Positions 1-64,000 of a stretch of 64,000 nt of DNA are shown one piece after another. The number at the start of each line of letters is the position of its first letter. Within the stretch, counting starts at the first letter, position 1. A program made the translations under genes and the position numbers. This DNA is from a virus. The stretch is taken from positions 23,160 through 87,159 of IMG/VR virus record IMGVR_UViG_3300046170_000371. The stretch is one strand, 5' to 3'. The notes below the pieces were generated by a model. That model had not been told where the DNA came from, searched no databases, and saw nothing but the letters and a program-made list of their open reading frames with translations.

Positions 1-81
1 TTCGAAGCGAAGTTCCTGACACGATGTAAACAATTTCATAGCATAGGAGATGACGAAGAAGATACTGAAGATTGCAGTTAA
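1..81 (+). CDS. C-terminal end of an unidentified upstream gene (partial)
   Basis: An open frame enters from the left edge and stops at position 79-81. Only 26 codons are visible. The end of the protein is very acidic (GDDEEDTED before the last residues), like the acidic C-terminal tail of phage single-stranded DNA-binding proteins, but the piece is too short to assign. It overlaps the start of the primase-helicase by about 30 bases, so the two would be co-transcribed in the replication operon. Confidence 0.4.
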   Translation, partial: FEAKFLTRCKQFHSIGDDEEDTEDCS

Positions 82-2282
82 CAAAAACTGTGTCAACAAA
101 GAGAACCCTCAGCTTGTAGCTAGGGGTTGGAAAAATGTACTAGTAGATGTTGACTATCTACTTGGTTGGGTTGACAAAGGCTACGGCTGGTGTTCAACCC
201 ATTTCATTGAGCGTTACCGGAATGCAGACAATGCAGCCGGTAGCAACCTTGTCGTTATTGATATTGATGGTGACACAACACTCGATGCATTCTGGGCTAC
301 TCAGACTGCACGTGACTGGTGCTTAGCCACCTATACATCTGCAAGTCATAGCGACAAAGAGCATAGGTTCCGTGCTCTGTTTCCACTGGAGACTGATTTG
401 GAATCAGCATCACAACACCGTGGTGCTTACTGGTTGATTGTCAACCGATTGCTAGCAGACCTTGGACTTGAATCACTTAAAGATAACTGTGGTCAAAAGC
501 CTGAGCGCCTTTGGTATGGCAGCTCAAGTACTACTAGCCGTGTTAATGATGGCGCGATGGTTCCCGCTTTCTTGCTGGCTGATATTGACTACGAAGAGCC
601 TGCGGATTTCGTACGTACTGATTGCGAAGACATTGATGTACGACGCTGTCAGTGGCTCCTACGTGAGTTCCTGGAGCCTACTAGCGACGATGAGTACGAG
701 TCTTACTACGTGCCCGTCATGGCTGCCTGCGCTGGTGTAGGTGGCGTCTTATTTGATGACTGGGTTGACTGGGTTATCCGTGGTCATCATGGTCACAAAG
801 AAGAAAACATTAGACCTTTTAAATGGAAAGGTCTCGGTAAGTATGCAGGTCATACTAAACTGTATTCGCTTGCAAAGAAGCAAGATGCTAACTGGACTAG
901 ACACCTACCACCTGACCTTAAGTTTGGTGCTGTAGGTGGCGCTGTTGGTTATACAGAAACAGATCCACTTGTTAGTTTTGATGATGTCATTTCCCATGCT
1001 AAAGGAGAAAACCATATGGAGTTTGAACCAGAACCGTTACCTGACTCGAAAGAGGTCAAGAAGCGGGGCCGTCCAAAGAAAAGTAGTGAAGATGCTGCTA
1101 AGGAGCGTGAAGCTGACGTAGAGAAAGTAAGAACTATTCTCACTGACCTACGTAAGAATGAGCTGACTAACGCTATTGAGTACACCGATGCTCAAGGTAA
1201 AACGATTGCACTTCAAGGTAATGACCTTGACTTGATGACTACCAAGATGGCATGCGAGTACGGGATATTCATTCCTGAGCCACGCATTAAATCTGCTATT
1301 CAATATGCAGCGCAGAAGAATAGCTACTGTCCTATCCGTCGTTACCTTGACCACTGTGCAGCTCACGCAAAGCCTCACAAAGATTGGGACAAGGTTGGTG
1401 AAATCTTCCTAGGTAACAAGCACAGCATTGCTACTCTCGCTATGCAACGCATGATGATTGGTGCAGTTGCTCGTGCTTATAACCCTGGCTGCTCTATGTC
1501 ATGGCTACCCATCCTTGTGGGTGCTCAAGGTGTAGGTAAGTCTATGTTCTCTCGCAACCTAGTCCCTGACTTGTTGTTTGCAGAGATTACTACTCCACTA
1601 GATACACTCATCAAAGAGCAGTACAGACTGCACGTTGCTTGGTTACTAGAGCTACCTGAGATTGATAACTACTTCAACATCAGGAACATTGAGAACTTCA
1701 AGAACCTTGTGACCTAGCAGGGTAGATGAAGTGCGTTACCCATACGCATCACTGCCATCTAAGTTGCCACGTCGCTTCGTGATGATTGGTACTACTAACC
1801 GTAACCAGTTCCTTGTAGACAGCACAGGCAACAGACGTTTCGTCCCACTAGAAATTGGTGGTGGCTTTCAGATTCCTTGGAAGCAACTAGCTGAAGAGCG
1901 TGACAGCCTCTGGGCTGCTGCAGTTCAAGCGTTCCGTAGTGGTGAAGGTTACGAGTTCAACAGTGGTGAGATTGCTGCTATCTCTGAGTACATTCAAGAG
2001 TTCGGTGACCCTGACCCCTGGATGGATAAGGTTGCTAGTTACGTAGCAATCCGTGAGGAAGTTACAGCTGCTGATGTTCTTACACATGCACTAGAGCTTG
2101 ACCCACGCAACCAAGGTCGTAGGGAAGCAAGACGTATTGCTGATGTATTGCAGACAATGGGATGGCGACGACTAGTCACCTCCCGTAAAGACCCAGTCAC
2201 TGGTAAGTCTAAGTCTGTACGTGTATGGCAACGTCCTAAAGATGACCCTCTGACTGAAGACCATATCCTTAATGACTTCTAA
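50..2282 (+). CDS. Primase-helicase, VirE/VapE-type, interrupted by one frameshift
   Basis: This would prime and unwind DNA at the phage fork. Residues 1-180 look like an archaeo-eukaryotic primase fold, with an IDIDGD acid motif near residue 70 and an HRFRALF motif near residue 107. After a basic linker (KKRGRPKK) comes a VirE/VapE ATPase domain with Walker A GAQGVGKS near residue 490, a LLELPEID Walker B-like segment, and then SRVDEVRYPYASLP and MIGTTNRNQF in the second fragment. The frame stops with TAG at 1717 and resumes at once in another frame; deleting one base of ACCTAGC restores a normal VirE core. The AGGAG just before ATG 50 is too close for a good ribosome site, so the start is uncertain. 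Confidence 0.85.
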
Positions 2283-2431
2283 TGTATTGGACTTTTATAA
2301 ATCACAACGATGGTGACGAGGTCACTGTCGAAGCGGAAGGGTTTGACGAAGCTTGTCACATCATGTTTGGAGATGATACTTATGATTATCATTCTTACGA
2401 ACTAAGTGAAAGCTCTGACGACCATCCTTAA
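2282..2431 (+). CDS. Small acidic hypothetical protein (49 aa)
   Basis: The ATG overlaps the stop codon of the primase-helicase (TAATG), which implies translational coupling. The product is short and acidic, with aromatic residues (MYWTFINHNDGDE at the start) and an acidic serine-rich end. I do not recognise a family. Its place in the replication operon suggests early expression. Confidence 0.55.
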   Translation: MYWTFINHNDGDEVTVEAEGFDEACHIMFGDDTYDYHSYELSESSDDHP

Positions 2432-2483
2432 CTCACATAAATAACCCTTTTTCACTACACTTTAACTACAGAATAAAAATATA

Positions 2484-2714
2484 ATGAATTCAAATGACAT
2501 CAAAGTTGGCTTGCGTGTAGACATTGACGGCAGGACTGCACTCGTTGTTGGTCGCCCTGAGTACTACACACCACGCGCCAAGCTTGTTCGTATCAAGTAT
2601 GAAAATAGCACTCGCTATGAATACAAACTGAGCCATCAAATGCAAGCACTGCCTATTGCTCAGCAGTATCCACACCACGGTGGTACCCATGTAAAACCTG
2701 AAGGAGAATTCTGA
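2484..2714 (+). CDS. Hypothetical protein (76 aa)
   Basis: A compact basic protein of 76 residues starting MNSNDIKVGLRVDIDGR, with a pattern of short beta strands (GLRVDIDGRTALVVGR, KLVRIKYEN) that could form a small barrel of the KOW or SH3 kind. That fold is a guess from pattern only. The stop overlaps the ATG of the next gene, so it belongs to the same operon. No catalytic motif is visible. Confidence 0.6.
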   Translation: MNSNDIKVGLRVDIDGRTALVVGRPEYYTPRAKLVRIKYENSTRYEYKLSHQMQALPIAQQYPHHGGTHVKPEGEF

Positions 2715-3521
2715 TGGCTGAAGCTCAACCCTCTAAGAAGCGTGGCGGTCACGCTTACGGTAGACGTGTAACTCAACTCTCTAACACTGCGGAAGAGGGT
2801 GAGCTTTGTCTATATACAGGTCACTCGTTAGGTAGGTTCTCTACTCACAGCATGCGATACGACAGTCACCAAGCGTGTACTCGTTGTGTTGCATCTGCTC
2901 GTGAAGGTCGTATGTCATTTGACATTGACCGCTTGTTAAAGAAGCACCGCAAACGTGCTCTTAAGTTCTGGTCTCAAGTTGATATCAGGTAACCCTGACG
3001 ATTGCTGGATGTGGAACGGCTGCATCAACAAACGCACCAAGCAACCACAGTTCTCATGGCGTCGACATGGTCTCGCTAGTTCGACTCAACATCACCCACA
3101 ACGTGTTGCTATGTGGTTCACTTGGGGAGATTTAGGCTATACAGGAGTCAAAACTACTTGCGGCGAAAAGTATTGCTGCAATCCATTTCATCTCATTCCA
3201 CAGCACGTCGGTGTCTTTGTTGACCACGACAGCTACCTAGAAAGCTTTGAGCTTGCTTGTGAAATCCATACGCTTAAGCAACAGATTGCTGAGTATGTAT
3301 TAGAAGAAGCACTCAAAGAACAAGAACGTCTTGACGCAACATCAGAACTCAACGCTCGTGAAGACTTGATGCTTAACCCTGACACAGGGTTTGGCGAACG
3401 CTTTGAAGCTGTCATGACTGACATGCTTGCAGGTAGACACGCTTCTCAAGTCAACATTCATCAAGAAGGTTTACATCGTGGTCCAACAGATAATGATGAA
3501 AACCCCACGGAAGAATTTTAA
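2714..3521 (+). CDS. Zinc-finger HNH endonuclease-like protein, one frameshift
   Basis: Two fragments, 2714-2992 and 2955-3521, rejoin at about 2989 (a G run in CAGGTAACC). The N-terminal part has Cys residues around ACTRCVASAREGR, which resembles a zinc ribbon. The second part carries the HNH-like signature of this phage class: CWMWNG, then HHPQRVAMW, and CGEKYCCNPFHL, where the last Cys/His set would bind zinc or metal. The C-terminal third is a charged helix. It is probably a nuclease acting on host or competing phage DNA, or a homing-type enzyme. Function is by family resemblance only. Confidence 0.65.
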
Positions 3522-3553
3522 TTTACTTAACATCAAACAAGAGTCATTGAATT

Positions 3554-3973
3554 ATGTCTAGACGAACTGACCTACTACAAAATCTTCTCCAATCTGATAA
3601 GTTTGGCGATGAGAAATCACAAGAGCAAAAGTTTCTTGCAGCTACTGCAGAGCTTATCTTGACTGACCTTATCAACATTGCAATCAAAGGTGTAGAAGCA
3701 CAAGGGGCAGGCTCGTTGGTTATCAATCTCATGAACGACTCCACGACATTTATGTCAGGGAGTTCTATTGAAGCTGATATCTATACTGCTGAGCAAGAAG
3801 AGGATGCTGACATCCTTGAGTTTTTGCGTGGACTGATGGAAGAAATCGACACTAATGACTGGTCAACAAACGTATTAATTACCTTGATTAGTGATGCTGG
3901 AACAAGAACATTTGCTGTCGAAGCAGGAGGGAGCCAAGAGAGCTTCAGCGCGATCGCAGCAGAATTTATCTGA
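3554..3973 (+). CDS. Hypothetical protein (139 aa)
   Basis: An acidic, mostly helical protein starting MSRRTDLLQNLLQSD. I do not recognise it. Its last 80 bases overlap the next gene in another frame, which may mean a real overlap or an unresolved indel near 3890. It sits between the HNH gene and the methyltransferase-like gene and should be co-transcribed with both. Confidence 0.55.
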   Translation: MSRRTDLLQNLLQSDKFGDEKSQEQKFLAATAELILTDLINIAIKGVEAQGAGSLVINLMNDSTTFMSGSSIEADIYTAEQEEDADILEFLRGLMEEIDTNDWSTNVLITLISDAGTRTFAVEAGGSQESFSAIAAEFI

Positions 3974-4564
3974 CAAACTCAAAGCTTCTGGATTAAAGCT
4001 ACCGTTGTACCCAACGCCACAGCTCATTGAGCGTGCGCGTGAAGTCATGGGTAGCATTGACTTTGACCCTACCTCTGACCCTGTACAGCAGGTGCTGGTA
4101 GATGCAACTTCAGTTCCATCATTAGAAAGCAATCCACTCAAAGAGCATTGGCACGGGAACGTATGGGTTGCACCTAAGGGTGCGGTACGTAACTCCCGTA
4201 TCTGGTTAAACAAAACCATTAACGAGTATCGCAATGGCTATATCAATAGCTTTGTATTCTTTACCAGTGCATCTGAAATCATTAGAGCGAACACCAGTTA
4301 TCTGGGACTACCCAGTCTGCATACCTTTCAAACGTATCAAGCAACTGCGTGCTACGTCTAATGGGTTTGAACCTGTCTGCCCATCTACTTGGAATGCCAT
4401 TGTCTATGGTCCACCACTAGATACTATGATGAATGACATTGACAAAGTCACATTGTTTCATAACAAGTTCCGTGATAGTCGGTCGTGTTATTTACAATGA
4501 ATATGCAGGAGATAGCTGGGCTAAAGACCTAGAGTATTACGAAGAAAGCAAGGGGAACATCTAA
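3894..4564 (+). CDS. Phage DNA N6-adenine methyltransferase-like (Dam superfamily), two frameshifts
   Basis: The N-terminal half has the phage Dam-type pattern: LYPTPQLIERAREVMG, then IDFDPTSDPVQQ, then HWHGNVWVAPKGAVRN. The usual catalytic D/NPPY is not at the expected place, where APKGAVRN stands instead. This may be a divergent or non-methylating member. Frames break at about 4290 and 4476 and rejoin to IWDYPVCIPFKRIKQLR, NAIVYGPPLD and GRVIYNEYAGDSW. The start is a choice between GTG 3891 and ATG 3894. The stop overlaps the next ATG (TAATG). A role in marking or protecting phage DNA is inferred. Confidence 0.65.
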
Positions 4565-4975
4565 TGAGCAAAGCATATAACCCCTAGCTACATGTACAAC
4601 TTCCCATCTGGATTAAACATCATCCCGTGCCGATTGATTCAACGTGATGGCACTTTGATGTGGAAGCACGCTCTGCTCTATCAAGGTCAGCTTAGTTTGC
4701 CTGCTACAGAAGCACACGAGCAGCACATAATAAAAACTGCTCAGCGCCTAGAGGAACTGAACAGTTGGGTGTCTCGTGATTTAGAACCATGGAATGGAAT
4801 CAAAATCATTGCTTGGTATGCTCCTCACATTGAAGAGCTAGCCGAAGGTATTGGTGTTTATTTCAAGCACTCACAGTATGATACTAATCAAATATCTGAT
4901 ATCTTATCTGCACATATTCAAAGTCATGAGACCTTGAATGCTAACGATAGATACGTATATTTTAAGCGCTGTTGA
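4564..4975 (+). CDS. Hypothetical protein (about 136 aa), one frameshift
   Basis: The ATG at 4564 overlaps the methyltransferase stop. Eight codons later CCCCTAG stops the frame, and removing one C restores a continuous protein beginning MSKAYNPSYMYNFPSG. The body is mixed alpha/beta (GTLMWKHALLYQGQ, IIAWYAPHIEELAEGIGVYF). No family is recognised. It is the last gene before a terminator hairpin, so it closes this operon. Confidence 0.55.
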
Positions 4976-4977
4976 TT

Positions 4978-4996
4978 GCGCCCTAACGGGCGCTTT
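4978..4996 (+). terminator. Rho-independent-like hairpin between convergent genes
   Basis: A perfect 6-bp GCGCCC/GGGCGC stem with a TAAC loop follows the stop at 4975 and is trailed by a short TTT. The T tract is weak, so termination efficiency is uncertain. It lies exactly between the + strand operon and the convergent gene at 5001-5339. Confidence 0.6.
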
Positions 4997-5000
4997 ATAA

Positions 5001-5339
5001 CTATAGCGAATCTATTAGACGGTTCAAATACCACCTAGCTTTCTCTGCATCTTGCTTAGGATCATCCTTAAGCCAGAGACGCAGCAAATACTTTAGTGCC
5101 TGTGCTTGCAGCATACCTGCCTTAACTTCAGGTGCATCTTGAATAGCATCTTCAATGATGTCAATAGCTTCTTGACTGCCACGTGTGTAATGTGCAGGGC
5201 TATTAACTTTGTCTGACTTCTTGTACTCGCTGAAAGTAATCACATCATCTGCAATATGAAAGGGAACAGTTTTCTTATTAGCAATACGTTCCCAGTTATC
5301 GTAATCCTCAAGGTTCTGCTTAAACTTTTCGTAGTCCAT
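5001..5339 (-). CDS. DUF3310-domain protein (T7 gp1.7-like nucleotide kinase family)
   Basis: The C-terminal half carries the DUF3310 signature: VNSPAHYTRG, then EAIDIIEDAI, ALKYLLRLWLKD and DAEKARWYLNRLI. In T7 the related gp1.7 is a nucleotide kinase, and a dNMP-handling role is inferred here. I start at the ATG for MDYEKFKQN because the upstream in-frame ATG has no better context. It is the only leftward gene in the replication region and shares a 55-base divergent intergenic space, with an inverted repeat, with the deaminase-like gene. Confidence 0.7.
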   Translation of the reverse strand: MDYEKFKQNLEDYDNWERIANKKTVPFHIADDVITFSEYKKSDKVNSPAHYTRGSQEAIDIIEDAIQDAPEVKAGMLQAQALKYLLRLWLKDDPKQDAEKARWYLNRLIDSL

Positions 5340-5358
5340 ATGTAGTCGCAACTATGTG

Positions 5359-5384
5359 TTTCACTACCTAATATAGGAGTGAAA
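5359..5384. promoter_or_regulatory. Inverted repeat, candidate operator between divergent genes
   Basis: The segment TTTCACT A CCTA ATA TAGG AGTGAAA is a 26-base near-perfect palindrome: outer arms TTTCACT/AGTGAAA and inner arms CCTA/TAGG. It lies between the start codons of the divergent DUF3310 gene and the deaminase-like gene. That placement fits a repressor site or overlapping promoters for both genes. No binding protein can be named. Confidence 0.45.
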
Positions 5385-5394
5385 GTACTATTTT

Positions 5395-5961
5395 GTGGAT
5401 ATGATTGCACCATTAGGAGACCCGACTTATATTAAAAATAAAGAGAAATACTTTATGTCTATTGCTAAGACTGTAGGACTTGCTTCAACGCATCCTAAGT
5501 CTCCTGGCGGCTGCATTCTCGTACGTGACCGAGAGATTATTGGAGATGGACGTTCCATTCTCACAGCATCCAAAGTTGAAATTGATTGCCTGACATATGC
5601 CATTGCAACATGCTCTAAGCGAGGGACACCTACTGCTGGAGCGACCGTCTATACAACACGCTATCCCTTCTCTGCCTCAGTCTTTCAGTGTTACCTCATG
5701 GGTATTAAAAAGATTGTTGTCCTTGCACATGAATGGGAAGCTTATTACAAAGATGAATTCCGTCGAGCTGCACGGCTTGGACGTGAACTAAGCATCGCTA
5801 TCGAACCCCTCTTTGATGAGGAAGACCCACGCTTTGGGGTTAACAAAGCACCTAAACGCAAACTTGAAAAAGAACTCTACGACGCATCAACTTTTGTTGT
5901 CGATGAGTATGACCCAAAAACTACTACTGAAAATCTAGATGACTACCAACCTACTGTTTGA
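5395..5961 (+). CDS. dCMP-deaminase-like protein lacking the zinc ligands
   Basis: The fold pattern of cytidine/dCMP deaminases is clear: an N-terminal FMSIAKTVGLAST helix, then GGCILVRDREIIGDGRS strands, a helix, GATVYTTRYPF and GIKKIVVL. The catalytic motifs are altered: the HAE position reads VEIDC, and the PCxxC position reads PFSAS. Without these residues zinc binding and deamination are not expected. It may be a structural or regulatory remnant, or bind nucleotides. Start choices are GTG 5395 and ATG 5401. The end overlaps the DNA polymerase start by 23 bases. Confidence 0.6.
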   Translation: MDMIAPLGDPTYIKNKEKYFMSIAKTVGLASTHPKSPGGCILVRDREIIGDGRSILTASKVEIDCLTYAIATCSKRGTPTAGATVYTTRYPFSASVFQCYLMGIKKIVVLAHEWEAYYKDEFRRAARLGRELSIAIEPLFDEEDPRFGVNKAPKRKLEKELYDASTFVVDEYDPKTTTENLDDYQPTV

Positions 5962-7764
5962 CATTGAATCCACTGGCCTGCTTCGTCGCGGCTCCACCAT
6001 CCATTGCATTGTTGTGCGTGACATGAGCACAGCTAACGACCCTATTGTCTTTGACTACAAGCCTGAGCGTGCTGTCGTTCAAGGCATCAAGCAGCTTGAG
6101 AATGCTGATGCACTCATTGGTCACAACATTGCTGGCTATGACATCCCACTTATCAAAGAGCAGTTCCCTGACTTCGACTTCCAAGGTGAAGTGCTTGACA
6201 CTCTTGTCATGTCTCGCTTGTACTATCCAAACATCAGTGACCGCGATTATGAGCGTCGTCCTGATGGCATGCCTCAGCGTTTGTATGGACGTCATTCACT
6301 CGAAGCATGGGGCTATCGCTTAAAGTGTTTCAAGGGAGACTTTGCTAAGAACGAAAGCAACGACTGGAGTACTTACACCCCTGAGATGCTTGATTACTGC
6401 ATCCAAGATACGCAAGTCACACTGCGTTTATACGAACTACTACAACGAAGAATGGAGACTTATGCCTGATTACATCAAACTCGAAATGGATATGGCCATG
6501 CTTATGGCTCAGCAAGAAGCATCAGGGTTTCGCTTTGATATGGATGCTGCAGTGCGTGTTCGTGCACAGCTCCAGGATGAGTTTGATTCTATTACTGATG
6601 CTATTGCCAAAATATATCTGTACGTACCAGGTAAAGTCTTTACTCCCAAGCGTGCAGATAAGAAGCGTGGCTACGTAGCAGGTGCTCCTATGACACGTCT
6701 GACTGACTTCAATCCGACGTCACGTCAGAACATTGCATGGGCATTGCAGACCTTCCGTGGTGCTCGTTTTACAAGGGTTACAGAGACTGGTAAGCCTAAA
6801 GGTTGATGAAGCAACTCTCTCTGAGGTGCGGGACATTGCACTGTCTGCTGGTAATCAGCAGCTGCATGACGAGTGTGAGATGTTTATCCGTTTGTTGACA
6901 CTGCAGAAGTGGCTGGGTCAGCTGTCCGAGGGAACCAACTCTTGGTTCAACTCTATTGAGGGGGACGGCTGTATCCACCACAGCTGCACACTGTCAACAC
7001 AGACGGGACGTAACGCTCACCGTGGTCCCAACTTGGGCCAGGTCGTCTCTGCACCATGGGCACGTGAACTATTTGTTCCACACCCTGGTCACATCATGGT
7101 GGGTGCTGACTTAGAAGGACTGGAATTAAGACTGCTTGGGCACTACCTAGCAGCCTTTGATGAAGGCTCCTTCGCTGAGGTTGTTGTCAACGGCGACATC
7201 CATCAACAGAACGCTGACCGTGTGGGGTGTACACGTACACAAGTCAAGACCCTCACGTATGCGTTCATATACGGTGCAGGTGACGTGAAGCTGGGACATA
7301 GTCTTCAGCCTGAGCTGTCAGATGCACAGAAGAAAACACTTGGCGGTGAGTTACGCCGCAAATTCCTTGACGCTATCCCTGGATTGGAGCCATTAGTAGA
7401 TGCAGTTAAACTTAAAGTTCGGTCAACTGGTCGCCTTAGGGGCCTTGATGGGCGTCCTATATTCTGTCGTGCTGAGCACAGTAGTCCCAACTTCTTACTT
7501 CAGTCTGCCGGAGCAATCATCTCCAAGCGATGGGTGGTGATTGGGCAGCAACTGTTAGATGATGCAGGGCTTACGTATGACCGTGACTACACTCGCTGTG
7601 CTTACGTGCACGATGAAGTACAGATGTCTGTCGTGCCTGCTGAAGTTGACCGTATGAAGATGCTGTTAGAAGCAGCAGCACCTGAAGCTGGTAAGTACTA
7701 CAACCTGCGTGTGCCTATTGCTGCAGCTGCAGACCATGGTTCCTCATGGCAAGAGACCCACTAA
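5939..7764 (+). CDS. Family A DNA polymerase, T7-like, with 3'-5' exonuclease; two frame breaks
   Basis: Replicative polymerase. The first fragment is the DEDDy exonuclease: DIEST near residue 8, IGHNIAGYD near residue 60, and YCIQD near residue 160. The polymerase follows, with motif A GADLEGLELRLL, motif B around RTQVKTLTYAFIYGAG and motif C YVHDEVQ, and it ends with SSWQETH, matching the C-terminal His of T7 gp5. A break at about 6466 separates the domains. An in-frame ATG at 6462 with GGAG upstream means the split could be real. A second break at about 6800 lies in GKPK-VDEATL and clearly interrupts one conserved stretch. Confidence 0.9.
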
Positions 7765-8282
7765 TGAAGTACTTTGTATATGTATATAGCGCAGACAACG
7801 GAACTGCGTATTACGTTGGTAAAGGTTCTCTTAAGCGTGTCTTTATGAAGCACGATGTTCCAGTACCTAGGCCCGAGCTAATACAAAAGTTCTCGTTTGC
7901 TACCGAGCAAGAGGCGTGGGAAACAGAGATACAACTGATTAGTTTGTTTGGACGTCAGCAAGATGGCGGTACATTACTGAACTTATCTACAGGTGGTAAA
8001 TCCGGAATGGCTGGTGTGGTTCAAAGCGAATGTCTCAAACAGCGACGTTCTTTAATAACTAAAAAATACCATGCTACTAACGGACACCCTTCCCTAGGAC
8101 TTACTGGTAGTAAATCCCTTAATAGTCGTGCATACATTATTAACTTTCCAGATGGAAATGTTGTTGAAATTGTAGGCTTAAATGCCTTTTGTAGAGAACA
8201 TAATCTTGACCCAAGTGCGATGTGTAGAGTATCTAAAGGTAAGGCTACTCATCACAAAGGTTTCACTTGTTCTAGAATATAA
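7764..8282 (+). CDS. GIY-YIG homing endonuclease
   Basis: The N-terminus shows the GIY-YIG pattern in divergent form (FVYVYSADNGTAYYVGKGS), with an ETEIQLISLFG segment holding the conserved Glu. The C-terminus (AYIINFPDGNVVEIVGLNAF to CRVSKGKATHHKGF) resembles a NUMOD1-type DNA-binding module. The ATG overlaps the polymerase stop (TAATG), so the element sits directly behind the polymerase gene, a favoured insertion place for free-standing homing endonucleases. The following 70 bases are non-coding and structured, which may be an intron or insertion remnant. Confidence 0.75.
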   Translation: MKYFVYVYSADNGTAYYVGKGSLKRVFMKHDVPVPRPELIQKFSFATEQEAWETEIQLISLFGRQQDGGTLLNLSTGGKSGMAGVVQSECLKQRRSLITKKYHATNGHPSLGLTGSKSLNSRAYIINFPDGNVVEIVGLNAFCREHNLDPSAMCRVSKGKATHHKGFTCSRI

Positions 8283-8292
8283 ATACGTTGAA

Positions 8293-8333
8293 CCGCACAT
8301 ATTGCGGTCGCAAGTAGTCTGATGAAAGCAGAC
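8293..8333 (+). other. Short structured non-coding segment behind the GIY-YIG gene
   Basis: Two small hairpins lie in tandem: CCGCA/TGCGG at 8293-8307 and GTCTG/CAGAC at 8317-8333. They fall in the 90-base gap between the homing endonuclease stop and the next start codon. There is no T tract, so this does not look like a terminator. It could be the tail of a degraded mobile intron or an RNA-processing site. Confidence 0.3.
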
Positions 8334-8373
8334 GAAGCAACGGGAAACGTACCACATCACTATGGAGTTTCCA

Positions 8374-8556
8374 ATGACCCAATTACAAGCCCGTGCTGTC
8401 GAAAATGCTCGCAAAGAGTACCGTCGTGCACAGAACGAACTGCGTGTACACCGTCTGTCTGAGACGCGTTACCGTGGTATCCCCACAGTTAAAGCCGACA
8501 CTCCTCAAGAGCGTCACGGCTGTTTCACATATCGTGGCGTAAGTTACTGCCACTAA
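8374..8556 (+). CDS. Small basic hypothetical protein (60 aa)
   Basis: I choose ATG 8374 over 8362 because ATGGAG six bases upstream serves as a ribosome site. The N-terminal half is a charged helix (LQARAVENARKEYRRAQNEL), followed by a short Tyr/Gly-rich end (FTYRGVSYCH). Similar small proteins follow the polymerase in cyanophages as I remember them, but I cannot assign a function. A strong terminator follows. Confidence 0.6.
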   Translation: MTQLQARAVENARKEYRRAQNELRVHRLSETRYRGIPTVKADTPQERHGCFTYRGVSYCH

Positions 8557-8579
8557 TTGACAATCAAATAAGTGTATAT

Positions 8580-8604
8580 CCCTCCTATCGGAGGGTCTTT
8601 TTTT
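8580..8604 (+). terminator. Rho-independent terminator of the replication operon
   Basis: A perfect CCCTCC/GGAGGG stem with a TATC loop is followed by TCTTTTTTTG. It lies 24 bases after the last gene of the early + strand block and separates it from the outer-membrane-barrel gene. Confidence 0.85.
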
Positions 8605-8618
8605 GTTCTTTTTTAACA

Positions 8619-8624
8619 TATAAT
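8619..8624 (+). promoter_or_regulatory. Candidate -10 box for the outer-membrane-barrel gene
   Basis: A consensus TATAAT stands 49 bases before the start codon, just after the terminator. No good -35 box is seen 17 bases upstream, so the promoter is tentative. Its position gives the barrel gene its own transcription unit. Confidence 0.35.
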
Positions 8625-8672
8625 AATCTAAGCGATGAGTATAAATCGCTATACATACGTATTAAATCTATT

Positions 8673-9045
8673 ATGAAATCTATTATTGCCGTTGCAGCTC
8701 TGTCTGCTTTGTCTGCCCCTGCTTTCGCTGGTCCTTATGCCAACATCGAAAACAATGCAGGCTGGGTTGGTGACGACTTCACCGCAGCTGTGACTGAAGT
8801 TCACGCTGGCTATGAGTTTGAAGCTAGCGATTCTGTTAGCCCTATATGTACAGGCAGGTCCTGCTTTCATCTCTATTGAAGATGAAGACTTGGAGACCGA
8901 AGTGTCTGGTAAGTTTGGTGTTACTGCCGATGTCTCAGAATCATTCGAACTCTACGGAGAAGTCGCATTCCTCACGGAAGACCAAGAATTTGACGTGGAT
9001 ACCCTTACATTGGGTACCAAGGTTGGTGCCACCTACCGCTTCTGA
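8673..9045 (+). CDS. Outer-membrane beta-barrel protein with signal peptide, one frameshift
   Basis: The first 19 residues form a textbook signal peptide (KSIIAVAALSALSAPAFA) ending at an A-x-A site. The mature part alternates polar and hydrophobic residues (TAAVTEVHAGYEFEAS, YVQAGPAFISIEDED, FELYGEVAFL) and ends in GTKVGATYRF, with a terminal aromatic as in outer membrane barrels. Frames 8673-8879 and 8812-9045 rejoin at about 8848 within a CCC run. It is flanked by its own terminators, so it is a stand-alone accessory gene that would change the host cell surface. The small size (about 120 residues) suggests a few-stranded or oligomeric barrel. Confidence 0.65.
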
Positions 9046-9061
9046 TAAATAAACAACTGTT

Positions 9062-9088
9062 CCCCCTCTAACGAGGGGGTATTTTTTT
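9062..9088 (+). terminator. Rho-independent terminator of the barrel gene
   Basis: A perfect 7-bp CCCCCTC/GAGGGGG stem with a TAAC loop is followed by a run of seven T. It lies 16 bases after the barrel stop and just before the end of the convergent gene at 9097-9411. Confidence 0.85.
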
Positions 9089-9096
9089 GTTCTTTT

Positions 9097-9411
9097 TTAA
9101 CTGTAGATATCTTTGTAAACGTTATCTAGCTGTGGTCTAAACCCTTCGCTCTTGCGTTTGTTCGCACCAATCTCTCGGTTACGTTCAATCTGTGCACCTA
9201 AGCCAACGCCCATACCACCTGTGCCTGGTGTTTGTGGTGTTGATGCTTGTGGACGCTTCGCTTGATAAGCACGGTCACCACGATATGCACGTGTCCTGCT
9301 TACTGCTTGAGCACGCTCGTTATATGCACCACTACCGTTGTAGTCACTTTTGTCTTGGTCGCTAAGCCTGCGCCTATCAACGGGTCCATTCTTGACACCA
9401 AACTTCTGCAC
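9097..9411 (-). CDS. Hypothetical basic, Gly/Gln-rich protein (104 aa)
   Basis: It starts with GTG. The sequence is low in hydrophobics, rich in Arg/Ala/Gln, and contains a flexible TPQTPGTGGMGVGLG segment. No known motif is seen. It is the last gene of the leftward block and ends next to the barrel terminator. The composition resembles small virion-associated proteins of this phage, such as those at 38.9-39.9 kb, but that is only a composition argument. Confidence 0.5.
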   Translation of the reverse strand: MQKFGVKNGPVDRRRLSDQDKSDYNGSGAYNERAQAVSRTRAYRGDRAYQAKRPQASTPQTPGTGGMGVGLGAQIERNREIGANKRKSEGFRPQLDNVYKDIYS

Positions 9412-9424
9412 GGCACTACCTTCG

Positions 9425-9622
9425 TTATGTATCTATTGTACTGAAGTAATCATCCCTAGGCTGTACATTGCCATCACAAATGAGCTTGTCTAAGTAATCT
9501 CTATCCGATTGCTCTAGTTCAACATAGTTGTCATAGAGCCACTGCCATGCACTGTGCCATTCATCTAATGAGTTGCATGCAGTACTGCCAAACGCAATGC
9601 GCTTAGCTTCTTTGACATTCAC
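9425..9622 (-). CDS. Hypothetical acidic protein (65 aa)
   Basis: A GTG start overlaps the TGA of the upstream gene (GTGA), which supports coupling. The product is helical and rich in Trp and Asp (LDEWHSAWQWLYDNYVELE). I do not recognise it. Confidence 0.5.
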   Translation of the reverse strand: MNVKEAKRIAFGSTACNSLDEWHSAWQWLYDNYVELEQSDRDYLDKLICDGNVQPRDDYFSTIDT

Positions 9623-9829
9623 AGACCCACTTCTTGGTTAAGCTTTTGCACTGCTTTAGCTACAGGCATCAGCGTAGCCATCAGCTTCTTAGGCGTCTCT
9701 GTTTCAATTAATGCAATCTTACTTTCGAAGCTCTGTAATCTTTGCGTCTTTCTTTTTAGTTTTGTAGTCAGTGAACTTCATACCAAGCAGCAGTGCTAGG
9801 GCAGGTCCAATTATATACTCTAGTGCCAT
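9619..9829 (-). CDS. Small membrane-anchored coiled-coil protein, one frameshift
   Basis: The protein begins MALEYIIGPALALLLGMKF, a single N-terminal membrane segment, then a lysine-rich stretch and a helical tail (KIALIETETPKKLMATLMPV to LNQEVGL). The frame breaks at about 9730 and rejoins after one extra base. Proteins of this shape are common in cyanophages next to lysis and integrase genes. A holin or spanin-like role is possible but not shown. Confidence 0.5.
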
Positions 9830-9863
9830 ATCTATTTGTTAGCTAGCGATAGTCTAGCCTAAA

Positions 9864-10190
9864 TTATCCAATCATAAGACCATCATCATCAAGGTCTTCA
9901 TTCTCATAGCTCTCGTCATCAATGTCAGTTGGCATAGGGTCGTCTGACATCATCAGCAGGTCCATAAAGGTCTCTTCACTAATGATTTCAGGCAGACCAT
10001 TCTGGTGCTCGTCAATCTTAAACATGATGCCGTTAGCCATCAGTGTCTGCTGCACTCCGTTCTTCTGCTCCATGCGTGACTTAAGCAGTCGCAAGCATGT
10101 CTTCTCCAATGCTGGGCGGCTCATACGATTGACTTCGTATCGTGCTCGTGTCAGAGCAAAGCGTTGTTCTATCGATAGTGCTGCGTTCAT
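9864..10190 (-). CDS. NblA-like small protein with acidic C-terminal tail
   Basis: Residues 4-55 fit the NblA pattern in spacing and key positions: LSIEQRFAL, V at about residue 19, MS, then LLKSRMEQKN and a terminal L. NblA tags phycobilisomes for degradation in cyanobacteria, and phage copies are known from freshwater cyanophages. Here the domain is followed by about 50 residues including a strongly acidic end (DIDDESYENEDLDDDG) that host NblA lacks. The match is by eye and could be chance. The gene overlaps the end of the upstream HNH gene by about 110 bases. Confidence 0.4.
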   Translation of the reverse strand: MNAALSIEQRFALTRARYEVNRMSRPALEKTCLRLLKSRMEQKNGVQQTLMANGIMFKIDEHQNGLPEIISEETFMDLLMMSDDPMPTDIDDESYENEDLDDDGLMIG

Positions 10191-10530
10191 CTAATTCTTC
10201 CTCAAATCTTTTGTTTGAAATCCATTCTTCAATCAATTCCTTTGCAGTCTCATTATAAAAAGACTGCTGTTGAAACCATACTAACCAAGGTTGAGAACCT
10301 TTGGAGTGATTACACTCAAGGCAGCATGGCAGCAAGTTACTGCGTAGGCTGTCTCCACCCTTTGACTTTGGCTTTATGTGGTCCAGTGTGGTTGCTCGAT
10401 GACACCTGCAGTATCCGCAGAGTCCACCCCATCCATACTTAATTGACTTTTTAAATCTGCGCTTGGCACTTTGCTTAGATAAGCAAGTGAGGTCGTACAT
10501 AAGGTCCGACCAGTCTTCAGCAATTCCCAT
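10081..10530 (-). CDS. HNH endonuclease with CxxC zinc site
   Basis: A compact HNH core: CGYCRCHRATTLDHIKPKSK, then GGDSLRSNLLPCCLECNHSK, giving the two CxxC pairs and the catalytic DH. The N-terminal 30 residues are basic. After residue 115 the frame runs 110 bases into the next gene; in another frame a TAG stop lies directly before that gene's ATG, so a single-base indel has probably lengthened this ORF. Likely a homing or restriction-like nuclease of the accessory region. Confidence 0.75.
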   Translation of the reverse strand: MGIAEDWSDLMYDLTCLSKQSAKRRFKKSIKYGWGGLCGYCRCHRATTLDHIKPKSKGGDSLRSNLLPCCLECNHSKGSQPWLVWFQQQSFYNETAKELIEEWISNKRFEEELDERSTIDRTTLCSDTSTIRSQSYEPPSIGEDMLATA

Positions 10531-10596
10531 AGTTGTTATTAGGCAACTGCCTTAACTATAGTTATGTAACGTCTCCTATGTGTCTATGTAGTGCGA

Positions 10597-10837
10597 TTAA
10601 TTGCACTTCTTAGCAACTAGTTGGTCCATCTTATCTTCAATCCTAATGAGATGGTCCTCCATACGTAGCATTGCTGCTGTGAACTCCTGCTTTGGAGTGT
10701 ATGTTTCAACTAACTTTAGCTCAAGCTTAGTCTACCTTGCTGTCTAACAAAGTCACACGATGATTTACTTTATTAAAAAGCACAGCAGTACCTGTAACTA
10801 CAGCAATAATAACGGGCACGAATGTTTCAATCATCAT
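10597..10837 (-). CDS. Small membrane-anchored coiled-coil protein, one frameshift
   Basis: It begins MMIETFVPVIIAVVTGTAVLF, one membrane segment, then a helix that continues in a second frame (LELKLVETYTPKQEFTAAML, MEDHLIRIEDKMDQLVAKK) after a break at about 10736. The design matches the 9619-9829 protein: N-terminal anchor plus cytoplasmic or periplasmic coil. The first codons overlap the upstream gene. Possible holin or spanin partner; not proven. Confidence 0.5.
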
Positions 10838-11084
10838 TTTCCACAGCCTTATAGCTAGTTGAGATAGACCATCCGTCTTCACCAAACGTGCCGGTCTCTT
10901 TGGTTTCCCATTTGTCTTCAGCCTTTTCAACAGGCTGCGTTTCAATCCACTCTTCTTCTGCCGCATCAAGCTTATGCGGAAGGGTGGTGTAGAACTTCTT
11001 TGCTTGTATGGCACGCTGAATTCTCTCCAAGTCTGAGCGTGTGTCAAACCTGAAGATCCATTTCCCATCACTGGGAATATTGCC
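10827..11084 (-). CDS. Hypothetical protein (about 80 aa), start uncertain
   Basis: The open frame holds GKWIFRFDTRSDLERIQRAI, then a Glu/Trp-rich tail (EEEWIETQPVEKAEDKWETK). No ATG begins the conserved-looking part; the only start codon in frame is TTG at 11030, which would cut off the IFRFDTR segment. An indel near the CTAGG at 11085 may have removed the start. The gene lies between two small membrane protein genes. Confidence 0.45.
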   Translation of the reverse strand, partial: GNIPSDGKWIFRFDTRSDLERIQRAIQAKKFYTTLPHKLDAAEEEWIETQPVEKAEDKWETKETGTFGEDGWSISTSYKAVENDD

Positions 11085-11233
11085 TAGTCCTTTTTTTCAG
11101 AGCCGGGCTTCATGGTGTTCACTGCACTAAGCACAAGCTGAATCATGCTGTTCGACTTCAATGGAGTCAGAGCAATGATTTCACTAGCAGCTGCAAGAAC
11201 AATCCAGAAGATTGCTGATTCTAGGATAGCCAT
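11084..11233 (-). CDS. Small membrane protein (49 aa)
   Basis: It begins MAILESAIFWIVLAAASEII, a hydrophobic helix, then a basic end (MKPGSEKKD). This is typical of small cyanophage membrane proteins and could be a holin component. It is the first gene downstream of the integrase in the leftward direction, after the 140-base repeat region. Confidence 0.5.
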   Translation of the reverse strand: MAILESAIFWIVLAAASEIIALTPLKSNSMIQLVLSAVNTMKPGSEKKD

Positions 11234-11274
11234 TGTATTAATGAGGACTAACGTTATCTTTATTTTAACTACTA

Positions 11275-11383
11275 AACTACGCTAACTACAGTAGTTTTCT
11301 ATATATCTATTATTTAATCCTACGTAGCTCCTATATATCTATTATTTAAAAACAGTATATAGGGATTAGCGTAGTTAGCGTAG
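11275..11383. repeat. Repeat cluster behind the integrase, including one arm of a long-range inverted repeat
   Basis: Three repeat types overlap here. Positions 11275-11305 match the reverse complement of 63496-63526 at 30 of 31 bases. CTATATATCTATTATTTAA occurs twice exactly (11299-11317 and 11331-11349, period 32). TTAGCGTAG occurs twice in tandem (11366-11383), overlapping the integrase stop codon, and its complement CTACGCTAA occurs at 11277-11285. Repeated short sites near an integrase are typical of recombinase or accessory-factor binding arms. Confidence 0.7.
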
Positions 11384-12103
11384 CTTTTGTAGCGCTGCTT
11401 GTAGTAAGTGGAGGCGTGTCTTCCCGTACTGAGCAGTGGTAGAAGCTTTAGCGTGACCAGTAAGAATATCAATCATATATTCCTCAATGCCTGCGTCTCT
11501 ACAACGAGTGTGAAAACTATGGCGAAGCGTATGTGCTGCTTCAAACTTAGGTAGCTGCATATTCTTTCTAAAGTTTTCGCTCCAGCTAGCGCCAGGGCGT
11601 AACGCTTTTGATTGACGAAAGTTACCTATCACCCGAGTACAGGCAGGGTGGATGGGCACCTTCCTTCTTGATGGTCTGTTTTTTAAGTCGCGGTTCTCTT
11701 GGTCTGTAAATGTGAAGTATGGAATGTCTGCATCTTGCACGATGTTCTGTGGGTCAAGCCCTGCTACTTCACCGATGCGTGCGCCTGTAAACCAAAGGAT
11801 TACAAAGTATGGGTCGTCGTGATACTGCTTGTAGTAATCCCACTCGTAGAACTCTGGGTCCCTGCTTTCAATTACAAGCCCATCGTCTGCATCTAACCAA
11901 GGGTTATCAGCTTTTGTACCAGGCACCAGCTTCATCTTTCTACCTTTATTCCAGATGGCTTTAAGACTGCTGAGCCTTGTCTTTGTTGTGCTTTCACACA
12001 CCCGCTCTAACCAGTAGATGCGTTGGTCAAGCACTACTTCATCTGTGACTTGGTCAATCGTTAGTTCTCCAATAGGTCCGACTGGCTTTGAGCCAGTTGG
12101 CAT
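11375..12103 (-). CDS. int: Tyrosine integrase (site-specific recombinase)
   Basis: Catalyses phage integration and excision. All catalytic residues are visible: GARIGEVAGL (Arg), RRKVPIHP (Lys), HTLRHSFHTR (His-x-x-Arg), LTGHA (His) and TAQYGKTRL (Tyr nucleophile near residue 225). At 242 residues it is short in the core-binding domain. A second frame upstream (ATG 12174, MNPMKVQTLAAKLKKLYKI) looks like the missing N-terminus, so the true start may be 12174 with an indel near 12100. It lies 140 bases from a tRNA-Ser fragment that should be attP. Confidence 0.85.
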   Translation of the reverse strand: MPTGSKPVGPIGELTIDQVTDEVVLDQRIYWLERVCESTTKTRLSSLKAIWNKGRKMKLVPGTKADNPWLDADDGLVIESRDPEFYEWDYYKQYHDDPYFVILWFTGARIGEVAGLDPQNIVQDADIPYFTFTDQENRDLKNRPSRRKVPIHPACTRVIGNFRQSKALRPGASWSENFRKNMQLPKFEAAHTLRHSFHTRCRDAGIEEYMIDILTGHAKASTTAQYGKTRLHLLQAALQKLR

Positions 12104-12208
12104 ACGGTGGAGTCTGTGATTTTGTAAAGCTTCTTAAGCTTTGCGGCAAGGGTTTGCACCTTCATAGGGTTCATTTGGGATATAAGCAACGCCTATCAAC
12201 AACCTATT

Positions 12209-12231
12209 AAAAAACCCCACGATGTGTGGGG
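12209..12231 (-). terminator. Rho-independent terminator on the minus strand
   Basis: Read leftward, CCCCAC/GTGGGG with an ACATC loop is followed by six T. It ends transcription of the small-gene cluster 12334-13486 before the attP site and integrase, so the integrase should have its own promoter. Confidence 0.85.
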
Positions 12232-12245
12232 TAGGTGATGGGGAA

Positions 12246-12273
12246 CGGAGAGGGTCGGATTCGAACCCACTCC
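12246..12273 (-). other. attP: tRNA-Ser 3'-end fragment, probable attP core
   Basis: Read leftward, the segment contains GGGTTCGAATCC followed by CCTCTCCG: a T-loop and the 3' acceptor strand of a bacterial tRNA-Ser. The 5' half is missing, since no GGAGAGG lies upstream at tRNA distance, and the T stem has one G-G mismatch. So it is not a working tRNA gene. Next to a tyrosine integrase this is the standard form of a phage attP that restores the host tRNA gene upon integration. Confidence 0.7.
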
Positions 12274-12333
12274 TTTGGCGTAGCTAAGCGTAGATTAGCA
12301 CGTCAAGTACCCTCGTCTAATCAGCTGTACTTA

Positions 12334-12705
12334 TCAGTCTGGTTGCTTGGAGTACTGCTTGCCCTTGGCTGTATCAGCACGTTTCTTAGCAGTGGTGCGT
12401 GCGTACTCTTTGTCGCTCATACCGTCACGCTTCTTCTTCGGGAGGTAACGCTCACCTGTTGCGCCTTTACCTTCGGTGCTGTTCTTGCCTGACTTAGTAC
12501 CCCAATCTTCCTTGGTCCACTTTTTCATCTTGTTATCTTTGGCAGAAGGTTTACTACCTTCGTAGCCACCACCACTGTCTTTGTAGTACTTGGTTGCAAG
12601 CTGCATAGCACGAGCAGAGTGCTTGCCACCCATCTTTGCTTTCGCTCTTGATTTAGCGGCAGCCCATTTCTTTGGGTCTTTCTTTGTTGCTACTCCATCA
12701 GCCAT
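12334..12705 (-). CDS. DUF5872-like small basic protein
   Basis: Lysine-rich, with the pattern KKWAAAKSRAKAKMGGKHSA, KYYKDSGGGY, KKWTKEDWGTKSG and ERYLPKKK that I associate with DUF5872. The family is of unknown function and likely binds nucleic acid. I use ATG 12705 (MADGVATKKD), which overlaps the upstream stop by eight bases. The terminator at 12209-12231 follows. Confidence 0.6.
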   Translation of the reverse strand: MADGVATKKDPKKWAAAKSRAKAKMGGKHSARAMQLATKYYKDSGGGYEGSKPSAKDNKMKKWTKEDWGTKSGKNSTEGKGATGERYLPKKKRDGMSDKEYARTTAKKRADTAKGKQYSKQPD

Positions 12706-12781
12706 GCTTACACCCACAATCTTTTTTTACTTTTGCTTTCTTCTTATCGAGGAAAGCTTGTGCTTGTTGCTTCTTAGTCAT
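12698..12781 (-). CDS. Tiny lysine-rich peptide (27 aa), paralogue of the next one
   Basis: It starts MTKKQQAQAFLDKKKAK and ends CGCKHG. The first half closely matches the neighbour at 12774-12932 (MSKQKAQAFFEKKKEE), so one arose by duplication. Start and stop overlap both neighbours, which argues that it is translated by coupling. Confidence 0.45.
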   Translation of the reverse strand: MTKKQQAQAFLDKKKAKVKKDCGCKHG

Positions 12782-12932
12782 CGGACTTGCCGTTCTTCTT
12801 TTCGAAGTGCTTGCGTAGTCCTTCAGGCATCTTAGATGAATCAGTAGACTTTTTCTCGTCTCCTTCTTTCATCTTGCCTTTAGTTTCTTCTTTCTTCTTT
12901 TCGAAGAATGCTTGTGCTTTTTGTTTAGACAT
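12774..12932 (-). CDS. Small charged protein (52 aa)
   Basis: MSKQKAQAFFEKKKEETKGK at the start, then PEGLRKHFEKKNGKSDD. It repeats a KAQAFFEKK-like helix and is almost all charged. No family is known to me. Part of a four-gene cluster of small basic proteins with tight overlaps. Confidence 0.5.
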   Translation of the reverse strand: MSKQKAQAFFEKKKEETKGKMKEGDEKKSTDSSKMPEGLRKHFEKKNGKSDD

Positions 12933-12935
12933 GGA

Positions 12936-13235
12936 TTAACATTTCCAACGACGACGTGCTGCTTTACCGCGTTCACCAGTCCAACCACGTGAGCGTGCAC
13001 AGAATGATTTCTTGCGAGCACCTGCTTTAGTACCAGGTTTACCATTAGGTGCTGGAGCTTTTAAATTGCTACCAGTCCTTTTATTAATAGATGCACGACC
13101 TTTAGCAGTCAGTCCTGCGCCTTCTTTAACGGATAGTTTGTGTCCGCCTTTGACGGTCATACCATCCATAGCACCTTTCTTTTTACTCTTGCCGTGAGCT
13201 TGTGCTTTAGATTTTGCGGCAGCTCTATCAGCCAT
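12936..13235 (-). CDS. DUF6321-like small basic protein
   Basis: The pattern MTVKGGHKLSVKEGAGLTAK, GRASINKRTGSNLKAP and KSFCARSRGWTGERG fits the DUF6321-type proteins common in marine phages. Very basic, probably nucleic-acid binding, function unknown. I use the ATG of MADRAAAKSK rather than the upstream MLS start. Confidence 0.6.
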   Translation of the reverse strand: MADRAAAKSKAQAHGKSKKKGAMDGMTVKGGHKLSVKEGAGLTAKGRASINKRTGSNLKAPAPNGKPGTKAGARKKSFCARSRGWTGERGKAARRRWKC

Positions 13236-13267
13236 AGATAACAAGTGTGATGCTTTATATAGTTTAA

Positions 13268-13486
13268 CTAAAAATCTTCTTCTTTTTCTTTTTTCTCTTG
13301 CACTTTTGTAATGCCGTAGCTTGCTAGTACTGTTGTAACAAGAGAGCTTATAAATGCTGAGTCAACACTTTTTGCCATGCCAAAGTAACTAGCAGTAAGC
13401 ACAGCAAGCGACCAGGTCAATACGCCTGCTGGAATGATGTTATGAAATAATTGCCTTATTATATTATTCTTTTTGGGACTGTCCAT
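13268..13486 (-). CDS. Small membrane protein, holin candidate (72 aa)
   Basis: Starting at MDSPKKNNIIRQL, the protein has two hydrophobic helices (AGVLTWSLAVLTASYFGMA and AFISSLVTTVLASYGI) and a charged tail (KVQEKKEKEEDF). That is a class II holin shape: two membrane spans with a charged C-terminus. The endolysin is 2 kb away on the other strand. It could equally be any small membrane protein. Confidence 0.45.
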   Translation of the reverse strand: MDSPKKNNIIRQLFHNIIPAGVLTWSLAVLTASYFGMAKSVDSAFISSLVTTVLASYGITKVQEKKEKEEDF

Positions 13487-13539
13487 TAGAATACACTGAG
13501 GAAAAGATACAATAGTTAAAGCAACTTGTATGCAAATGT

Positions 13540-13920
13540 ATGAAGCGCTTACTTCTATTATTGCTGATTGCTGCACCTGTTAGCGCTCAATCAGTTACTC
13601 CTAATTTCACTACTGGTTCAATGACGCAGACAGTGACTGCTACTCAAGAAGTTACTGAAACTATTGCTATTGAACGCTTCGGTGGTGCGGTTTCAACGTG
13701 GAATGGAGATAATGTGCAACCTACAGGAGACGCTACTGCTACGTCTCCAGCAACCATTGATTTAACAGGCAGTAGTACTCAATTTTATGTCGTTGATCCG
13801 AGTCAGCCGTGGCAACTAGAAATCATTACAAGAGCAGCAGGATTAGTAGAGACAGAGGATGTGACAAGAACAATCGAAACAAACACTACTACCAATACTT
13901 TGTCGGTATTCTCGCAGTAA
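13540..13920 (+). CDS. Exported hypothetical protein with signal peptide (126 aa)
   Basis: Residues 1-16 (KRLLLLLLIAAPVSA) are a signal peptide with an ASA-type cleavage site. The rest is Thr-rich beta sequence (TVTATQEVTETIAIERFGG, ATIDLTGSSTQFYVVD). It is transcribed opposite to its neighbours. It overlaps the start of the next + strand gene. A surface or periplasmic role is inferred from the signal only. Confidence 0.6.
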   Translation: MKRLLLLLLIAAPVSAQSVTPNFTTGSMTQTVTATQEVTETIAIERFGGAVSTWNGDNVQPTGDATATSPATIDLTGSSTQFYVVDPSQPWQLEIITRAAGLVETEDVTRTIETNTTTNTLSVFSQ

Positions 13921-14369
13921 TTTTCTGTAGCCCTGTATTTGCTGAAGGTAATACAAGTGTTGCTGCTAATCCAGTGGCGGCAATCAGTGGTTCAGTCGCT
14001 AACCAAGCGGTACAAATTAATCAAGGCTCTTTAAGCACACAATCATTTGCAACAGGGCCACTACTGTAATGGTCCTGTAATTAGTATTACACCTTATTAC
14101 TTGCAGACTGAATCGTTTACTTCTGTGTATGCGACTAATAGAAACTATGGTGGGCAGATAAGTTTGTCGATGCCACTTGATGGCAGTTCAGTTGAACTGT
14201 GTAAAGCACTAGCTCGTCAGAGGTTAGAGAAAGGGTCGGCTTGACTATGAGCTTGTGCGTATTAAAGAGTGCATCAATATACATCAGAGTGGATACTTGA
14301 TACATCCCTGAAAGTCCGTTCTATTCTATTTGCGCCGACGTTCTAGTTGCCGCTGACGTGCCCAAGTAA
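13809..14369 (+). CDS. Exported cyanophage-type hypothetical protein, three frameshifts
   Basis: A membrane/signal segment (YFVGILAVIFCSPVFAEG) leads to AISGSVANQAVQINQGSLST, HYCNGPVISITPYYLQTES, ISLSMPLDGSSVELCKALAR, RLDYELVRIKECINIHQSGY and HPESPFYSICADV. I recognise this pattern from cyanophage genomes but not a function. Breaks at about 14058, 14236 and 14311 each remove with one base of a GGG or CCC run. The start is unclear: the first in-frame start is GTG 13809, overlapping the previous gene by 110 bases. The 3' end overlaps the convergent gene. Confidence 0.55.
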
Positions 14370-14891
14370 CTACTCTCTTGCCACGACGCTTCTGTATCTT
14401 ATTGAGAATGACTTTCAATAGTGGCTTTATAAGCTTCAAAAGGTAATCAAAAAAAGTTTTAGCTACTAGAGCACCACCGACTGACGCTACTGCTGCGACA
14501 GTTGCTGTTGTTGCTGTGACAATCATTACTTCATTCGTAGGTAACGGTAGTTCAACTTCAATAATTGGAACGATGATTGCGTTACCTTCTGGCTCAACTT
14601 CAGTAAGAACTTCTGGTAGTTCAGGCAGGGGAGGTAGTGGTGGTGCTGGGGAGGTGACGGAGTGGTACAGGTGGAGGTGGCTGTACTGACTGCGGAGGAT
14701 TACTTTGCTCTTGCTCTACTGGCTTCACTAGGTTGAGATGTTTGTGGAACACCTGGTTCAGCTATATCTTTTACTCGTGGTGGTATAGGCACCCATCTTG
14801 GTGGCTCAACCAACGGCAAATCTAATGTTGGAGCAGGTAACTGAAATGCGTTTGGTAAAGGTATTGGTGGTAGCAGTGGTGCTACTTCCAT
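14326..14891 (-). CDS. Proline-rich virion-type protein with C-terminal membrane segment, two frameshifts
   Basis: The N-terminal 130 residues are proline-rich (LLPPIPLPNAFQLPAP, then PPPP-type stretches), followed by NEVMIVTATTATVAAVASVG, a hydrophobic helix and a basic tail (KIQKRRGKRVVTWARQRQ). The frame breaks at about 14745 and 14665. The layout, a proline spacer then a membrane helix and a basic tail, recurs in cyanophage structural proteins near the lysis genes. Possible spanin-like role, since it could cross the periplasm, but this is a guess. Confidence 0.5.
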
Positions 14892-15019
14892 CTATCCATT
14901 GGGTCTTCATCACCCTCGCAGATAGCAACTGCTCGTTTGTAAAAATAGCAGTCTGTCTTATCTGCTTCTTCTAAAGCTTCTCTTACCTTCTCCCAATTCT
15001 TTCGTTCTGCTTCACTCAT
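14882..15019 (-). CDS. Small acidic hypothetical protein (45 aa)
   Basis: MSEAERKNWEKVREALEEAD at the start, with two Cys later. It overlaps both neighbours at start and stop, typical of a coupled operon. No function recognised. Confidence 0.5.
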   Translation of the reverse strand: MSEAERKNWEKVREALEEADKTDCYFYKRAVAICEGDEDPMDRWK

Positions 15020-15288
15020 TCGTTCGTTTTAATAAAGTCCATTTCAGCGTGCATCAGGTCACTGAGGTTAGACACCTGAGCGCAGCAGTTTTTGATGAGC
15101 CCACGTTGATTAGGCGTGAGGTTCTCTGCTTCAATTACATCTTCTGATAACACATTAGAGATATCACCAAGTGCCATAACGATGGCTGGCATTCCCCATT
15201 TTTCTACAAGCGACGACATCGCAGAGAGCAGTGGGTTTGACCCTGTCTCTACAATTTTCCAGAAGTTAGCTCTTTCTTCAGTCGTCAT
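15016..15288 (-). CDS. Hypothetical helical protein (90 aa)
   Basis: MTTEERANFWKIVETGSNPL, then several amphipathic helices (SAMSSLVEKWGMPAIVMALG). I do not recognise a family. First gene of the short leftward operon 15288-14326; diverges from the endolysin gene with 60 bases between. Confidence 0.5.
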   Translation of the reverse strand: MTTEERANFWKIVETGSNPLLSAMSSLVEKWGMPAIVMALGDISNVLSEDVIEAENLTPNQRGLIKNCCAQVSNLSDLMHAEMDFIKTNE

Positions 15289-15348
15289 AATGTAGCCCTA
15301 TGTTAATACTATTCTAAAGTAGAATGTGTCAATAGAGTTATATTTATT

Positions 15349-16065
15349 ATGCCTGAGATTTCCGTAGATGAGTTCGTCAATTTCTTTAAATATTATAAGG
15401 ATGAACCACATCAGCGAGCAGGAGTTAAAGAGCTCTATCGTTATCTTGATTTAATTAGCAAGGATGATACATCATCTTGGATTAAAATCTATCGTGAAGG
15501 ACCAAAGAAATCAGCACCAGTCAAAGCTGCTGATGAAGTTCATGTAACTAAAGCACAGCTCGCTGCAATCTGGGGATGCTCTGCTGATTTAATTCACGAC
15601 TATGAGATTGATGAAATGAACTCGTGCTTGGAGAAGTATGAGATTACAACTGCTCCACGCATCCGTCACTTCTTATCACAGACAGGACACGAGAGTGGTG
15701 GGGGGCGTTATAAGAAAGAGCTTGCTAGTGGGGAAGCGTATAACGGAAGAGATGACTTAGGTAATACCTCGCCTGGTGATGGACCTAAATACAAAGGTGC
15801 TGGTTACATCCAGCTCACTGGCAAGTACAACTACTCGCGCTTGGCTGAATACTTAGATGACCCTCGTGTGATGGAAGGCGTTGAGTATGTAGCAGAAAAC
15901 CTGCCGTTTACATCAGCAGGTTACTGGTGGGAAGATAATAAGATGAACGAACTAATTGATAGTGGTGCTGATGTAGTAGCTGTAACCCGCCGAGTGAATG
16001 GCGGGACTAACGGGCTAGCTGATAGAGAACATTACTACCAGCGTTGCCTTCAGCAGATTCAGTAA
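15349..16065 (+). CDS. GH19-family endolysin
   Basis: Degrades host peptidoglycan for lysis. Residues 1-65 form an N-terminal domain of unclear type. From about residue 66 the GH19 chitinase/lysozyme fold appears: QLAAIWGC, RIRHFLSQTGHESGGG with the catalytic Glu, YNGRDDLGNTSPGDGPKYKG, GAGYIQLTGKYNY and VTRRVNGGTNG. Length 238 fits a phage endolysin with one extra domain. There is no signal peptide, so release needs a holin; candidates are the small membrane proteins at 13.3 and 25.8 kb. Convergent with the giant fibre gene. Confidence 0.85.
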   Translation: MPEISVDEFVNFFKYYKDEPHQRAGVKELYRYLDLISKDDTSSWIKIYREGPKKSAPVKAADEVHVTKAQLAAIWGCSADLIHDYEIDEMNSCLEKYEITTAPRIRHFLSQTGHESGGGRYKKELASGEAYNGRDDLGNTSPGDGPKYKGAGYIQLTGKYNYSRLAEYLDDPRVMEGVEYVAENLPFTSAGYWWEDNKMNELIDSGADVVAVTRRVNGGTNGLADREHYYQRCLQQIQ

Positions 16066-19000
16066 CCGCTGCTTTCTTCTTCTTCTTCTTCTTCTTCTGT
16101 CTCTTCCGGCACTTCATAGTTGCCGTGATAGATGGTGCCACCGTCAGGCATATAGAAGGTTTCACCGTTCATATCGTGCGTGTGGTGGTCATCAACTGAA
16201 CTTGCGGCATTAGCAGCAGCTGCTGTGTAATACAGAGGATAGTAGCCATCAAGAGCGAATGGTTCTGCGGCATTAACTGCGGCAAGCACCGTTGCTGTTA
16301 AGCGGTCGGTCTCTTCTGCTGTCAGTGTTGCTCCACCCATCAAGCGATAGAAGCTAGATGCGATTGAAGTGCGACGAGCGTTGACATTCTGTGGGAAAGC
16401 AGCGAAAGCAGCAGCAATATCTTGCGACATCTGTACGTGCTTAGGGTCATTTGCATTAAGAGCAGTGAACTCTTTAATTGCAAAGAACTCTTCACCGTTG
16501 CGACCAGTAGAGCACCACTCGTTGTTACTGTTTTCAAGCGTGATGGTGTCAGTACCGTTGGTTGAAACGAAAGTACCCACCCCTGATTTCTCAGGGCCGA
16601 CTACCTTCAGTCCTGCTTCTGTCCAATCACCAGTAGTGTTGGTAAGAGTAATAGTTGGACCTGCGGGGTCAGCGTCTTCAGTTAGTTCACCTGTTGGGAA
16701 GAATTCACCAGCCATAGCATCTTTAGCAATAGCGATGTAGATGTATTTATTACCTGATACTTCGAGGTCGCTCTTACCGTCACCAAGGTCAAACTTCCAA
16801 CCGTCAGAAGTGAAGTAAAAATACTGGCGCGAGTAGTTTTCTCCATCGCCTTCCTTATCTGCTTCGTCAGCAGCCAATGTAGGATCATTTGCGCCTTGAG
16901 TGACTCCTCGTGTTGAGTCAAACATCCGCCAAGCACCTCCATCAGTTGTATTCTTGATCATCACAAACTCGGGCTCGAAACCCACACCGGTAACTTCACC
17001 ACCACTGTCGCCTGTATATGTACCACATTTAATCTTGCCAGGTGTGTCAGCAAACAAATAGGCGACATATTCTTCACCATCTGCATTTGTTTGATTAGCT
17101 TGACCAACAGTAAACTCATCGGCAGTTGGTTCAGTACTGTTCCAGTATGTACCATCATTTGTAAATTCACTGTTGGTATTAAGTCTTCCGTAGTAACTTG
17201 CTCCAAGAGATTTATGATAAACCGTCCAAGACGTACTACCACTTGAATAGTTTTTGACAAGCATCATGCCCGGTTCTGTTGAGAGCTGATGACTTACACT
17301 TTGTGCGGGTGCATTATTGCCAACATAAGTAACAACATCGAAGAAGCCTGGCGCTGCTTTAAAATTCCAGGCAACGTAATTTAAACCACTACTATTAGTA
17401 GGTCCGCTGTTTCCTGTAGTAAACCCAGTATCATCAAAACCTTTGCGATGCGCCGAATTACTCCAACCATTATTACTAAGGTTGGTGTACATTCCAAGGT
17501 TTTGGATTGTATTCATTAACACGTGATTTTCCACACCACTTCTGCACTTAATCCAAACCGCACTTCTTACAGTGTTATCAATACCTGTTGTAATTTTGTG
17601 ATCTGCACCAGTACCGCTGTAAACCGTGGTGCTAAACGCAGGAGTCTCAGCACCAAATGTGCTTGTTGCATTTTCACCTTGTACTGTGTCACCAGCCTTA
17701 AAGTTGTTTAAGTCTTGAGCGTCGGTAAGGGTAAGGGTTGTTGAGGCGTCATTACCTGTGGCTGAATACATCACACGGTCAGTTTTATTAGTTGCAACTG
17801 CAACAAACTTACTGTCTCCGTACGCTACTGAAAACCAACTATTATTTCCTGATGGTGTTCCTGCATTCCACTTAATACCGTCATCCGAATACATCGTTCC
17901 ACCGGAACCAACTGCTACGAACCTACCGTTTCCGTAGGTAACACGAGTCCAAGATAATTTACCTCCGGGTGTTGGGTCTGCTGAGTACCAAGTGATGGCA
18001 TCAGTAGACCACATTGCCTGGTAATCTCCGTCGGCTGCAACAGCAACAAACTTTCCGTTTCCGTAGGCTATGCTATAAAAAGCATTTAATTCTGGTACAT
18101 CAACATAAGTCCAACTATTACCTTTGTCAGTTGAATACATCACACGTCGGTCGCCACCGGCGGCAACGGCAACAAACTTTCCGTCGGCGTAGATTAGATC
18201 TTGCCAACTATTAGTGTCAACTACAGGACCTGAAGACCAACTAGCACCATTATTAGTTGACTTCATAGTAAGTCCATCAGAGTAAGCAAGTGCTAAAAAC
18301 ACACCTTCTCCGAAAGCAACACAACCCCACCGCCCTGAGGTATTTGCTGCAGCTTTTTCAAGCCAAAGAGTACCGTTACTGCTATACATTGTGCGATTAG
18401 AACCAGTGTTTGCAACTGCTACAAACGTATTGTTTCCGTAGGCTAATGAATACCAGCCTTCCAAGGGACATGTCACTGGAGTCCAATCAGTACCGTTAAT
18501 TGAATACATTGATCGCTGGTCACCACCGCTTCCAACTGCTACAAATCTCCCGCCGGCATAAACTATTGCTCGCCAGTCTCCTGAATCTTGTTTTAATGAA
18601 GTCCAACCACCAGGTACATCAACAACAGTATCAATCGCACTAGATTCTGGGGTGTAACTAGCAACAGCGCCAGTATCATCAACCATTACTAATGCATCGT
18701 TAGCAATAAAAGTATCAAGATTAAGAGAGCTAGAAACTGTTAGTTCAGTTTCAGTTGTTGCTGTGATTGGTCCAGCAGCTCCTTCAGGATTAGGCAGTTG
18801 TGGAAGCAACGCATTGCTTTCCTTGACTGAGGTACCAGCAGTATTCTCAGCTTTAACGATGGCAGAAACTGCAGTACCCATTGGTAAGTCAGTATCAGGG
18901 TCATTGCCAGTTGAGAACAAGCTTGGGAACTTAATGCTGTAATCTTTATTACTTACATTGACGAAGCCTGGGTCACTAGCTTGAATGCCAATGACTTGCG

Positions 19001-22000
19001 CTTTATCAGAAATGATTTGGAGTTTTGCATATGCTTCATTTTGAGTTCCTGTTACAGGAATAACAGGTGCAATGCTAAAAGCAGTATCGCTATTGTTATC
19101 AGCAATCCAACGACCAGATACATTTGATAGTTCAATCTCAGTACCAGTAATTTGACTGATAGTACCTTCTGCTGTATTCGTAGGACCTTCAACAACAGTT
19201 CCGATTTGCTCTGTCCAATCTCCAGAGACATTGGTGAGTGTCATTGAATTGTTATCTACATCAACCTCATCAACGATTGCGGTTGCTGCGAATTCACCAG
19301 CCATAGCGTCTTCTGCAATGGCGACGTAGATGTATTCACCATTAGTTCCATTGAAAGAAGCATTTGAGCTTTTTACTGTGAAGCCAGTTGGAGTCCAAGC
19401 AAAATAATCACTCCAAGGGTTTGTGTAATAATCAGAATCACCTTGATTGCTATTTGGAACTAAACCATTGATATTTCTTTCTCTATCAAAAATCATCCAA
19501 TCTGAGCTGGAGAATTTAGCACTCTTGAACATTACCCAACCGGGTTTGAAACCAACGTCAACAGTAGTGTCAGTTGAACCTTGCCCTATGTACTGACCGC
19601 ACTTAATCCTGCCAGGCGTGTCAGCAAATAAATAGGCGACATATTCTTCATTGGCATAATTTACTCGGTCAGTATCACCAACAGAAAACGTTTTGGCGTT
19701 CATGTCCATAGTTGGGTTACCGGTTGTTGCCCAATATGACTCCGGTCCCGACTTGCTGAGAGTGCTATTTAATATTAAAGCGTATTGATAAGTGAAACCT
19801 GAGTCTTTATGCCATACTGCCCACGGGGAAGTTGAAGTAGTAGATTTAACTATAATACAGCCAGGGGTTGAATTTAAGTTGTGTGGAATATTTGCGTAGT
19901 CATTCGTTCCTTCCCACGTAACAATATCCATGAAGCCTGGCGCTGCACGGAAGTTCCAACCAACATAGGTTAGTCCTGAAGTATTTACTCTTCCATTAGT
20001 CCCAAGGGTAAATCCTTGGCTATCAAAAGATAGTAAGGTATTGCCTCTGCTCGTGCTTGCTTCGGTAATTTCTGAAGATAGAGCCTGTAATGGACCTCTC
20101 AAGGTGTCGTATAGAAAATGTCCAAAATTACCTTCTCTATTTTTGATCCAAACTAAAGCCTTGGCGGTATTATCTATTCCATTGTTTACCGGGGTTTCTG
20201 CACTGTTGCCGTTCCAAAGCGTAGTGGCAAACGCAGGAGATAAAGCAAATGTTGCTGATGTATCAGAACCTTCAATTGCATCACCTGGCTTGAAATACTG
20301 CAGGTCATCATTTGATGCTTCAAAAGCTAGTTCGGTTTGAGAATTACCACCTGGACCTTCTGCAATGGCGACGTAGATGTACTCGCCATTAAGTTCGTTA
20401 GGTGTACCTGCATCATAAATAGTGAACCCTGTGTCGGTTAGTTCAACTTTAGAAGTAACAGCTTCAGCCTTGGGGTCATTGGCAAGCAGTGTTGCAATGT
20501 CTGTGCTGGCATTCCCGTTAGGTCTCGCCGTATCCCATATCATCCAGCTGCTTGACGAATCAACTCTCTTGTACAAGACCCAGCCCGGCTTGAATCCAAC
20601 ATCTATTGACACCTGCGAACCAGTACCATTAAACAAACCGCACTTAATACCAGCATCGGGGTTGTCTGCAAACAAGTAAGCGACATATTCTACGTTTACC
20701 TTGTTTGAGCTAGGCGCTGAAGCATAAACGGAGAAATATGTATCTGTTTGCTCTGCACTAGGTGCAAATTCAGAGTATCTGCCAAATGCTTGATTCATAT
20801 TTAAAAATCCGTTTTCTGATTGAACACCATCATCATTTGCCGCATCTTTATGCCACACACACCATTCACCCGAGGCACTGGAGGACTTGCAAATAATCAC
20901 GCCAGGAGCTGAATTCAATTGATGTGGTATCTGTCTATTTAAACCAGTATTCCCATCGCCTGTATAGGTAACAACATCCATGAAGCCTGCGCCTGCTTTA
21001 AAGTTCCAGGCGACGTAATTATTGCCTGAGATATTTGTCCCACTAAAGCCATTCAGCAATTCAAACCCATCTTGTTGGGGAGCCAAAAAGCCTGTGTTGT
21101 TCTCAGCTTTGTCGCTATTGTTGCTTATCAAGTAAGTAGAATGATCTGAAGAACTTAAATGGTGATTGATACTGCTACCATCTCTATTCTTTATCCAAAG
21201 TAGAGTGTCAGCAGTGTTATCAATACCAGTAGTAATTGTTTGAGCAGAGCTATTACCTGAATAAAGCGTAGAGCTAAACCCACCGATAGGCGGGGTTACA
21301 GTAACACTTGCGATATTAGTTGTAGTTGGAGTGTAAGAAGCAGGCTCAAATTCCCCGCTGCCATCTTGCTTGACTGTGCCATCTGTCATGAAGACATCGC
21401 CAGTCAGTTTATCTAAATCTTTTTCAGTAGCAACTGTCAGTTGTGTACCAGCAATGTCACCAACTTCTTCTGCAATAGCGACGAAGATGCAATTTATAGA
21501 AGAACCACCGAGACCTTCATTGTGAGCGAAGCCTGTATCTGTAGACCAAATTCTTAAATCTTGTGTCTCTGCGCTATCTGTGTTTGCATTTAAGCCTGGC
21601 TGATTACTACTATTATTTGCCAGCCCTCGGGTTAAATCAAAGATGTTCCAATTAGCAGCGGTACCGCTATTTGAGTTAGAGGCTTTCCAAAGAACCCAAC
21701 CAGCTTTGAATCCACAGTCCACTTCAATCGTTTCGCTGACGCCTGCTCCACCGGTAAACGTACCGCACTTAATACCAGCGTCGGGGTTGTCAGCAAACAG
21801 GTAGGCGATGTAATCTGTATCTAAATTGTTAGTAGTGTTTTTTGTACCAACACTAAATACAGTGTCAGTAGGTTCTTGATGCCATCGCGATGGATTAGTT
21901 TTGGCTTCATCGGTTTTATTAAGACAAATATATTGGGTATAGCCTAAGTCTTTGTGATAGACCTCCCAATCCATGCCTGCTGCATTCCGTGCTTTTACAA

Positions 22001-23120
22001 TGATGACCCCTGGCGCTGTGCCTAAACTATGAGGCACATCTTGGGGAATATCAGTGCCGCCCGCGCCCGGTGGATGGCTACCTACGTATTCAACAATATC
22101 GAAGAAACCTGTACCTGCTTGAAAGTTCCAGGCGGCAAAGTCAACTGTATTGTTGCCTCCATTAGTCCAACCTGATCTATTACCAAGAACAGCACCTTCG
22201 TCAGTAAAAGATTCAACATCTTGCGAAGAAGCACTGAGATTATAGACTTCTGCGTTAGTATTATGCGTACTAAGATTATATTCATTTCCTCTGACTGTAT
22301 CTACTAAAGCGTGACCATAGGTAGAAGTTCTTGCTTTAAACCACATCAATGATTTGGCAGTGTTATCAATACCAGTTTTAAGAACTTGAGTGGCAGCATT
22401 GCCTGTATAAAGCGTGGTACTAAATCCACCACCAGGTACTTCAATATTTTCTACATCAGTAATCGTATCTGAGTTGACTGCAAAATCAAATGTAGTTCCA
22501 GAGAGTTTAGCTTTTACCGCATAGGTGGGGTCTGGTTTCCCATCTAATGCCATTACTGTTGTATATGGGAACTCTTTACCTGTATAACGATTTGCACCAT
22601 CATAAATTTCAGTTAGTACTACTTCATTAATAACAGGAGCAACTTCAACAGATGTTACGGGACCACTAAAACCAGTATTACTTGCCGTTGTACCAAGAGC
22701 ATCTGTTGTTGTACAAGTACAGCCAATAAATTTACCAATGTCTGATTCTGGCACACTATATGTTGATGCCTGTTGTCCAACAATATCTACTAAATTTGTA
22801 CCAATTAAGTCATCGGCATAATGCCACTGATATGTGAATGGATAGCCACCATCTGGTTCTTTACCACCAGTTACAACAGGCTGAGCTGTAGCTGCTTCAT
22901 TAATAAGCGGAGGGTTAGGAGAAACAACGACTGTAATTTCTAATGGGTCAATGACTGAATTAATGAAATCAGCACCAGTAATCTTGTAGGTAGAGTCACT
23001 GCGATTTACCAAGAGGTAATCAGTTGTTTCAAGGGTAGCCATTAGTGTGTCCGTGGTTTGTGTATAAGTCGTGTCAGTACGATTGACGAGAAATTCATCA
23101 GTCGGTTGTAGTTCAGCCAT
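16059..23120 (-). CDS. Giant tail fibre/adhesin (2353 aa) with repeated lectin-like domains and a beta-propeller
   Basis: The N-terminus repeats a tail-anchor motif twice (TDEFLVNRTDTTY, TDYLLVNRSDSTYKITGADF), then an Ig-like domain follows at about 60-165. Four copies of a roughly 320-residue unit follow (FSTTLYTGN, GIDNTAKSLMWFK, WNFQAGTGFFDIVEYVG, YLFADNPDAGIKCG), which I associate with DUF7483, a jelly-roll-like domain. Between copies three and four lie seven short repeats of the YGNGKFVAVA type, expected to form a seven-bladed propeller. The C-terminus has a DHHTHDMNGETFYMPDG module and a poly-Glu end. The frame is intact over 7 kb. A receptor-binding role is inferred. Confidence 0.8.
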   Translation of the reverse strand: MAELQPTDEFLVNRTDTTYTQTTDTLMATLETTDYLLVNRSDSTYKITGADFINSVIDPLEITVVVSPNPPLINEAATAQPVVTGGKEPDGGYPFTYQWHYADDLIGTNLVDIVGQQASTYSVPESDIGKFIGCTCTTTDALGTTASNTGFSGPVTSVEVAPVINEVVLTEIYDGANRYTGKEFPYTTVMALDGKPDPTYAVKAKLSGTTFDFAVNSDTITDVENIEVPGGGFSTTLYTGNAATQVLKTGIDNTAKSLMWFKARTSTYGHALVDTVRGNEYNLSTHNTNAEVYNLSASSQDVESFTDEGAVLGNRSGWTNGGNNTVDFAAWNFQAGTGFFDIVEYVGSHPPGAGGTDIPQDVPHSLGTAPGVIIVKARNAAGMDWEVYHKDLGYTQYICLNKTDEAKTNPSRWHQEPTDTVFSVGTKNTTNNLDTDYIAYLFADNPDAGIKCGTFTGGAGVSETIEVDCGFKAGWVLWKASNSNSGTAANWNIFDLTRGLANNSSNQPGLNANTDSAETQDLRIWSTDTGFAHNEGLGGSSINCIFVAIAEEVGDIAGTQLTVATEKDLDKLTGDVFMTDGTVKQDGSGEFEPASYTPTTTNIASVTVTPPIGGFSSTLYSGNSSAQTITTGIDNTADTLLWIKNRDGSSINHHLSSSDHSTYLISNNSDKAENNTGFLAPQQDGFELLNGFSGTNISGNNYVAWNFKAGAGFMDVVTYTGDGNTGLNRQIPHQLNSAPGVIICKSSSASGEWCVWHKDAANDDGVQSENGFLNMNQAFGRYSEFAPSAEQTDTYFSVYASAPSSNKVNVEYVAYLFADNPDAGIKCGLFNGTGSQVSIDVGFKPGWVLYKRVDSSSSWMIWDTARPNGNASTDIATLLANDPKAEAVTSKVELTDTGFTIYDAGTPNELNGEYIYVAIAEGPGGNSQTELAFEASNDDLQYFKPGDAIEGSDTSATFALSPAFATTLWNGNSAETPVNNGIDNTAKALVWIKNREGNFGHFLYDTLRGPLQALSSEITEASTSRGNTLLSFDSQGFTLGTNGRVNTSGLTYVGWNFRAAPGFMDIVTWEGTNDYANIPHNLNSTPGCIIVKSTTSTSPWAVWHKDSGFTYQYALILNSTLSKSGPESYWATTGNPTMDMNAKTFSVGDTDRVNYANEEYVAYLFADTPGRIKCGQYIGQGSTDTTVDVGFKPGWVMFKSAKFSSSDWMIFDRERNINGLVPNSNQGDSDYYTNPWSDYFAWTPTGFTVKSSNASFNGTNGEYIYVAIAEDAMAGEFAATAIVDEVDVDNNSMTLTNVSGDWTEQIGTVVEGPTNTAEGTISQITGTEIELSNVSGRWIADNNSDTAFSIAPVIPVTGTQNEAYAKLQIISDKAQVIGIQASDPGFVNVSNKDYSIKFPSLFSTGNDPDTDLPMGTAVSAIVKAENTAGTSVKESNALLPQLPNPEGAAGPITATTETELTVSSSLNLDTFIANDALVMVDDTGAVASYTPESSAIDTVVDVPGGWTSLKQDSGDWRAIVYAGGRFVAVGSGGDQRSMYSINGTDWTPVTCPLEGWYSLAYGNNTFVAVANTGSNRTMYSSNGTLWLEKAAANTSGRWGCVAFGEGVFLALAYSDGLTMKSTNNGASWSSGPVVDTNSWQDLIYADGKFVAVAAGGDRRVMYSTDKGNSWTYVDVPELNAFYSIAYGNGKFVAVAADGDYQAMWSTDAITWYSADPTPGGKLSWTRVTYGNGRFVAVGSGGTMYSDDGIKWNAGTPSGNNSWFSVAYGDSKFVAVATNKTDRVMYSATGNDASTTLTLTDAQDLNNFKAGDTVQGENATSTFGAETPAFSTTVYSGTGADHKITTGIDNTVRSAVWIKCRSGVENHVLMNTIQNLGMYTNLSNNGWSNSAHRKGFDDTGFTTGNSGPTNSSGLNYVAWNFKAAPGFFDVVTYVGNNAPAQSVSHQLSTEPGMMLVKNYSSGSTSWTVYHKSLGASYYGRLNTNSEFTNDGTYWNSTEPTADEFTVGQANQTNADGEEYVAYLFADTPGKIKCGTYTGDSGGEVTGVGFEPEFVMIKNTTDGGAWRMFDSTRGVTQGANDPTLAADEADKEGDGENYSRQYFYFTSDGWKFDLGDGKSDLEVSGNKYIYIAIAKDAMAGEFFPTGELTEDADPAGPTITLTNTTGDWTEAGLKVVGPEKSGVGTFVSTNGTDTITLENSNNEWCSTGRNGEEFFAIKEFTALNANDPKHVQMSQDIAAAFAAFPQNVNARRTSIASSFYRLMGGATLTAEETDRLTATVLAAVNAAEPFALDGYYPLYYTAAAANAASSVDDHHTHDMNGETFYMPDGGTIYHGNYEVPEETEEEEEEEESSGY

Positions 23121-23132
23121 TGTTATCTCCTA

Positions 23133-23465
23133 TCAAACGAGGGTAGGAATGGCAGACCAGTCGTCTCCAATCCGTACGCCTTCTGTTTCTACTGCGATGC
23201 CGTATCCGGGATATGCCTTTACTGCGAGGTTAAAAGTGTTGTCGCCGTTATCAATTTGAGTTAAGCCGTCGCCAGCACCGCCGCCACCGCCTGGAGCACC
23301 AGCACCAGCGATACGAACGATATTGTCACCAGCGTCTTTGATAAACAGTACGGGGTCGGTCTCACTGTAGTTAACAGCAAGTTCACCGTATTCCATCTGC
23401 GCTGCGGTTGGTTCTTTTGCCTGACCACCGTCCAGCACATTACTGCGCTTTAGTTGAATTTTCAT
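23133..23465 (-). CDS. Short tail-fibre protein with tropism-determinant-type N-terminus (110 aa)
   Basis: MKIQLKRSNVLDGGQAKEPT, then QMEYGELAVNYSETDPVLFI, is the pattern of phage fibre N-terminal attachment domains of the Mtd type. A glycine hinge (GAPGGGGGAGDG) leads to a small beta module. It lies directly upstream of the giant fibre gene and could be an adaptor. Confidence 0.6.
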   Translation of the reverse strand: MKIQLKRSNVLDGGQAKEPTAAQMEYGELAVNYSETDPVLFIKDAGDNIVRIAGAGAPGGGGGAGDGLTQIDNGDNTFNLAVKAYPGYGIAVETEGVRIGDDWSAIPTLV

Positions 23466-23528
23466 CTCTGCCTCGCTAAAAAGCTATACCACGAATAATA
23501 ATCCGTTGTATTTATTCTAGCGATTTAA

Positions 23529-23741
23529 TTAATATGTTCCGCCGTCAATTGCTTCAGAGTATGAGATTACTCCTGAGTCATCTTCAACAATAACGAATGT
23601 TCCTTCACGTCCAGGCTTAGCTAACTTACCTGCTTCTGCTTGAATAAAGTTAGAGAAATCTGCAACAGTAATTTTACGGTTACTTGAATCTGTAACTCTA
23701 TATAGAGGCAGGAGGTCTGTATTCTGTAGTGCCATAATCAA
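23529..23741 (-). CDS. Small fibre-anchor protein (68-70 aa)
   Basis: MALQNTDLLPLYRVTDSSNR with KITVADFSNFI repeats the anchor motif seen at the start of the 2353-residue and 328-residue fibres, but with almost nothing after it. It may be a trimmed fibre or a separate adaptor. The stretch from 23466 to 23528 is AT-rich and non-coding. Confidence 0.55.
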   Translation of the reverse strand: MIMALQNTDLLPLYRVTDSSNRKITVADFSNFIQAEAGKLAKPGREGTFVIVEDDSGVISYSEAIDGGTY

Positions 23742-24724
23742 GCATCTCCGAAAGTGCTAAAGTCCTTAACTAAATAATAAGTATCTACATAACCAGGCGT
23801 GGCTGCTGTAGTAATAGATGTTGATTTAACAGAACCATTCTCTTGAAGTAGAACCGCACCTTTCTGTACAGTCGTTCCATCTTTGATTGATACAGTTGTT
23901 TCAGACTTGCCGAAGTCAGGGTCACCGTCTACTGCCGTATCATCTACTAACTCAGTAGTTACTTCAATCGGGTCTTCACCTTTCAGAGAAGACAAAGTGC
24001 TATCAGAAATATCTTCAAGCTCTTGATTGATGTTAATAATCTCTTGATTGATATTAGTAATGTTCTCAGTCAGGCTTCCTGTAAGACCTTGACCGTCACC
24101 AATGATGACTTCAATGCCATCAATATTGGTTTCAATTTCTACAATGTTGTCGTTAGATGCTTTCAGTAAACTGGCAGGGACTACAGCGTTGCCATTAGGT
24201 GAAGCAACTCCATCATTTGCTACAACATCTGATGCCACCGCAATAGAAGGAACTACACCAGAGCGAGTTGCCCTAGGTACTGACATTGTGGCATCTGTTG
24301 TTAATGCGTCGTATACAGAAATCTGTGGTGATTCTTCTACATTATCGTCAACTGAGATTGGCTGAATACCAATGATTTCTTCTACACCATGGTCTCCAGT
24401 ATCACTCTTAATTAAATCCCAGCTGTTAGAACCCCCATTCCAAATAGCACGGTCACCTTGTTCTACATTTTCACCTAGGATGTTAGCTACCCAAGTACCT
24501 GCTCCAGTAACAGGGTTGTTGTTGATGTAAAGGTCACCGTTCTGTACACCTGTGCCATCAAGGCTAGGGTCTTGACCGTTATCACGGAAGTCCCTAGAAC
24601 CTTTGTAGCTGATTGTTTCACCAGCAGCGATAAATTCTTTTAGCTTTTCTCCACTCAGTTTGTAATGCTTGTTAGCATCTGTTGGACGTTGAACAACAAA
24701 ATAGTCAGTATTTAATAGAGCCAT
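23738..24724 (-). CDS. Tail-fibre protein (328 aa)
   Basis: N-terminal anchor MALLNTDYFVVQRPTDANKH with YKLSGEKLKEFI, then a NGDLYINNNPVTGAGTWVAN module, and a central coiled coil (NIVEIETNIDGIEVI, NINQEIININQELED). The C-terminal half is beta-rich. The start is a few bases from the upstream gene, and the end overlaps the next start. Probably one of several receptor-binding fibres. Confidence 0.65.
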   Translation of the reverse strand: MALLNTDYFVVQRPTDANKHYKLSGEKLKEFIAAGETISYKGSRDFRDNGQDPSLDGTGVQNGDLYINNNPVTGAGTWVANILGENVEQGDRAIWNGGSNSWDLIKSDTGDHGVEEIIGIQPISVDDNVEESPQISVYDALTTDATMSVPRATRSGVVPSIAVASDVVANDGVASPNGNAVVPASLLKASNDNIVEIETNIDGIEVIIGDGQGLTGSLTENITNINQEIININQELEDISDSTLSSLKGEDPIEVTTELVDDTAVDGDPDFGKSETTVSIKDGTTVQKGAVLLQENGSVKSTSITTAATPGYVDTYYLVKDFSTFGDA

Positions 24725-24730
24725 GATTTC

Positions 24731-25333
24731 TTAAGGAGCAGGGGGGAGGCTATTGATGTCAAGTGTGACTTCGGTTAAGCCATCACGATCAGTTAATTCA
24801 ATAGGGTCAATTGAAGTAAAGGACTGAGTGGTCCCTCTACTATTATAGTCTTGTAGTGTTACATTTAAATTTTGACGGATGCTTTCTGGTACATCTTCTA
24901 GTCCGCCAAAAGCAAACGTTAGAACTGATGCATGGTCATTGACATCGTACAAAACAGTAACAGGGTTGCCTGATACTGATGTTAATAATGGTGGAATATC
25001 AAAGCCTTCAACTGATGCAAGGATGCGTTCAGAAGGAGCATCAATTTCAGGTGCCAGTGAAATGTCTAATGTAATTTCAACAGCGCTAGGTGTACCGTCT
25101 ACTACAAGTGGAATAGCACTAATCAGCAAGAATTCTGCTGTATCAGGTGGAGGTGGAATAATAATTCCATCGCCACAAGGTAATTCATCTGGTTCAGAAA
25201 CACGCCACGTTGGTGGACCTTGTGCAACGTTTGGATTGATGCACAGATAATAACGATTAAACCGAGAGACATAATCTCCTGGAGTTGGAATTACCGGGTT
25301 AGGCTCCCATACTTCTAGATTTAATTCGCTCAT
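24731..25333 (-). CDS. Fibre-associated protein, possible carbohydrate-binding N-terminus (200 aa)
   Basis: Residues 5-45 (EVWEPNPVIPTPGDYVSRFN, then YYLCINPNVAQGPPTW) have the W...GDYV...YYLC...P..W spacing seen in chitin-binding modules of the CBM5/12 kind; this is by pattern only. The rest is beta-rich with Pro segments. It belongs to the fibre operon. Confidence 0.5.
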   Translation of the reverse strand: MSELNLEVWEPNPVIPTPGDYVSRFNRYYLCINPNVAQGPPTWRVSEPDELPCGDGIIIPPPPDTAEFLLISAIPLVVDGTPSAVEITLDISLAPEIDAPSERILASVEGFDIPPLLTSVSGNPVTVLYDVNDHASVLTFAFGGLEDVPESIRQNLNVTLQDYNSRGTTQSFTSIDPIELTDRDGLTEVTLDINSLPPAP

Positions 25334-25357
25334 CTGACAGATGCTGTTTCTTCTATT

Positions 25358-25498
25358 TTACTCGTTTGTTGGAGGTGTATTATTTTTAGTCGTTTCATCC
25401 TCGCACTTTGCTTTTTTACAAATGCGTTTTGTTGGAGGACCATTACCAGTAGCATTGCTGGGTTTATAATCTCTATACTGACGATTAAACTTGTTCAT
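25358..25498 (-). CDS. Small basic hypothetical protein (46 aa)
   Basis: MNKFNRQYRDYKPSNATGNG, then TKRICKKAKCEDETTK. Its start overlaps the end of the upstream gene. Disordered and charged, no family recognised. Confidence 0.45.
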   Translation of the reverse strand: MNKFNRQYRDYKPSNATGNGPPTKRICKKAKCEDETTKNNTPPTNE

Positions 25499-25721
25499 TC
25501 TTTAGCTCTCCATAATTACTTAAAAAGTCATGCATGTTTTTTTCCATCTGCTTTGCGATGACTGAATGAAGCAGGTGTTCATATCTCATAAATAACTTAG
25601 TAACATTCTTGAGGCTTTCTTGTAAGACCTTGACGTCTTCACATTGCTCTACCTCATCAAAGATAACTCGTTGCTTTAACTCAGCTTCTAGTGGTAAATC
25701 AAAATCAGATGCTTCAAACAT
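25485..25721 (-). CDS. Hypothetical helical acidic protein (78 aa)
   Basis: MFEASDFDLPLEAELKQRVI, then EDVKVLQESLKNVTKLFMRY: a predicted helical bundle without membrane segments. It sits between a holin-like gene and a tiny gene in a tight operon. The function is unknown; chaperone or lysis-regulator are only possibilities. Confidence 0.5.
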   Translation of the reverse strand: MFEASDFDLPLEAELKQRVIFDEVEQCEDVKVLQESLKNVTKLFMRYEHLLHSVIAKQMEKNMHDFLSNYGELKNEQV

Positions 25722-25723
25722 AA

Positions 25724-25927
25724 CTATTCTTTTATAGAGGCTCCTGTTATTAATGCTAGCGTTGTTGCAATCATGACGTTGAATGTATTCTCATAACGCT
25801 CACCTATCTTTGGACAAGAAGATAGTCCGCCTGATTTAGCGCAATAATAAAAGCCCACCCCAAAGAGGCAGGCTTGAAAGGTAAAAATTCCCGCTAACAT
25901 CTGTAGTAGGAATTTTTGTTTATTCAT
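25724..25927 (-). CDS. Holin candidate (67 aa, two membrane segments)
   Basis: FLLQMLAGIFTFQACLFGVG and NVMIATTLALITGASIK form two hydrophobic spans separated by a polar loop with KSGGLSSCPKIGERYENTF. I know similar sequences in cyanophages, where they are taken as holins. The size and topology fit a class II holin that would release the GH19 endolysin. It is located among the fibre genes, 10 kb from the endolysin. Confidence 0.5.
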   Translation of the reverse strand: MNKQKFLLQMLAGIFTFQACLFGVGFYYCAKSGGLSSCPKIGERYENTFNVMIATTLALITGASIKE

Positions 25928-25933
25928 TAGTTA

Positions 25934-27590
25934 TCAGCTAACGCGGATCATTACAACTGAACCATTCCGATACAGTTGATTAACTGCTACACCAGCAGAT
26001 GCTGCGGCGCTATCGTTAGCAGCATCGGTAAGGCCAGAAGAGAAGACGACGTTCGCTACGCCTGTCGTTCCAGTGTGAGTGCCGTCATTAATCAAAGCAC
26101 GAGCGTTAATCAACGTCGTCTGGTTTTGAATAGCAGCGGTGTCATTGGTCAGCGCAGTTGCCAGTTCTTCGAGAGTGTCGAGACCAGAAGGTGCGTTGCC
26201 TTTGAGGTTACCAATAGCAGTACCAACGAATGCGGTACTAGCAATCTGTGTGGTGTTTGTTCCAGCAGATGCGGTAGGAACAGTAGGTGCTCCAGTCAGA
26301 GCAGGACCAGCGAGGTCTGCCTTGAGGTCAAGTGCGGTTTGACCAGCAGTTGAAACAGGCTTACCAGCATCAGTTGTGTTATCAACGTTGCCGAGACCCA
26401 AGGTGGTACGGGCTGCTGCGGCGTCTGCGTCATCAACCAACGTTCCACCAAATGTGCTGACAGCAGAAGCATCAAGCTTTGCGGCAACAGCAGTAGCGGT
26501 GGTGGGGTCAGCTTCGAGAGTATCGATGCGACCAGACAGTGCAGCTTCAGCAGCGTCACTATCAGTCTCGTTCTGGTTTACATCAGCCTGTACAGCGGCA
26601 ATGCTGTTAGTGATGGTGGTTGAGAAGTTAGCGTCATCACCCAATGCTGCTGCGAGCTCATTAAGAGTATTGATTGCGCCAGGAGCAGAATCAATCAGAG
26701 CAGCAACTGCGGCAGTGACGTATGCGGTCGTAGCCAGTTGAGTGGTGTTAGTACCAGCAGATGCAGTAGGTGCTGCAGGGAGTACCGGTGAAAGTTGGAG
26801 AAGCAATGTTTGCTTTCAACGCAATAGCGGTATCAGCATCAGATTCGTTCTGGTCCACATCAGACTGAACAGCAGCAAGTGCGGTAGCAGTGGTGGGGTC
26901 AGCTTCTAGTGTGTCAATACGAGCAGAGAGTGCTGCTTCGGCTGAATCACTATCACTTTCGTTTTGGTTGACATCAGCTTGAACTGCTGCGAGTGCCGTA
27001 GCAGTCGTAGGGTCAGCTTCAAGAGTATCGAGACGAGTAGATAGAGCAGCTTCAGCATTATCAGAAGCGGTCTCATTAGCATCAACGTCAGCTTGTACAG
27101 CAGCAAGAGCAGTGGCTGTCGTTGGGTCTGCTTCTAGCGTGTCAAGACGACCAGACAATGCAGCTTCAGCAGCATCGCTAGCGGTTTCATTTGAATCAAC
27201 GTCAGATTGAACTGCGGCGATTGAATTCGTCAGAGTTGTAAAAGCATTTGCATCATCATTGATGGCAGCTGCCAACTCATTCAAAGTGTCAAGAGCACCA
27301 GGTGCGCTATCAACTAGAGCAGCGACTGCTGTTGCAATAGCAGTATCTGCATAAGTACGAGTAGCAGCATCAGCTACTACAAGAGCGGTCGTGTTGAAAT
27401 CATATACAAGCAAACCTTGGTCGCCAGTAAGGCAGCCGTTGGTTTTACCTGCGGTTGGGACCCAGCTACTATCTGCCAGTGCGGCATCAGCTTGGGCTTT
27501 TGTTGCGAAGAAGCGGGAGAGAATGTTGTAATCAGTACCCGCCCCTCGCAGGCTGAGCTGATCAACGCCCAGAGAGGTAACAGTGGTCAT
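25934..27590 (-). CDS. Long tail fibre with coiled-coil repeats, one frameshift
   Basis: The N-terminus (VTSLGVDQLSLRGAGTDYN) resembles fibre attachment domains. From about residue 110 a repeat of 30-35 residues recurs four to five times (AAVQADVDANETASDNAEAA, LSTRLDTLEADPTTATAL), a trimeric coiled coil by pattern. Two TASAGTNTTQLATTAYV modules follow SPTFTG-type motifs found in many phage fibres. The C-terminus ends GVAVNQLYRNGSVVMIRVS. Fragments 26748-27590 and 25934-26806 rejoin near 26785 when one base of CCC is dropped. Confidence 0.7.
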
Positions 27591-27645
27591 AACTTATGCA
27601 ATACAGAAAGATTGTCTAAAACTATTTTAACAAGATTAGGTAAAC

Positions 27646-29141
27646 TCAAGCTACAGTCAAAGTCTGTACATAGAGTTGACCGAAGCAAAGCCCAGCACGC
27701 AGATTACGTGCTTCCATTTCTGCTTCAACAGTATTTACGTTATCTACTTGAGTTTGTAGATTCGCGTCTGCTGCGGCAAATGCGGTATTTGTAGCAGTCA
27801 GGTTTGTATTAGTTGTGGCGAGGTTAGTCGTCAGTGTGTTGTCAGCAGCAATACGAGCTGCTTCTTCAGCAGAGACTGCGTTCTGACGTGCTGTTGTTTC
27901 AGCAGAAATAGCAGATGCTCGGGCAGTTGCTTCCGCTGTAATCGCAGCAGTGCGTGCCGTGGTTTCTGCTAGGTCAGCAGCAATACGAGCATTCTCTTCA
28001 GCTGTAATTAAACCAGCATTAGTAGCAGCGGCGGCTGTAACAGCAGCGGCAGTTGTTGGGTCAGCCTCAAGAGTATCGAGGCGTCCACTTAGAGCGGTAT
28101 CAGCTGAACTCCGAGCAGTTGATTCAGTTGTGATTTGATTGGTCAGTGCTGTTGTGACACTGGTATCACCAGAAGCAAGTGCGTCTCCAATCTCTTTAAG
28201 AGTATCGAGGGCACTGTCAGCACCGTTTACCAGATTAGAAATACTGGTGTCGGTGTAGGTGTTAGCAGAACTAAGAGTAGAAGCATCACCAGCAATACGA
28301 GCAGCAGTCTCAGCTGTAAGTGCTGTAGCTGTTGTGTCGTCAGCTTCGAGAACATCTAAGCGTCCACTAAGCGCAGCATCAGCAGCATCACTGTCAACTT
28401 CATTCTGATTAACATCTGCTTGAACAGCAGCAACAGCAGTAGCGTTTGTTGTATCAGCTTCAAGAGCATCAACTCGTGTGCTTAATGCGTTATCAGCTGA
28501 CTGACGAGAAGATGCTTCGGATGCTACAGCAGATAAACGAGCGTTCTCTTCAGTAGCAAGGTCAGCAGCAACAGCAGCAATCGCTGTATTAGCAGCAGTC
28601 TCGTTAGCGTCTACATCAGCTTGAACTGTGGCAATCGCTGTATTGGCAGCAGTCTCATTAGCATCAACATCTGCTTGTACTGCGGCAACAGAAGCATTAA
28701 TTGTTGTAATAAAGTCAGCGTCATCACCAATTGCTTCTGCCAACTCATTAAGAGTATTAAGCAAGTCAGGTGAGCCGCCTAGCAGATTACTGATTGCGGT
28801 ATCGGTGTAAGTATTAGCAGAGGCAAGGGTTGTACTATCGCCTGTTGCTAGTGTAGTTTCTACAGTCGTAATAGCAGAAGCACGGTTGCTCTCAGCAGGT
28901 AGCAATAGCAGCTTCAAGTGCTACACGGATTGCTTCACGCGCTGTCTCGTTAGAAGCTAGCAGCAACACTACGGCTACTAGTAGCGTTCGTCGAAAGTTC
29001 TACAAGGTGTCCACCAGGTGTTACACCATCGTGAATGCGAAGTGCTTTAAGTCCAGTGTCTACAGTGACCTCCCGCTCAGCGCCCACAAAGACTTGGGCT
29101 TCAGCAGTTGGGCCACCACGTAATTTAAGTTGGTCAGCCAT
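27646..29141 (-). CDS. Long tail fibre with coiled-coil repeats, two frameshifts
   Basis: It starts MADQLKLRGGPTAEAQVFVG, then REVTVDTGLKALRIHDGVTP, a tropism-determinant-type attachment domain. The body repeats the DVDANETAANTAI and LEADPTTATAV coiled-coil unit shared with the 25934-27590 gene and an ISNLVNGADSALDTLKEIGD module. The frame breaks at about 28952 and 28895. The two long fibres are clearly related and may form a hetero-oligomer or come from duplication. Confidence 0.65.
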
Positions 29142-29143
29142 AA

Positions 29144-29662
29144 TTAATTCAAGTCGTAAAGTGCGCTTTCAAGATTGAGGTCATAGAAACCATCGGCTGG
29201 TTCGTGACCGCCAAGGTCTAGGTTTGGACGATGTTCAATAACAAACGTTGCCCAAGAACCAGTAGGTGCTGAAGAAAAACAAGCAACAGGTCCAGCGCCA
29301 TACTCTTTATATGTAGGAGCTTGACTAGGACGTGTAGGAAAGATGTACTCAGCATCAACGGTTGTTGAGTTGTGTGCTGTCAGTGCCATACGTTTGACAC
29401 CACGGTGGTAGTCAATACGGAAGGTGACGTTACCGTCGTAATCACCACGGATTTCTACATCGGAACTAGCAGGGATGACAATATCAATGTCATCACAAGC
29501 ACGGGTGATGTGCATTTTAAATACACGAATGTACTCAACGTTGTTTGCTTTCTTGTCCCACCACTTAGGGAATAGAAAAGTATCATCAAAGCCTACTTCA
29601 TCAGAGGAGAACTCCGATGCTGTATCAGCTGAGTGAATACCTCTAACTTTTAATGTGGCCAT
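29144..29662 (-). CDS. Structural protein of the tail region (172 aa)
   Basis: MATLKVRGIHSADTASEFSS, then beta-rich sequence with DVEIRGDYDGNVTFRIDYHR and GPVACFSSAPTGSWATFVIE. It resembles the + strand protein at 43713-44405 in one place (NLRIDHDGSFNFDFYGINEV against NVTFRIDYHRGVKRMALTAH), so both may share a fold. Probably a virion protein. Confidence 0.5.
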   Translation of the reverse strand: MATLKVRGIHSADTASEFSSDEVGFDDTFLFPKWWDKKANNVEYIRVFKMHITRACDDIDIVIPASSDVEIRGDYDGNVTFRIDYHRGVKRMALTAHNSTTVDAEYIFPTRPSQAPTYKEYGAGPVACFSSAPTGSWATFVIEHRPNLDLGGHEPADGFYDLNLESALYDLN

Positions 29663-29709
29663 TCGTTCGTATTAGACCGTCAATTCTATTGTATCGTTTG
29701 CTATTTACT

Positions 29710-30553
29710 TCATCGTGTTTCTAACTGAAGCTGACCACCGTTGTTGAAATCATTCCAAGTGGTATTGCCCGCTAGTACCAGCGCTCGCTTGTTAGAAGAA
29801 TAGGTATTAAAGTTATTAGTAGAAGTACCGAGGCTTAGCCGTAGACCAGTACAGCCAGCTTGGATGTAGTCCGTGGTTGTGCCATTTGCGCCCCGCCTTA
29901 ATTGAAACTGGATTCGCAATCCTAAAAAGTGCCAATTATTTTTACAGATGTTGTCACGCTCAGAACTGGTTAAGCCGTATCCGAACATCACTTTACTGCT
30001 ACCGCGCAAACCCTGCATATAAGTGTAATCACCAAACTTCTGTGTTACCTTTTTAATTCTGATGTAGCCGTTCGGGTCCCGATAGCGTATTGCTGCGTGC
30101 TCTACTCGTGAATAGCAGTCGCGAGTTGTTGTTGTGTCGTGCGAATTAAACAGAAACCAAAGCCCAGTGACTTCTCTTAGCCAACTGCTGCGAGCATTGT
30201 TGTTTACATAGGTTCCGTCTGTCTTGCCGCTTTCAGCTCCAATATCAAACCACCGTGCAGTTTGTTTTCCATTCGTGCTGGTTTGCATCCAATAAGCAAG
30301 TCCTTTTTGACTAGTGCCTCCCCAAGTTTGATCCCAGTGATCATGGGTGCCGTTAACCTGAGAAGCATTGTCACTACCAATTGCTGTTTCACCCCACCAG
30401 TCAACACCACCCGTGCTCTGTCGATAGTTGCCAACGTGTATTTCGTTGTTGCAAGGAATCGAACCACCTATGCCCGTTTTTGACTTGATTGCCCCAGTCT
30501 CTCGTTTCGTATTTCATACCGTGAGGGTATGTAAGAATTTGTTTTTGTGCCAT
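29710..30553 (-). CDS. Tail-fibre protein with Trp/Gly-rich receptor domain, one frameshift
   Basis: After the start (MAQKQILTYPHGMKYET) a break at about 30505 is followed by SIPCNNEIHVGNYRQSTGGV, WWGETAIGSDNAS and WDQTWGGTSQKGLAYWMQT, a Trp/Gly-rich beta domain. The C-terminal half includes SRVEHAAIRYRDPNGYIRI and RIQFQLRRGANGTT. The stop of the upstream gene overlaps the ATG (TAATG). This looks like a receptor-binding tip. Confidence 0.55.
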
Positions 30554-31279
30554 TATCCTTCAATGTAATAGTTACCATTTGATGATGTTATTTTAATCCC
30601 TGATTTACTTCCTGTGACGACTGTCGGTTTGTTGTAGATGTATGCCTTAGAAGTCGTACTTGATTGATTCCAATCTGCGTTGGTTTGACTGGTTAGTGCG
30701 GTTTTCCACACTGTGGCTTCCATTACTATCTGTTCCTAAAAACACATTGCCTGAATTGGTGTTATTAATAAAAATTTTACCTTTAAGGTTAAGTGCATTG
30801 GAACCGGCTAAAGTCAGTTTGCCTGTCATCTCATCACCAGTTTTCAATACGAAACCATCTGCTGTTCCGCCTTCTGGAGCCTTGAAGATTTTCAAGCGTG
30901 CTAGGTCACCTTCTGTTGCCTCACCAAAACCACTTACAGGTGAGACAGTAAATGTCACAGCTGTCTGTGATGGGTCGTCATTACCAGCAATACCTTCAAT
31001 TAAATAAAGACCGTAGTCAGGATTGCCATCCTCAAAGAGCTGTAGCAACTGTCCATCTTCTACATCAGCATAAGTATGAGCAATACCTTCGTTGTCTACT
31101 TTAGATAACTGAACTATTGCGATATCAGGATCACCGTAATCTAAAGTTTTACCAGCAAGAGTGAGCAGCATGAACTCGCCATCTCTTGGAGCATTACTAT
31201 ATGTCGTTGAAGTAAACTGACCACGTTCAACACTAGGAGCAATGGCATCAATCTCTTCTTCTAGTTCAACAGATTTCAT
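30553..31279 (-). CDS. Tail-fibre protein, paralogue of part of the 32046-34840 fibre, one frameshift
   Basis: It starts MKSVELEEEIDAIAPSVERG and contains ADVEDGQLLQLFEDGNPDYG, then GGTADGFVLKTGDEMTGKL; the same units, in order, occur in the 32046-34840 gene. The last part continues in another frame (EATVWKTALTSQTNADWNQS, SSNGNYYIEG) after a break at about 30733. Likely a shorter sister fibre segment. Confidence 0.55.
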
Positions 31280-31995
31280 TTTGAAGGAAGTTCAATCTCT
31301 GTACAGAGCTTACGTGTTTTTGAAAATGATGCGTATGAACCTACTGAAAAACCAGGTCCATCAGTAATGAAAAACGTAACCCACTTATTAGTCTCAGCAA
31401 GTTGCTCAATTTCGTAAGGTCCTTGGTCGTTGATGTAATAACTATTACCGTTCTCGAAGAATCCAGGCTGAGGTGGTCTAGTCCAATACTTACGGCTACC
31501 ACTGCCAAAATTATATGTAGCAATGACGTGACCATCTGTTTCTTCTACTGCGGCGTAGTCATTTACTACTTTAAAGAACTGAGCACATAGGAATTCACTT
31601 CTAGCATCAGCTTCTCCAGCAAGAATTCCGTCTTGGATATCGACGTACTCTTTGTTTGTAATATGCTTTTCATCAGTGTCTGATTTCTCAATCTCTTTTG
31701 GCAGGAGTACTCCCTTGAGTCCTGTGCTTTCAAACTGTACATCGTCGTTCCAGCTGTACTCAGCAGGTTCCTCGCAGTCATCTACTGTGTCACCGTGACG
31801 AAGCAGGAAACGAGGGTCATCTGCTTCACATACAACAGTCCAGTAGCCACCGATTGATGTAGCAGTGTCTGGTGTTGAACCTTCAGGCAGCAGGATCTGC
31901 GTCCAGTAATACGATTTACCATTCTCTGGATTATCGTATAGCTCACCATCAGGAATGATAGGTGGCCTGTAATCAGTTGCCTGCGGGAAAGCCAT
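31276..31995 (-). CDS. Fibre or baseplate-type structural protein (239 aa)
   Basis: MAFPQATDYRPPIIPDGELY, then DNPENGKSYYWTQILLPEGS: a Trp/Tyr-rich N-terminus like those of neighbouring fibre genes (compare MAFNFPDPAVSTTATNPVTG with QYQWRADPGKW at 34840). It includes HITNKEYVDIQDGILAGEAD, a fibre shaft-type motif (NKEYVD). Overlaps the next gene's start by four bases. Confidence 0.55.
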   Translation of the reverse strand: MAFPQATDYRPPIIPDGELYDNPENGKSYYWTQILLPEGSTPDTATSIGGYWTVVCEADDPRFLLRHGDTVDDCEEPAEYSWNDDVQFESTGLKGVLLPKEIEKSDTDEKHITNKEYVDIQDGILAGEADARSEFLCAQFFKVVNDYAAVEETDGHVIATYNFGSGSRKYWTRPPQPGFFENGNSYYINDQGPYEIEQLAETNKWVTFFITDGPGFSVGSYASFSKTRKLCTEIELPSK

Positions 31996-32045
31996 TACTT
32001 ATACTTCTATGCTTATATTTATTTTAAATGATTACTTCTTTTCTG

Positions 32046-34840
32046 TTAACTAACGTGGTATTGCAAGTAAAGCCTATTAAGTCTTACCCAAACATCACGA
32101 TTAGTGGAACTGTAATAGTGAATACTAATTCCTTTAATTCCATTAAGAGTACGTTCTGTTATGTTGTTTTTTGATACATCATTCCATTGGTCCATCCAAT
32201 ATCCGTAAGTATTTTCATCTAAGCCAATAACGTGATAGCCACCTTCTGATTGTAGGAGTGAGTCTTCCTCATATGTTTGAATATCATTTAAGAAATCGTA
32301 AGGCATAAAAAGACCGTACACGCTATTTTGATTAGAAGTCAGACTACCAGAGGAGTCTAAGGTATACGCTTTATGTTTATCAGTAACTCCAGAACTACTT
32401 GAGACAGACTGCATATTACCTCTTGATACCGTGAAGCTTACCGTGCCTAGTGCAGGCTCTTCTGAAAATACGCCATCAAGCAAAGACACATAAACCTGCG
32501 TGTCCCGACTAGTAGAAATGCTGTAACTACCTACAGCAGCTGCGCTATTGTCTAGAGCAACGCCTACTTCCCAACGGTCCATGTCGTAAGATGAATGTCC
32601 AATTTTCTTGACGTCGGTAACGTTATACATAAGTACTGAGTCAGAAGCGGAACTACCACTCTTTATGACCTGAATTCGTCCACGAGGTGCTAGAGCAACT
32701 CCATTAATAGCAAGTCTAAGTTGTTGAGTCAGGCTAGTAGCTCCAGCACAATTATTATTAGTTGGAGTACTTGTCGTATAGTCAAGAAGGACCTTGTGAT
32801 TGTGAACTATATCCATACTTCCGCCAGCAGTTTTTTCTAGTTCTTCAATTCTAGCTAGTAATGCTGTAATTTTATCATCAACATCATCAACATATCCTTT
32901 AGTAACTAGGTTCTTAGGTTCTGTGATAGCACCATAGTATAGAACTTGGCTTGTATTACCATCATTTACATTTGATCTTGTCCATTTAAGTGCGGCTTCA
33001 GCAGAACTCCCATATCCAGTATAAAGATTACCACCCGTTTCATTCCAACTTATTCGGAGTCTATTAGGTCCCCATTCCATGGTGGCACCATAAATATTAT
33101 TATCTAGATTAATGCGGGGGTAAGCATCACTGTCATCAGATGGCTTATAGCCCTGAAGGATTGGAACCCGAAGCGTACCAGACATTTTATCACCAGACTT
33201 CAACACAAAGCCATCAGCTGTTCCACCAGATGGTGGGCTAAAGATTTTAAACCGTGCTTTAGCTTCTGCCGTATCCCCAACTCCTGTACGAACAAGTTTT
33301 ACGTCAATAGACCAATAGTTATATGCAGGTGTGCTGTTGACCCCTCCTCCTGACTTTGCTTCAGCTTTAATAATTTCATATAAACCATAGTCACTATCTC
33401 CTGATTCAAATACTTCTAATAGTTGTCCTGGCTCTACGTTGGCAAAACTATGAATAGTACCATCCTAGAATCTCTCTCATTAAGCACGATGTTTTCTACT
33501 GCAGCAAAGATATTTGCAGGGTCTCCTAAACCAGCATCAAACGTATCTGTATTCATAGAATATGAACCACGTACTGATGCTACGCCAGTGTTGGTATAAG
33601 ACCATTCACCACGTTCTACTGAAGGAGCAATGGCATCAATCTCTTCCTCTAGTTCAATGATTTCCTGCTGAAGAAATTCATCACGTTCATCAACATACTT
33701 TTTGTTGACAGCAACATCATCATCAGCTGTCTCAAAATCAGGTGTAGCGATACCTTTAATCCTTACTTTTCCTTCATCTCCAGGTGCAACCTTATCTTGG
33801 TTGCCAGGGAATCCACTGCCCAAAGTAACAGCAGGACCAGTGCCACCTGTAACAGTAACCATGTCACCATTACGATTACCAACCACGAATCGGTTTCTAT
33901 GAGTATTGCCGTCGTCAATCTCTACACGAATACCAAATGGTCCTGAGGTGTCACTACCATAAGTTCCATCAGACCTGAGAATTCTAGGTGGCAGACTTTC
34001 AATATGGCTGAACCTATCAATAGAATCATCCCATTTCTCCTTACCACTAGAATCTAGTACAGGATCACCGTTGCTATCTTTAAGAGACTCACCTGAAACC
34101 ATGAAATCAAGCTCAGCATTTTCCATAACCAGCGTACCGGTCATAGTATCGCCAGTCTTCTTTAGATAAAGGTCGCTCTTACTAATGCGATAGTGAACGA
34201 TGTCGCCTTCGGTGTAGATAACACTTCTATTAAAGTCCACATCAACGTCGTATCTTGTGCTATCCCCTTCACTAATTACCGCAGTTACTTTAAGCTCTCC
34301 ATACAAAGTGTTACTCGCACCTTCTTTTTGATTTTCAGGAGTTAGTTGAATACTATCGCCTTCAATTGCTCGTTCCAGAAATCTATCATTTAAATCAAGA
34401 ATAGCAAATCTAACAGTTTTCACATCAGGTGATAGATATGAATCATCACCTGCGTCGTAAGCATTGGTTAGAATCGTTGCTGTACCATTTTCACCACTAA
34501 AATCATCTGGTGCTACAAGCTTATAGCTATTAACGAATGGGAAATATAAATCTTTTTCTTCTTCCTCTTCTTCGCTGCCTCCACCGCAGCTGCTACCTAC
34601 TTCAAACCACTGTGTGCCGTCCCAAGCGTATTCAACTAGCGATTCCTCGTGAATCCACAAGTCACCTTTCTGCGGTCCTTCTGGTGGAAGCAGGCTGATT
34701 GTTACTGGAGGGTTTGGTGCTTCTGCTGGTCCGCCAGTTAGTACCCATTTACCTGGGTCTGCTCTCCATTGATACTGAGCACCTGTTACTGGATTAGTAG
34801 CAGTTGTTGATACAGCTGGATCTGGAAAGTTAAAGGCCAT
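32046..34840 (-). CDS. Long tail fibre (about 930 aa), one frame break
   Basis: The N-terminus (FNFPDPAVSTTATNPVTGAQ, YQWRADPGKWVL) leads to a poly-Glu hinge and beta modules. Shaft motifs DLYLKKTGDTMTGTLVMENA and VAVNKKYVDERDEFLQQEII are the KSGDxMxGxL and NKxYVD signatures of phage fibres; a second GGTADGFVLKSGDKMSGTL lies at about residue 540. The C-terminal third is a unique receptor-type domain. The break at about 33470 needs a two-base removal or a one-base addition, unlike most others. Confidence 0.7.
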
Positions 34841-34841
34841 T

Positions 34842-36665
34842 TTAAACGCTCGCTAGTGCCATCAAAAGTGATAATTTAAGTTCATCAAAATCAGATGATA
34901 ATGAAATGCTTTGACGCAACTCTTCAAATACTGATTGATACTTAACAAGTCTATCTCTTACATCTATTTTATTATGTAAAGTTCGTCCATCGCTACTGTT
35001 CTCACCAAAGTCTGCTAGCACTATATTCTTAACTGCTGCTCCACTACGGTCAATAGAGAATACTTTGTCTGTGTCATCATAAACCCAGCAGAAGTCTTCA
35101 TTACCTTTAAATGTAAACGCTACCTCACCCTCAGTATCTGTAGTTCCAAAACTAATAGTATTGTCGCTGTTGTCTGAAGGTTTAATTGTTATAGCATTAC
35201 GCGCATCGCTAGCTTGTCGGGTGAAGTCTAATGCTCCTAAGGAAACATCTGCTTTCTGCATTTGGAATCGACCGTTAAGAACTCCACCTGTTTTAGGAAT
35301 TAACCTATTGTTGATTTGATCTATCTTTGTATCAACTAATTGTTCTGTGATTAAGTTTGAAATATCTGGGATTGAACTTACAACTTCAGCTAATTGCTCT
35401 AATGTGACTTTACTATTAATGCTGGCAATCAGACTAGTATCAACTGCACCTAAGCTATTTTGTAGTTCAAGTAGTTCTAGTTCTAAGTCACTCTTAAAGT
35501 TATTAATCTTCTGCTCTAGTGCTTCCCTGGCTGATGATAAATCAACAGTAGTGCTGTAAGAACTTAAATCTGGATCTGATACAACAACTCCTGAGACAGC
35601 TTCACTAATTGCTTGACGTAAGGTGCTTCTCTAATGTATATACAGCACCTGAGACTGATGTAATTTCAGACTGTAGTGATGTTTTTGCTTGTTGAATAGC
35701 TGATGCTCGTTCAGCAGTTTCAGTTGCGATTTGATTTTCTATATTAGCAATCTGCGTGTCATACTGATATGAAACACTTGTCGGTACCCACTGACTGCTA
35801 TCACCGTCTGAGTACCAGACACTTAGCTCAAGAGCATTGGTGTCATACCACATGCTGCCTGGTTGTAGCTCTTCTTCTGGTGGTGGATTAGGACCGAAGT
35901 TAATAGTGTTGTATTCAGTTGCTTCTCCAACACGCAGCAGCGCCCACAGCAGCCACTCGTTGAAATCCGATTGTACGTTCTGTTCGTTTAAATCTAACGG
36001 AGGTAGAACTGATGGGAAGTTGTCTGATGTCGGAAAATCATCAGGCAGAATCCGTGCTCCACGTCCACCACCTGCTGTCAGTCTTCCTTTAAAAGCTAGC
36101 GGCAAAGTAGCAGTTGTTTGTGCTACATCTTCAGCACCCTTTACTGCTTCCCATACTCCAGCATCAGTCCATACATACAAGATGTTGTTGTATGTGTCAT
36201 ACCAAGTAGAACCAATGACTGGTTGCTGCTGCGGAACACTGTCGCCTACATATGCCAGTCCGTCACCACCGTTGGTCTGCCAGTACTGACCATCGATTGA
36301 TACGAACAGACGTCCTTGTCTAGTATCAAACCATAGATTTCCATCGTCTAGGTAGTTCAGTCCAATTACCATCGATTGACCCGTCAAGGCTAATAATAAT
36401 TTCCCAACCCGGTGGGTATGGTCCAATATCAATATTATTACCAGCATTTAAACAGTCTGCTAAGTCTTCAATAGCAGCAATGATGCCAGCAAAGTTATGA
36501 GGATACGCTTTGCTTACACCACAACTAGTGACTAGCTAGTACGTCTTTGACTGCCGCGACAATTCCACCGTAGCTTTCACGCTGCTGTAGACCTAATTTA
36601 TAGTATTCGCCAGGCTGAGGTTTCCAAGTCTGAAAGCCTTCAGCATCATAAGTAGGAGTATCCAC
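34842..36665 (-). CDS. Long tail fibre (about 605 aa), three frameshifts
   Basis: The GTG start gives DTPTYDAEGFQTWKPQPGEY. Tryptophan-rich modules follow: PYPPGWEIIISLDGSIDGNW, GNLWFDTRQGRLFVSIDGQY, STWYDTYNNILYVW and GSMWYDTNALELSVWYSDGD, three related WYDT units. A coiled coil (ATETAERASAIQQAKTSL), RLIPKTGGVLNGRFQMQKAD and a beta C-terminus complete it. Frames break at about 36525, 36345 and 35626. Confidence 0.6.
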
Positions 36666-36700
36666 ACTAATTACAGCTTAACTTTCTACTATTGTATCCT

Positions 36701-38488
36701 CTAGAAGTTACTGTTTAATATGACATATGCGGTTTCTACTTCATCTAGGTTGAGACCCTGAGCTAATGCAAAGATGATTTCAATCGTTGTGATGCCTCCA
36801 CGTTTGTATGAAGCACCAAACTCTGCAGCTACTTCTTCGATTTCTTTAACAAGCTTTTCTTCAAAGGCTATTCTTGCATCTACAGTTGGATAGCTATTAG
36901 GCTCTTTTACTTTTAACTTGTCAATAAACATAGCAGCAATACTATGCTTACACATTTTAAATCCCATCTTATGCTCTCTGCTTTCCCAGCTTTCCATTAA
37001 GCCAGCAGCAGAGTTTGTACCAATCGCATTGAAGTCACCTTTTACCCAGTACAGTCGGCAGTGGATATCGTCTTTGCCTGTTGATTTTACGCGTTCCATC
37101 GTCCTGTGTTTCTTGTGGTGCACGCAAGATTGCATGCGAATGATTTGGACAACTACAGGTATATGTTGTAGCAGGGCGTAACGTATTGCCTGTTGTAAAG
37201 ACTTCATCCATCCATGGGTCTACATCAGTATCTAAGTTCATCCATGGTGAGTCTCCTGGCTTACCGAGTGCGTGATAGTAGTTACCGTCATACTCATCAA
37301 TGCTTAGCTTTGTGAAACTATAGTCTGTAAATACAAGTGTTGAATCACCATCAGGTGGTGAGTACATCTTTAGTTCAGATGTGAAAGGGTACTGATGTGA
37401 ACTCTAGTCTTGAGCCATCTACTTGGACACCAAGTATCTTGAATGGCAAGATGCTATAGGAAGCTAGGCTAACCTCAGTTGATACCAAATCACCTGTTAA
37501 ATACTGCTTGCCAAAATACTTTTGATACAAGTCTTTCTGAAAAATATGTAAACCGCTGACTGTGTATGAAGCATCGTCCGATGTAAATATAGATGGCAAT
37601 GATGTAATGTCATATAGCGTTGGTGGTAGAACCTCACTCTCAGGGGTCTAGAACCTCAATCTCTACATTGCTTACTTTATCTAATGAGCGTACTCCAAAG
37701 TAATAGGGAGCATCAATAAACTCAAAGTCTATAAAGGACGATATAGGTTTCTCTACAAAAAAGTTTTTAATCCATACAATCTTTCCTACCAAGTCTTGCG
37801 GATTCTCAAACTCTTGGTTCAGCAAGATGGTTGATGTATCTATACTTACTTTGACTTCTGTTGGCTCTTCAAACGTTTTACCTATATACAACGCAGGGTG
37901 CTCTTTCTCGTTAAGTACATAGTTCAGTGTTGCTTCAGTCTCACCATCTGTAATGCGTTCACCAATCATCTGCAGTAGTAAACGAGCGTCTGCACCTGGA
38001 TTGCCTTTTACTCTTAGTTCTCTATTTGCTTTGTACTCTGGATACTTGAGATCATCGTTGTAGACACCTGTGATTGTCCCTAGGTCTGGAGAGCTAACAG
38101 GCGTACGCTTCATCACATAATGATTACTACTATCTGCATTCTTTGTTGCAAACTTATAACCATCAAATACTACATCAACTTCGTACGGCGTACCTTGATA
38201 TAGTTTGGATTGGATTTGCGAGTCTTTATATTCGCCAGAAAAATCGTCCACATCTTGCAGGCGGTACCAAGCAGCTTGGTTGTAATACTCATAACCTTTA
38301 CGCCATTTAGTCCAGTTACTATCTAAATTATATTTCTCAATAACTGAACGCTGTACGCTACTACCAAACCGCCGGTCACTTGGGTAGTAACCAGCTGCTC
38401 CTTTACTCTTGCCAATATCAGTTCGTGTGTTTACTCCTTTAAAAGCAAGCGACCTTGGATTACCAAAGCCGTTCTGCTTTCTCGGCAT
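36701..38488 (-). CDS. Virion structural protein with SWIM-like zinc motif (about 590 aa), three frameshifts
   Basis: The ATG overlaps the upstream stop (TAATG) and starts MPRKQNGFGN. The first half is mixed (KYNLDSNWTKWRKGYEYYNQ, RLLLQMIGERITDGETEATL). The second half holds YTCSCPNHSHAILRAPQ and, after a break, FKMCKHSIAAMF: together a CxC...CxH SWIM-like metal site. Breaks lie at about 37635, 37370 and 37050, each in a short C, T or A run. Position next to connector genes suggests a tail-tube or nozzle component; not certain. Confidence 0.55.
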
Positions 38489-38955
38489 TAGTACCAGCCG
38501 CCTTGGCAACCAAGGATTGGCGCATCTGTAATGTTAGCTGTAGAGTCACGTGCTACCCAAAGTGCTTTGCCTTTAGGAATATATAAAGCACGGCTATAAG
38601 GATCACTGCCTACTTGAGGAACTGGAGCCAGGATACGAGGCATGTCTTCCCAGTGGACTACATTGCCAATAGTTGTTGCTGAAACTACCTTACCAATAAA
38701 GGCTGCTTGGTTAGGACGCAGATAGTCATTTGCACTACTGAGGTACAAGTTGACTGTATGTGCTGAATTGCCCCTAGCAATTGCATAGATATCTTCAATG
38801 ATTGCTCCATCGGCTGAGGTCGAATCAACAATCAAAGCAGCAGTGTTGGTACCAGTAATGTCTAGTCCACTGTTTGTTGCAGTATCTAGATTGACTGCAT
38901 AGTGCAGTACGTGGTCAACCAATAGTGGTTGCTTATTAGTAGCTGTAGCGGCCAT
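38488..38955 (-). CDS. Virion structural protein (155 aa)
   Basis: MAATATNKQPLLVDHVLHYA, then beta-rich sequence with Asn/Ser turns (NLYLSSANDYLRPNQAAFIG). No motif. Compact beta structure suggests a tail or capsid accessory protein. The start follows the upstream stop directly. Confidence 0.5.
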   Translation of the reverse strand: MAATATNKQPLLVDHVLHYAVNLDTATNSGLDITGTNTAALIVDSTSADGAIIEDIYAIARGNSAHTVNLYLSSANDYLRPNQAAFIGKVVSATTIGNVVHWEDMPRILAPVPQVGSDPYSRALYIPKGKALWVARDSTANITDAPILGCQGGWY

Positions 38956-39500
38956 TACTTTTTACCTTTCTTTTTATTAATTTTAATCGGTGTTGAACCT
39001 GGAGGTTGGACACCATCAAGGTTTGCAAAGCCTTGAAGACCAAGAGTGCGATCGGTCTGCTCTGAGAGCATCATGCCGTTGTCTCCAGGCAGGGGTGTAC
39101 CAGCACCAACCATTCCCATGAACTCATTTGACATGAGTCCACGATTGCGTGCATCTTCACTCAGACGTACACCTTCCATAGGCTCTTGTGCAGCTCCTGA
39201 AGGCTGAGGCTGTGTGCCATATGCGATTGGTCCTTGATAACCAGTACCACGCACATGGTTCTGCTGTTGACCAGAGTTTGCACTCGGTCCAATCAATCCC
39301 ATGCGTCTATCCATTTCAACACCACTATCTCCATATGGATACTGGTTAACACCGTCCATGCTTCCCAATTGTGGTGACATGTTTGTCACGTTCATTGGAT
39401 TGTTCATCATCGGACCACCAGGCATGTATGACATATCCTTGGCAATCTTGAACCTATCTGGGTCCAGCATCCGTGCATTTGATTCTCTTTTATCCATCAC
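38955..39500 (-). CDS. Met/Gly/Asn-rich low-complexity virion-type protein (181 aa)
   Basis: Low complexity with repeated Met-Gly-Pro-Asn (PGGPMMNNPMNVTNMSPQLG), no domain, and a basic end (KINKKKGKK). Such disordered proteins occur several times in this genome (39497-39916, 46438-46899). Virion assembly or tail-lumen function is possible. Confidence 0.5.
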   Translation of the reverse strand: MMDKRESNARMLDPDRFKIAKDMSYMPGGPMMNNPMNVTNMSPQLGSMDGVNQYPYGDSGVEMDRRMGLIGPSANSGQQQNHVRGTGYQGPIAYGTQPQPSGAAQEPMEGVRLSEDARNRGLMSNEFMGMVGAGTPLPGDNGMMLSEQTDRTLGLQGFANLDGVQPPGSTPIKINKKKGKK

Positions 39501-39916
39501 ATACCTCGGTTGTTAGAGTTCAAGTTTTGCTCAGCATTACCTGCAGCTTTCGCATACATCTGCATGCGACGGTCTAGAGCATCAGTTTCAAAAGCTTCTG
39601 GGTCTTGCTCAGGCTTTTCAGTTGCTGATACTTGATTATCTACAGACCCAGTCTGATTAGCGTAGTCTTCCATAGGTGCATTGGAAGGTGCATCCTGTTG
39701 ACTAAAGTTACTGTTCTTTCCTTGGATCATTTCCGCAGGCATGATGTTCACGTTGCCATACTGATTACGTGATTGAGCAATTGCTCCACCTACACCTTCT
39801 TCCATGACAGCATCAATGCCTTGTACAAACGGGTTAGACCCTGATTGACGCTGTGCATTTTGAGCATCGATTGCATCTTGACGCTTATCACGACCCATCG
39901 TGATTTTCTGAGTCAT
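39497..39916 (-). CDS. Gln/Asn-rich low-complexity protein (139 aa)
   Basis: MTQKITMGRDKRQDAIDAQN, then disordered Gln/Asn/Glu-rich sequence and a helical end (DALDRRMQMYAKAAGNAEQN). The start is just right of a 35-base gap. Overlaps the next gene by four bases. Function unknown. Confidence 0.5.
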   Translation of the reverse strand: MTQKITMGRDKRQDAIDAQNAQRQSGSNPFVQGIDAVMEEGVGGAIAQSRNQYGNVNIMPAEMIQGKNSNFSQQDAPSNAPMEDYANQTGSVDNQVSATEKPEQDPEAFETDALDRRMQMYAKAAGNAEQNLNSNNRGM

Positions 39917-39951
39917 AACTATTTAGTAAATATCCTATGCCTATTCTACAC

Positions 39952-40452
39952 TTAACGCCACATTGTGCTGAGTGCCATTCGTGAGCCTACTGCTGTATCT
40001 GCAGGTCCAGGGACGGCCAGAATAAATTCAGAACCCGCACGTTCAAACGCATAACGACGTACCTCTGGACGACGATAATTAGGCACATACAAAGTCTCAG
40101 CCAATCTATCCACCTCGCGAAGGTAGATTTCACGGAAGTACTCATCTCCTTTCAGTGGGTCAGATGTATTAATTGTTCGTTGAACGTCACCAGCAATCAC
40201 TTCTTGCCGAGACGGGTTCAAGATACGACTGCCGTCTGGGTCAAAGTAATCGTCTGGAATTGCAGCACTTGCTTTCCAAGCAATGTCACAGCGTTTGATG
40301 TGATAAACAATCTCGTTATACCAAAGTTCATCTGGCACTAGAGCCATTGCTTCTTCTACACGAGCTCTGTCACCTGCAGGAATCTGTGCACCGGAATTAA
40401 TTCCTAAGTGATATCTAACTTTTGATTTAAGATGCTCGTCTAATTCCATCAC
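39952..40452 (-). CDS. Head-tail connector-like protein (166 aa)
   Basis: A helical protein, MELDEHLKSKVRYHLGINSG, VEEAMALVPDELWYNEIVYH, then REVDRLAETLYVPNYRRPEV. Size, helix pattern and position between the capsid gene and tail genes fit a head-completion or connector protein; this is inference from context. Confidence 0.5.
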   Translation of the reverse strand: MMELDEHLKSKVRYHLGINSGAQIPAGDRARVEEAMALVPDELWYNEIVYHIKRCDIAWKASAAIPDDYFDPDGSRILNPSRQEVIAGDVQRTINTSDPLKGDEYFREIYLREVDRLAETLYVPNYRRPEVRRYAFERAGSEFILAVPGPADTAVGSRMALSTMWR

Positions 40453-40826
40453 ATACCTAGCTTAGAAGGATTGTTGTAAATGCTTGCTAGTTCATTTGCT
40501 AGCTGCTGCCTATCATATTCATCAATATCTCCCCCTGCTTGAAGCTTACCCATAAGGCGAGCAGCAGGGCTTTCTGATTTCATGATTGAAGCCATGCCAG
40601 CACCTAATCCACCACCAAGGATTGCTCCTGTTAGTCCACCAGCTGCACGAAAGCCAGGACGCATTTTTGCCATGTTGCTTTTTTTGCCACCTGTCATCAG
40701 TTCACCAAGGGCATGTGGAAGCTGTCCTCCTGCTACACCCATTGCTGAACCACCGATTGCTCCAAGCATTCCGGCAGTATTTTGTGCTTGTAGACGTTCT
40801 TGTTCGTCGTAAGCAGCTTTCATCAT
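40449..40826 (-). CDS. Glycine-zipper membrane-active protein (125 aa)
   Basis: Two glycine-zipper stretches (AGMLGAIGGSAMGVAGG and AAGGLTGAILGGGLGAGMAS) point to membrane insertion, as in ejection proteins at 56-58 kb of this genome. The C-terminus is a charged helix (DEYDRQQLANELASIYN). Overlaps the connector-like gene by four bases. Confidence 0.5.
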   Translation of the reverse strand: MMKAAYDEQERLQAQNTAGMLGAIGGSAMGVAGGQLPHALGELMTGGKKSNMAKMRPGFRAAGGLTGAILGGGLGAGMASIMKSESPAARLMGKLQAGGDIDEYDRQQLANELASIYNNPSKLGM

Positions 40827-40877
40827 TAATGCTTCTTGTAGGTGACAGCATTTATCTCACGCAATACTATATCTAGT

Positions 40878-41174
40878 TTAGCTAATGAAGATGAGGTCTT
40901 CTTCAATCAACTGTTCCCAGTTGACGCGAGGAATATTCTCTAGTTGTTTGAGGTTTGCAAACCGCTCACCACTAAGAGACATTCGTAGTTCAACAATCTT
41001 CTTAGCGGTAGCAAATCCTACACCTGGTAGACGTTTAGCAATCTGCTCTGCCTGTGCTGCATTGAGATTTAAACGGATATCTTCCATTGGAACAACTGCA
41101 TCTGGTGCCTGCTCTTCTGGAACAATGAGTTCAGGTGCTGATACTTTTGCAAGTCGTCCTTTGCCCTTGCTCAT
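40878..41174 (-). CDS. Helix-hairpin-helix protein, ComEA-like fold (98 aa)
   Basis: LNAAQAEQIAKRLPGVGFATAKKI forms a helix-hairpin-helix with the GVG turn, followed by LKQLENIPRVNWEQL, a second hairpin with an IPRV turn. HhH pairs bind DNA backbone. In the capsid module it may touch packaged DNA or help packaging. ATG AGC AAG overlaps the end of the upstream gene. Confidence 0.65.
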   Translation of the reverse strand: MSKGKGRLAKVSAPELIVPEEQAPDAVVPMEDIRLNLNAAQAEQIAKRLPGVGFATAKKIVELRMSLSGERFANLKQLENIPRVNWEQLIEEDLIFIS

Positions 41175-41313
41175 AAGGAACTAGTTGGTCAAGCGTTAAA
41201 TACGTTACCTTGCCTGCTGCGTCACGCACCATTGCAAACTCTTTATCATGCTTACTAATAAACTCTACGAGCTTACCTGTCTTTGTATCTTGAAATAATT
41301 TGTGGTCAGCCAT
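41131..41313 (-). CDS. Small hypothetical protein (60 aa)
   Basis: I start at MADHKLFQDTKTGKLVEFIS; the upstream part of the frame crosses a terminator and is not coding. It reads as a single small beta domain (EFAMVRDAAGKVTYLTLDQL). The last 15 residues overlap the next gene in another frame, so the true end may be slightly earlier. Confidence 0.5.
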   Translation of the reverse strand: MADHKLFQDTKTGKLVEFISKHDKEFAMVRDAAGKVTYLTLDQLVPYEQGQRTTCKSIST

Positions 41314-41335
41314 ATCTTTGGGGTACACTTTCTTT

Positions 41336-41341
41336 ATTATA
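41336..41341 (-). promoter_or_regulatory. Candidate -10 box between terminator and 41131-41313
   Basis: Read leftward, TATAAT stands 23 bases before the ATG of the 60-residue protein, right behind a terminator. No convincing -35 box is seen 17 bases upstream. This would restart transcription of the connector and tail block. Confidence 0.35.
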
Positions 41342-41346
41342 GGCAC

Positions 41347-41373
41347 AAAAAAAGAGCCCCCGTAGGAGCTCTT
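41347..41373 (-). terminator. Rho-independent terminator behind the capsid operon
   Basis: Read leftward, AGAGCTCC-TACG-GGGGCTCT (one mismatch in the stem) is followed by a run of seven T. It lies 20 bases after the last gene of the capsid group and should limit read-through from capsid genes into tail genes, giving different expression levels. Confidence 0.8.
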
Positions 41374-41392
41374 CTTTATTGAATAAAGTTGA

Positions 41393-41580
41393 TCAATATC
41401 CTTGACCAGCTTCCACACCATAAGGGATGTGAACGTCATCAGCATCTGGAGGCTGCGTCAGGCATGTAGTAGCACACTTCAACCAAGATGGGCGGAAGGT
41501 GACTTACGACAAGCACCAGCGGAAGGCTTCAGGCTGCAAATCAAATCAGCGCTAGTGGTGATTTGAACAGGAGTTTTCAA
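41393..41580 (-). CDS. Small Cys-rich protein (about 62 aa), one frame break, TTG start
   Basis: Translation from TTG gives KTPVQITTSADLICSLKPSA. After a break at about 41530 it continues RPSWLKCATTCLTQPPDADD, VHIPYGVEAGQGY. The TTG overlaps the upstream stop. Four Cys in 62 residues are unusual for this phage. No family recognised; confidence in the exact frame is low. Confidence 0.35.
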
Positions 41581-42061
41581 CAGTAAGTGCGGGTTCCATC
41601 GAGAATGGACTCAAACAGTGAGAACTCACCGACTGAATTGAAGTAACCGTAATCAGCATTTGGAACACTAGTAACAGGATCTACTTCTGGAATTGCAGTT
41701 GCAGGAACTGCAGCAGGAGTAGTAATTACCTGCAACAGTTAGCGTTGCAGAACCAGCAAGGGTCTCTTCACGAACACCAGGGAGCGCTAACTGCAGTGCG
41801 ATACACAACAGCGCCTTCAGGTACAACAAACGGCTTGTCCTTACGAGGCTTGTCATCTTGACGAAGGTCAGGAGACAGAATCTCAAGGTCATAAGTGCCA
41901 GCGGCGAGAACGCCGTCAACATCCAATACACCTTTGTTGTCAGGGTTCAGTACAAGAGCACCGATACCTTTGAAGAACTCAACGCCAGGGATTGCCTCGA
42001 CGCCTTGCTCGCGATATGCGTTCAAATGAGCAACGTAGTTTCCGGGAAAAATAATAGACAT
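41577..42061 (-). CDS. Capsid-associated protein (about 160 aa), two frameshifts
   Basis: Starts MSIIFPGNYVAHLNAYREQG, then VEFFKGIGALVLNPDNKGVL and KDKPFVVPEGAVVYRTAVSA. After breaks at about 41785 (CCC run) and 41720 it continues GVREETLAGSATLTVAG and TTPAAVPATAIPEV, ending in an SILDGTRTYC tail. The upstream capsid stop is 12 bases away. Position suggests a head decoration or second capsid protein. Confidence 0.5.
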
Positions 42062-42075
42062 AGTTAGTACTCCTA

Positions 42076-43229
42076 TCAATATACGAAAGAGTAACCAACC
42101 GTGATGAAATCCTTATTCAGGGTTTCAAAACCGGCGAACAAGCTCCAAATCATAATGATGAATCGTGAGAAATCATCGTTGTTGTTCAACAAGATTTGAG
42201 CGTTGTTACCACCAATACCTACGCCGACAGCCTGTGGACCGAAGAAGATCAACTGAGCAGCGCCGTAATCGGCGGCACTAGCAGATTCGTCAGTAATTGC
42301 CAGGTTGTAGGAAGTTTCAGGCAGGTTGGTGGACTCGAACCAGCGGACACCTTCGAAGAGGAATCCGGTAGGCATCACGGGTTGACCAGCAACAAAGCCA
42401 GCTTGTCCGTATGCAGGACCCATGCCTTTATAGAAGTTGGCATTAGGTGCCAGACCTGGGTTCATGGGGTCAACCATGCCCGTGCCTGGGTAACGTGCGA
42501 TTTCGCGGAAGTCGCTGTTCTGACGCAGGTGCATCATTGCAGTGGGGTCCACGATGCAACGGTAGTAACCATCAGCGAAGGTAGGGACGTTGCGCTTACG
42601 CATGTCCTTAACGACTTCGAGGAGGTCGGTCTTAACATCAAACTTGGCAGATTCACCAGCTGCGTAGGTGACTCCAAGAGTTCCAAGGCCGCCGTCATCT
42701 TTGGCTTTACCACCGGGAAGGTAGTAACCACCTTGCTCGTTGGAAGATTTGCCACAAGCTTCTGCTTTCAGCAGTTCGTTAGCAAACACCCGATCGCGCC
42801 AACGACGATAGTCATCGAGCAGCGTTAGTGAACCAATGGATTGGTGGAAAACGTTCAGGTTGCCAGTATCAAGCAGCAAACGCTGAGCAGTGATCAGGGT
42901 TTCGCGAGCTACCTTGAAGGTAGAAGGCTGAGTTGCATCGCGGGAATCAGCAGGGGCCGGTGTACTCACGGAGAGTAACCGAGCACTTTGTCCTTGACGA
43001 TGTTGCGTGCGGATGCGGATCCAAGGGTTTGGTCGGCGGTCCGCTCACGGGACTCCTTAGTGCCAGGCTTACCCCAGAAGCGGTAACGATCAAGCTGCAC
43101 GGTCTGACCAGGCTGCTTAGAGAAATCGTGTACTACCACGGGCTCAACTGCCATCTCAATGATGTAGGCAGGATGAGGACGGTAAAGTTCTGCACCAAGA
43201 AGCTTCGGAAAATCATTATCAATCCACAT
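42076..43229 (-). CDS. Major capsid protein, two frameshifts
   Basis: I identify it by position (downstream of portal and scaffold-like genes), size (about 384 residues) and the phage capsid style. It starts MWIDNDFPKLLGAELYRPHP, with GQTVQLDRYRFWGKPGTKES and REYTGPADSRDATQPSTFKV across the breaks at 42966 and 42957, then LNVFHQSIGSLTLLDDYRRW, CIVDPTAMMHLRQNSDFREI and PTGFLFEGVRWFESTNLPE. The CIVDP segment is typical of HK97-type capsids. Both breaks vanish on removing one base each. Confidence 0.75.
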
Positions 43230-43340
43230 GGATTAATACTCCGTAAGCTAAAAGGTTTATAAGTGACTTCGACGGGTCACATATATAGATAGTAATGTAT
43301 GTCGTTATACTTATGTATATGTACCCAAATATCTTATGGT

Positions 43341-43707
43341 ATGGATTTTATTAATGACAAAATTTGGAAACCTATTCATACCCTGACTGGCTTTGAGTGC
43401 TGTATCGAATACTATGTAAACGAAGAAGGGCAAGTGAAAAGCACTAAAGGTGTGATTGAACGCATCTTAAAACAACGCATCAATAAGAACGGATATGCTC
43501 AAGTTAATCTGACTCAACGCATTGGACGTAAGAGCACAATCACTACTACTGTTCATAAACTAGTAGGCACTAGCTTTCTTAGATAAACCTGCTGCTAGTC
43601 CAGGTAAAGCTAAAGGGTGCAGTCGTATTCAGCATATTGATGGTTGTAAATCTAATAACTGCGTTGGTAATCTTAAATGGACTAAAATAGAAGAAAGTGA
43701 TAACTAA
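43341..43707 (+). CDS. HNH homing endonuclease with NUMOD4-type domain, one frameshift
   Basis: NDKIWKPIHTLTGFECCIEY, then VNEEGQVKSTKG is a NUMOD4 domain; THKLVGTSFL and, in the next frame, RIQHIDGCKSNNCVGNLKW form the HNH core (H...H.DG.K.NN...NL.W). The break at about 43580 lies in ACTAGC. It is inserted in opposite orientation directly upstream of the capsid gene, which marks it as mobile. Confidence 0.7.
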
Positions 43708-43712
43708 ACACA

Positions 43713-44405
43713 ATGGCTGATAGTCTGGTTCTTACTGGTGTTAAGGACGTTAAAAAGCACACTGGTACTGAAATGCTTCTGACACGTCCGAAGCGTGGTG
43801 GTGATACGCACTCCTTAAAAGAATGGTGGAAAGTAGGACCTAACAAATGCTATGTCATGTGCACAGTATTTGATGTGACTACAGCAAACGGTACTGTCAA
43901 GCTTGTGCTTGATAGCAATGCTGGTACTAACCTACGTATTGACCACGACGGTTCTTTTAACTTTGACTTCTACGGTATCAATGAAGTACGCCGTGGAGCA
44001 TTGTTCACATCTACATATGAGTTGATTGAACATTATGTCTTCCCTATCATCAGTGGTGGCAAGGTAATGACTGTTACTCCTGCTGGTGGAGCTAGTCGTC
44101 CTAACGCTACTCCGACTGATACAGCAATTGGTACTGTAACTATTAGTGGTGTAACTGCTCCTGTTGATTCCACAATTGAAAGCTACAGCGTGGCAGTCAG
44201 TGGTGATGCTACAAGCCTCACTTATGCTTGGTCTGTGAGTGGATCTGGTGCTGCATCAGGTGGCTCAACTGGTTCAACTTTCAGTGTTGCTTACACAGGT
44301 ACCACCGACGCAAGCACAGTGACTTGTGTTGTGACTTCTGGTGATGGTACTGCTACTGATAGTCCAGCAACTGGAACGCTTGCTATTGATATTCCAACCG
44401 CTTAA
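43713..44405 (+). CDS. Virion protein with C-terminal Ig-like domain (230 aa)
   Basis: Residues 1-120 (LVLTGVKDVKKHTGTEMLLT, NLRIDHDGSFNFDFYGINEV) are beta-rich and resemble the 29144-29662 protein in part. From about 125 a Thr/Ser/Gly-rich Ig-like domain follows (TVTISGVTAPVDSTIESYSV to YAWSVSGSGAASGG, TCVVTSGDGTATDSP), of the kind used on phage capsids and tails to bind surfaces. It lies on the + strand among leftward genes and may have arrived with the adjacent HNH gene. Confidence 0.6.
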   Translation: MADSLVLTGVKDVKKHTGTEMLLTRPKRGGDTHSLKEWWKVGPNKCYVMCTVFDVTTANGTVKLVLDSNAGTNLRIDHDGSFNFDFYGINEVRRGALFTSTYELIEHYVFPIISGGKVMTVTPAGGASRPNATPTDTAIGTVTISGVTAPVDSTIESYSVAVSGDATSLTYAWSVSGSGAASGGSTGSTFSVAYTGTTDASTVTCVVTSGDGTATDSPATGTLAIDIPTA

Positions 44406-45088
44406 CGACAGAGGCTATATCGCATAGCATTTACTTCTGCTCCTGATAAATACTCTTGCCCTATGACGCACTGTACGTTGTAGGGCAATCTTCTTGTGTT
44501 CCTAGCATGGAATCCAATATAGAAGAAGTCATTCAGGCGTACATACATCTTGTCGTATGGATGCTCTTGCCTATCTTTTGTATAGAGACGGACATCAAAC
44601 CAAGCATCGATATACTTGTTGCCTGTCTTTAGATTCTTTAAGTCCACACTAATGTAAGCATCTGACTTACCACCAAGACTTGAGCGTCTAATTAGTGCAG
44701 GGTCGTATGTATTGACTGTAGTCAAATCCTTGCTTTCATCTATCACAGCAGGGAAGTATGTATTGATTACTGATAAGTCTGCATCTGTAATTTGAGCACA
44801 TTCCCATCCTGGCTCTTCAAAGCATGCAAAAGCATAATCTTGGTTGATTGCTACATCAACACGTATGAAGTGATTCTCTTTACCGAATAGTCCTACTGTG
44901 TCTTTGTAGTTAATCTCAAAAGGAATGATAGTCACACGGTCCTTTTGTGGACTATTGATGGACCCTCCCTCTGCATAATTCAGAGACTTATTACTAGATG
45001 AGTATCCAGGATTTGTGTAGTCACTTGCACCATAGATAATATGTCTATCTAGGATGCGTTGTGTGACATCCTTCGCACCCTCGTTCAT
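44402..45088 (-). CDS. Hypothetical protein (228 aa)
   Basis: MNEGAKDVTQRILDRHIIYG, then RVTIIPFEINYKDTVGLFGK, IRVDVAINQDYAFACFEEPG and KYIDAWFDVRLYTKDRQEHP; a beta-sandwich pattern. No family recognised. It follows the sigma factor in the same direction, with 32 bases between, and ends against the convergent Ig-like gene. Confidence 0.5.
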   Translation of the reverse strand: MNEGAKDVTQRILDRHIIYGASDYTNPGYSSSNKSLNYAEGGSINSPQKDRVTIIPFEINYKDTVGLFGKENHFIRVDVAINQDYAFACFEEPGWECAQITDADLSVINTYFPAVIDESKDLTTVNTYDPALIRRSSLGGKSDAYISVDLKNLKTGNKYIDAWFDVRLYTKDRQEHPYDKMYVRLNDFFYIGFHARNTRRLPYNVQCVIGQEYLSGAEVNAMRYSLCR

Positions 45089-45120
45089 GAGATTATTGCA
45101 TCTGTTACTTCTATTGTAAT

Positions 45121-46056
45121 TTACAAATACTCATTGATTTCGTCAGAGTTAGAACGTAATGCTCTAAGTGCTTTGTGCTCTAATGTACGAACACGGTCAC
45201 GGCTCATGTTAAGCACTTGACCAATAGCTGTCATTGACATTGGTTCAAGCATCTCATCACCAATTCCATAACGCATAGCCACAACAGCAGCTTGCATCTC
45301 AGGTAGCTCTGAAATCAATTCACGGATATCTTCTTTAATATATTGACGCTCAAGGATAAGCTCAGGTAGCTGTGATTCATCCTCAAGCAGGTCGATTAGA
45401 GCAGTATCTCTGTTCTCTCCAATCTTGATTTCTAGTGATGTAGGCTGACGTGCCTTACACATTAAATCTTTAATTTCATCTACAGTCAGGTCTAAGTATG
45501 CAGCAAGGTCAAATACATTTGGCATTTGTCCGTTCATCTGACTTAGTTCACGCTGGGCTTTTTTAAGTTTGTTGAGGTTCTCAGTAATGTGGATTGGTAA
45601 ACGGATTGCTCTGCTCTTTTCCGCAATCGCCCTTGTAATGCCTTGTCGAATCCACCAATATGCATAAGTAGAGAACTTATAGCCACGACCAGGATCGAAC
45701 TTCTCCACACCACGGACGAGTCCGATTGTTCCTTCTTGGATGATGTCCAAGAGCTCCATATTACGCTTGGTATATTTCTTTGCGACAGAGACAACAAGAC
45801 GAAGATTAGCGGTAACCATCTTGTCTTTTGCTCGTTCGCCATCACGCATCTCTTTTTTAATTTGCTTGTGAGTGATGTCCATAGCATCAGCTAAACCTTC
45901 TTCATCTAGCTCAAGCTCTTTTCTCATCTCCTTTAGTACCATCATACGCTGCACTTGACGTCCTAAAAGGATTTCTTCGTCATGCTCTAGAAGTGGAATA
46001 CGTCCGATGTCCCGCAGATAAGAACGTACTGAATCTCCTGAAAGTTTTACTGACAT
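45121..46056 (-). CDS. RpoD-like sigma factor, group-2 cyanobacterial type
   Basis: Redirects RNA polymerase to specific promoters. Region 1.2: SVRSYLRDIGRIPLLEHDEE. Region 2: MVTANLRLVVSVAKKYTKR, LLDIIQEGTIGLVRGVEKFD, GYKFSTYAYWWIRQGITRAI (the 2.3-2.4 -10 binding helix). Region 3: RLPIHITENLNKLKKAQREL. Region 4: SELPEMQAAVVAMRYGIG and a helix-turn-helix SMTAIGQVLNMSRDRVRTLEHKALRALR. At 311 residues it lacks region 1.1, as expected of group-2 sigmas, and is close in style to cyanobacterial SigB/C/D proteins. The frame is intact. Confidence 0.9.
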   Translation of the reverse strand: MSVKLSGDSVRSYLRDIGRIPLLEHDEEILLGRQVQRMMVLKEMRKELELDEEGLADAMDITHKQIKKEMRDGERAKDKMVTANLRLVVSVAKKYTKRNMELLDIIQEGTIGLVRGVEKFDPGRGYKFSTYAYWWIRQGITRAIAEKSRAIRLPIHITENLNKLKKAQRELSQMNGQMPNVFDLAAYLDLTVDEIKDLMCKARQPTSLEIKIGENRDTALIDLLEDESQLPELILERQYIKEDIRELISELPEMQAAVVAMRYGIGDEMLEPMSMTAIGQVLNMSRDRVRTLEHKALRALRSNSDEINEYL

Positions 46057-46079
46057 ATATTCTTTTTTGGGTATACTTA

Positions 46080-46108
46080 ACTCTAGCCTATTATTCTAGC
46101 TTCGTCAA
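46080..46108 (-). promoter_or_regulatory. Sigma70-like promoter of the sigma factor gene
   Basis: Read leftward, TTGACG (46103-46108) is separated by 17 bases from TAGAGT (46080-46085), 24 bases before the sigma start codon. The -35 differs from consensus at one position and the -10 at two. The phage sigma could use this site itself, forming a loop. Confidence 0.5.
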
Positions 46109-46111
46109 CAC

Positions 46112-46399
46112 TTAACCGTGTAATCTTGCATACCTAAGTGACTTTTTAGGTTGCTCTCCATCTTCCATAGACTCCACAGCCATTGCTTGAGCTGCATGCT
46201 CGTTAAATCCTTTCTCTTTATAGATTGATTCTGCTTCTTGATATTTTTCAACACTACTTTCAAAGTCTTCGCCGTGAGTAAGCATCTCTGCTGTCATCTG
46301 ATTAGCTGCCTGGTCTGGCACGCCATCAGTCTTCAGATGCTTCCAGATAGTCTGGAATACTTCAGGGTCTTGTTGTGTTTCTTGTCCAGCTAAACGCAC
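46112..46399 (-). CDS. Hypothetical helical protein (95 aa)
   Basis: A GTG start at the foot of an inverted repeat. Helical, acidic protein: AANQMTAEMLTHGEDFESSV, EKGFNEHAAQAMAVESMEDG with repeated Ala/Met helices. No family. Upstream of the sigma promoter in a leftward operon. Confidence 0.5.
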   Translation of the reverse strand: MRLAGQETQQDPEVFQTIWKHLKTDGVPDQAANQMTAEMLTHGEDFESSVEKYQEAESIYKEKGFNEHAAQAMAVESMEDGEQPKKSLRYARLHG

Positions 46400-46425
46400 G
46401 GTATAAGTATTAGCAACCTATACCG
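46399..46425 (-). promoter_or_regulatory. Inverted repeat at the ribosome-binding region of 46112-46399
   Basis: CGGTATA and TATACCG, 13 bases apart, form a 7-bp perfect hairpin whose lower arm ends at the GTG start codon (46397-46399). In mRNA it would enclose the ribosome site, so it may limit translation of this gene. Confidence 0.4.
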
Positions 46426-46437
46426 ATTGTACTAGAT

Positions 46438-46899
46438 TTACTTTCCCATCTGGTTTTGAACGAGGTCAGGATTCATTCCTACTGACATTGCTTTTCCAGT
46501 AGCAATGCTGTTGCGGACTGCTTCACCTTCAATGTCACTCATCTGTGACATGTACTGAGTAGCAGGTGAACCAAGCACTTCCATTACTTCTGCCTTACGC
46601 TCGTTAGCAAACGATGCAGCTTTATATTCGTCGTTAGCACCAACCAATTGCTCTTTGCGAAATCCTTGTACACCTGCAGATTGTGCTTGAGACAATGCAT
46701 CGCTTTGACGCACCATCATGTTTTGCTCCGCCAGACGCTCATTGTTATAAGGCTGGGTGTTAACGGATGGTTTAGATGCACCACCACCATCAAAAGCATT
46801 TGCTCCCATAGGAGCAGATGTACGGTTCATTCCATCAAGCCCACGCATTGCGCTGGACTGTGGAAGCATCTGCTCTGCAATAGTATAAGGATTAGCCAT
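46438..46899 (-). CDS. Low-complexity virion-type protein (153 aa)
   Basis: MANPYTIAEQMLPQSSAMRG, then Gln/Asn/Ala-rich sequence (NNERLAEQNMMVRQSDALSQ) and a Met-rich end. No domain. It lies just downstream of the scaffold-like gene, so a head-assembly role is plausible. Confidence 0.5.
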   Translation of the reverse strand: MANPYTIAEQMLPQSSAMRGLDGMNRTSAPMGANAFDGGGASKPSVNTQPYNNERLAEQNMMVRQSDALSQAQSAGVQGFRKEQLVGANDEYKAASFANERKAEVMEVLGSPATQYMSQMSDIEGEAVRNSIATGKAMSVGMNPDLVQNQMGK

Positions 46900-46963
46900 T
46901 GTTTAATTGATTCTCATATATACATTGTAAGGGGATACGTTATGTACCCCCTCACGGTTTTTA

Positions 46964-47986
46964 TCAGAGGTCTTGGATCATCATCTTCTGCTGGAAGGCA
47001 GCTGGAGGAGCCTGTGCCAGGACTTTCCATGCATCTTCAGGATTAGTATCCATCATGTCTCCGAAGCCACCCCAGAAGTCATTGGCGGGGTTTGCCTGAC
47101 GACCTGGTGTTGGCATCTCTTGAACAGGACGTTGGAAGTTCTGTGGAACCTGACCTTGCTCTTGAGCAATGATTTCAGCTTCGAACTGTTCACGTGCTTG
47201 CATCTGTGCAAGTTCAGCTGCTTCGCTTTCGGTCAGCGTTGGATAAGGACCTTCCATACCGAAGAAGTCGTTGACATAATCAGCCAAGACATCAGGGTCG
47301 GTAAGCATCAGGTTCATTGCTGCACGCTCTTCACCAGCTGCTTCAAGCACCAAAGACTGATGCTGACCACGCTGCACTTGCTCAATGAGGGCATCCTCAA
47401 CGGCACATGCATAGGTGTTCAGAAGGTTGGGAGCTTCAGCACCGAAGTGCTCAAGAACTTCAAGACTTTCGTCGCTGATTTGACTTAGATACGCGTCCCG
47501 TGCCGGAGCCTGACTTTCTGCCAGAGCCGGAGCCGGTGCGGCCACTTGCTGTTGCAGTGCCTGTTGCATCAAAGCCTGGGTTGAAGCTTGGGGAGAGTAG
47601 GTCTGCTGCGCCGAATACTGGGCTTGAGGTGCTTGAGCCTGGGGCATTGAAGCCCAATTGGTTTGTGTAGCTGCCTGGGGCGTTGGCGTCACTTGGTAAG
47701 CCGAGGGTGACACCTGGGCCTGGGACTGGTTGTTTGTATTCAAACTTGCGCTGAGCGCCTGGAACGCCTGCTGCCATGGATTGCCCTGGGGTGCCGAAGC
47801 CTGCGGGGCCGGGGCCTGTCCCTGGTAAGCCGGAGCCTGAGGCATTTGGGGCACCTGGACCTGATATGCCTGCGAGGCTTGTCCTTGGTTGCTCGCGTAC
47901 TGGCTGTCCTGCGCTGGCGCGGCGTAAGTCTGCGGGGCTGAGGCTTGGGGGGCGCTCGTCTGAGCTGTCTGGATGGTACTTTCCAC
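46964..47986 (-). CDS. Scaffold-like assembly protein (340 aa)
   Basis: The N-terminal half is Gln/Ala/Pro-rich and disordered (ASAPQTYAAPAQDSQYASNQ), and the second half is an acidic helical region (SLEVLEHFGAEAPNLLNTYA, LTESEAAELAQMQAREQFEA) ending FGDMMDTNPEDAWKVLAQAP. Composition, length and place between portal and capsid fit a scaffolding protein. The GTG start at 47986 has GGAG 10 bases upstream. The first 520 bases overlap the portal open frame; I think this frame is the real one there. Confidence 0.6.
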   Translation of the reverse strand: MESTIQTAQTSAPQASAPQTYAAPAQDSQYASNQGQASQAYQVQVPQMPQAPAYQGQAPAPQASAPQGNPWQQAFQALSASLNTNNQSQAQVSPSAYQVTPTPQAATQTNWASMPQAQAPQAQYSAQQTYSPQASTQALMQQALQQQVAAPAPALAESQAPARDAYLSQISDESLEVLEHFGAEAPNLLNTYACAVEDALIEQVQRGQHQSLVLEAAGEERAAMNLMLTDPDVLADYVNDFFGMEGPYPTLTESEAAELAQMQAREQFEAEIIAQEQGQVPQNFQRPVQEMPTPGRQANPANDFWGGFGDMMDTNPEDAWKVLAQAPPAAFQQKMMIQDL

Positions 47987-49739
47987 TGTAACTTAACTCC
48001 TTACGTAAAAATTCGAGTGATCTATATAGGAACCCAGTAATATCTAGGTTGGGGTCAGACGCCAGTGGAAGTTCTGGTGTCTGTGGATGGGGCAACTGAT
48101 ATAGTTGACCTAATAATCCGATGAAACTGTTAATACTTTGCTGAGTTTGTTGGACCATTCGGAATGGGTAGCCACTCAACATTGCTGCCCTTTCTTCGTC
48201 AGTCTTGCTTGGGAAAAGGTACTTAAGTGCTTCAATAGAATCCACACCCAGTTCTTGAAGGTTACGTACGACAATACTGTTATTAAGTATGTCTTGTGCG
48301 TCATCTTCAAAGATGTCACCCATCCAACGCCAGCTAACTAAAGTGCTACCGTCGGGGATTAAACCTGTTACTCCGTCAGGCATTTCGCCTGTATCTAGAC
48401 TAACACGAATTGCTTCTTCCCTTTTCTTGGTGAACTTCTCTATAGCAGCAATGTATTTTTCCATTGCTACTGAGTATTCCTGAGGGTCTTCAAACTCTTC
48501 CTGCAGTGGTACTACAGGTTGTTTGAGACCGATTGCAACTGCAAAGCTCTCCTTAAACATCTTCTCTTCATGCTGAATCATCAGACTGAAGAGTTTGCAT
48601 AAGCCGTAGCTGAACAGTGCTTTTGCTTTCTTCTCTGCTGTAGCAGCACACCTTCCGTACAGAGATTTCATTTCATATGCAGTAGAAGCAGTGTTGATGT
48701 CAATATCATCTACACCACCCAGTGCCAGTCTGATTTCAGAACGGTACTGTTTGATATACATATTCTGGTCACCACTCACACTGTCAGGCGTGAGGTAGTT
48801 GACACGGTCAGTTGGCTCAAGGTTTGCGATTACTCGGGGCACCTTAATTTGACCATCTAAAGCAGACGCGCCACCAAACGGTTCACTGACTCGGGTGCTA
48901 CTACGTCCAATAGCAGCAAAGCCTGCTTGGCTACTAATAGTTGGACGGAAGCTACCTTCATCACCACTCTCAATAATGTCGTGTTTGGGGCGACTAGAGA
49001 TTAGTGTGGGGTTACCAAAGAACTTGAGGTTCTTACGGACGTTTTTGACTAGCTCATCGTGATAGAGAATCTGATTGGCTAACCAATCAAACTCACCATT
49101 ACCTGTAGCTTCACCAGTACAGTCCATGTGATTGAACACTTCGACTGCTGGAATGAAACCGAGACTATTGGTTAAGACCTCAGTCTCACCCTGCATGTTA
49201 TTGATTTGAGCTCCCATCTCGTTCTCAAAGTCAATCCTCTCATTAGAGATTGTCTGTTCGATACGGTCACGGAATACTTTCAGTCGGATGTATTTTTTCT
49301 TACCGCCTTTACCGTCTGACCTTGCAAATGTATCAAGCAGATTAGGCTCTTGTACATTAAAAGTATAAATTAAGACGATGTTCTCAAGGTCACCATTCTG
49401 GTCACGATAAGCACGATAGTTTTCTTTAGGGAAGAACAGAAGCTGATAATCATCTCCTGATGGCCTGAAGTAGAACAGACCTTGTCCGTCACATAAGAAG
49501 TAATCAACAATACTGTCGAGCTTCATCTCAAGCATGTTGTGATCTACAACACGTTTGACAAACTCTTTGCGATAACCGAAGCTATCTTGGTCTGCGTAGA
49601 ACTCAATACCCTTACGCAGCATGAACATCCTCATCTGTGATAGATGAGAACTGACAATCATTGAATCAACAGCAAGGTCCCCACGCCGTTCTTTCGCGGC
49701 TGTGAGGATCTGTTCAAACTGACTGTTAACTTGATTCAT
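47460..49739 (-). CDS. Portal protein (C-terminal 170 residues of the frame doubtful)
   Basis: Forms the ring at the capsid vertex for DNA entry. Positioned between terminase and scaffold, of portal size, with DSMIVSSHLSQMRMFMLRKG, VDYFLCDGQGLFYFRPSGDD, PTLISSRPKHDIIESGDEGS and GGVDDIDINTASTAYEMKSL (portal-type stretches). The frame stays open for 527 bases into the scaffold gene; dropping one T of the TTTTT run at about 48005 would end it at a TAA right before the scaffold ribosome site. I therefore take the true end near 47995. Confidence 0.7.
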   Translation of the reverse strand: MNQVNSQFEQILTAAKERRGDLAVDSMIVSSHLSQMRMFMLRKGIEFYADQDSFGYRKEFVKRVVDHNMLEMKLDSIVDYFLCDGQGLFYFRPSGDDYQLLFFPKENYRAYRDQNGDLENIVLIYTFNVQEPNLLDTFARSDGKGGKKKYIRLKVFRDRIEQTISNERIDFENEMGAQINNMQGETEVLTNSLGFIPAVEVFNHMDCTGEATGNGEFDWLANQILYHDELVKNVRKNLKFFGNPTLISSRPKHDIIESGDEGSFRPTISSQAGFAAIGRSSTRVSEPFGGASALDGQIKVPRVIANLEPTDRVNYLTPDSVSGDQNMYIKQYRSEIRLALGGVDDIDINTASTAYEMKSLYGRCAATAEKKAKALFSYGLCKLFSLMIQHEEKMFKESFAVAIGLKQPVVPLQEEFEDPQEYSVAMEKYIAAIEKFTKKREEAIRVSLDTGEMPDGVTGLIPDGSTLVSWRWMGDIFEDDAQDILNNSIVVRNLQELGVDSIEALKYLFPSKTDEERAAMLSGYPFRMVQQTQQSINSFIGLLGQLYQLPHPQTPELPLASDPNLDITGFLYRSLEFLRKELSYSGKYHPDSSDERPPSLSPADLRRASAGQPVREQPRTSLAGISGPGAPNASGSGLPGTGPGPAGFGTPGQSMAAGVPGAQRKFEYKQPVPGPGVTLGLPSDANAPGSYTNQLGFNAPGSSTSSPVFGAADLLSPSFNPGFDATGTATASGRTGSGSGRKSGSGTGRVSKSNQRRKS

Positions 49740-49780
49740 TCTATAACTGCTTCATTAATAAATAGTCTAACTGCTAATGA

Positions 49781-50566
49781 TTAAATCTTGCCAAGCTTTT
49801 TAAAGTTAGGAGATTCAACAGGGTCTTGTGCTTCTGCACCTTTAAAATCATTAGGTGTGAAGTTGTACATATCACCGAAGATATTGGCAGACATCACTTC
49901 ACTGCGTGCACGGCTAGCTTTTGTACGCTCTGCAAGGCGCTGATCAATGTTATCAATGTTGATGGTTTGATTTCTGTCTGCTGCTCGAATAGATTTCTCC
50001 GCATGCCCTCTATTTTCGAACTGCTTTTGAAAGTCCCTGTTTTGGGTCATGTACCGATCTAAGAATGCAGCGCTCTTGGCAGGGCTGTCTTCATCGTGGA
50101 ACATGCCTCCCATGGTTCCGGCAGATACAGGAGTATCCATTCCACCCTTTCCGCCTTGGTAGTTAAATACTTTTGTATTACCACCGTACTGACGGATAGA
50201 ATTATCTTGACTGTTATTAACTAGATTGTTGTCTCCATTAATATTAGTATTAATGTCATTGTCTTGTCTCACATCTTGGCTTTGGCTGGAATCTGTATTT
50301 GACTTCTGATTTTGATTCGGACTCTGATTATTAGTTACTGAAGGACTTGCTTGCTGTGCTTGTGCTTTCTCTTTTGCTTTGCCTCGGTTTGCCATTAACG
50401 TGTCATATCTTGCCCTATCACTATCTCCAAAAACCCTTCCACCTTCAAGAGCCTCGAAAGCTACTTCTTGGTCTAATCCCTTAGTACTTTCTTGATACTT
50501 TTTATATAAGCCTTCAGCTGTATTGCCGTCGTGTTTTACTTTATCAAAATAATCTAGTGAGCCCAT
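49781..50566 (-). CDS. Asn/Gln-rich virion-type protein (261 aa)
   Basis: MGSLDYFDKVKHDGNTAEGL, a central Asn/Asp/Gln-rich low-complexity stretch (NQSPNQNQKSNTDSSQSQDV, NDINTNINGDNNLVNNSQDN) and a helical basic C-terminus (QRLAERTKASRARSEVMSAN). No domain. Lies between terminase and portal; perhaps a head protein. Confidence 0.5.
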   Translation of the reverse strand: MGSLDYFDKVKHDGNTAEGLYKKYQESTKGLDQEVAFEALEGGRVFGDSDRARYDTLMANRGKAKEKAQAQQASPSVTNNQSPNQNQKSNTDSSQSQDVRQDNDINTNINGDNNLVNNSQDNSIRQYGGNTKVFNYQGGKGGMDTPVSAGTMGGMFHDEDSPAKSAAFLDRYMTQNRDFQKQFENRGHAEKSIRAADRNQTINIDNIDQRLAERTKASRARSEVMSANIFGDMYNFTPNDFKGAEAQDPVESPNFKKLGKI

Positions 50567-50571
50567 TTCAT

Positions 50572-52110
50572 TTATAAATCAAAGCTGTCCCTATTGTAGT
50601 CTAATTGTAAATTACCTCGTCTCAATAGTCCTCCCATTGTTAATACCATACTGTCTACAGCATCATCATGAGTTGTCTGTCCAAAGTTAAGTAGCTCTTC
50701 TTCTAATACATCCCACTTACGCCATTTGTTCCATACCACTCGTTTGTGTTCATATAGACCAAGTACACCTCGTAGTCTTGCTAGTTTGTCGCCTTTGAAT
50801 CCTTTAACAGGGGACATGGTGAGGTTATATAGAGCACGATTATCAAGCATGATGCGCTTGAAATCACCTTCAAATGAGTTCTGATATGCAACAGCTTCAG
50901 GCCATATCATGCACGGTGACATTGTTGGGAAGTATTGTCCTTCATCGTTCTCTTCAAGGATGTTCCAGTCAGCCAACATCTCGCACATAATGTCTATCTT
51001 TTCTAGGTTGCCGAGCGTACGTGCACGTCTCTGGTCAATCAGATATATCTTCCCGTCTTTAATTCCCCCAAGGGTCATGACGGTCCAGTCATTTTTCTCT
51101 TTAAGACCAGCACTAAGGTCCATTCCAATGCCTAGGCAGTCGTAATCTTCTGGCACTTCTGCTTTAACAATCAGCTCTGGAGAAATACCAACATCAGCAG
51201 ACTTAACTGCGGTGTTGAGGTACTGGTATGCAAATGCAACACGGTCTTCACTCTTACGTTCGTTTAGATATTTCATAGACCAGAATTCTGGCCAGTATGA
51301 ACGTTGTCTACCATCACTGTCAGTAATGACTGCTTTCTGGATTATCTGTTTCCAATTGTTCTTAGGAACGAAAAGCGTGGCGTGGATGTCATCAAAGTGA
51401 AAACGGGTACCCAAGCAAATAGCCCGTGCCCCTTGAAACATCGTCGGTGCAATAACGTTAGACCATGTCTGTTCCATCTCACGGCGAATATCCGGATTGT
51501 TGATGGAAGCTGCGGACTTGATAGGGTCATCGATAAGCACCAGCTGGGATCTCTTTGAAGTAATGGCTCCCTTGAGACCCCCACACGCAATTGTAAAAGC
51601 CTCTTCACCTGCTGTATCAATCCCTGCAAAGTCATAGTCAATACTCCAATATTCATCTGAACGCTTAATCTTTGAGAGCCTCACCATTGGGAATATCTCT
51701 CTGTACTTATTACTTGTAAGAATGCCTTTGATAGTTGCAGACTTAGCTCGACTAATATCAACCATGTAGGCGATATATAGAATACGCAGCATCTGTTTAG
51801 CAGCAGCGTGTCTGCCAATCATCCATGCTGCAAACAATCCGAGGACTGTGGATTTGGCAGAACCACGTGGTGCAAGGATTGCAGTATTAGGTCCACCTAC
51901 TCCTAGTAAGCACTCAGTATCTTCACCTGTGCATAGCTCTGCATGCCACTCCAGCATATGATTAGCAGGAGATTTACCCATATAATCACAAAAATCTTTG
52001 AAGTCGTCTCTCGCTCTAAGTACTTCTGGTGATGGTGGTTTTACGGTTACTTTTGTTGCTGTCATTAAGGCAGCACGTTTAAATGCTAATGCGCTACTTG
52101 CAATTGCCAT
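50572..52110 (-). CDS. terL: Terminase large subunit
   Basis: Packages DNA into the prohead. Walker A-type ILAPRGSAKSTVLGLFAAW near residue 80; Walker B QLVLIDDPI near residue 195 followed by the coupling motif CLGTRFHFDDIH near residue 235. The C-terminal RNase H-like nuclease is visible in GIGMDLSAGLKEKNDWTVMT near 330 and DDAVDSMVLTMGGL near the end, which places its catalytic acids. Length 512 is normal. The gene is intact and lies upstream of the portal, as in most tailed phages. Confidence 0.9.
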   Translation of the reverse strand: MAIASSALAFKRAALMTATKVTVKPPSPEVLRARDDFKDFCDYMGKSPANHMLEWHAELCTGEDTECLLGVGGPNTAILAPRGSAKSTVLGLFAAWMIGRHAAAKQMLRILYIAYMVDISRAKSATIKGILTSNKYREIFPMVRLSKIKRSDEYWSIDYDFAGIDTAGEEAFTIACGGLKGAITSKRSQLVLIDDPIKSAASINNPDIRREMEQTWSNVIAPTMFQGARAICLGTRFHFDDIHATLFVPKNNWKQIIQKAVITDSDGRQRSYWPEFWSMKYLNERKSEDRVAFAYQYLNTAVKSADVGISPELIVKAEVPEDYDCLGIGMDLSAGLKEKNDWTVMTLGGIKDGKIYLIDQRRARTLGNLEKIDIMCEMLADWNILEENDEGQYFPTMSPCMIWPEAVAYQNSFEGDFKRIMLDNRALYNLTMSPVKGFKGDKLARLRGVLGLYEHKRVVWNKWRKWDVLEEELLNFGQTTHDDAVDSMVLTMGGLLRRGNLQLDYNRDSFDL

Positions 52111-52140
52111 ACTGTTAAACTTTTGTCTTTAGTCTAACGG

Positions 52141-52422
52141 CTAGTATCTTCCCTCGGCATATCTTTGAGCAATCCTATCTTCTGCTCTTGATTTAGCACG
52201 CATAACAATTGCACGCTGTCTATCTTCTTCATAAGCAATACCAATTGCTGCTGCCATAGCTGCTGCTTCTTCTGCACGGTCACCCATAAAGAATGATTCA
52301 ACTCCTGCACCTGGAATAGATGGTAGTCGTTGCTGCAGTGTGCCTTGCAGCCGAATACGGTTAACACTTAAGTCAGGAGTGTTAGTCAGTAACTCAGGTA
52401 GTAGCAGGTCTAGATCATCCAT
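52141..52422 (-). CDS. Small hypothetical protein (93 aa)
   Basis: MDDLDLLLPELLTNTPDLSV, then an Ala-rich helix (RAEEAAAMAAAIGIAYEEDR, QRAIVMRAKSRAEDRIAQRY). Overlaps the upstream gene by eight bases and ends 30 bases before terL. It may be part of the packaging machinery, by position only. Confidence 0.5.
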   Translation of the reverse strand: MDDLDLLLPELLTNTPDLSVNRIRLQGTLQQRLPSIPGAGVESFFMGDRAEEAAAMAAAIGIAYEEDRQRAIVMRAKSRAEDRIAQRYAEGRY

Positions 52423-52957
52423 TCGTTACCTCTGCATAGACCTTTGCCCACACTGCGTTGATTGCATTCTCCATAGGTTCTGCAAACTGTGGGTCATCTT
52501 TAAAGATGGAAGTAATCTCACGCATTACACGGTCAGCACCTGCAAGGATAAGACCACGCTTATCAGTTGTCTTATTCATTCGGTCTGACGTTTCAATATG
52601 AGACCGTAGCTCTTTCTCTAATGCTGCTAATCTTGCACAACCATTATCACCTTTGATTTCTCCTGCTGTAATTGCCATTCGAAGCTCTTGAATATCAGAG
52701 TGAAGAGCAGCAATCTCACTATTGAGAATTTCACGACGGTTAAGTTTTTTATATTTCATCTTTACCCAACGAGCTAAATCGTTGAATGTACCTGGATACT
52801 TGAGAATACCTGCATATACCCAAATCTCAATAATGCTTGGAGTGACATCAGCAAATTCTTTGAAGTCTTCTGATTCAGCAGCAGGGAGAGTGTCTAGCCA
52901 TTGGTCTACATAAGTAATGTAAACCTTGCCTCCAGCTTGTTTGGTTGATGCAGTCAT
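52415..52957 (-). CDS. Probable terminase small subunit (180 aa)
   Basis: A helical DNA-binding-like protein: YITYVDQWLDTLPAAESEDF, then TPSIIEIWVYAGILKYPGTF, a helix-turn-helix-type segment, and RREILNSEIAALHSDIQELR coiled coil, ending AINAVWAKVYAEVTNG. Size, oligomer-forming coil and place upstream of terL fit a small terminase. No family match is certain. Confidence 0.5.
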   Translation of the reverse strand: MTASTKQAGGKVYITYVDQWLDTLPAAESEDFKEFADVTPSIIEIWVYAGILKYPGTFNDLARWVKMKYKKLNRREILNSEIAALHSDIQELRMAITAGEIKGDNGCARLAALEKELRSHIETSDRMNKTTDKRGLILAGADRVMREITSIFKDDPQFAEPMENAINAVWAKVYAEVTNG

Positions 52958-53740
52958 CAGAATGCCCTCGCCATAGTACGTGACCTAGCACTTTGACGAT
53001 TAGATTTCTGTGCTTCAATCTTGTCACCTTCTTGCATCGTCTTACGGTCCTCACTTCCTTGAGAACCAATCTTACGGACATCTTGGTCACCTTGAGCACC
53101 AATCTTGCGAACATCTTGGTCGCCTTGTGCTCCAATTGTCTGTCGGTCTTGGTCTCCTTGAGCTCCAATAGTCAGACGATCTTGGTCTCCAGTAGCACCA
53201 ATCTTATCAATATCAATCTTTCCTTGAGTCTGAAGGTTCATTCGGTCTTGTTCACCTTGAACTCCAACCGTTACTCGGTCTTGCTCCCCTTGAGTAATCT
53301 TACTAAGCCTATCCTGTTGCCCTTCAGCACTAATGTTTGAACGTTGCTGTTCTCCTGTAGCACTAAGCATTCCTAAGTCACGACCATGTTGTGCTATTAG
53401 CAAAATCGTTTTCAAAGTTAAACTGAGCTTCCATGGATTGCATTCCATAGTTAAACTCGTTTCTTCATATTAGCCGCTTGGTTTTCGGTTGCTCCAAGTC
53501 AGCCTGATGCGTCATATTCTCTTGTGGCTAAAGCAGAGTTATGCGTTGACATCTGCTGTGCAAGCATGGAATCAAATCCAGACTGCACCATATTCCTTGA
53601 TATGCCTGTTTCTGTGCAGTCAGTCCAGCATCTCCACTGTCTCCATTCCATAGAAATCATCCATGATGTTCTGGAAAATTGAACATCCCACCTTGAGAGC
53701 CCTTACTTTACTCTTTGCCATAGTATCTACGTTGAGTCAT
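52957..53740 (-). CDS. Virion protein with GxQGDQDR repeats; N-terminal third broken by many frameshifts
   Basis: The intact 3' part holds about ten copies of an 11-residue repeat (IGAQGDQDRQT, KIGATGDQDRL), a regular rod such as a beta-solenoid or collagen-like stalk. The end is basic (RQSARSRTMARAF). Upstream of 53450 pieces in all frames fit one protein (MTQRRYYGKE, GGMFNFPE, MVQSGFDSMLAQQMSTHNSA, QFNFENDFAN), separated by at least seven indels within 290 bases. Probably an internal virion or tail component as in other cyanophages; no enzymatic motif seen. Confidence 0.5.
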
Positions 53741-53796
53741 ACCTTATTGTATCTATTCTAATTCCTTACAATAGTGAAAGGTAATGCACATTAGAT

Positions 53797-54784
53797 ATGC
53801 GGTTTGCTTCTATCGGTGGTCAAAGTAATTACGCTCAAGCAGGTAAGGCTGTAGCTAATGAAGGAGAAAAAGCTCTAAACGTTACCCGTCAGAATTCTGT
53901 TGACTTTGGTGGATTGGCACGGGCTGGAATGCAAGTCAGGTCTGATGAAAAAGTTGCTGCTACTAAAGCAGGTGCTTATGTTGAAGAAGCGAAGATTGCT
54001 GCTAATAAGACGACTAAACTACATGCTGCAAAGATGTCACAGGCCAAGAGTGGTGTCATGCGTAAAGCTGGTGGTCTTATTGCACTAGGTGTTGGTGGAC
54101 TTGCAGAGAAATCAGAGAAGCGTGACTACTCTCTCTATGACAAGAAGATTGCAGGAATGAAAGAGAAAAATGCTGCAGATAGAGTGACCATGGCTGGCAT
54201 AGATACCAGTGGTAAAAAGACTGAAGCACCTACAACTCCTGCTTCTAATACTGGTGGTACCGCTGTTTCGGGTGCAAGCACTACATCCTCTTCTGCTAAA
54301 CCAATGAAGAGTGGAGATACAGCTATGAATATGATGCGTGATTTAACTGGTGATGGCTATAGTCCAACTCAAGCTGCTGCTATTACTGGCAACGCTCAAT
54401 ATGAAAGTGCTAACTTCACTGCTCATGAAGAGTATGCACCAAATGCATATGGAACGAAAGGTGCTGGCTACTTTCAATGGACAAATGCTGGTGGCTCTAA
54501 TAGGAGAGATAACTTTGAAAACTATGCAAAGAATAATAAACTAGACCCACGTTCATATCAAGCTAATACCGGATTCATGATGCACGAACTTAAGGGCGGC
54601 GCTGGTAACCACTGGACTGGGGGCATGAATGACCAAGGGCTTCCGTCAAATTGGTGACTTGTCTACTGCTGTTAATGCTTTCCAAAATAATTACTTACGT
54701 CCTGCTAAAGACACTGCTAATACTAGTCAGCGTCTAAGCAATGCTCAGAATATTCTTCAACAATTCCAGTCTCAGAATAGTTAA
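53797..54784 (+). CDS. Virion-associated lysozyme with MRFA-type N-terminus, one frameshift
   Basis: N-terminus MRFASIGGQSNYAQAGKAVA, then an Ala/Lys-rich coil to residue 120 and a Ser/Thr linker. From about 170 a Phage_lysozyme2-type domain appears: NMMRDLTGDGYSPTQAAAI, TGNAQYESANFTAHEEYAPN (Glu), GTKGAGYFQWTNAGGSNR and FMMHELKGGAGNHW. After the break at about 54633 it continues FRQIGDLSTAVNAFQNNYLR. It would cut the cell wall during DNA entry. On the + strand opposite to its neighbours; 3' end touches the convergent gene. Confidence 0.7.
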
Positions 54785-55497
54785 ACAGCAAACGCAGCAC
54801 CAAGTGAAGACAGTCCAGCTACTAATGCTTGGATTGATTCACGACGACGATTCTTTTCATCCTTACGGTCTGCACGTTCCATAGACTCACGACGGAACAT
54901 CAGTTCATCAGCACGAGATTCACGTGCATCAATACGGTCTGCTAGACGATTCTTATCTGACTGTGCCATTTGAGCACGTGTCAGTTCCATTTGGTTAGCA
55001 ACATCAGTACGTCCAGCATTGAACTGCTCTGCTTGGACTCTACGTGCTTCTCTCTGTTGAGGAGAATTAAAAGCATCTGATTGAATTTGTGCTGTATCTT
55101 TTCTTTGATTACTTCGTCGTTGGTCAGCAACCATTCCTGTTAAAGTTGCTACGTCCTTAACTTCTCCAGCATTTCCACCTAACGCAGTCAATTGACGACT
55201 AAGTGTTCTTGATTGACCTGCGTCTTCTACACGTAGCCCAAGGGCACCTTTATTGCCCATGTCAGCTGCAGTTACATCTACACCTAACGCTGCTGCTTTC
55301 TGCCCTGCTGCACTACGGTTGTATCTATTAAGTTCTCCAATATTAGAACGGCTATCTAAATACTCAGAATCTCCACCAAATGCACGTTGAATTAAATTAG
55401 GTTCATATTTACCTGTACCTTCATCTTTCTGCAAGCGTCCTTCAGCAGCATCTCGTCCACCACCAAATTCGTACTTAAGCCAATTTAAAGGGTCCAT
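54781..55497 (-). CDS. Internal virion-type protein (238 aa)
   Basis: MDPLNWLKYEFGGGRDAAEG, then mostly helical, Arg/Gln/Ala-rich sequence with a long coil (QMELTRAQMAQSDKNRLADR, RESRADELMFRRESMERADR) and a final glycine/ala segment (ALVAGLSSLGAAFAV) that could insert into a membrane. Fits an ejection-type protein by pattern. Confidence 0.5.
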   Translation of the reverse strand: MDPLNWLKYEFGGGRDAAEGRLQKDEGTGKYEPNLIQRAFGGDSEYLDSRSNIGELNRYNRSAAGQKAAALGVDVTAADMGNKGALGLRVEDAGQSRTLSRQLTALGGNAGEVKDVATLTGMVADQRRSNQRKDTAQIQSDAFNSPQQREARRVQAEQFNAGRTDVANQMELTRAQMAQSDKNRLADRIDARESRADELMFRRESMERADRKDEKNRRRESIQALVAGLSSLGAAFAV

Positions 55498-55525
55498 CTT
55501 CTGAAAGCTCTATCCTTCTACTATT

Positions 55526-56156
55526 TTACACAGCTGCGAGAGCTTGTTTTGCTTCAAGCCTCATCAGTCGTGTTTCAAGTTGTTGATTAGCACGCACCAA
55601 CAGTCCAATCAGGTCTGTGGTATCAATGCAGAGCTTACCAATACTCTCGTCATAGTAGGTAGCGTCAGGTACAACTTTTGGAACTCCTGTGCAATAAACC
55701 CATGATGCATACGCTCTGGGCTTGCACTGTACTCTTCCTTATAGAAGAAGGTGACAGGACGCAAGCTACGTAGGGTAGTTAATGCATCATCAATCGTATC
55801 TACTGTATGCTTCGTGCTCTCGTCACTCAAGCCAATAGCAGCACCAGCAATACTACCGATGGCACCCATCATTCCAGTTGATTCCTGTGCACTAGCACTT
55901 TCTCTGCAGCTTTGACTTGTGCTTTAGCTTGTACACTTGCTGCAGTTACTTGTGCTTCTGCTGCCATTGCAGCTTGCTTCTCTTTAGACCTTGCATCCAT
56001 TGCTGTTGCAGCAATCTGGTCATACTTAGGTGAGCTCTCTCTAACGCTGCCAAAGGCATCGGCAACACTCACTGCATCTGCTGCAGCTCCAGCATTACTT
56101 CCTACTGCTCCAGAACGTAGTTGAATAGGATCAAACTTACCTGCAAATCTAGTCAT
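55526..56156 (-). CDS. S74-type self-cleaving fibre chaperone domain protein, two frame breaks
   Basis: N-terminus MTRFAGKFDPIQLRSGAVGS, Ala-rich coil, then the intramolecular chaperone: GLSDESTKHTVDTIDDALTT, LRSLRPVTFFYKEEYSASPE, RMHHGFIAQEFQ and, in the next frame, VVPDATYYDESIG, DTTDLIGLLVRANQQ. This is the Peptidase S74/ICA pattern (Ser in LSDES, GFIAQEF), which trimerises fibres and cuts itself off. Breaks at about 55885 and 55675 look like single missing bases or double extra ones. Confidence 0.7.
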
Positions 56157-56193
56157 CTAACTATTGTTCTAGTATCTTTTTATTTTAACCGGT

Positions 56194-56511
56194 TCACATA
56201 TTTGCTTTAAACCAACTGTCGGCTTCACTTTTAGCAGTGTCCCAAGTATTCTTTTTACCAAGTGCTCCTAGCCCTCCAGAGATACCACTACTTAGTCCAC
56301 CTACAATTCCACCAAAATGAGCAGCATCAGCTTGTGCAGCACCTGCTTTCTCTGTTGCTTTGGCTTGAACTCCAGCTGCAGCTACTGCTCCTTGTGCTTG
56401 CATACTCATAGCTCTTTCTTCAGATTGGTTCTGAAGAGATTGATTAGCAACCATCCCTAAATTAGGACTATTGCCCATGAACTGTTCAGCCCTATCTCCT
56501 GCAAATCTCAT
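56194..56511 (-). CDS. MRFA-type virion protein with glycine zipper (105 aa)
   Basis: N-terminus MRFAGDRAEQFMGNSPNLGM, Ala/Gln-rich coil (GAVAAAGVQAKATEKAGAAQ), then HFGGIVGGLSSGISGGLGAL and a basic end. Same plan as the neighbouring MRFA proteins: short tag, coil, glycine-zipper. Membrane-active ejection protein likely. Confidence 0.55.
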   Translation of the reverse strand: MRFAGDRAEQFMGNSPNLGMVANQSLQNQSEERAMSMQAQGAVAAAGVQAKATEKAGAAQADAAHFGGIVGGLSSGISGGLGALGKKNTWDTAKSEADSWFKANM

Positions 56512-57728
56512 TATTCAAGGCTCATATCAGTTCTTTTATTGTACTGTCTTTCGTTTTCTTCTTTATTACGACGACGGCGTTCACCTTCAATAAGGTTTCC
56601 TCCGATTTGACCAGCAGCTAGTCCTGCAAGTCCTCCAATCAGTCCACCTCTAATTGGTTTCTGCATACGTACACCAGCTGCTCCACCTGCTACTGAACTG
56701 ACAAAAGGAATAACACCTGTTGTTAGTGGAAGGCTTCTACCCAAGAACTGTAGTTCTGGACCATGGATTCCTTCGTCTGTTGTTTTCAGTACACCACCAG
56801 GTAGTGTTAGATCACCATCCATAGGATTCAAGTCAGTATTCTTGTCATACTTAAATGCTTGATACCTGTTGTATTCGTCCTTGCTTACGTCTGGTCTTAC
56901 TTTTGAAAACTCATCATAAGGCAGTAAGTTTCCTGTACGTCCCATGAAATATTTTAGTGCTACTTCTTCTAAAACGTTAGCTGTCTTCGTTGGGTCTTCT
57001 TCACTAGGCACCGCAGCTTTATAGCCTTCAGCTCCACCAAAGGGTGTTAATAGTCCTAATCCTGTGTTGATTGCAATTCCACTTGGGATAGCCAATGACT
57101 GCAATACTCCTGGCTCAAAATTACGTTTTACATATTTAGCATCATTACCCTTACCGCTAACACTATATCCACGTCTTGGTTGTAACTGTCCGTCAATCAT
57201 CTTGGCTGCACCCTGCTCCATAGCCTGAGCCTTGGCAGAGGGTCTCAGTACATCCCCTGTTAACTCATTAATGACATCAGTCTTACCGTAAAGATTTGGG
57301 GCATTCTTTGCTGTTGCATTTGCTGCTTTGAGTACTCCTTCATTAATCACTTCACCAGATGCTTGTAATGCATTAAGCAACCAGTAAAACCTACGTGTAG
57401 AATCTTGTGTCAAGTCAGCACCTACTGAGCCAAGCACCTGACCTGTTTGATATGCCTTACTTCTATCTGTTGCTAAACCTAAGTCCATCTCCTGTCTAGC
57501 TTGTACACCTTCAGGAGTAGCTGTCTTTGTTAGTTCTCTAATGCGTTGTCCTAATGGATAAGCAGCAGTCATTTGGTCCCACTTTGGACCCTCTGACTGT
57601 TTACCTTGTAGTTCACGCTCTCGGTACATTCCTTTGCGAGCGTCTTCTCCACCAATCGCATAGTCGTGCTTGAAGCCCTCCTTTACTTCACCTAGTTGTT
57701 TCAGTAGTCCAGCGAATCTTCCAGCCAT
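56511..57728 (-). CDS. Large internal virion protein with glycine-zipper C-terminus (405 aa)
   Basis: MAGRFAGLLKQLGEVKEGFK, then helical sequence (NEGVLKAANATAKNAPNLYG), a region with PSGIAINTGLGLLTPFGGAE, and a C-terminal block VIPFVSSVAGGAAGVRMQKP and GLIGGLAGLAAGQIGGNLIE that suits membrane insertion. Ends basic (RRRRNKEENERQYNKR). Ejection protein of podovirus type is my best reading. Confidence 0.55.
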   Translation of the reverse strand: MAGRFAGLLKQLGEVKEGFKHDYAIGGEDARKGMYRERELQGKQSEGPKWDQMTAAYPLGQRIRELTKTATPEGVQARQEMDLGLATDRSKAYQTGQVLGSVGADLTQDSTRRFYWLLNALQASGEVINEGVLKAANATAKNAPNLYGKTDVINELTGDVLRPSAKAQAMEQGAAKMIDGQLQPRRGYSVSGKGNDAKYVKRNFEPGVLQSLAIPSGIAINTGLGLLTPFGGAEGYKAAVPSEEDPTKTANVLEEVALKYFMGRTGNLLPYDEFSKVRPDVSKDEYNRYQAFKYDKNTDLNPMDGDLTLPGGVLKTTDEGIHGPELQFLGRSLPLTTGVIPFVSSVAGGAAGVRMQKPIRGGLIGGLAGLAAGQIGGNLIEGERRRRNKEENERQYNKRTDMSLE

Positions 57729-57733
57729 TGTCT

Positions 57734-58364
57734 TTAACGCAACAAGTCAGTTTGGTTGTATCCACCGATGCCTAGCTGTGCGAGCATCTGTCGTTCAATC
57801 TCTGAGCGATACTGCTGATCACCTTCTTGTTGCAGTTTTTCCCAAGGTGTAGTGCCTCCACCCTTGGCTCGTAGTACTGCATCTGATACAACTTGACCTC
57901 CCATATCTCCAACTAAGTTTCCTGCCAGCTCAGCTCCCATTCGTGGTAGCGCCCTGTTGGCCAAACTTACCTAATGCACTAACTGCACCTACACCACCAA
58001 GTGCGCCGCCAATGGCGGTGCTTCCTCCAGCAATTAATTTATCTCCTAAGTCACCAGGTGTCATAGCACCTTGCATTACACCGAAGACTGCATCAGGTGC
58101 AAAGTTAGCTGCAACGTTTCCTGCAGTTACTCCGCCTGGTCCCATGTAATTAGCAAGAGCATTTCCTGCAAATTTTTTGACTGCTCCCATGCCACCTTTC
58201 GTTGCAGCTCCTTTAGCTGCTCCCATTAAGCCTGGGATTGCAAGCTGTGCAGCTTTTGCTCCACCTGTTAATCCTTTTGCCATTCCAATTGCTGATGCAA
58301 GCTTTGCACCAATTCCAAGTTTTGCTAATCCAGCTCCGGCAGCTGCTACTAAAGGTACAGGCAT
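57734..58364 (-). CDS. Glycine/alanine-rich membrane-active virion protein, one frameshift
   Basis: MPVPLVAAAGAGLAKLGIGA and two further Gly/Ala stretches (AQLAIPGLMGAAKGAATKGG, AGGSTAIGGALGGVGAVSAL) make it strongly membrane-active. The second fragment gives RALPRMGAELAGNLVGDMGG and RSEIERQMLAQLGIGGYNQ. The break at about 57962 lies in GGCC. Likely an ejection protein. Confidence 0.5.
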
Positions 58365-58368
58365 TTAA

Positions 58369-58656
58369 TTATTCTTGAGGCGGTACTCCCATTTTAGCGG
58401 CATTCCATTGTGCACCTTGATTAGAAGTTCCAAACATCTTCATCCAGTTAGCAGTTCGTTTTGTTTCTTCTGGATTGTTCATTAGCTCCATAGCACGAGA
58501 ACCTACTTCCCCAGCCATACGTCGGTTTGACTTTGACAAGTCTCCAGTGGGATTTACTTCTGTTGTACCGTTCGTCGATGCAAATGAGTTAGGTGTTTCA
58601 CGAGACTTCTGTTGGTTCAGTCGTCCGTTTTGGATATCCTTTTGATTGAAGTTCAT
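58369..58656 (-). CDS. Small virion-type protein (95 aa)
   Basis: MNFNQKDIQNGRLNQQKSRE, disordered Asn/Gln-rich, then VGSRAMELMNNPEETKRTAN. No domain. Overlaps the end of the upstream gene by four bases. Confidence 0.45.
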   Translation of the reverse strand: MNFNQKDIQNGRLNQQKSRETPNSFASTNGTTEVNPTGDLSKSNRRMAGEVGSRAMELMNNPEETKRTANWMKMFGTSNQGAQWNAAKMGVPPQE

Positions 58657-60348
58657 CGGTACTGCTCCTGTTCACGTTGGTCACGTTCGCCACCAATCAA
58701 AGCAGCTAAGCCTGCAGTAGCACCTGCGGCGGCAGCCGCGCCTCCAAACTGTCTGCCTCTAATGCCACGTTTAATGCGACTACTGACCTCTTGACGATTT
58801 GCTTTTGTATAAGTAGGACCGTCAGGTGCAGAACGATAAGAATTAGAGCCTGGCTCTGGACCTTGAGCTGGTCCATCTAGTTTAAACAATTCAGCTCGCA
58901 TATTTGCAGGCACGTCACGTGGCGTGTCTCCACCTGACCATGGATTTACTATTTTTGCATTACTGTTATTTCCTCCCATCCATCCACCTTGACCAGCATC
59001 TGCCATAGGAGCAGATTGATTACCAGTGATGTCTCCTGGAGTAGGGGCAATAGATGGTGTAGGTGCTTGTTGGATAGGCTGCTTGCTAAAGACATTCTCA
59101 GGAATGCGGTTTCCTACATTTACATTAGGAATACCTCTTTGCCTGAATTGTTGTTCACCTGATGCATCCGTAATAATTCTACCAGCTGGTCTACGTGCAG
59201 TCTCACCTTTGTTAAATTCACTTTCATTAGGTACTTCTAGTCTCCGTCCTTTAGGTGCAGGTCCTAGTAATCTGTCCCCAAATTTCTGAGGTCCTGCTGC
59301 AGGTTCAGCTTGAGCACCTACTTTCATCAGTCGTGCAATTTCTCCAACCTCAATAGCTTCTTTATCCATCTCTACTTTCCGACCTCTAGCAGCAAACTCA
59401 GAGTCAAGAGCACGCTGTTGCTGAGCTAATGGGTCATTTGTTTGTTTAGCAGCAGCTTCACGTAACTCTTTATCTTCGACATACCTTCTTTCCACTTCAT
59501 TCATTACTTCTGCGTTCTCAGCACCATACTTTTCCGCACGCTGTGTAGGACTCATGTTACGTCCTGCTTGTTTGATGAACTTGGCACGAGGCTCTTCATC
59601 TCCACCAGCAACTCCAATCAGTGCTTGACGTGCATCACCTAATCCTTCTTGGCCACCTCTAATAGCGTCAATTGCATTAGGCAGCTTCACTTGTTTACCG
59701 TTTGCACCTGTGGTGTACAGCTCACCTGCTGCTCCTAATGCTGCTTCTGCATTGCCACCTTGTAGTGCACGTAATGCAGCACCTACTCCTTTACCTTTAA
59801 TTTTCTGATTACCTACTTTTGCAATAGGTACTTCAGCATCAACTAACTGTGGTGCTTCGAAGATAACGCCTCTATCTTGACCACCTGCAGGCTCACCTCT
59901 TTCATATGCTGCTTGACGTTCTGCATTAATGCCTCTTTCCTTTTGTTGACGCATCATATTAATAGCATCAGCTAACTTACCTTGCTCTTGACCTGGAATA
60001 CGTAACTGTCTCATTACATCAGTTACTCCAGGATTTTCTACTGCTACTTGCGGTCTTTTAGTTCCTACAAAGTCTCCTTCTACTGGAGCCATAAATGGTT
60101 TACCACTAGCAGCTTTTGCTTCAATAATACGGTCTACTGCAGCTTCAAACTCCTGTGGACTTCTAATGTCATCCGGCAGGTCCGATAAGTCAAATTGACC
60201 CTTGGCAGCAGCCATAAAGTCTCTACCAGGCCGTACGAGGTCTACACTGTTAGGGCCGAAGATGCTTCCACCCTTCTTGACCCATAGGACGCACATTTTG
60301 TCTAGCCCATTCTTGTCCTCTACCAGATAAGGGGCGCATTAAGCTCAT
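58653..60348 (-). CDS. Internal virion protein, large, one frameshift (about 564 aa)
   Basis: Starts MSLMRPLSGRGQEWARQNVR, then after a break at about 60275 VKKGGSIFGPNSVDLVRPGR. Long helical, Ala/Glu/Lys-rich body (AEKYGAENAEVMNEVERRYV, EDKELREAAAKQTNDPLAQQ) and a C-terminal glycine/ala zipper (FGGAAAAAGATAGLAALIGG). No enzymatic motif. Probably a major ejection protein; the start overlaps the end of the gene upstream by about 30 bases. Confidence 0.5.
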
Positions 60349-61702
60349 TTTGAGCCTGGTCAAAGTTTACTTCACCTAATTGCACCATGTCGCCATCAAC
60401 ATCTCCGTAATAGCCGTCAATTGCTGGATTCTTAAACCCGTGGGCTGTTCCCTGACGTCTAATCAGTGGGAACGCTTCACCACGCTCTACATCTTGTCCC
60501 ATAACGATTCTTTGGATATTTCCGCCTTTATCTACTTCTTTGGCTCCACCTAATACTGCAATCTCTTCAATCCGTCCAATATTCTGCTCTGTCAGGTTTC
60601 TGTTGTACTGAGGATTCGTTTTTAAGTTACGTTCAGCTTCAGCAGCAGCTTTTACGTCTTGTGCAGCTTTTGGATTAGCTAATTGCTCTAGCAACCGAAT
60701 TGCTTGTTCTTTTTTAAGTGGATTACCTTCTGCAGCTCTTTGTACTGCAATTTCACGCAATTGTTCACGAGCAGCAGCTCTCCTGTTTTGTCTTTCTTCT
60801 TTTACAACATTACCAGCTTCGTTTTTAGCATTCTTGAGCTTTTGTCCTGGGAATACTTCCAATCCCATACGCTCTAAGACTTCACCAACGTTTCTACGTG
60901 GATATGGTGAATGATCTGCAAATTGAACGGCATCATCGATACTAATTTCACCTCTGTTCACTGCTTCTGCTAATTGAACAAAAGCATCTTCTTGTCCACC
61001 ACCATTTGCAGCTTCAACACGCATTGGACCTTGTGGCCCATCGTTACCGACCCGAAATTCTTTGAGAATCCCTTCTTCTTTATCTTCTCTTGCAAATACT
61101 CTACGTCTTTTACCATCTGTCCCTTTTTTATAGGGTACTTCGTTGTTTCTTTCGGGAAATGCTAGTCCCATCTCTTGAAGCATGACCGCTTCACGTAATT
61201 CTCTAGGTACAGGCTGTCCTGCAGGAGCAACACCTTCAACACGTAGGGGTTTACCTCTTTCCTGTTGAATACCAACGTTGACATTCAGGTCATTACGGTC
61301 TTTTACCTGTTGTTCGTATCTCTTTCTTTCTTTACCACCAAAATCTTTATCATCTGCCCCTTCAATTTGCCAATCAGCTTGGTCTTCTCCAAATTGAATT
61401 GCTCGTGCTGCATTACCTACCCGTTCTTGCTCTCCAAAATTAGGATTATCTAAATCAATACCTTCATTACGCAATGCGGAAGCTAATGTATCCCTTTCTT
61501 CAGGAAGCATCAGCTCTCTTGCACGTTCTCCTGCTTGAGGACGAGCTTCTCTTAACTGTTCTTGCCTATTAATGCCTCTATCTTCTCGAATGAGCTGCAT
61601 CTCTGCTTCATCACGGCTATATCCTTGAGCTAACTTCTCAGCAAGACGATTAGCGCCAAGCATAATAGAATTGCTAAAATCTTGAGCGTCTTTTAAAGCC
61701 AC
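60320..61702 (-). CDS. Internal virion protein, helical, charged (460 aa)
   Basis: MALKDAQDFSNSIMLGANRL, then Arg/Glu/Asn-rich sequence with coiled coil (NRRAAAREQLREIAVQRAAE, RLLEQLANPKAAQDVKAAAE). No domain recognised. In the same operon as the other large virion proteins; the frame is intact. Confidence 0.5.
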   Translation of the reverse strand: MALKDAQDFSNSIMLGANRLAEKLAQGYSRDEAEMQLIREDRGINRQEQLREARPQAGERARELMLPEERDTLASALRNEGIDLDNPNFGEQERVGNAARAIQFGEDQADWQIEGADDKDFGGKERKRYEQQVKDRNDLNVNVGIQQERGKPLRVEGVAPAGQPVPRELREAVMLQEMGLAFPERNNEVPYKKGTDGKRRRVFAREDKEEGILKEFRVGNDGPQGPMRVEAANGGGQEDAFVQLAEAVNRGEISIDDAVQFADHSPYPRRNVGEVLERMGLEVFPGQKLKNAKNEAGNVVKEERQNRRAAAREQLREIAVQRAAEGNPLKKEQAIRLLEQLANPKAAQDVKAAAEAERNLKTNPQYNRNLTEQNIGRIEEIAVLGGAKEVDKGGNIQRIVMGQDVERGEAFPLIRRQGTAHGFKNPAIDGYYGDVDGDMVQLGEVNFDQAQNELNAPLIW

Positions 61703-61749
61703 AATCTACATATCAAACCTGTATCTATTGTAGATACTTTAGATATCTA

Positions 61750-63158
61750 TTATCGAAGCAATGTTCCACGATTAACTGATGTATATGGCGTGTTATCTCC
61801 GATAATGGATTTATCTGGCTTCATGTTTAGTAAATCCTTTGTGTCATGTGGATTATTGTCCATTGATGTGTTGTGTGGTACTGCATCAGGCAGTGGTGCT
61901 GGAGCATCCTTCGGCAAATCAGGGATATCTTGGGAAGCAACAGTGTCTTTTGCTTTACCTAGGTGGTTAGCAAAGACTTCATCGGCAGTTTTGGTGTAAT
62001 TACTGCGAGCACGGGATTGACCTGCGGAGATTTTCACAAAATCGTCCTGTCCTTCCTGTCCTGCGTTCTTATTAACCTGCCAATGCTGCCCACCAGCGTA
62101 CTTCCTACCCTGAATAGCTTCTTGATTACGCATACGCTCCATTAATCCCACAGGATTGCCGTCTGCACCGTTGTAATTGTCCAACATTGCGGAACGACGA
62201 CGTACTTTCTCGTCTGAGTTGTCCGCCATCGTGCGATTTGCCCAGTTAATCTTCTCTTCTGGTACTTTTTGCCCAGGATTTACGTCCATTTGCTTGTAAT
62301 TCTCGTTCATATTCTTCCCACGCTGGTAGGTTGCTACCCCACTCTGGTCTTTGTAGATATCTTTGGACAGACTTACGTAGTCAACCTCGCTGTCATGCTG
62401 ATGCAGCGTCTCTGGATTGTAGATTTGCGAGTTACTTTTCCCTGCATAGGGGGAAGAAGCAGTGGTTGGTAGCTGATTTCCAGAGTATGGGTTCTCAATT
62501 TTGTAACCACCAGACAATAGTTTGTTTGCATCGTCCATTGTCATGGGCTTGGGGCTGGTGCTAGTACCTCTCTGTACTACATTTGTAGGACTTACACGTG
62601 TTTCTCCACCGCTGTAGTCAGTTCTGCCACTTGTTTTAGGCTCAATAGAGTATCCACCACTAGAGTTTTACCAGTGCCTGGGTTAATAGCTTGACCTGTT
62701 GCTGAATCGTACTTAACTCCCATTACTGAGTAAGTTCCACCACCTAAAGCAGGGACTTCTGCACCACTCACTCCTGGTGTTGTCGGACGCTCAGGGTTCT
62801 GCGTAGGAGTTTCAACCTTAAGGAAAGATGAAGGCTTAACTTCTTTGTTTGATGTGTATGGAGGAGTACTGGGCTTCCTCTCTCCTTGCTGGTAAGTACC
62901 GTATGTCTGACGTTCAAATTCTCCAGTCTCATGGCTATATTTTCCAGGATCTTGATTCATCAGCCTAAATCCATTAGGTGATGTTGCATCTGGAACTCTT
63001 TTGAATTTGTTATCTCCTTGGACAACATAACCTTGAGACTCAGCTGCTGCTTTAGAACTATCGTACGCTTTCTGCTGCCCTTTTAATCTATTGTCGTGCC
63101 TTCTATTTCCAGCCGGTGTGGAGTTATAAGCATCAGGAGAACCAAACATCTGACGCAA
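61750..63158 (-). CDS. Internal virion-type protein, disordered, one frame break (about 469 aa)
   Basis: Starts MRQMFGSPDAYNSTPAGNRR and continues disordered (ATGQAINPGTGKTS, GGYSIEPKTSGRTDYSGGET) into MTMDDANKLLSGGYKIENPY, with a helical part and ending KPDKSIIGDNTPYTSVNRGT. The break at about 62655 lies in ACTCTAG and needs two bases removed or one added. No domain. Confidence 0.45.
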
Positions 63159-63172
63159 TATATCTGTCTATT

Positions 63173-63373
63173 CTATAAAACTTCGCCTGTGTTCTCACGA
63201 CTGGCGCGTTCCATTGCGATTGCATCATTTGGTGCCAGCTTTGGTGGAGAAGCAGGGCTGTCGTCAATAGCAGCTCCACCTCCCATTCCCAAGCACTTGC
63301 CAAGTGTCTCGTTCCACTGGTACCCAGGCTTACACATCACCTTATTGATTTGTTCCTGACGACTTACATTCAT
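63173..63373 (-). CDS. Small Cys-containing protein (66 aa), first gene of the leftward block
   Basis: MNVSRQEQINKVMCKPGYQW, then NETLGKCLGMGGGAAIDDSP; the C-PGYQWNETLGKC spacing resembles a small Cys knot loop. No family recognised. It is the first gene after the 600-base non-coding region, so its upstream sequence should hold the promoter of the virion block. Confidence 0.5.
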   Translation of the reverse strand: MNVSRQEQINKVMCKPGYQWNETLGKCLGMGGGAAIDDSPASPPKLAPNDAIAMERASRENTGEVL

Positions 63374-64000
63374 GGTCCAGTGTTCTTCATTCCCCCTATT
63401 CTATAAAAACTACGTTGCTACGCTAAGCTACGTTCTCTCTATACCTTTCTAAATTAAATACATATAGGGGGCTAGGGGGGTATATAAAAAAGGGGTATAT
63501 AGAAAACTACGGTAGTTAGCGTAGTTTCGTAGTTTTTCGGCTGACTCCAAATCAGCAGCTTTCTCATTACCGCTGTTCTTTCTCAATAGTGTCCAACAAC
63601 GCCGTACGATGTATCGGTAGTGATTGTGGAAAACTATTTAATATTATGTATAGCTTTTAGAGTGCTTATTGCCCTGAAAAAGCACCCTATAGGGGGCTAA
63701 AAGTGCTACAAAATTTGTGACGGGTCTAATACCCTCTGTACCCGAACTGCTCGGTCGAACAAAAAAAATAATGAGTGTTATTAACACATGTTGAGCAGCG
63801 CAAGCATCAACTGTTGTTCACTCGTTTCACTCGTTCACTTTTCACATTTGTTCAACGCAAGTTAACGAACTCATGTTTCATTCTCATTTGTATCTCACTA
63901 TTGAGAATGCGTCGTTCGTTTTGTCTTGCGCCTCACTATTGTCACCACAAGTTAACACCGTTGTTTAACTTCCGTTGATACATCTGTATCTAACTGGTGT
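63374..64000. other. Non-coding, AT-rich, repeat-dense intergenic region
   Basis: No convincing gene in 627 bases. It holds the second arm of the long inverted repeat (63496-63526), CTACGCTAA at 63418-63426, two copies of TATAGGGGGCTA (63463-63474 and 63688-63699), competing GTGCT/AGCAC stems at about 63662-63708, and further right several direct repeats (CAAGTTAAC twice, CTCACTATTG twice, CACTCGTTTCACTCG). Such a block between a leftward structural arm and, beyond the right edge, unknown sequence could be a replication origin, terminal region or promoter cluster. Confidence 0.5.
63496..63526. repeat. Second arm of the long-range inverted repeat
   Basis: Reverse complement of 11275-11305 with one mismatch in 31 bases. 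It contains TTAGCGTAG and is followed by TTTCGTAGTTTTT. It lies 52 kb from its partner; the pair encloses the integrase, attP and all structural and lysis genes. Confidence 0.75.

Follow-up and report, generated by a model that had tools for sequence, protein, structure and literature searches.

A paralogous N-terminal module and a recurrent R[FM]AG motif in proteins encoded around the terminase and portal of a marine relative of cyanophage S-EIV1

How non-shell proteins are selected for the particles of short-tailed phages is poorly understood. The capsid targeting sequence (CTS) of phage T4 stands at the N-terminus, and the prohead protease cuts it off at an (L/I)xE site. Diverse T4 proteins share only this short signal into the prohead core (PMC3012670), and among podovirus ejection proteins (T7 gp14, gp15 and gp16; P22 gp7, gp16 and gp20) hydrolase domains are exchanged from one protein to another in mosaic fashion (PMC8954989). 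The locus described here resembles the CTS in logic only, in that a short motif, R[FM]AG, is common to otherwise unrelated proteins whose internal location in the particle is putative; we claim no sequence relation. Unlike the CTS, the motif is often internal to the protein, and direct reading of the first 25–35 residues of proteins P0001, P0002 and P0004 revealed no (L/I)xE site just after the tag. As in ejection proteins, a wall-degrading domain, membrane-type segments and mosaic hydrolase exchange are found, ejection itself being putative. However, the hydrolase is C-terminal, is encoded by a separate gene on the opposite strand and lies behind a module common to other proteins, and no PHROG of the T7-type internal virion protein families was among the matches of the module proteins.

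The DNA analysed here (the window, 64,000 nucleotides) is part of an 87,159-base IMG/VR virus record. Its terminase is 54.8% identical, over 98%, to the TerL of Synechococcus phage S-EIV1 (KJ410740), the sole close isolate in the phage collection by terminase comparison, and many environmental contigs carry terminases 88–99% identical to that of the window. Judged from this homology with S-EIV1-like cyanophages, the source genome is a marine relative of S-EIV1 from an uncultured marine cyanobacterial virus group; a marine environmental group including S-EIV1 has already been reported (PMC5332604). S-EIV1 also carries a relative of the 405-residue protein of the window (Table 1), but its virion block gives no match to the module described below, and S-EIV1 is not enriched in R[FM]AG. 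The S-EIV1 terminase (L086:14995-17535, 846 residues) aligns to the 512-residue terminase of the window as two segments separated by an intein-like insertion. When cellular genomes were searched with the terminase, relatives turned up in four MAG contigs of unrelated taxa (L243–L246; Crocinitomicaceae, Blastopirellula and others), which we discarded as host evidence because they are probably misbinned phage contigs.

We compared 90 related loci, some from overlapping contigs, with genes called mechanically on metagenomic contigs and families grouped by simple thresholds. Upstream of the terminase, they share a conserved order: a Gly/Ala-rich gene of 200 residues, a 400-residue gene, a small glycine-zipper gene, an S74 gene, a 230-residue gene, the opposite-strand lysozyme gene, a repeat gene, two small genes and the terminase. 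The Phage_lysozyme2 and S74 domains, together with this gene context, suggest that the products are virion proteins. A sequence-only reading had proposed that four adjacent virion proteins begin with a common MRFA/RFAG tag that was kept through an inversion. All four starts are in the sequence (Table 1), but that of the lysozyme reads RFAS, not RFAG, and adjacency holds only in part, a 238-residue gene (54781–55497) separating the lysozyme from the S74 gene. Every relative likewise has its lysozyme gene on the opposite strand; this lineage-wide arrangement requires no inversion and gives no evidence of one, and we rejected that part of the proposal.

Table 1. Features of the tagged gene block in the window
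Feature	Position	Strand	Remarks
Lysozyme gene	53797..54785	+	Start MRFASIGG; module residues 1 to about 85; Phage_lysozyme2
Lysozyme open frame	ends 54657	+	Remainder (to about 54785) in another frame
Lysozyme RKAG and Gly-rich segment	near residues 88-103	+	After the module
S74 Gly-rich segment and self-cleaving chaperone domain	55526..55872	-	Not in the frame of the module; open over 55609-55872, remainder to about 55526
S74 protein N-terminal module	55869..56156	-	MTRFAGKFD...VQAKAQVKAAEK; residues 1-81 80% identical to intact L002 protein
Small glycine-zipper protein with module	56194..56511	-	Start MRFAGDRAEQ; hhalign matches
405-residue Gly-rich protein	56511..57728	-	Start MAGRFAG; unrelated to module
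Gly/Ala-rich protein	57930..58364	-	KKFAGNAL in place of the R[FM]AG of relatives; extends to 57734 in a different frame
95-residue protein with RMAGEVGSRAMEL	58369..58656	-	Motif at 58510-58521; motif here in 24/28 relatives

Frameshifts in the window affect at least the repeat, lysozyme, S74 and 200-residue genes, with indel clusters at 53360–53700, about 54600, 55679–55900 and 57959; the genes broken here are whole in the related contig L002. The indels cluster outside the terminase stretch (50570–53169), which aligns without gaps, making real gene decay less likely than sequencing or assembly error, the probable cause judging from this comparison. On paper, the window's own copies of these genes are thus damaged. 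Towards the left end of the window, genes resembling a primase and a DNA polymerase (ORFs at 50–2282 and 5939–7764) are split as well.

The lysozyme, the S74 protein and the glycine-zipper protein are paralogous over their N-terminal 60–80 residues. Pairwise hhalign comparisons of the N-terminal profiles of the S74, lysozyme and zipper families, as opposed to database searches, gave E-values of 7e-13, 3e-9 and 7e-9, with the zipper family matching the S74 module at 3e-9 and the lysozyme module at 7e-9. The matches stayed when the first 14 residues, containing the tag, were removed (E 8e-12, 1e-8 and 7e-8). Composition bias was ruled out, because 100 column permutations per pair scored 10.6 at most, versus 42–64 for the real profiles, and reversed profiles of the module families produced no cross-family match; unrelated neighbouring families did not match the module profiles either (E about 0.02–1). 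When run on the ORFs of the fetched loci, a combined module profile retrieved almost only these families and small S74-less relatives, the exceptions being few and weak. No match to the module was found in isolates of the phage collection; the lysozyme N-terminal alignment is too variable to scan that collection.

In many members the module opens with a tag of the RFA type; a conserved S-P-x-[YF] region follows and runs into a long predicted helix. AlphaFold models of the module proteins had a mean pLDDT of about 50 and, given this confidence, were used for secondary structure only; they consistently show one helix, then an interruption at the S-P-x-[YF] region, then a helix of 47–58 residues, with an additional helix near the Gly-rich stretch. 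Ala-rich coils with VQAKA or KAG repeats had earlier been attributed to the tagged proteins in general, but VQAKA occurs in the S74 and glycine-zipper proteins only. C-terminal to the module, lysozymes carry exchangeable wall-degrading domains, the S74 gene encodes a chaperone domain and the small proteins have only a Gly-rich hydrophobic segment. The suggestion of one tag with exchangeable C-terminal effectors is therefore borne out by profile homology for these three proteins. It fails for the 405-residue protein, which lacks a coil of the VQAKA type and does not resemble the module families by profile (E 0.4–0.8); only one of the 37 members of its family contains the motif, versus 0.8 expected, and the relatives start MAKDRMQQIRNIL or similar. 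We removed it from the set, its RFAG being probably a chance occurrence on these counts.

In the window, the lysozyme ORF 53797–54657 matches Phage_lysozyme2 (PF18013, phage tail lysozyme) with 59.6 bits, against a cut-off of 28.2. Among 18 lysozyme C-termini, we found Phage_lysozyme2 in ten, SLT-type domains (SLT/SLT_3) in five and Hydrolase_2 (cell-wall hydrolase, PF07486) in one, and a Glucosaminidase and a phrog_90-type endolysin follow the module in L124 and L002, respectively, so that at least five kinds of wall-degrading domain occur behind it among relatives. The terminase of L002 is 99% identical to that of the window, yet its enzyme is another, indicating that the enzyme was swapped behind a conserved N-terminus. 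Such exchange may be how these phages adapt to different host walls. L124 also contains a tandem pair of lysozyme-type genes (L124:7627-9843, minus strand), both with the module, the second being the one with the Glucosaminidase domain.

The Peptidase S74 profile (PF13884) matches the open frame 55609–55872 with 46 bits, against a cut-off of 22, and the protein contains an SDESTK dyad with the lysine five residues after the serine, as for the catalytic Ser-Lys dyad known from endosialidases (PMC3742443). In this contig the RFAG-bearing ORF terminates before the S74 domain, which is not complete in any single frame; the L002 homologue is intact (210 residues). The S, D and K are invariant in 12 aligned proteins and SDxxxK is present in 28 of 31. 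Two relatives have cysteine in place of the serine nucleophile (CDERTK), and a third has lost the dyad (L121:487-1149, L124:5758-6471 and L102:5998-6663). The domain thus resembles intramolecular chaperones in profile, dyad and C-terminal place, but what precedes it is a short helical module and a Gly-rich segment instead of a beta-helical tailspike. In L037, L068 and others, the gene stops after the same GSALGAIG-type zipper, giving S74-less versions of 145–147 residues, and nothing else in the 82-kb L068 genome matches S74. From their sequences, these relatives fit a putative self-removal of S74 after trimerisation.

Homologues often keep the RFA-type start. RFA falls within the first seven residues of 39/109 module proteins (lysozymes 13/48, S74 proteins 15/33, small proteins 11/28), as compared with 9/536 other genes and a shuffled expectation of 0.04–0.1 per module family. 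The tag is variable nonetheless: the looser pattern [RKQN]F[ANSG] is found in that stretch in 28 of the 48 lysozymes, many lysozymes start with KFNS or QFNS, those of L082 and L035 have no tag at all, and the S74 proteins of some subclades also do without it. Its R, F and A codons vary synonymously across the 90 loci, which indicates selection on the protein and rules out a DNA-level signal as its cause. For three of the four starts, the proposed shared signal is borne out, but it is larger, belonging to a paralogous helical module, and also wider, since R[FM]AG is found internally in unrelated families.

Among 623 non-redundant genes, RMAG occurs 73 times and RFAG 55 times, each against 3.4 expected (128 versus about 7 together), whereas no other arrangement of these letters exceeds 11 occurrences. 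RMAG is the tetrapeptide found in most families (six), tied with AAGA. RKAG is also raised (42 versus 7), chiefly in lysozymes before the zipper. Owing to shared ancestry these counts are not independent events; how many unrelated families contain the motif is a better guide. In a held-out set of 39 unused contigs with 289 new genes, we found 24 copies versus 1.5 expected, ruling out, together with the letter permutations, composition bias as the source. Five genomes of the lineage hold 4–7 copies each (0.3–0.8 expected). R[FM]AG recurs as a lineage-specific motif in several unrelated families around the terminase and portal: the module superfamily, the gene between terminase and portal (20/41), the 95–100-residue gene (24/28), the 200-residue (16/32) and 180-residue (15/27) genes, a 124-residue gene (3/3) and the RMAGGLVGAILGGG family. 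The 200- and 180-residue families are related to each other (E 1e-6); beyond the pairs mentioned, profiles of the other motif families compared gave no convincing match. A few copies lie in genes outside the virion block. Usually the motif is single per protein, at a family-specific place, with hardly any acidic residue at positions -3 to -1, D, E or S directly after the G, and a hydrophobic residue (54%) three positions after it.

Taken as a whole, module and R[FM]AG would be best explained as a lineage-specific docking signal to a common virion or assembly partner, a proposal from sequence comparison whose chances we consider evenly balanced. The role in packaging or assembly suggested by the sequence-only reading would likewise be the best guess. 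Counting against docking are the module proteins that lack the tag, the motif copies away from the virion block and the low confidence of the AlphaFold models. A docking peptide is the simplest reading of fixed letters, usually present in one copy, at a flexible and often N-terminal place, with an acid-free upstream and a hydrophobic downstream flank. The module would act as a virion anchor or assembly helix, which S74 may trimerise before removing itself, as the dyad and the S74-less relatives suggest; a single phage partner, whether portal, scaffold, core or capsid, would recognise R[FM]AG in all of them, and docking would load the motif proteins into the particle. The gene context, with terminase, portal, S74, lysozyme and Gly-rich segments, suggests particle proteins, some perhaps ejected, and some of those loaded may later help the genome to cross the envelope through wall digestion and membrane-active Gly-rich segments. 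More tentatively, and with somewhat less chance of being right, R[FM]AG could be a position-flexible, lineage-wide loading code in which a single receptor serves at least six unrelated families and genes are recruited by gaining the motif. If true, this compact motif would be a direct handle on protein loading in a widespread uncultured marine cyanophage lineage, would aid virion protein prediction in metagenomes and might be used as a tag for loading cargo.

The main rivals of docking are a membrane-helix start and a protease site. R[FM]AG might have arisen by convergence in membrane-inserting proteins as the sequence with which a membrane-active or Gly-zipper helix preferentially begins, with a basic and a bulky residue at the interface followed by small residues, and it does immediately precede a Gly-rich hydrophobic stretch in lysozymes, the RMAGGLVGAILGGG family and others. 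We consider this unlikely, because no hydrophobic stretch directly follows the motif in the S74, small, 95-residue and terminase-portal families, and because lysine, which a general interface role would allow, is not accepted for arginine (K[FM]AG is not enriched, with 8 copies versus 7.2 expected). Moreover, R[FM]AG is at background level in S-EIV1, T7 and P-SSP7. Less probable still is a recognition site for a maturation protease trimming virion proteins: one short motif per protein across many particle-block proteins is what such an enzyme leaves, and cleavage at internal copies near residues 45–60 would free N-terminal propeptides, but at residues 2–7, where the motif lies in the S74, small and several other families, a cut would remove few residues, and the genes tested at 36–53 kb, most of them without known function, included none recognisable as a prohead protease. 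That the tags are functionless residues inherited with the duplicated module, the rest being chance, is the least probable, for although common descent alone explains the shared start of three paralogous families and the fourth protein's tag is probably a chance match, the motif is strongly enriched in families without profile similarity to the module and on held-out contigs, and its letters are kept while neighbouring residues diverge.

Other genes of the block showed further peculiarities. The repeat gene (52957–53448, minus strand; L002:12325-13215) encodes a protein of QGEQDR-type repeats, about 170–600 residues long among relatives and often with a conserved C-terminus ending in ARAF or ARSF. 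A 340-residue ORF (46964–47986, minus strand) overlaps the portal-like gene (47460–49739, minus strand) by 527 bases in another frame, identically in L002, and may be a scaffold-like gene over-extended by mechanical gene calling. Finally, a complete sigma-70 factor with regions 1.2, 2, 3 and 4 is encoded inside the virion gene block (45121–46056, minus strand), and a related ORF is present in L022.
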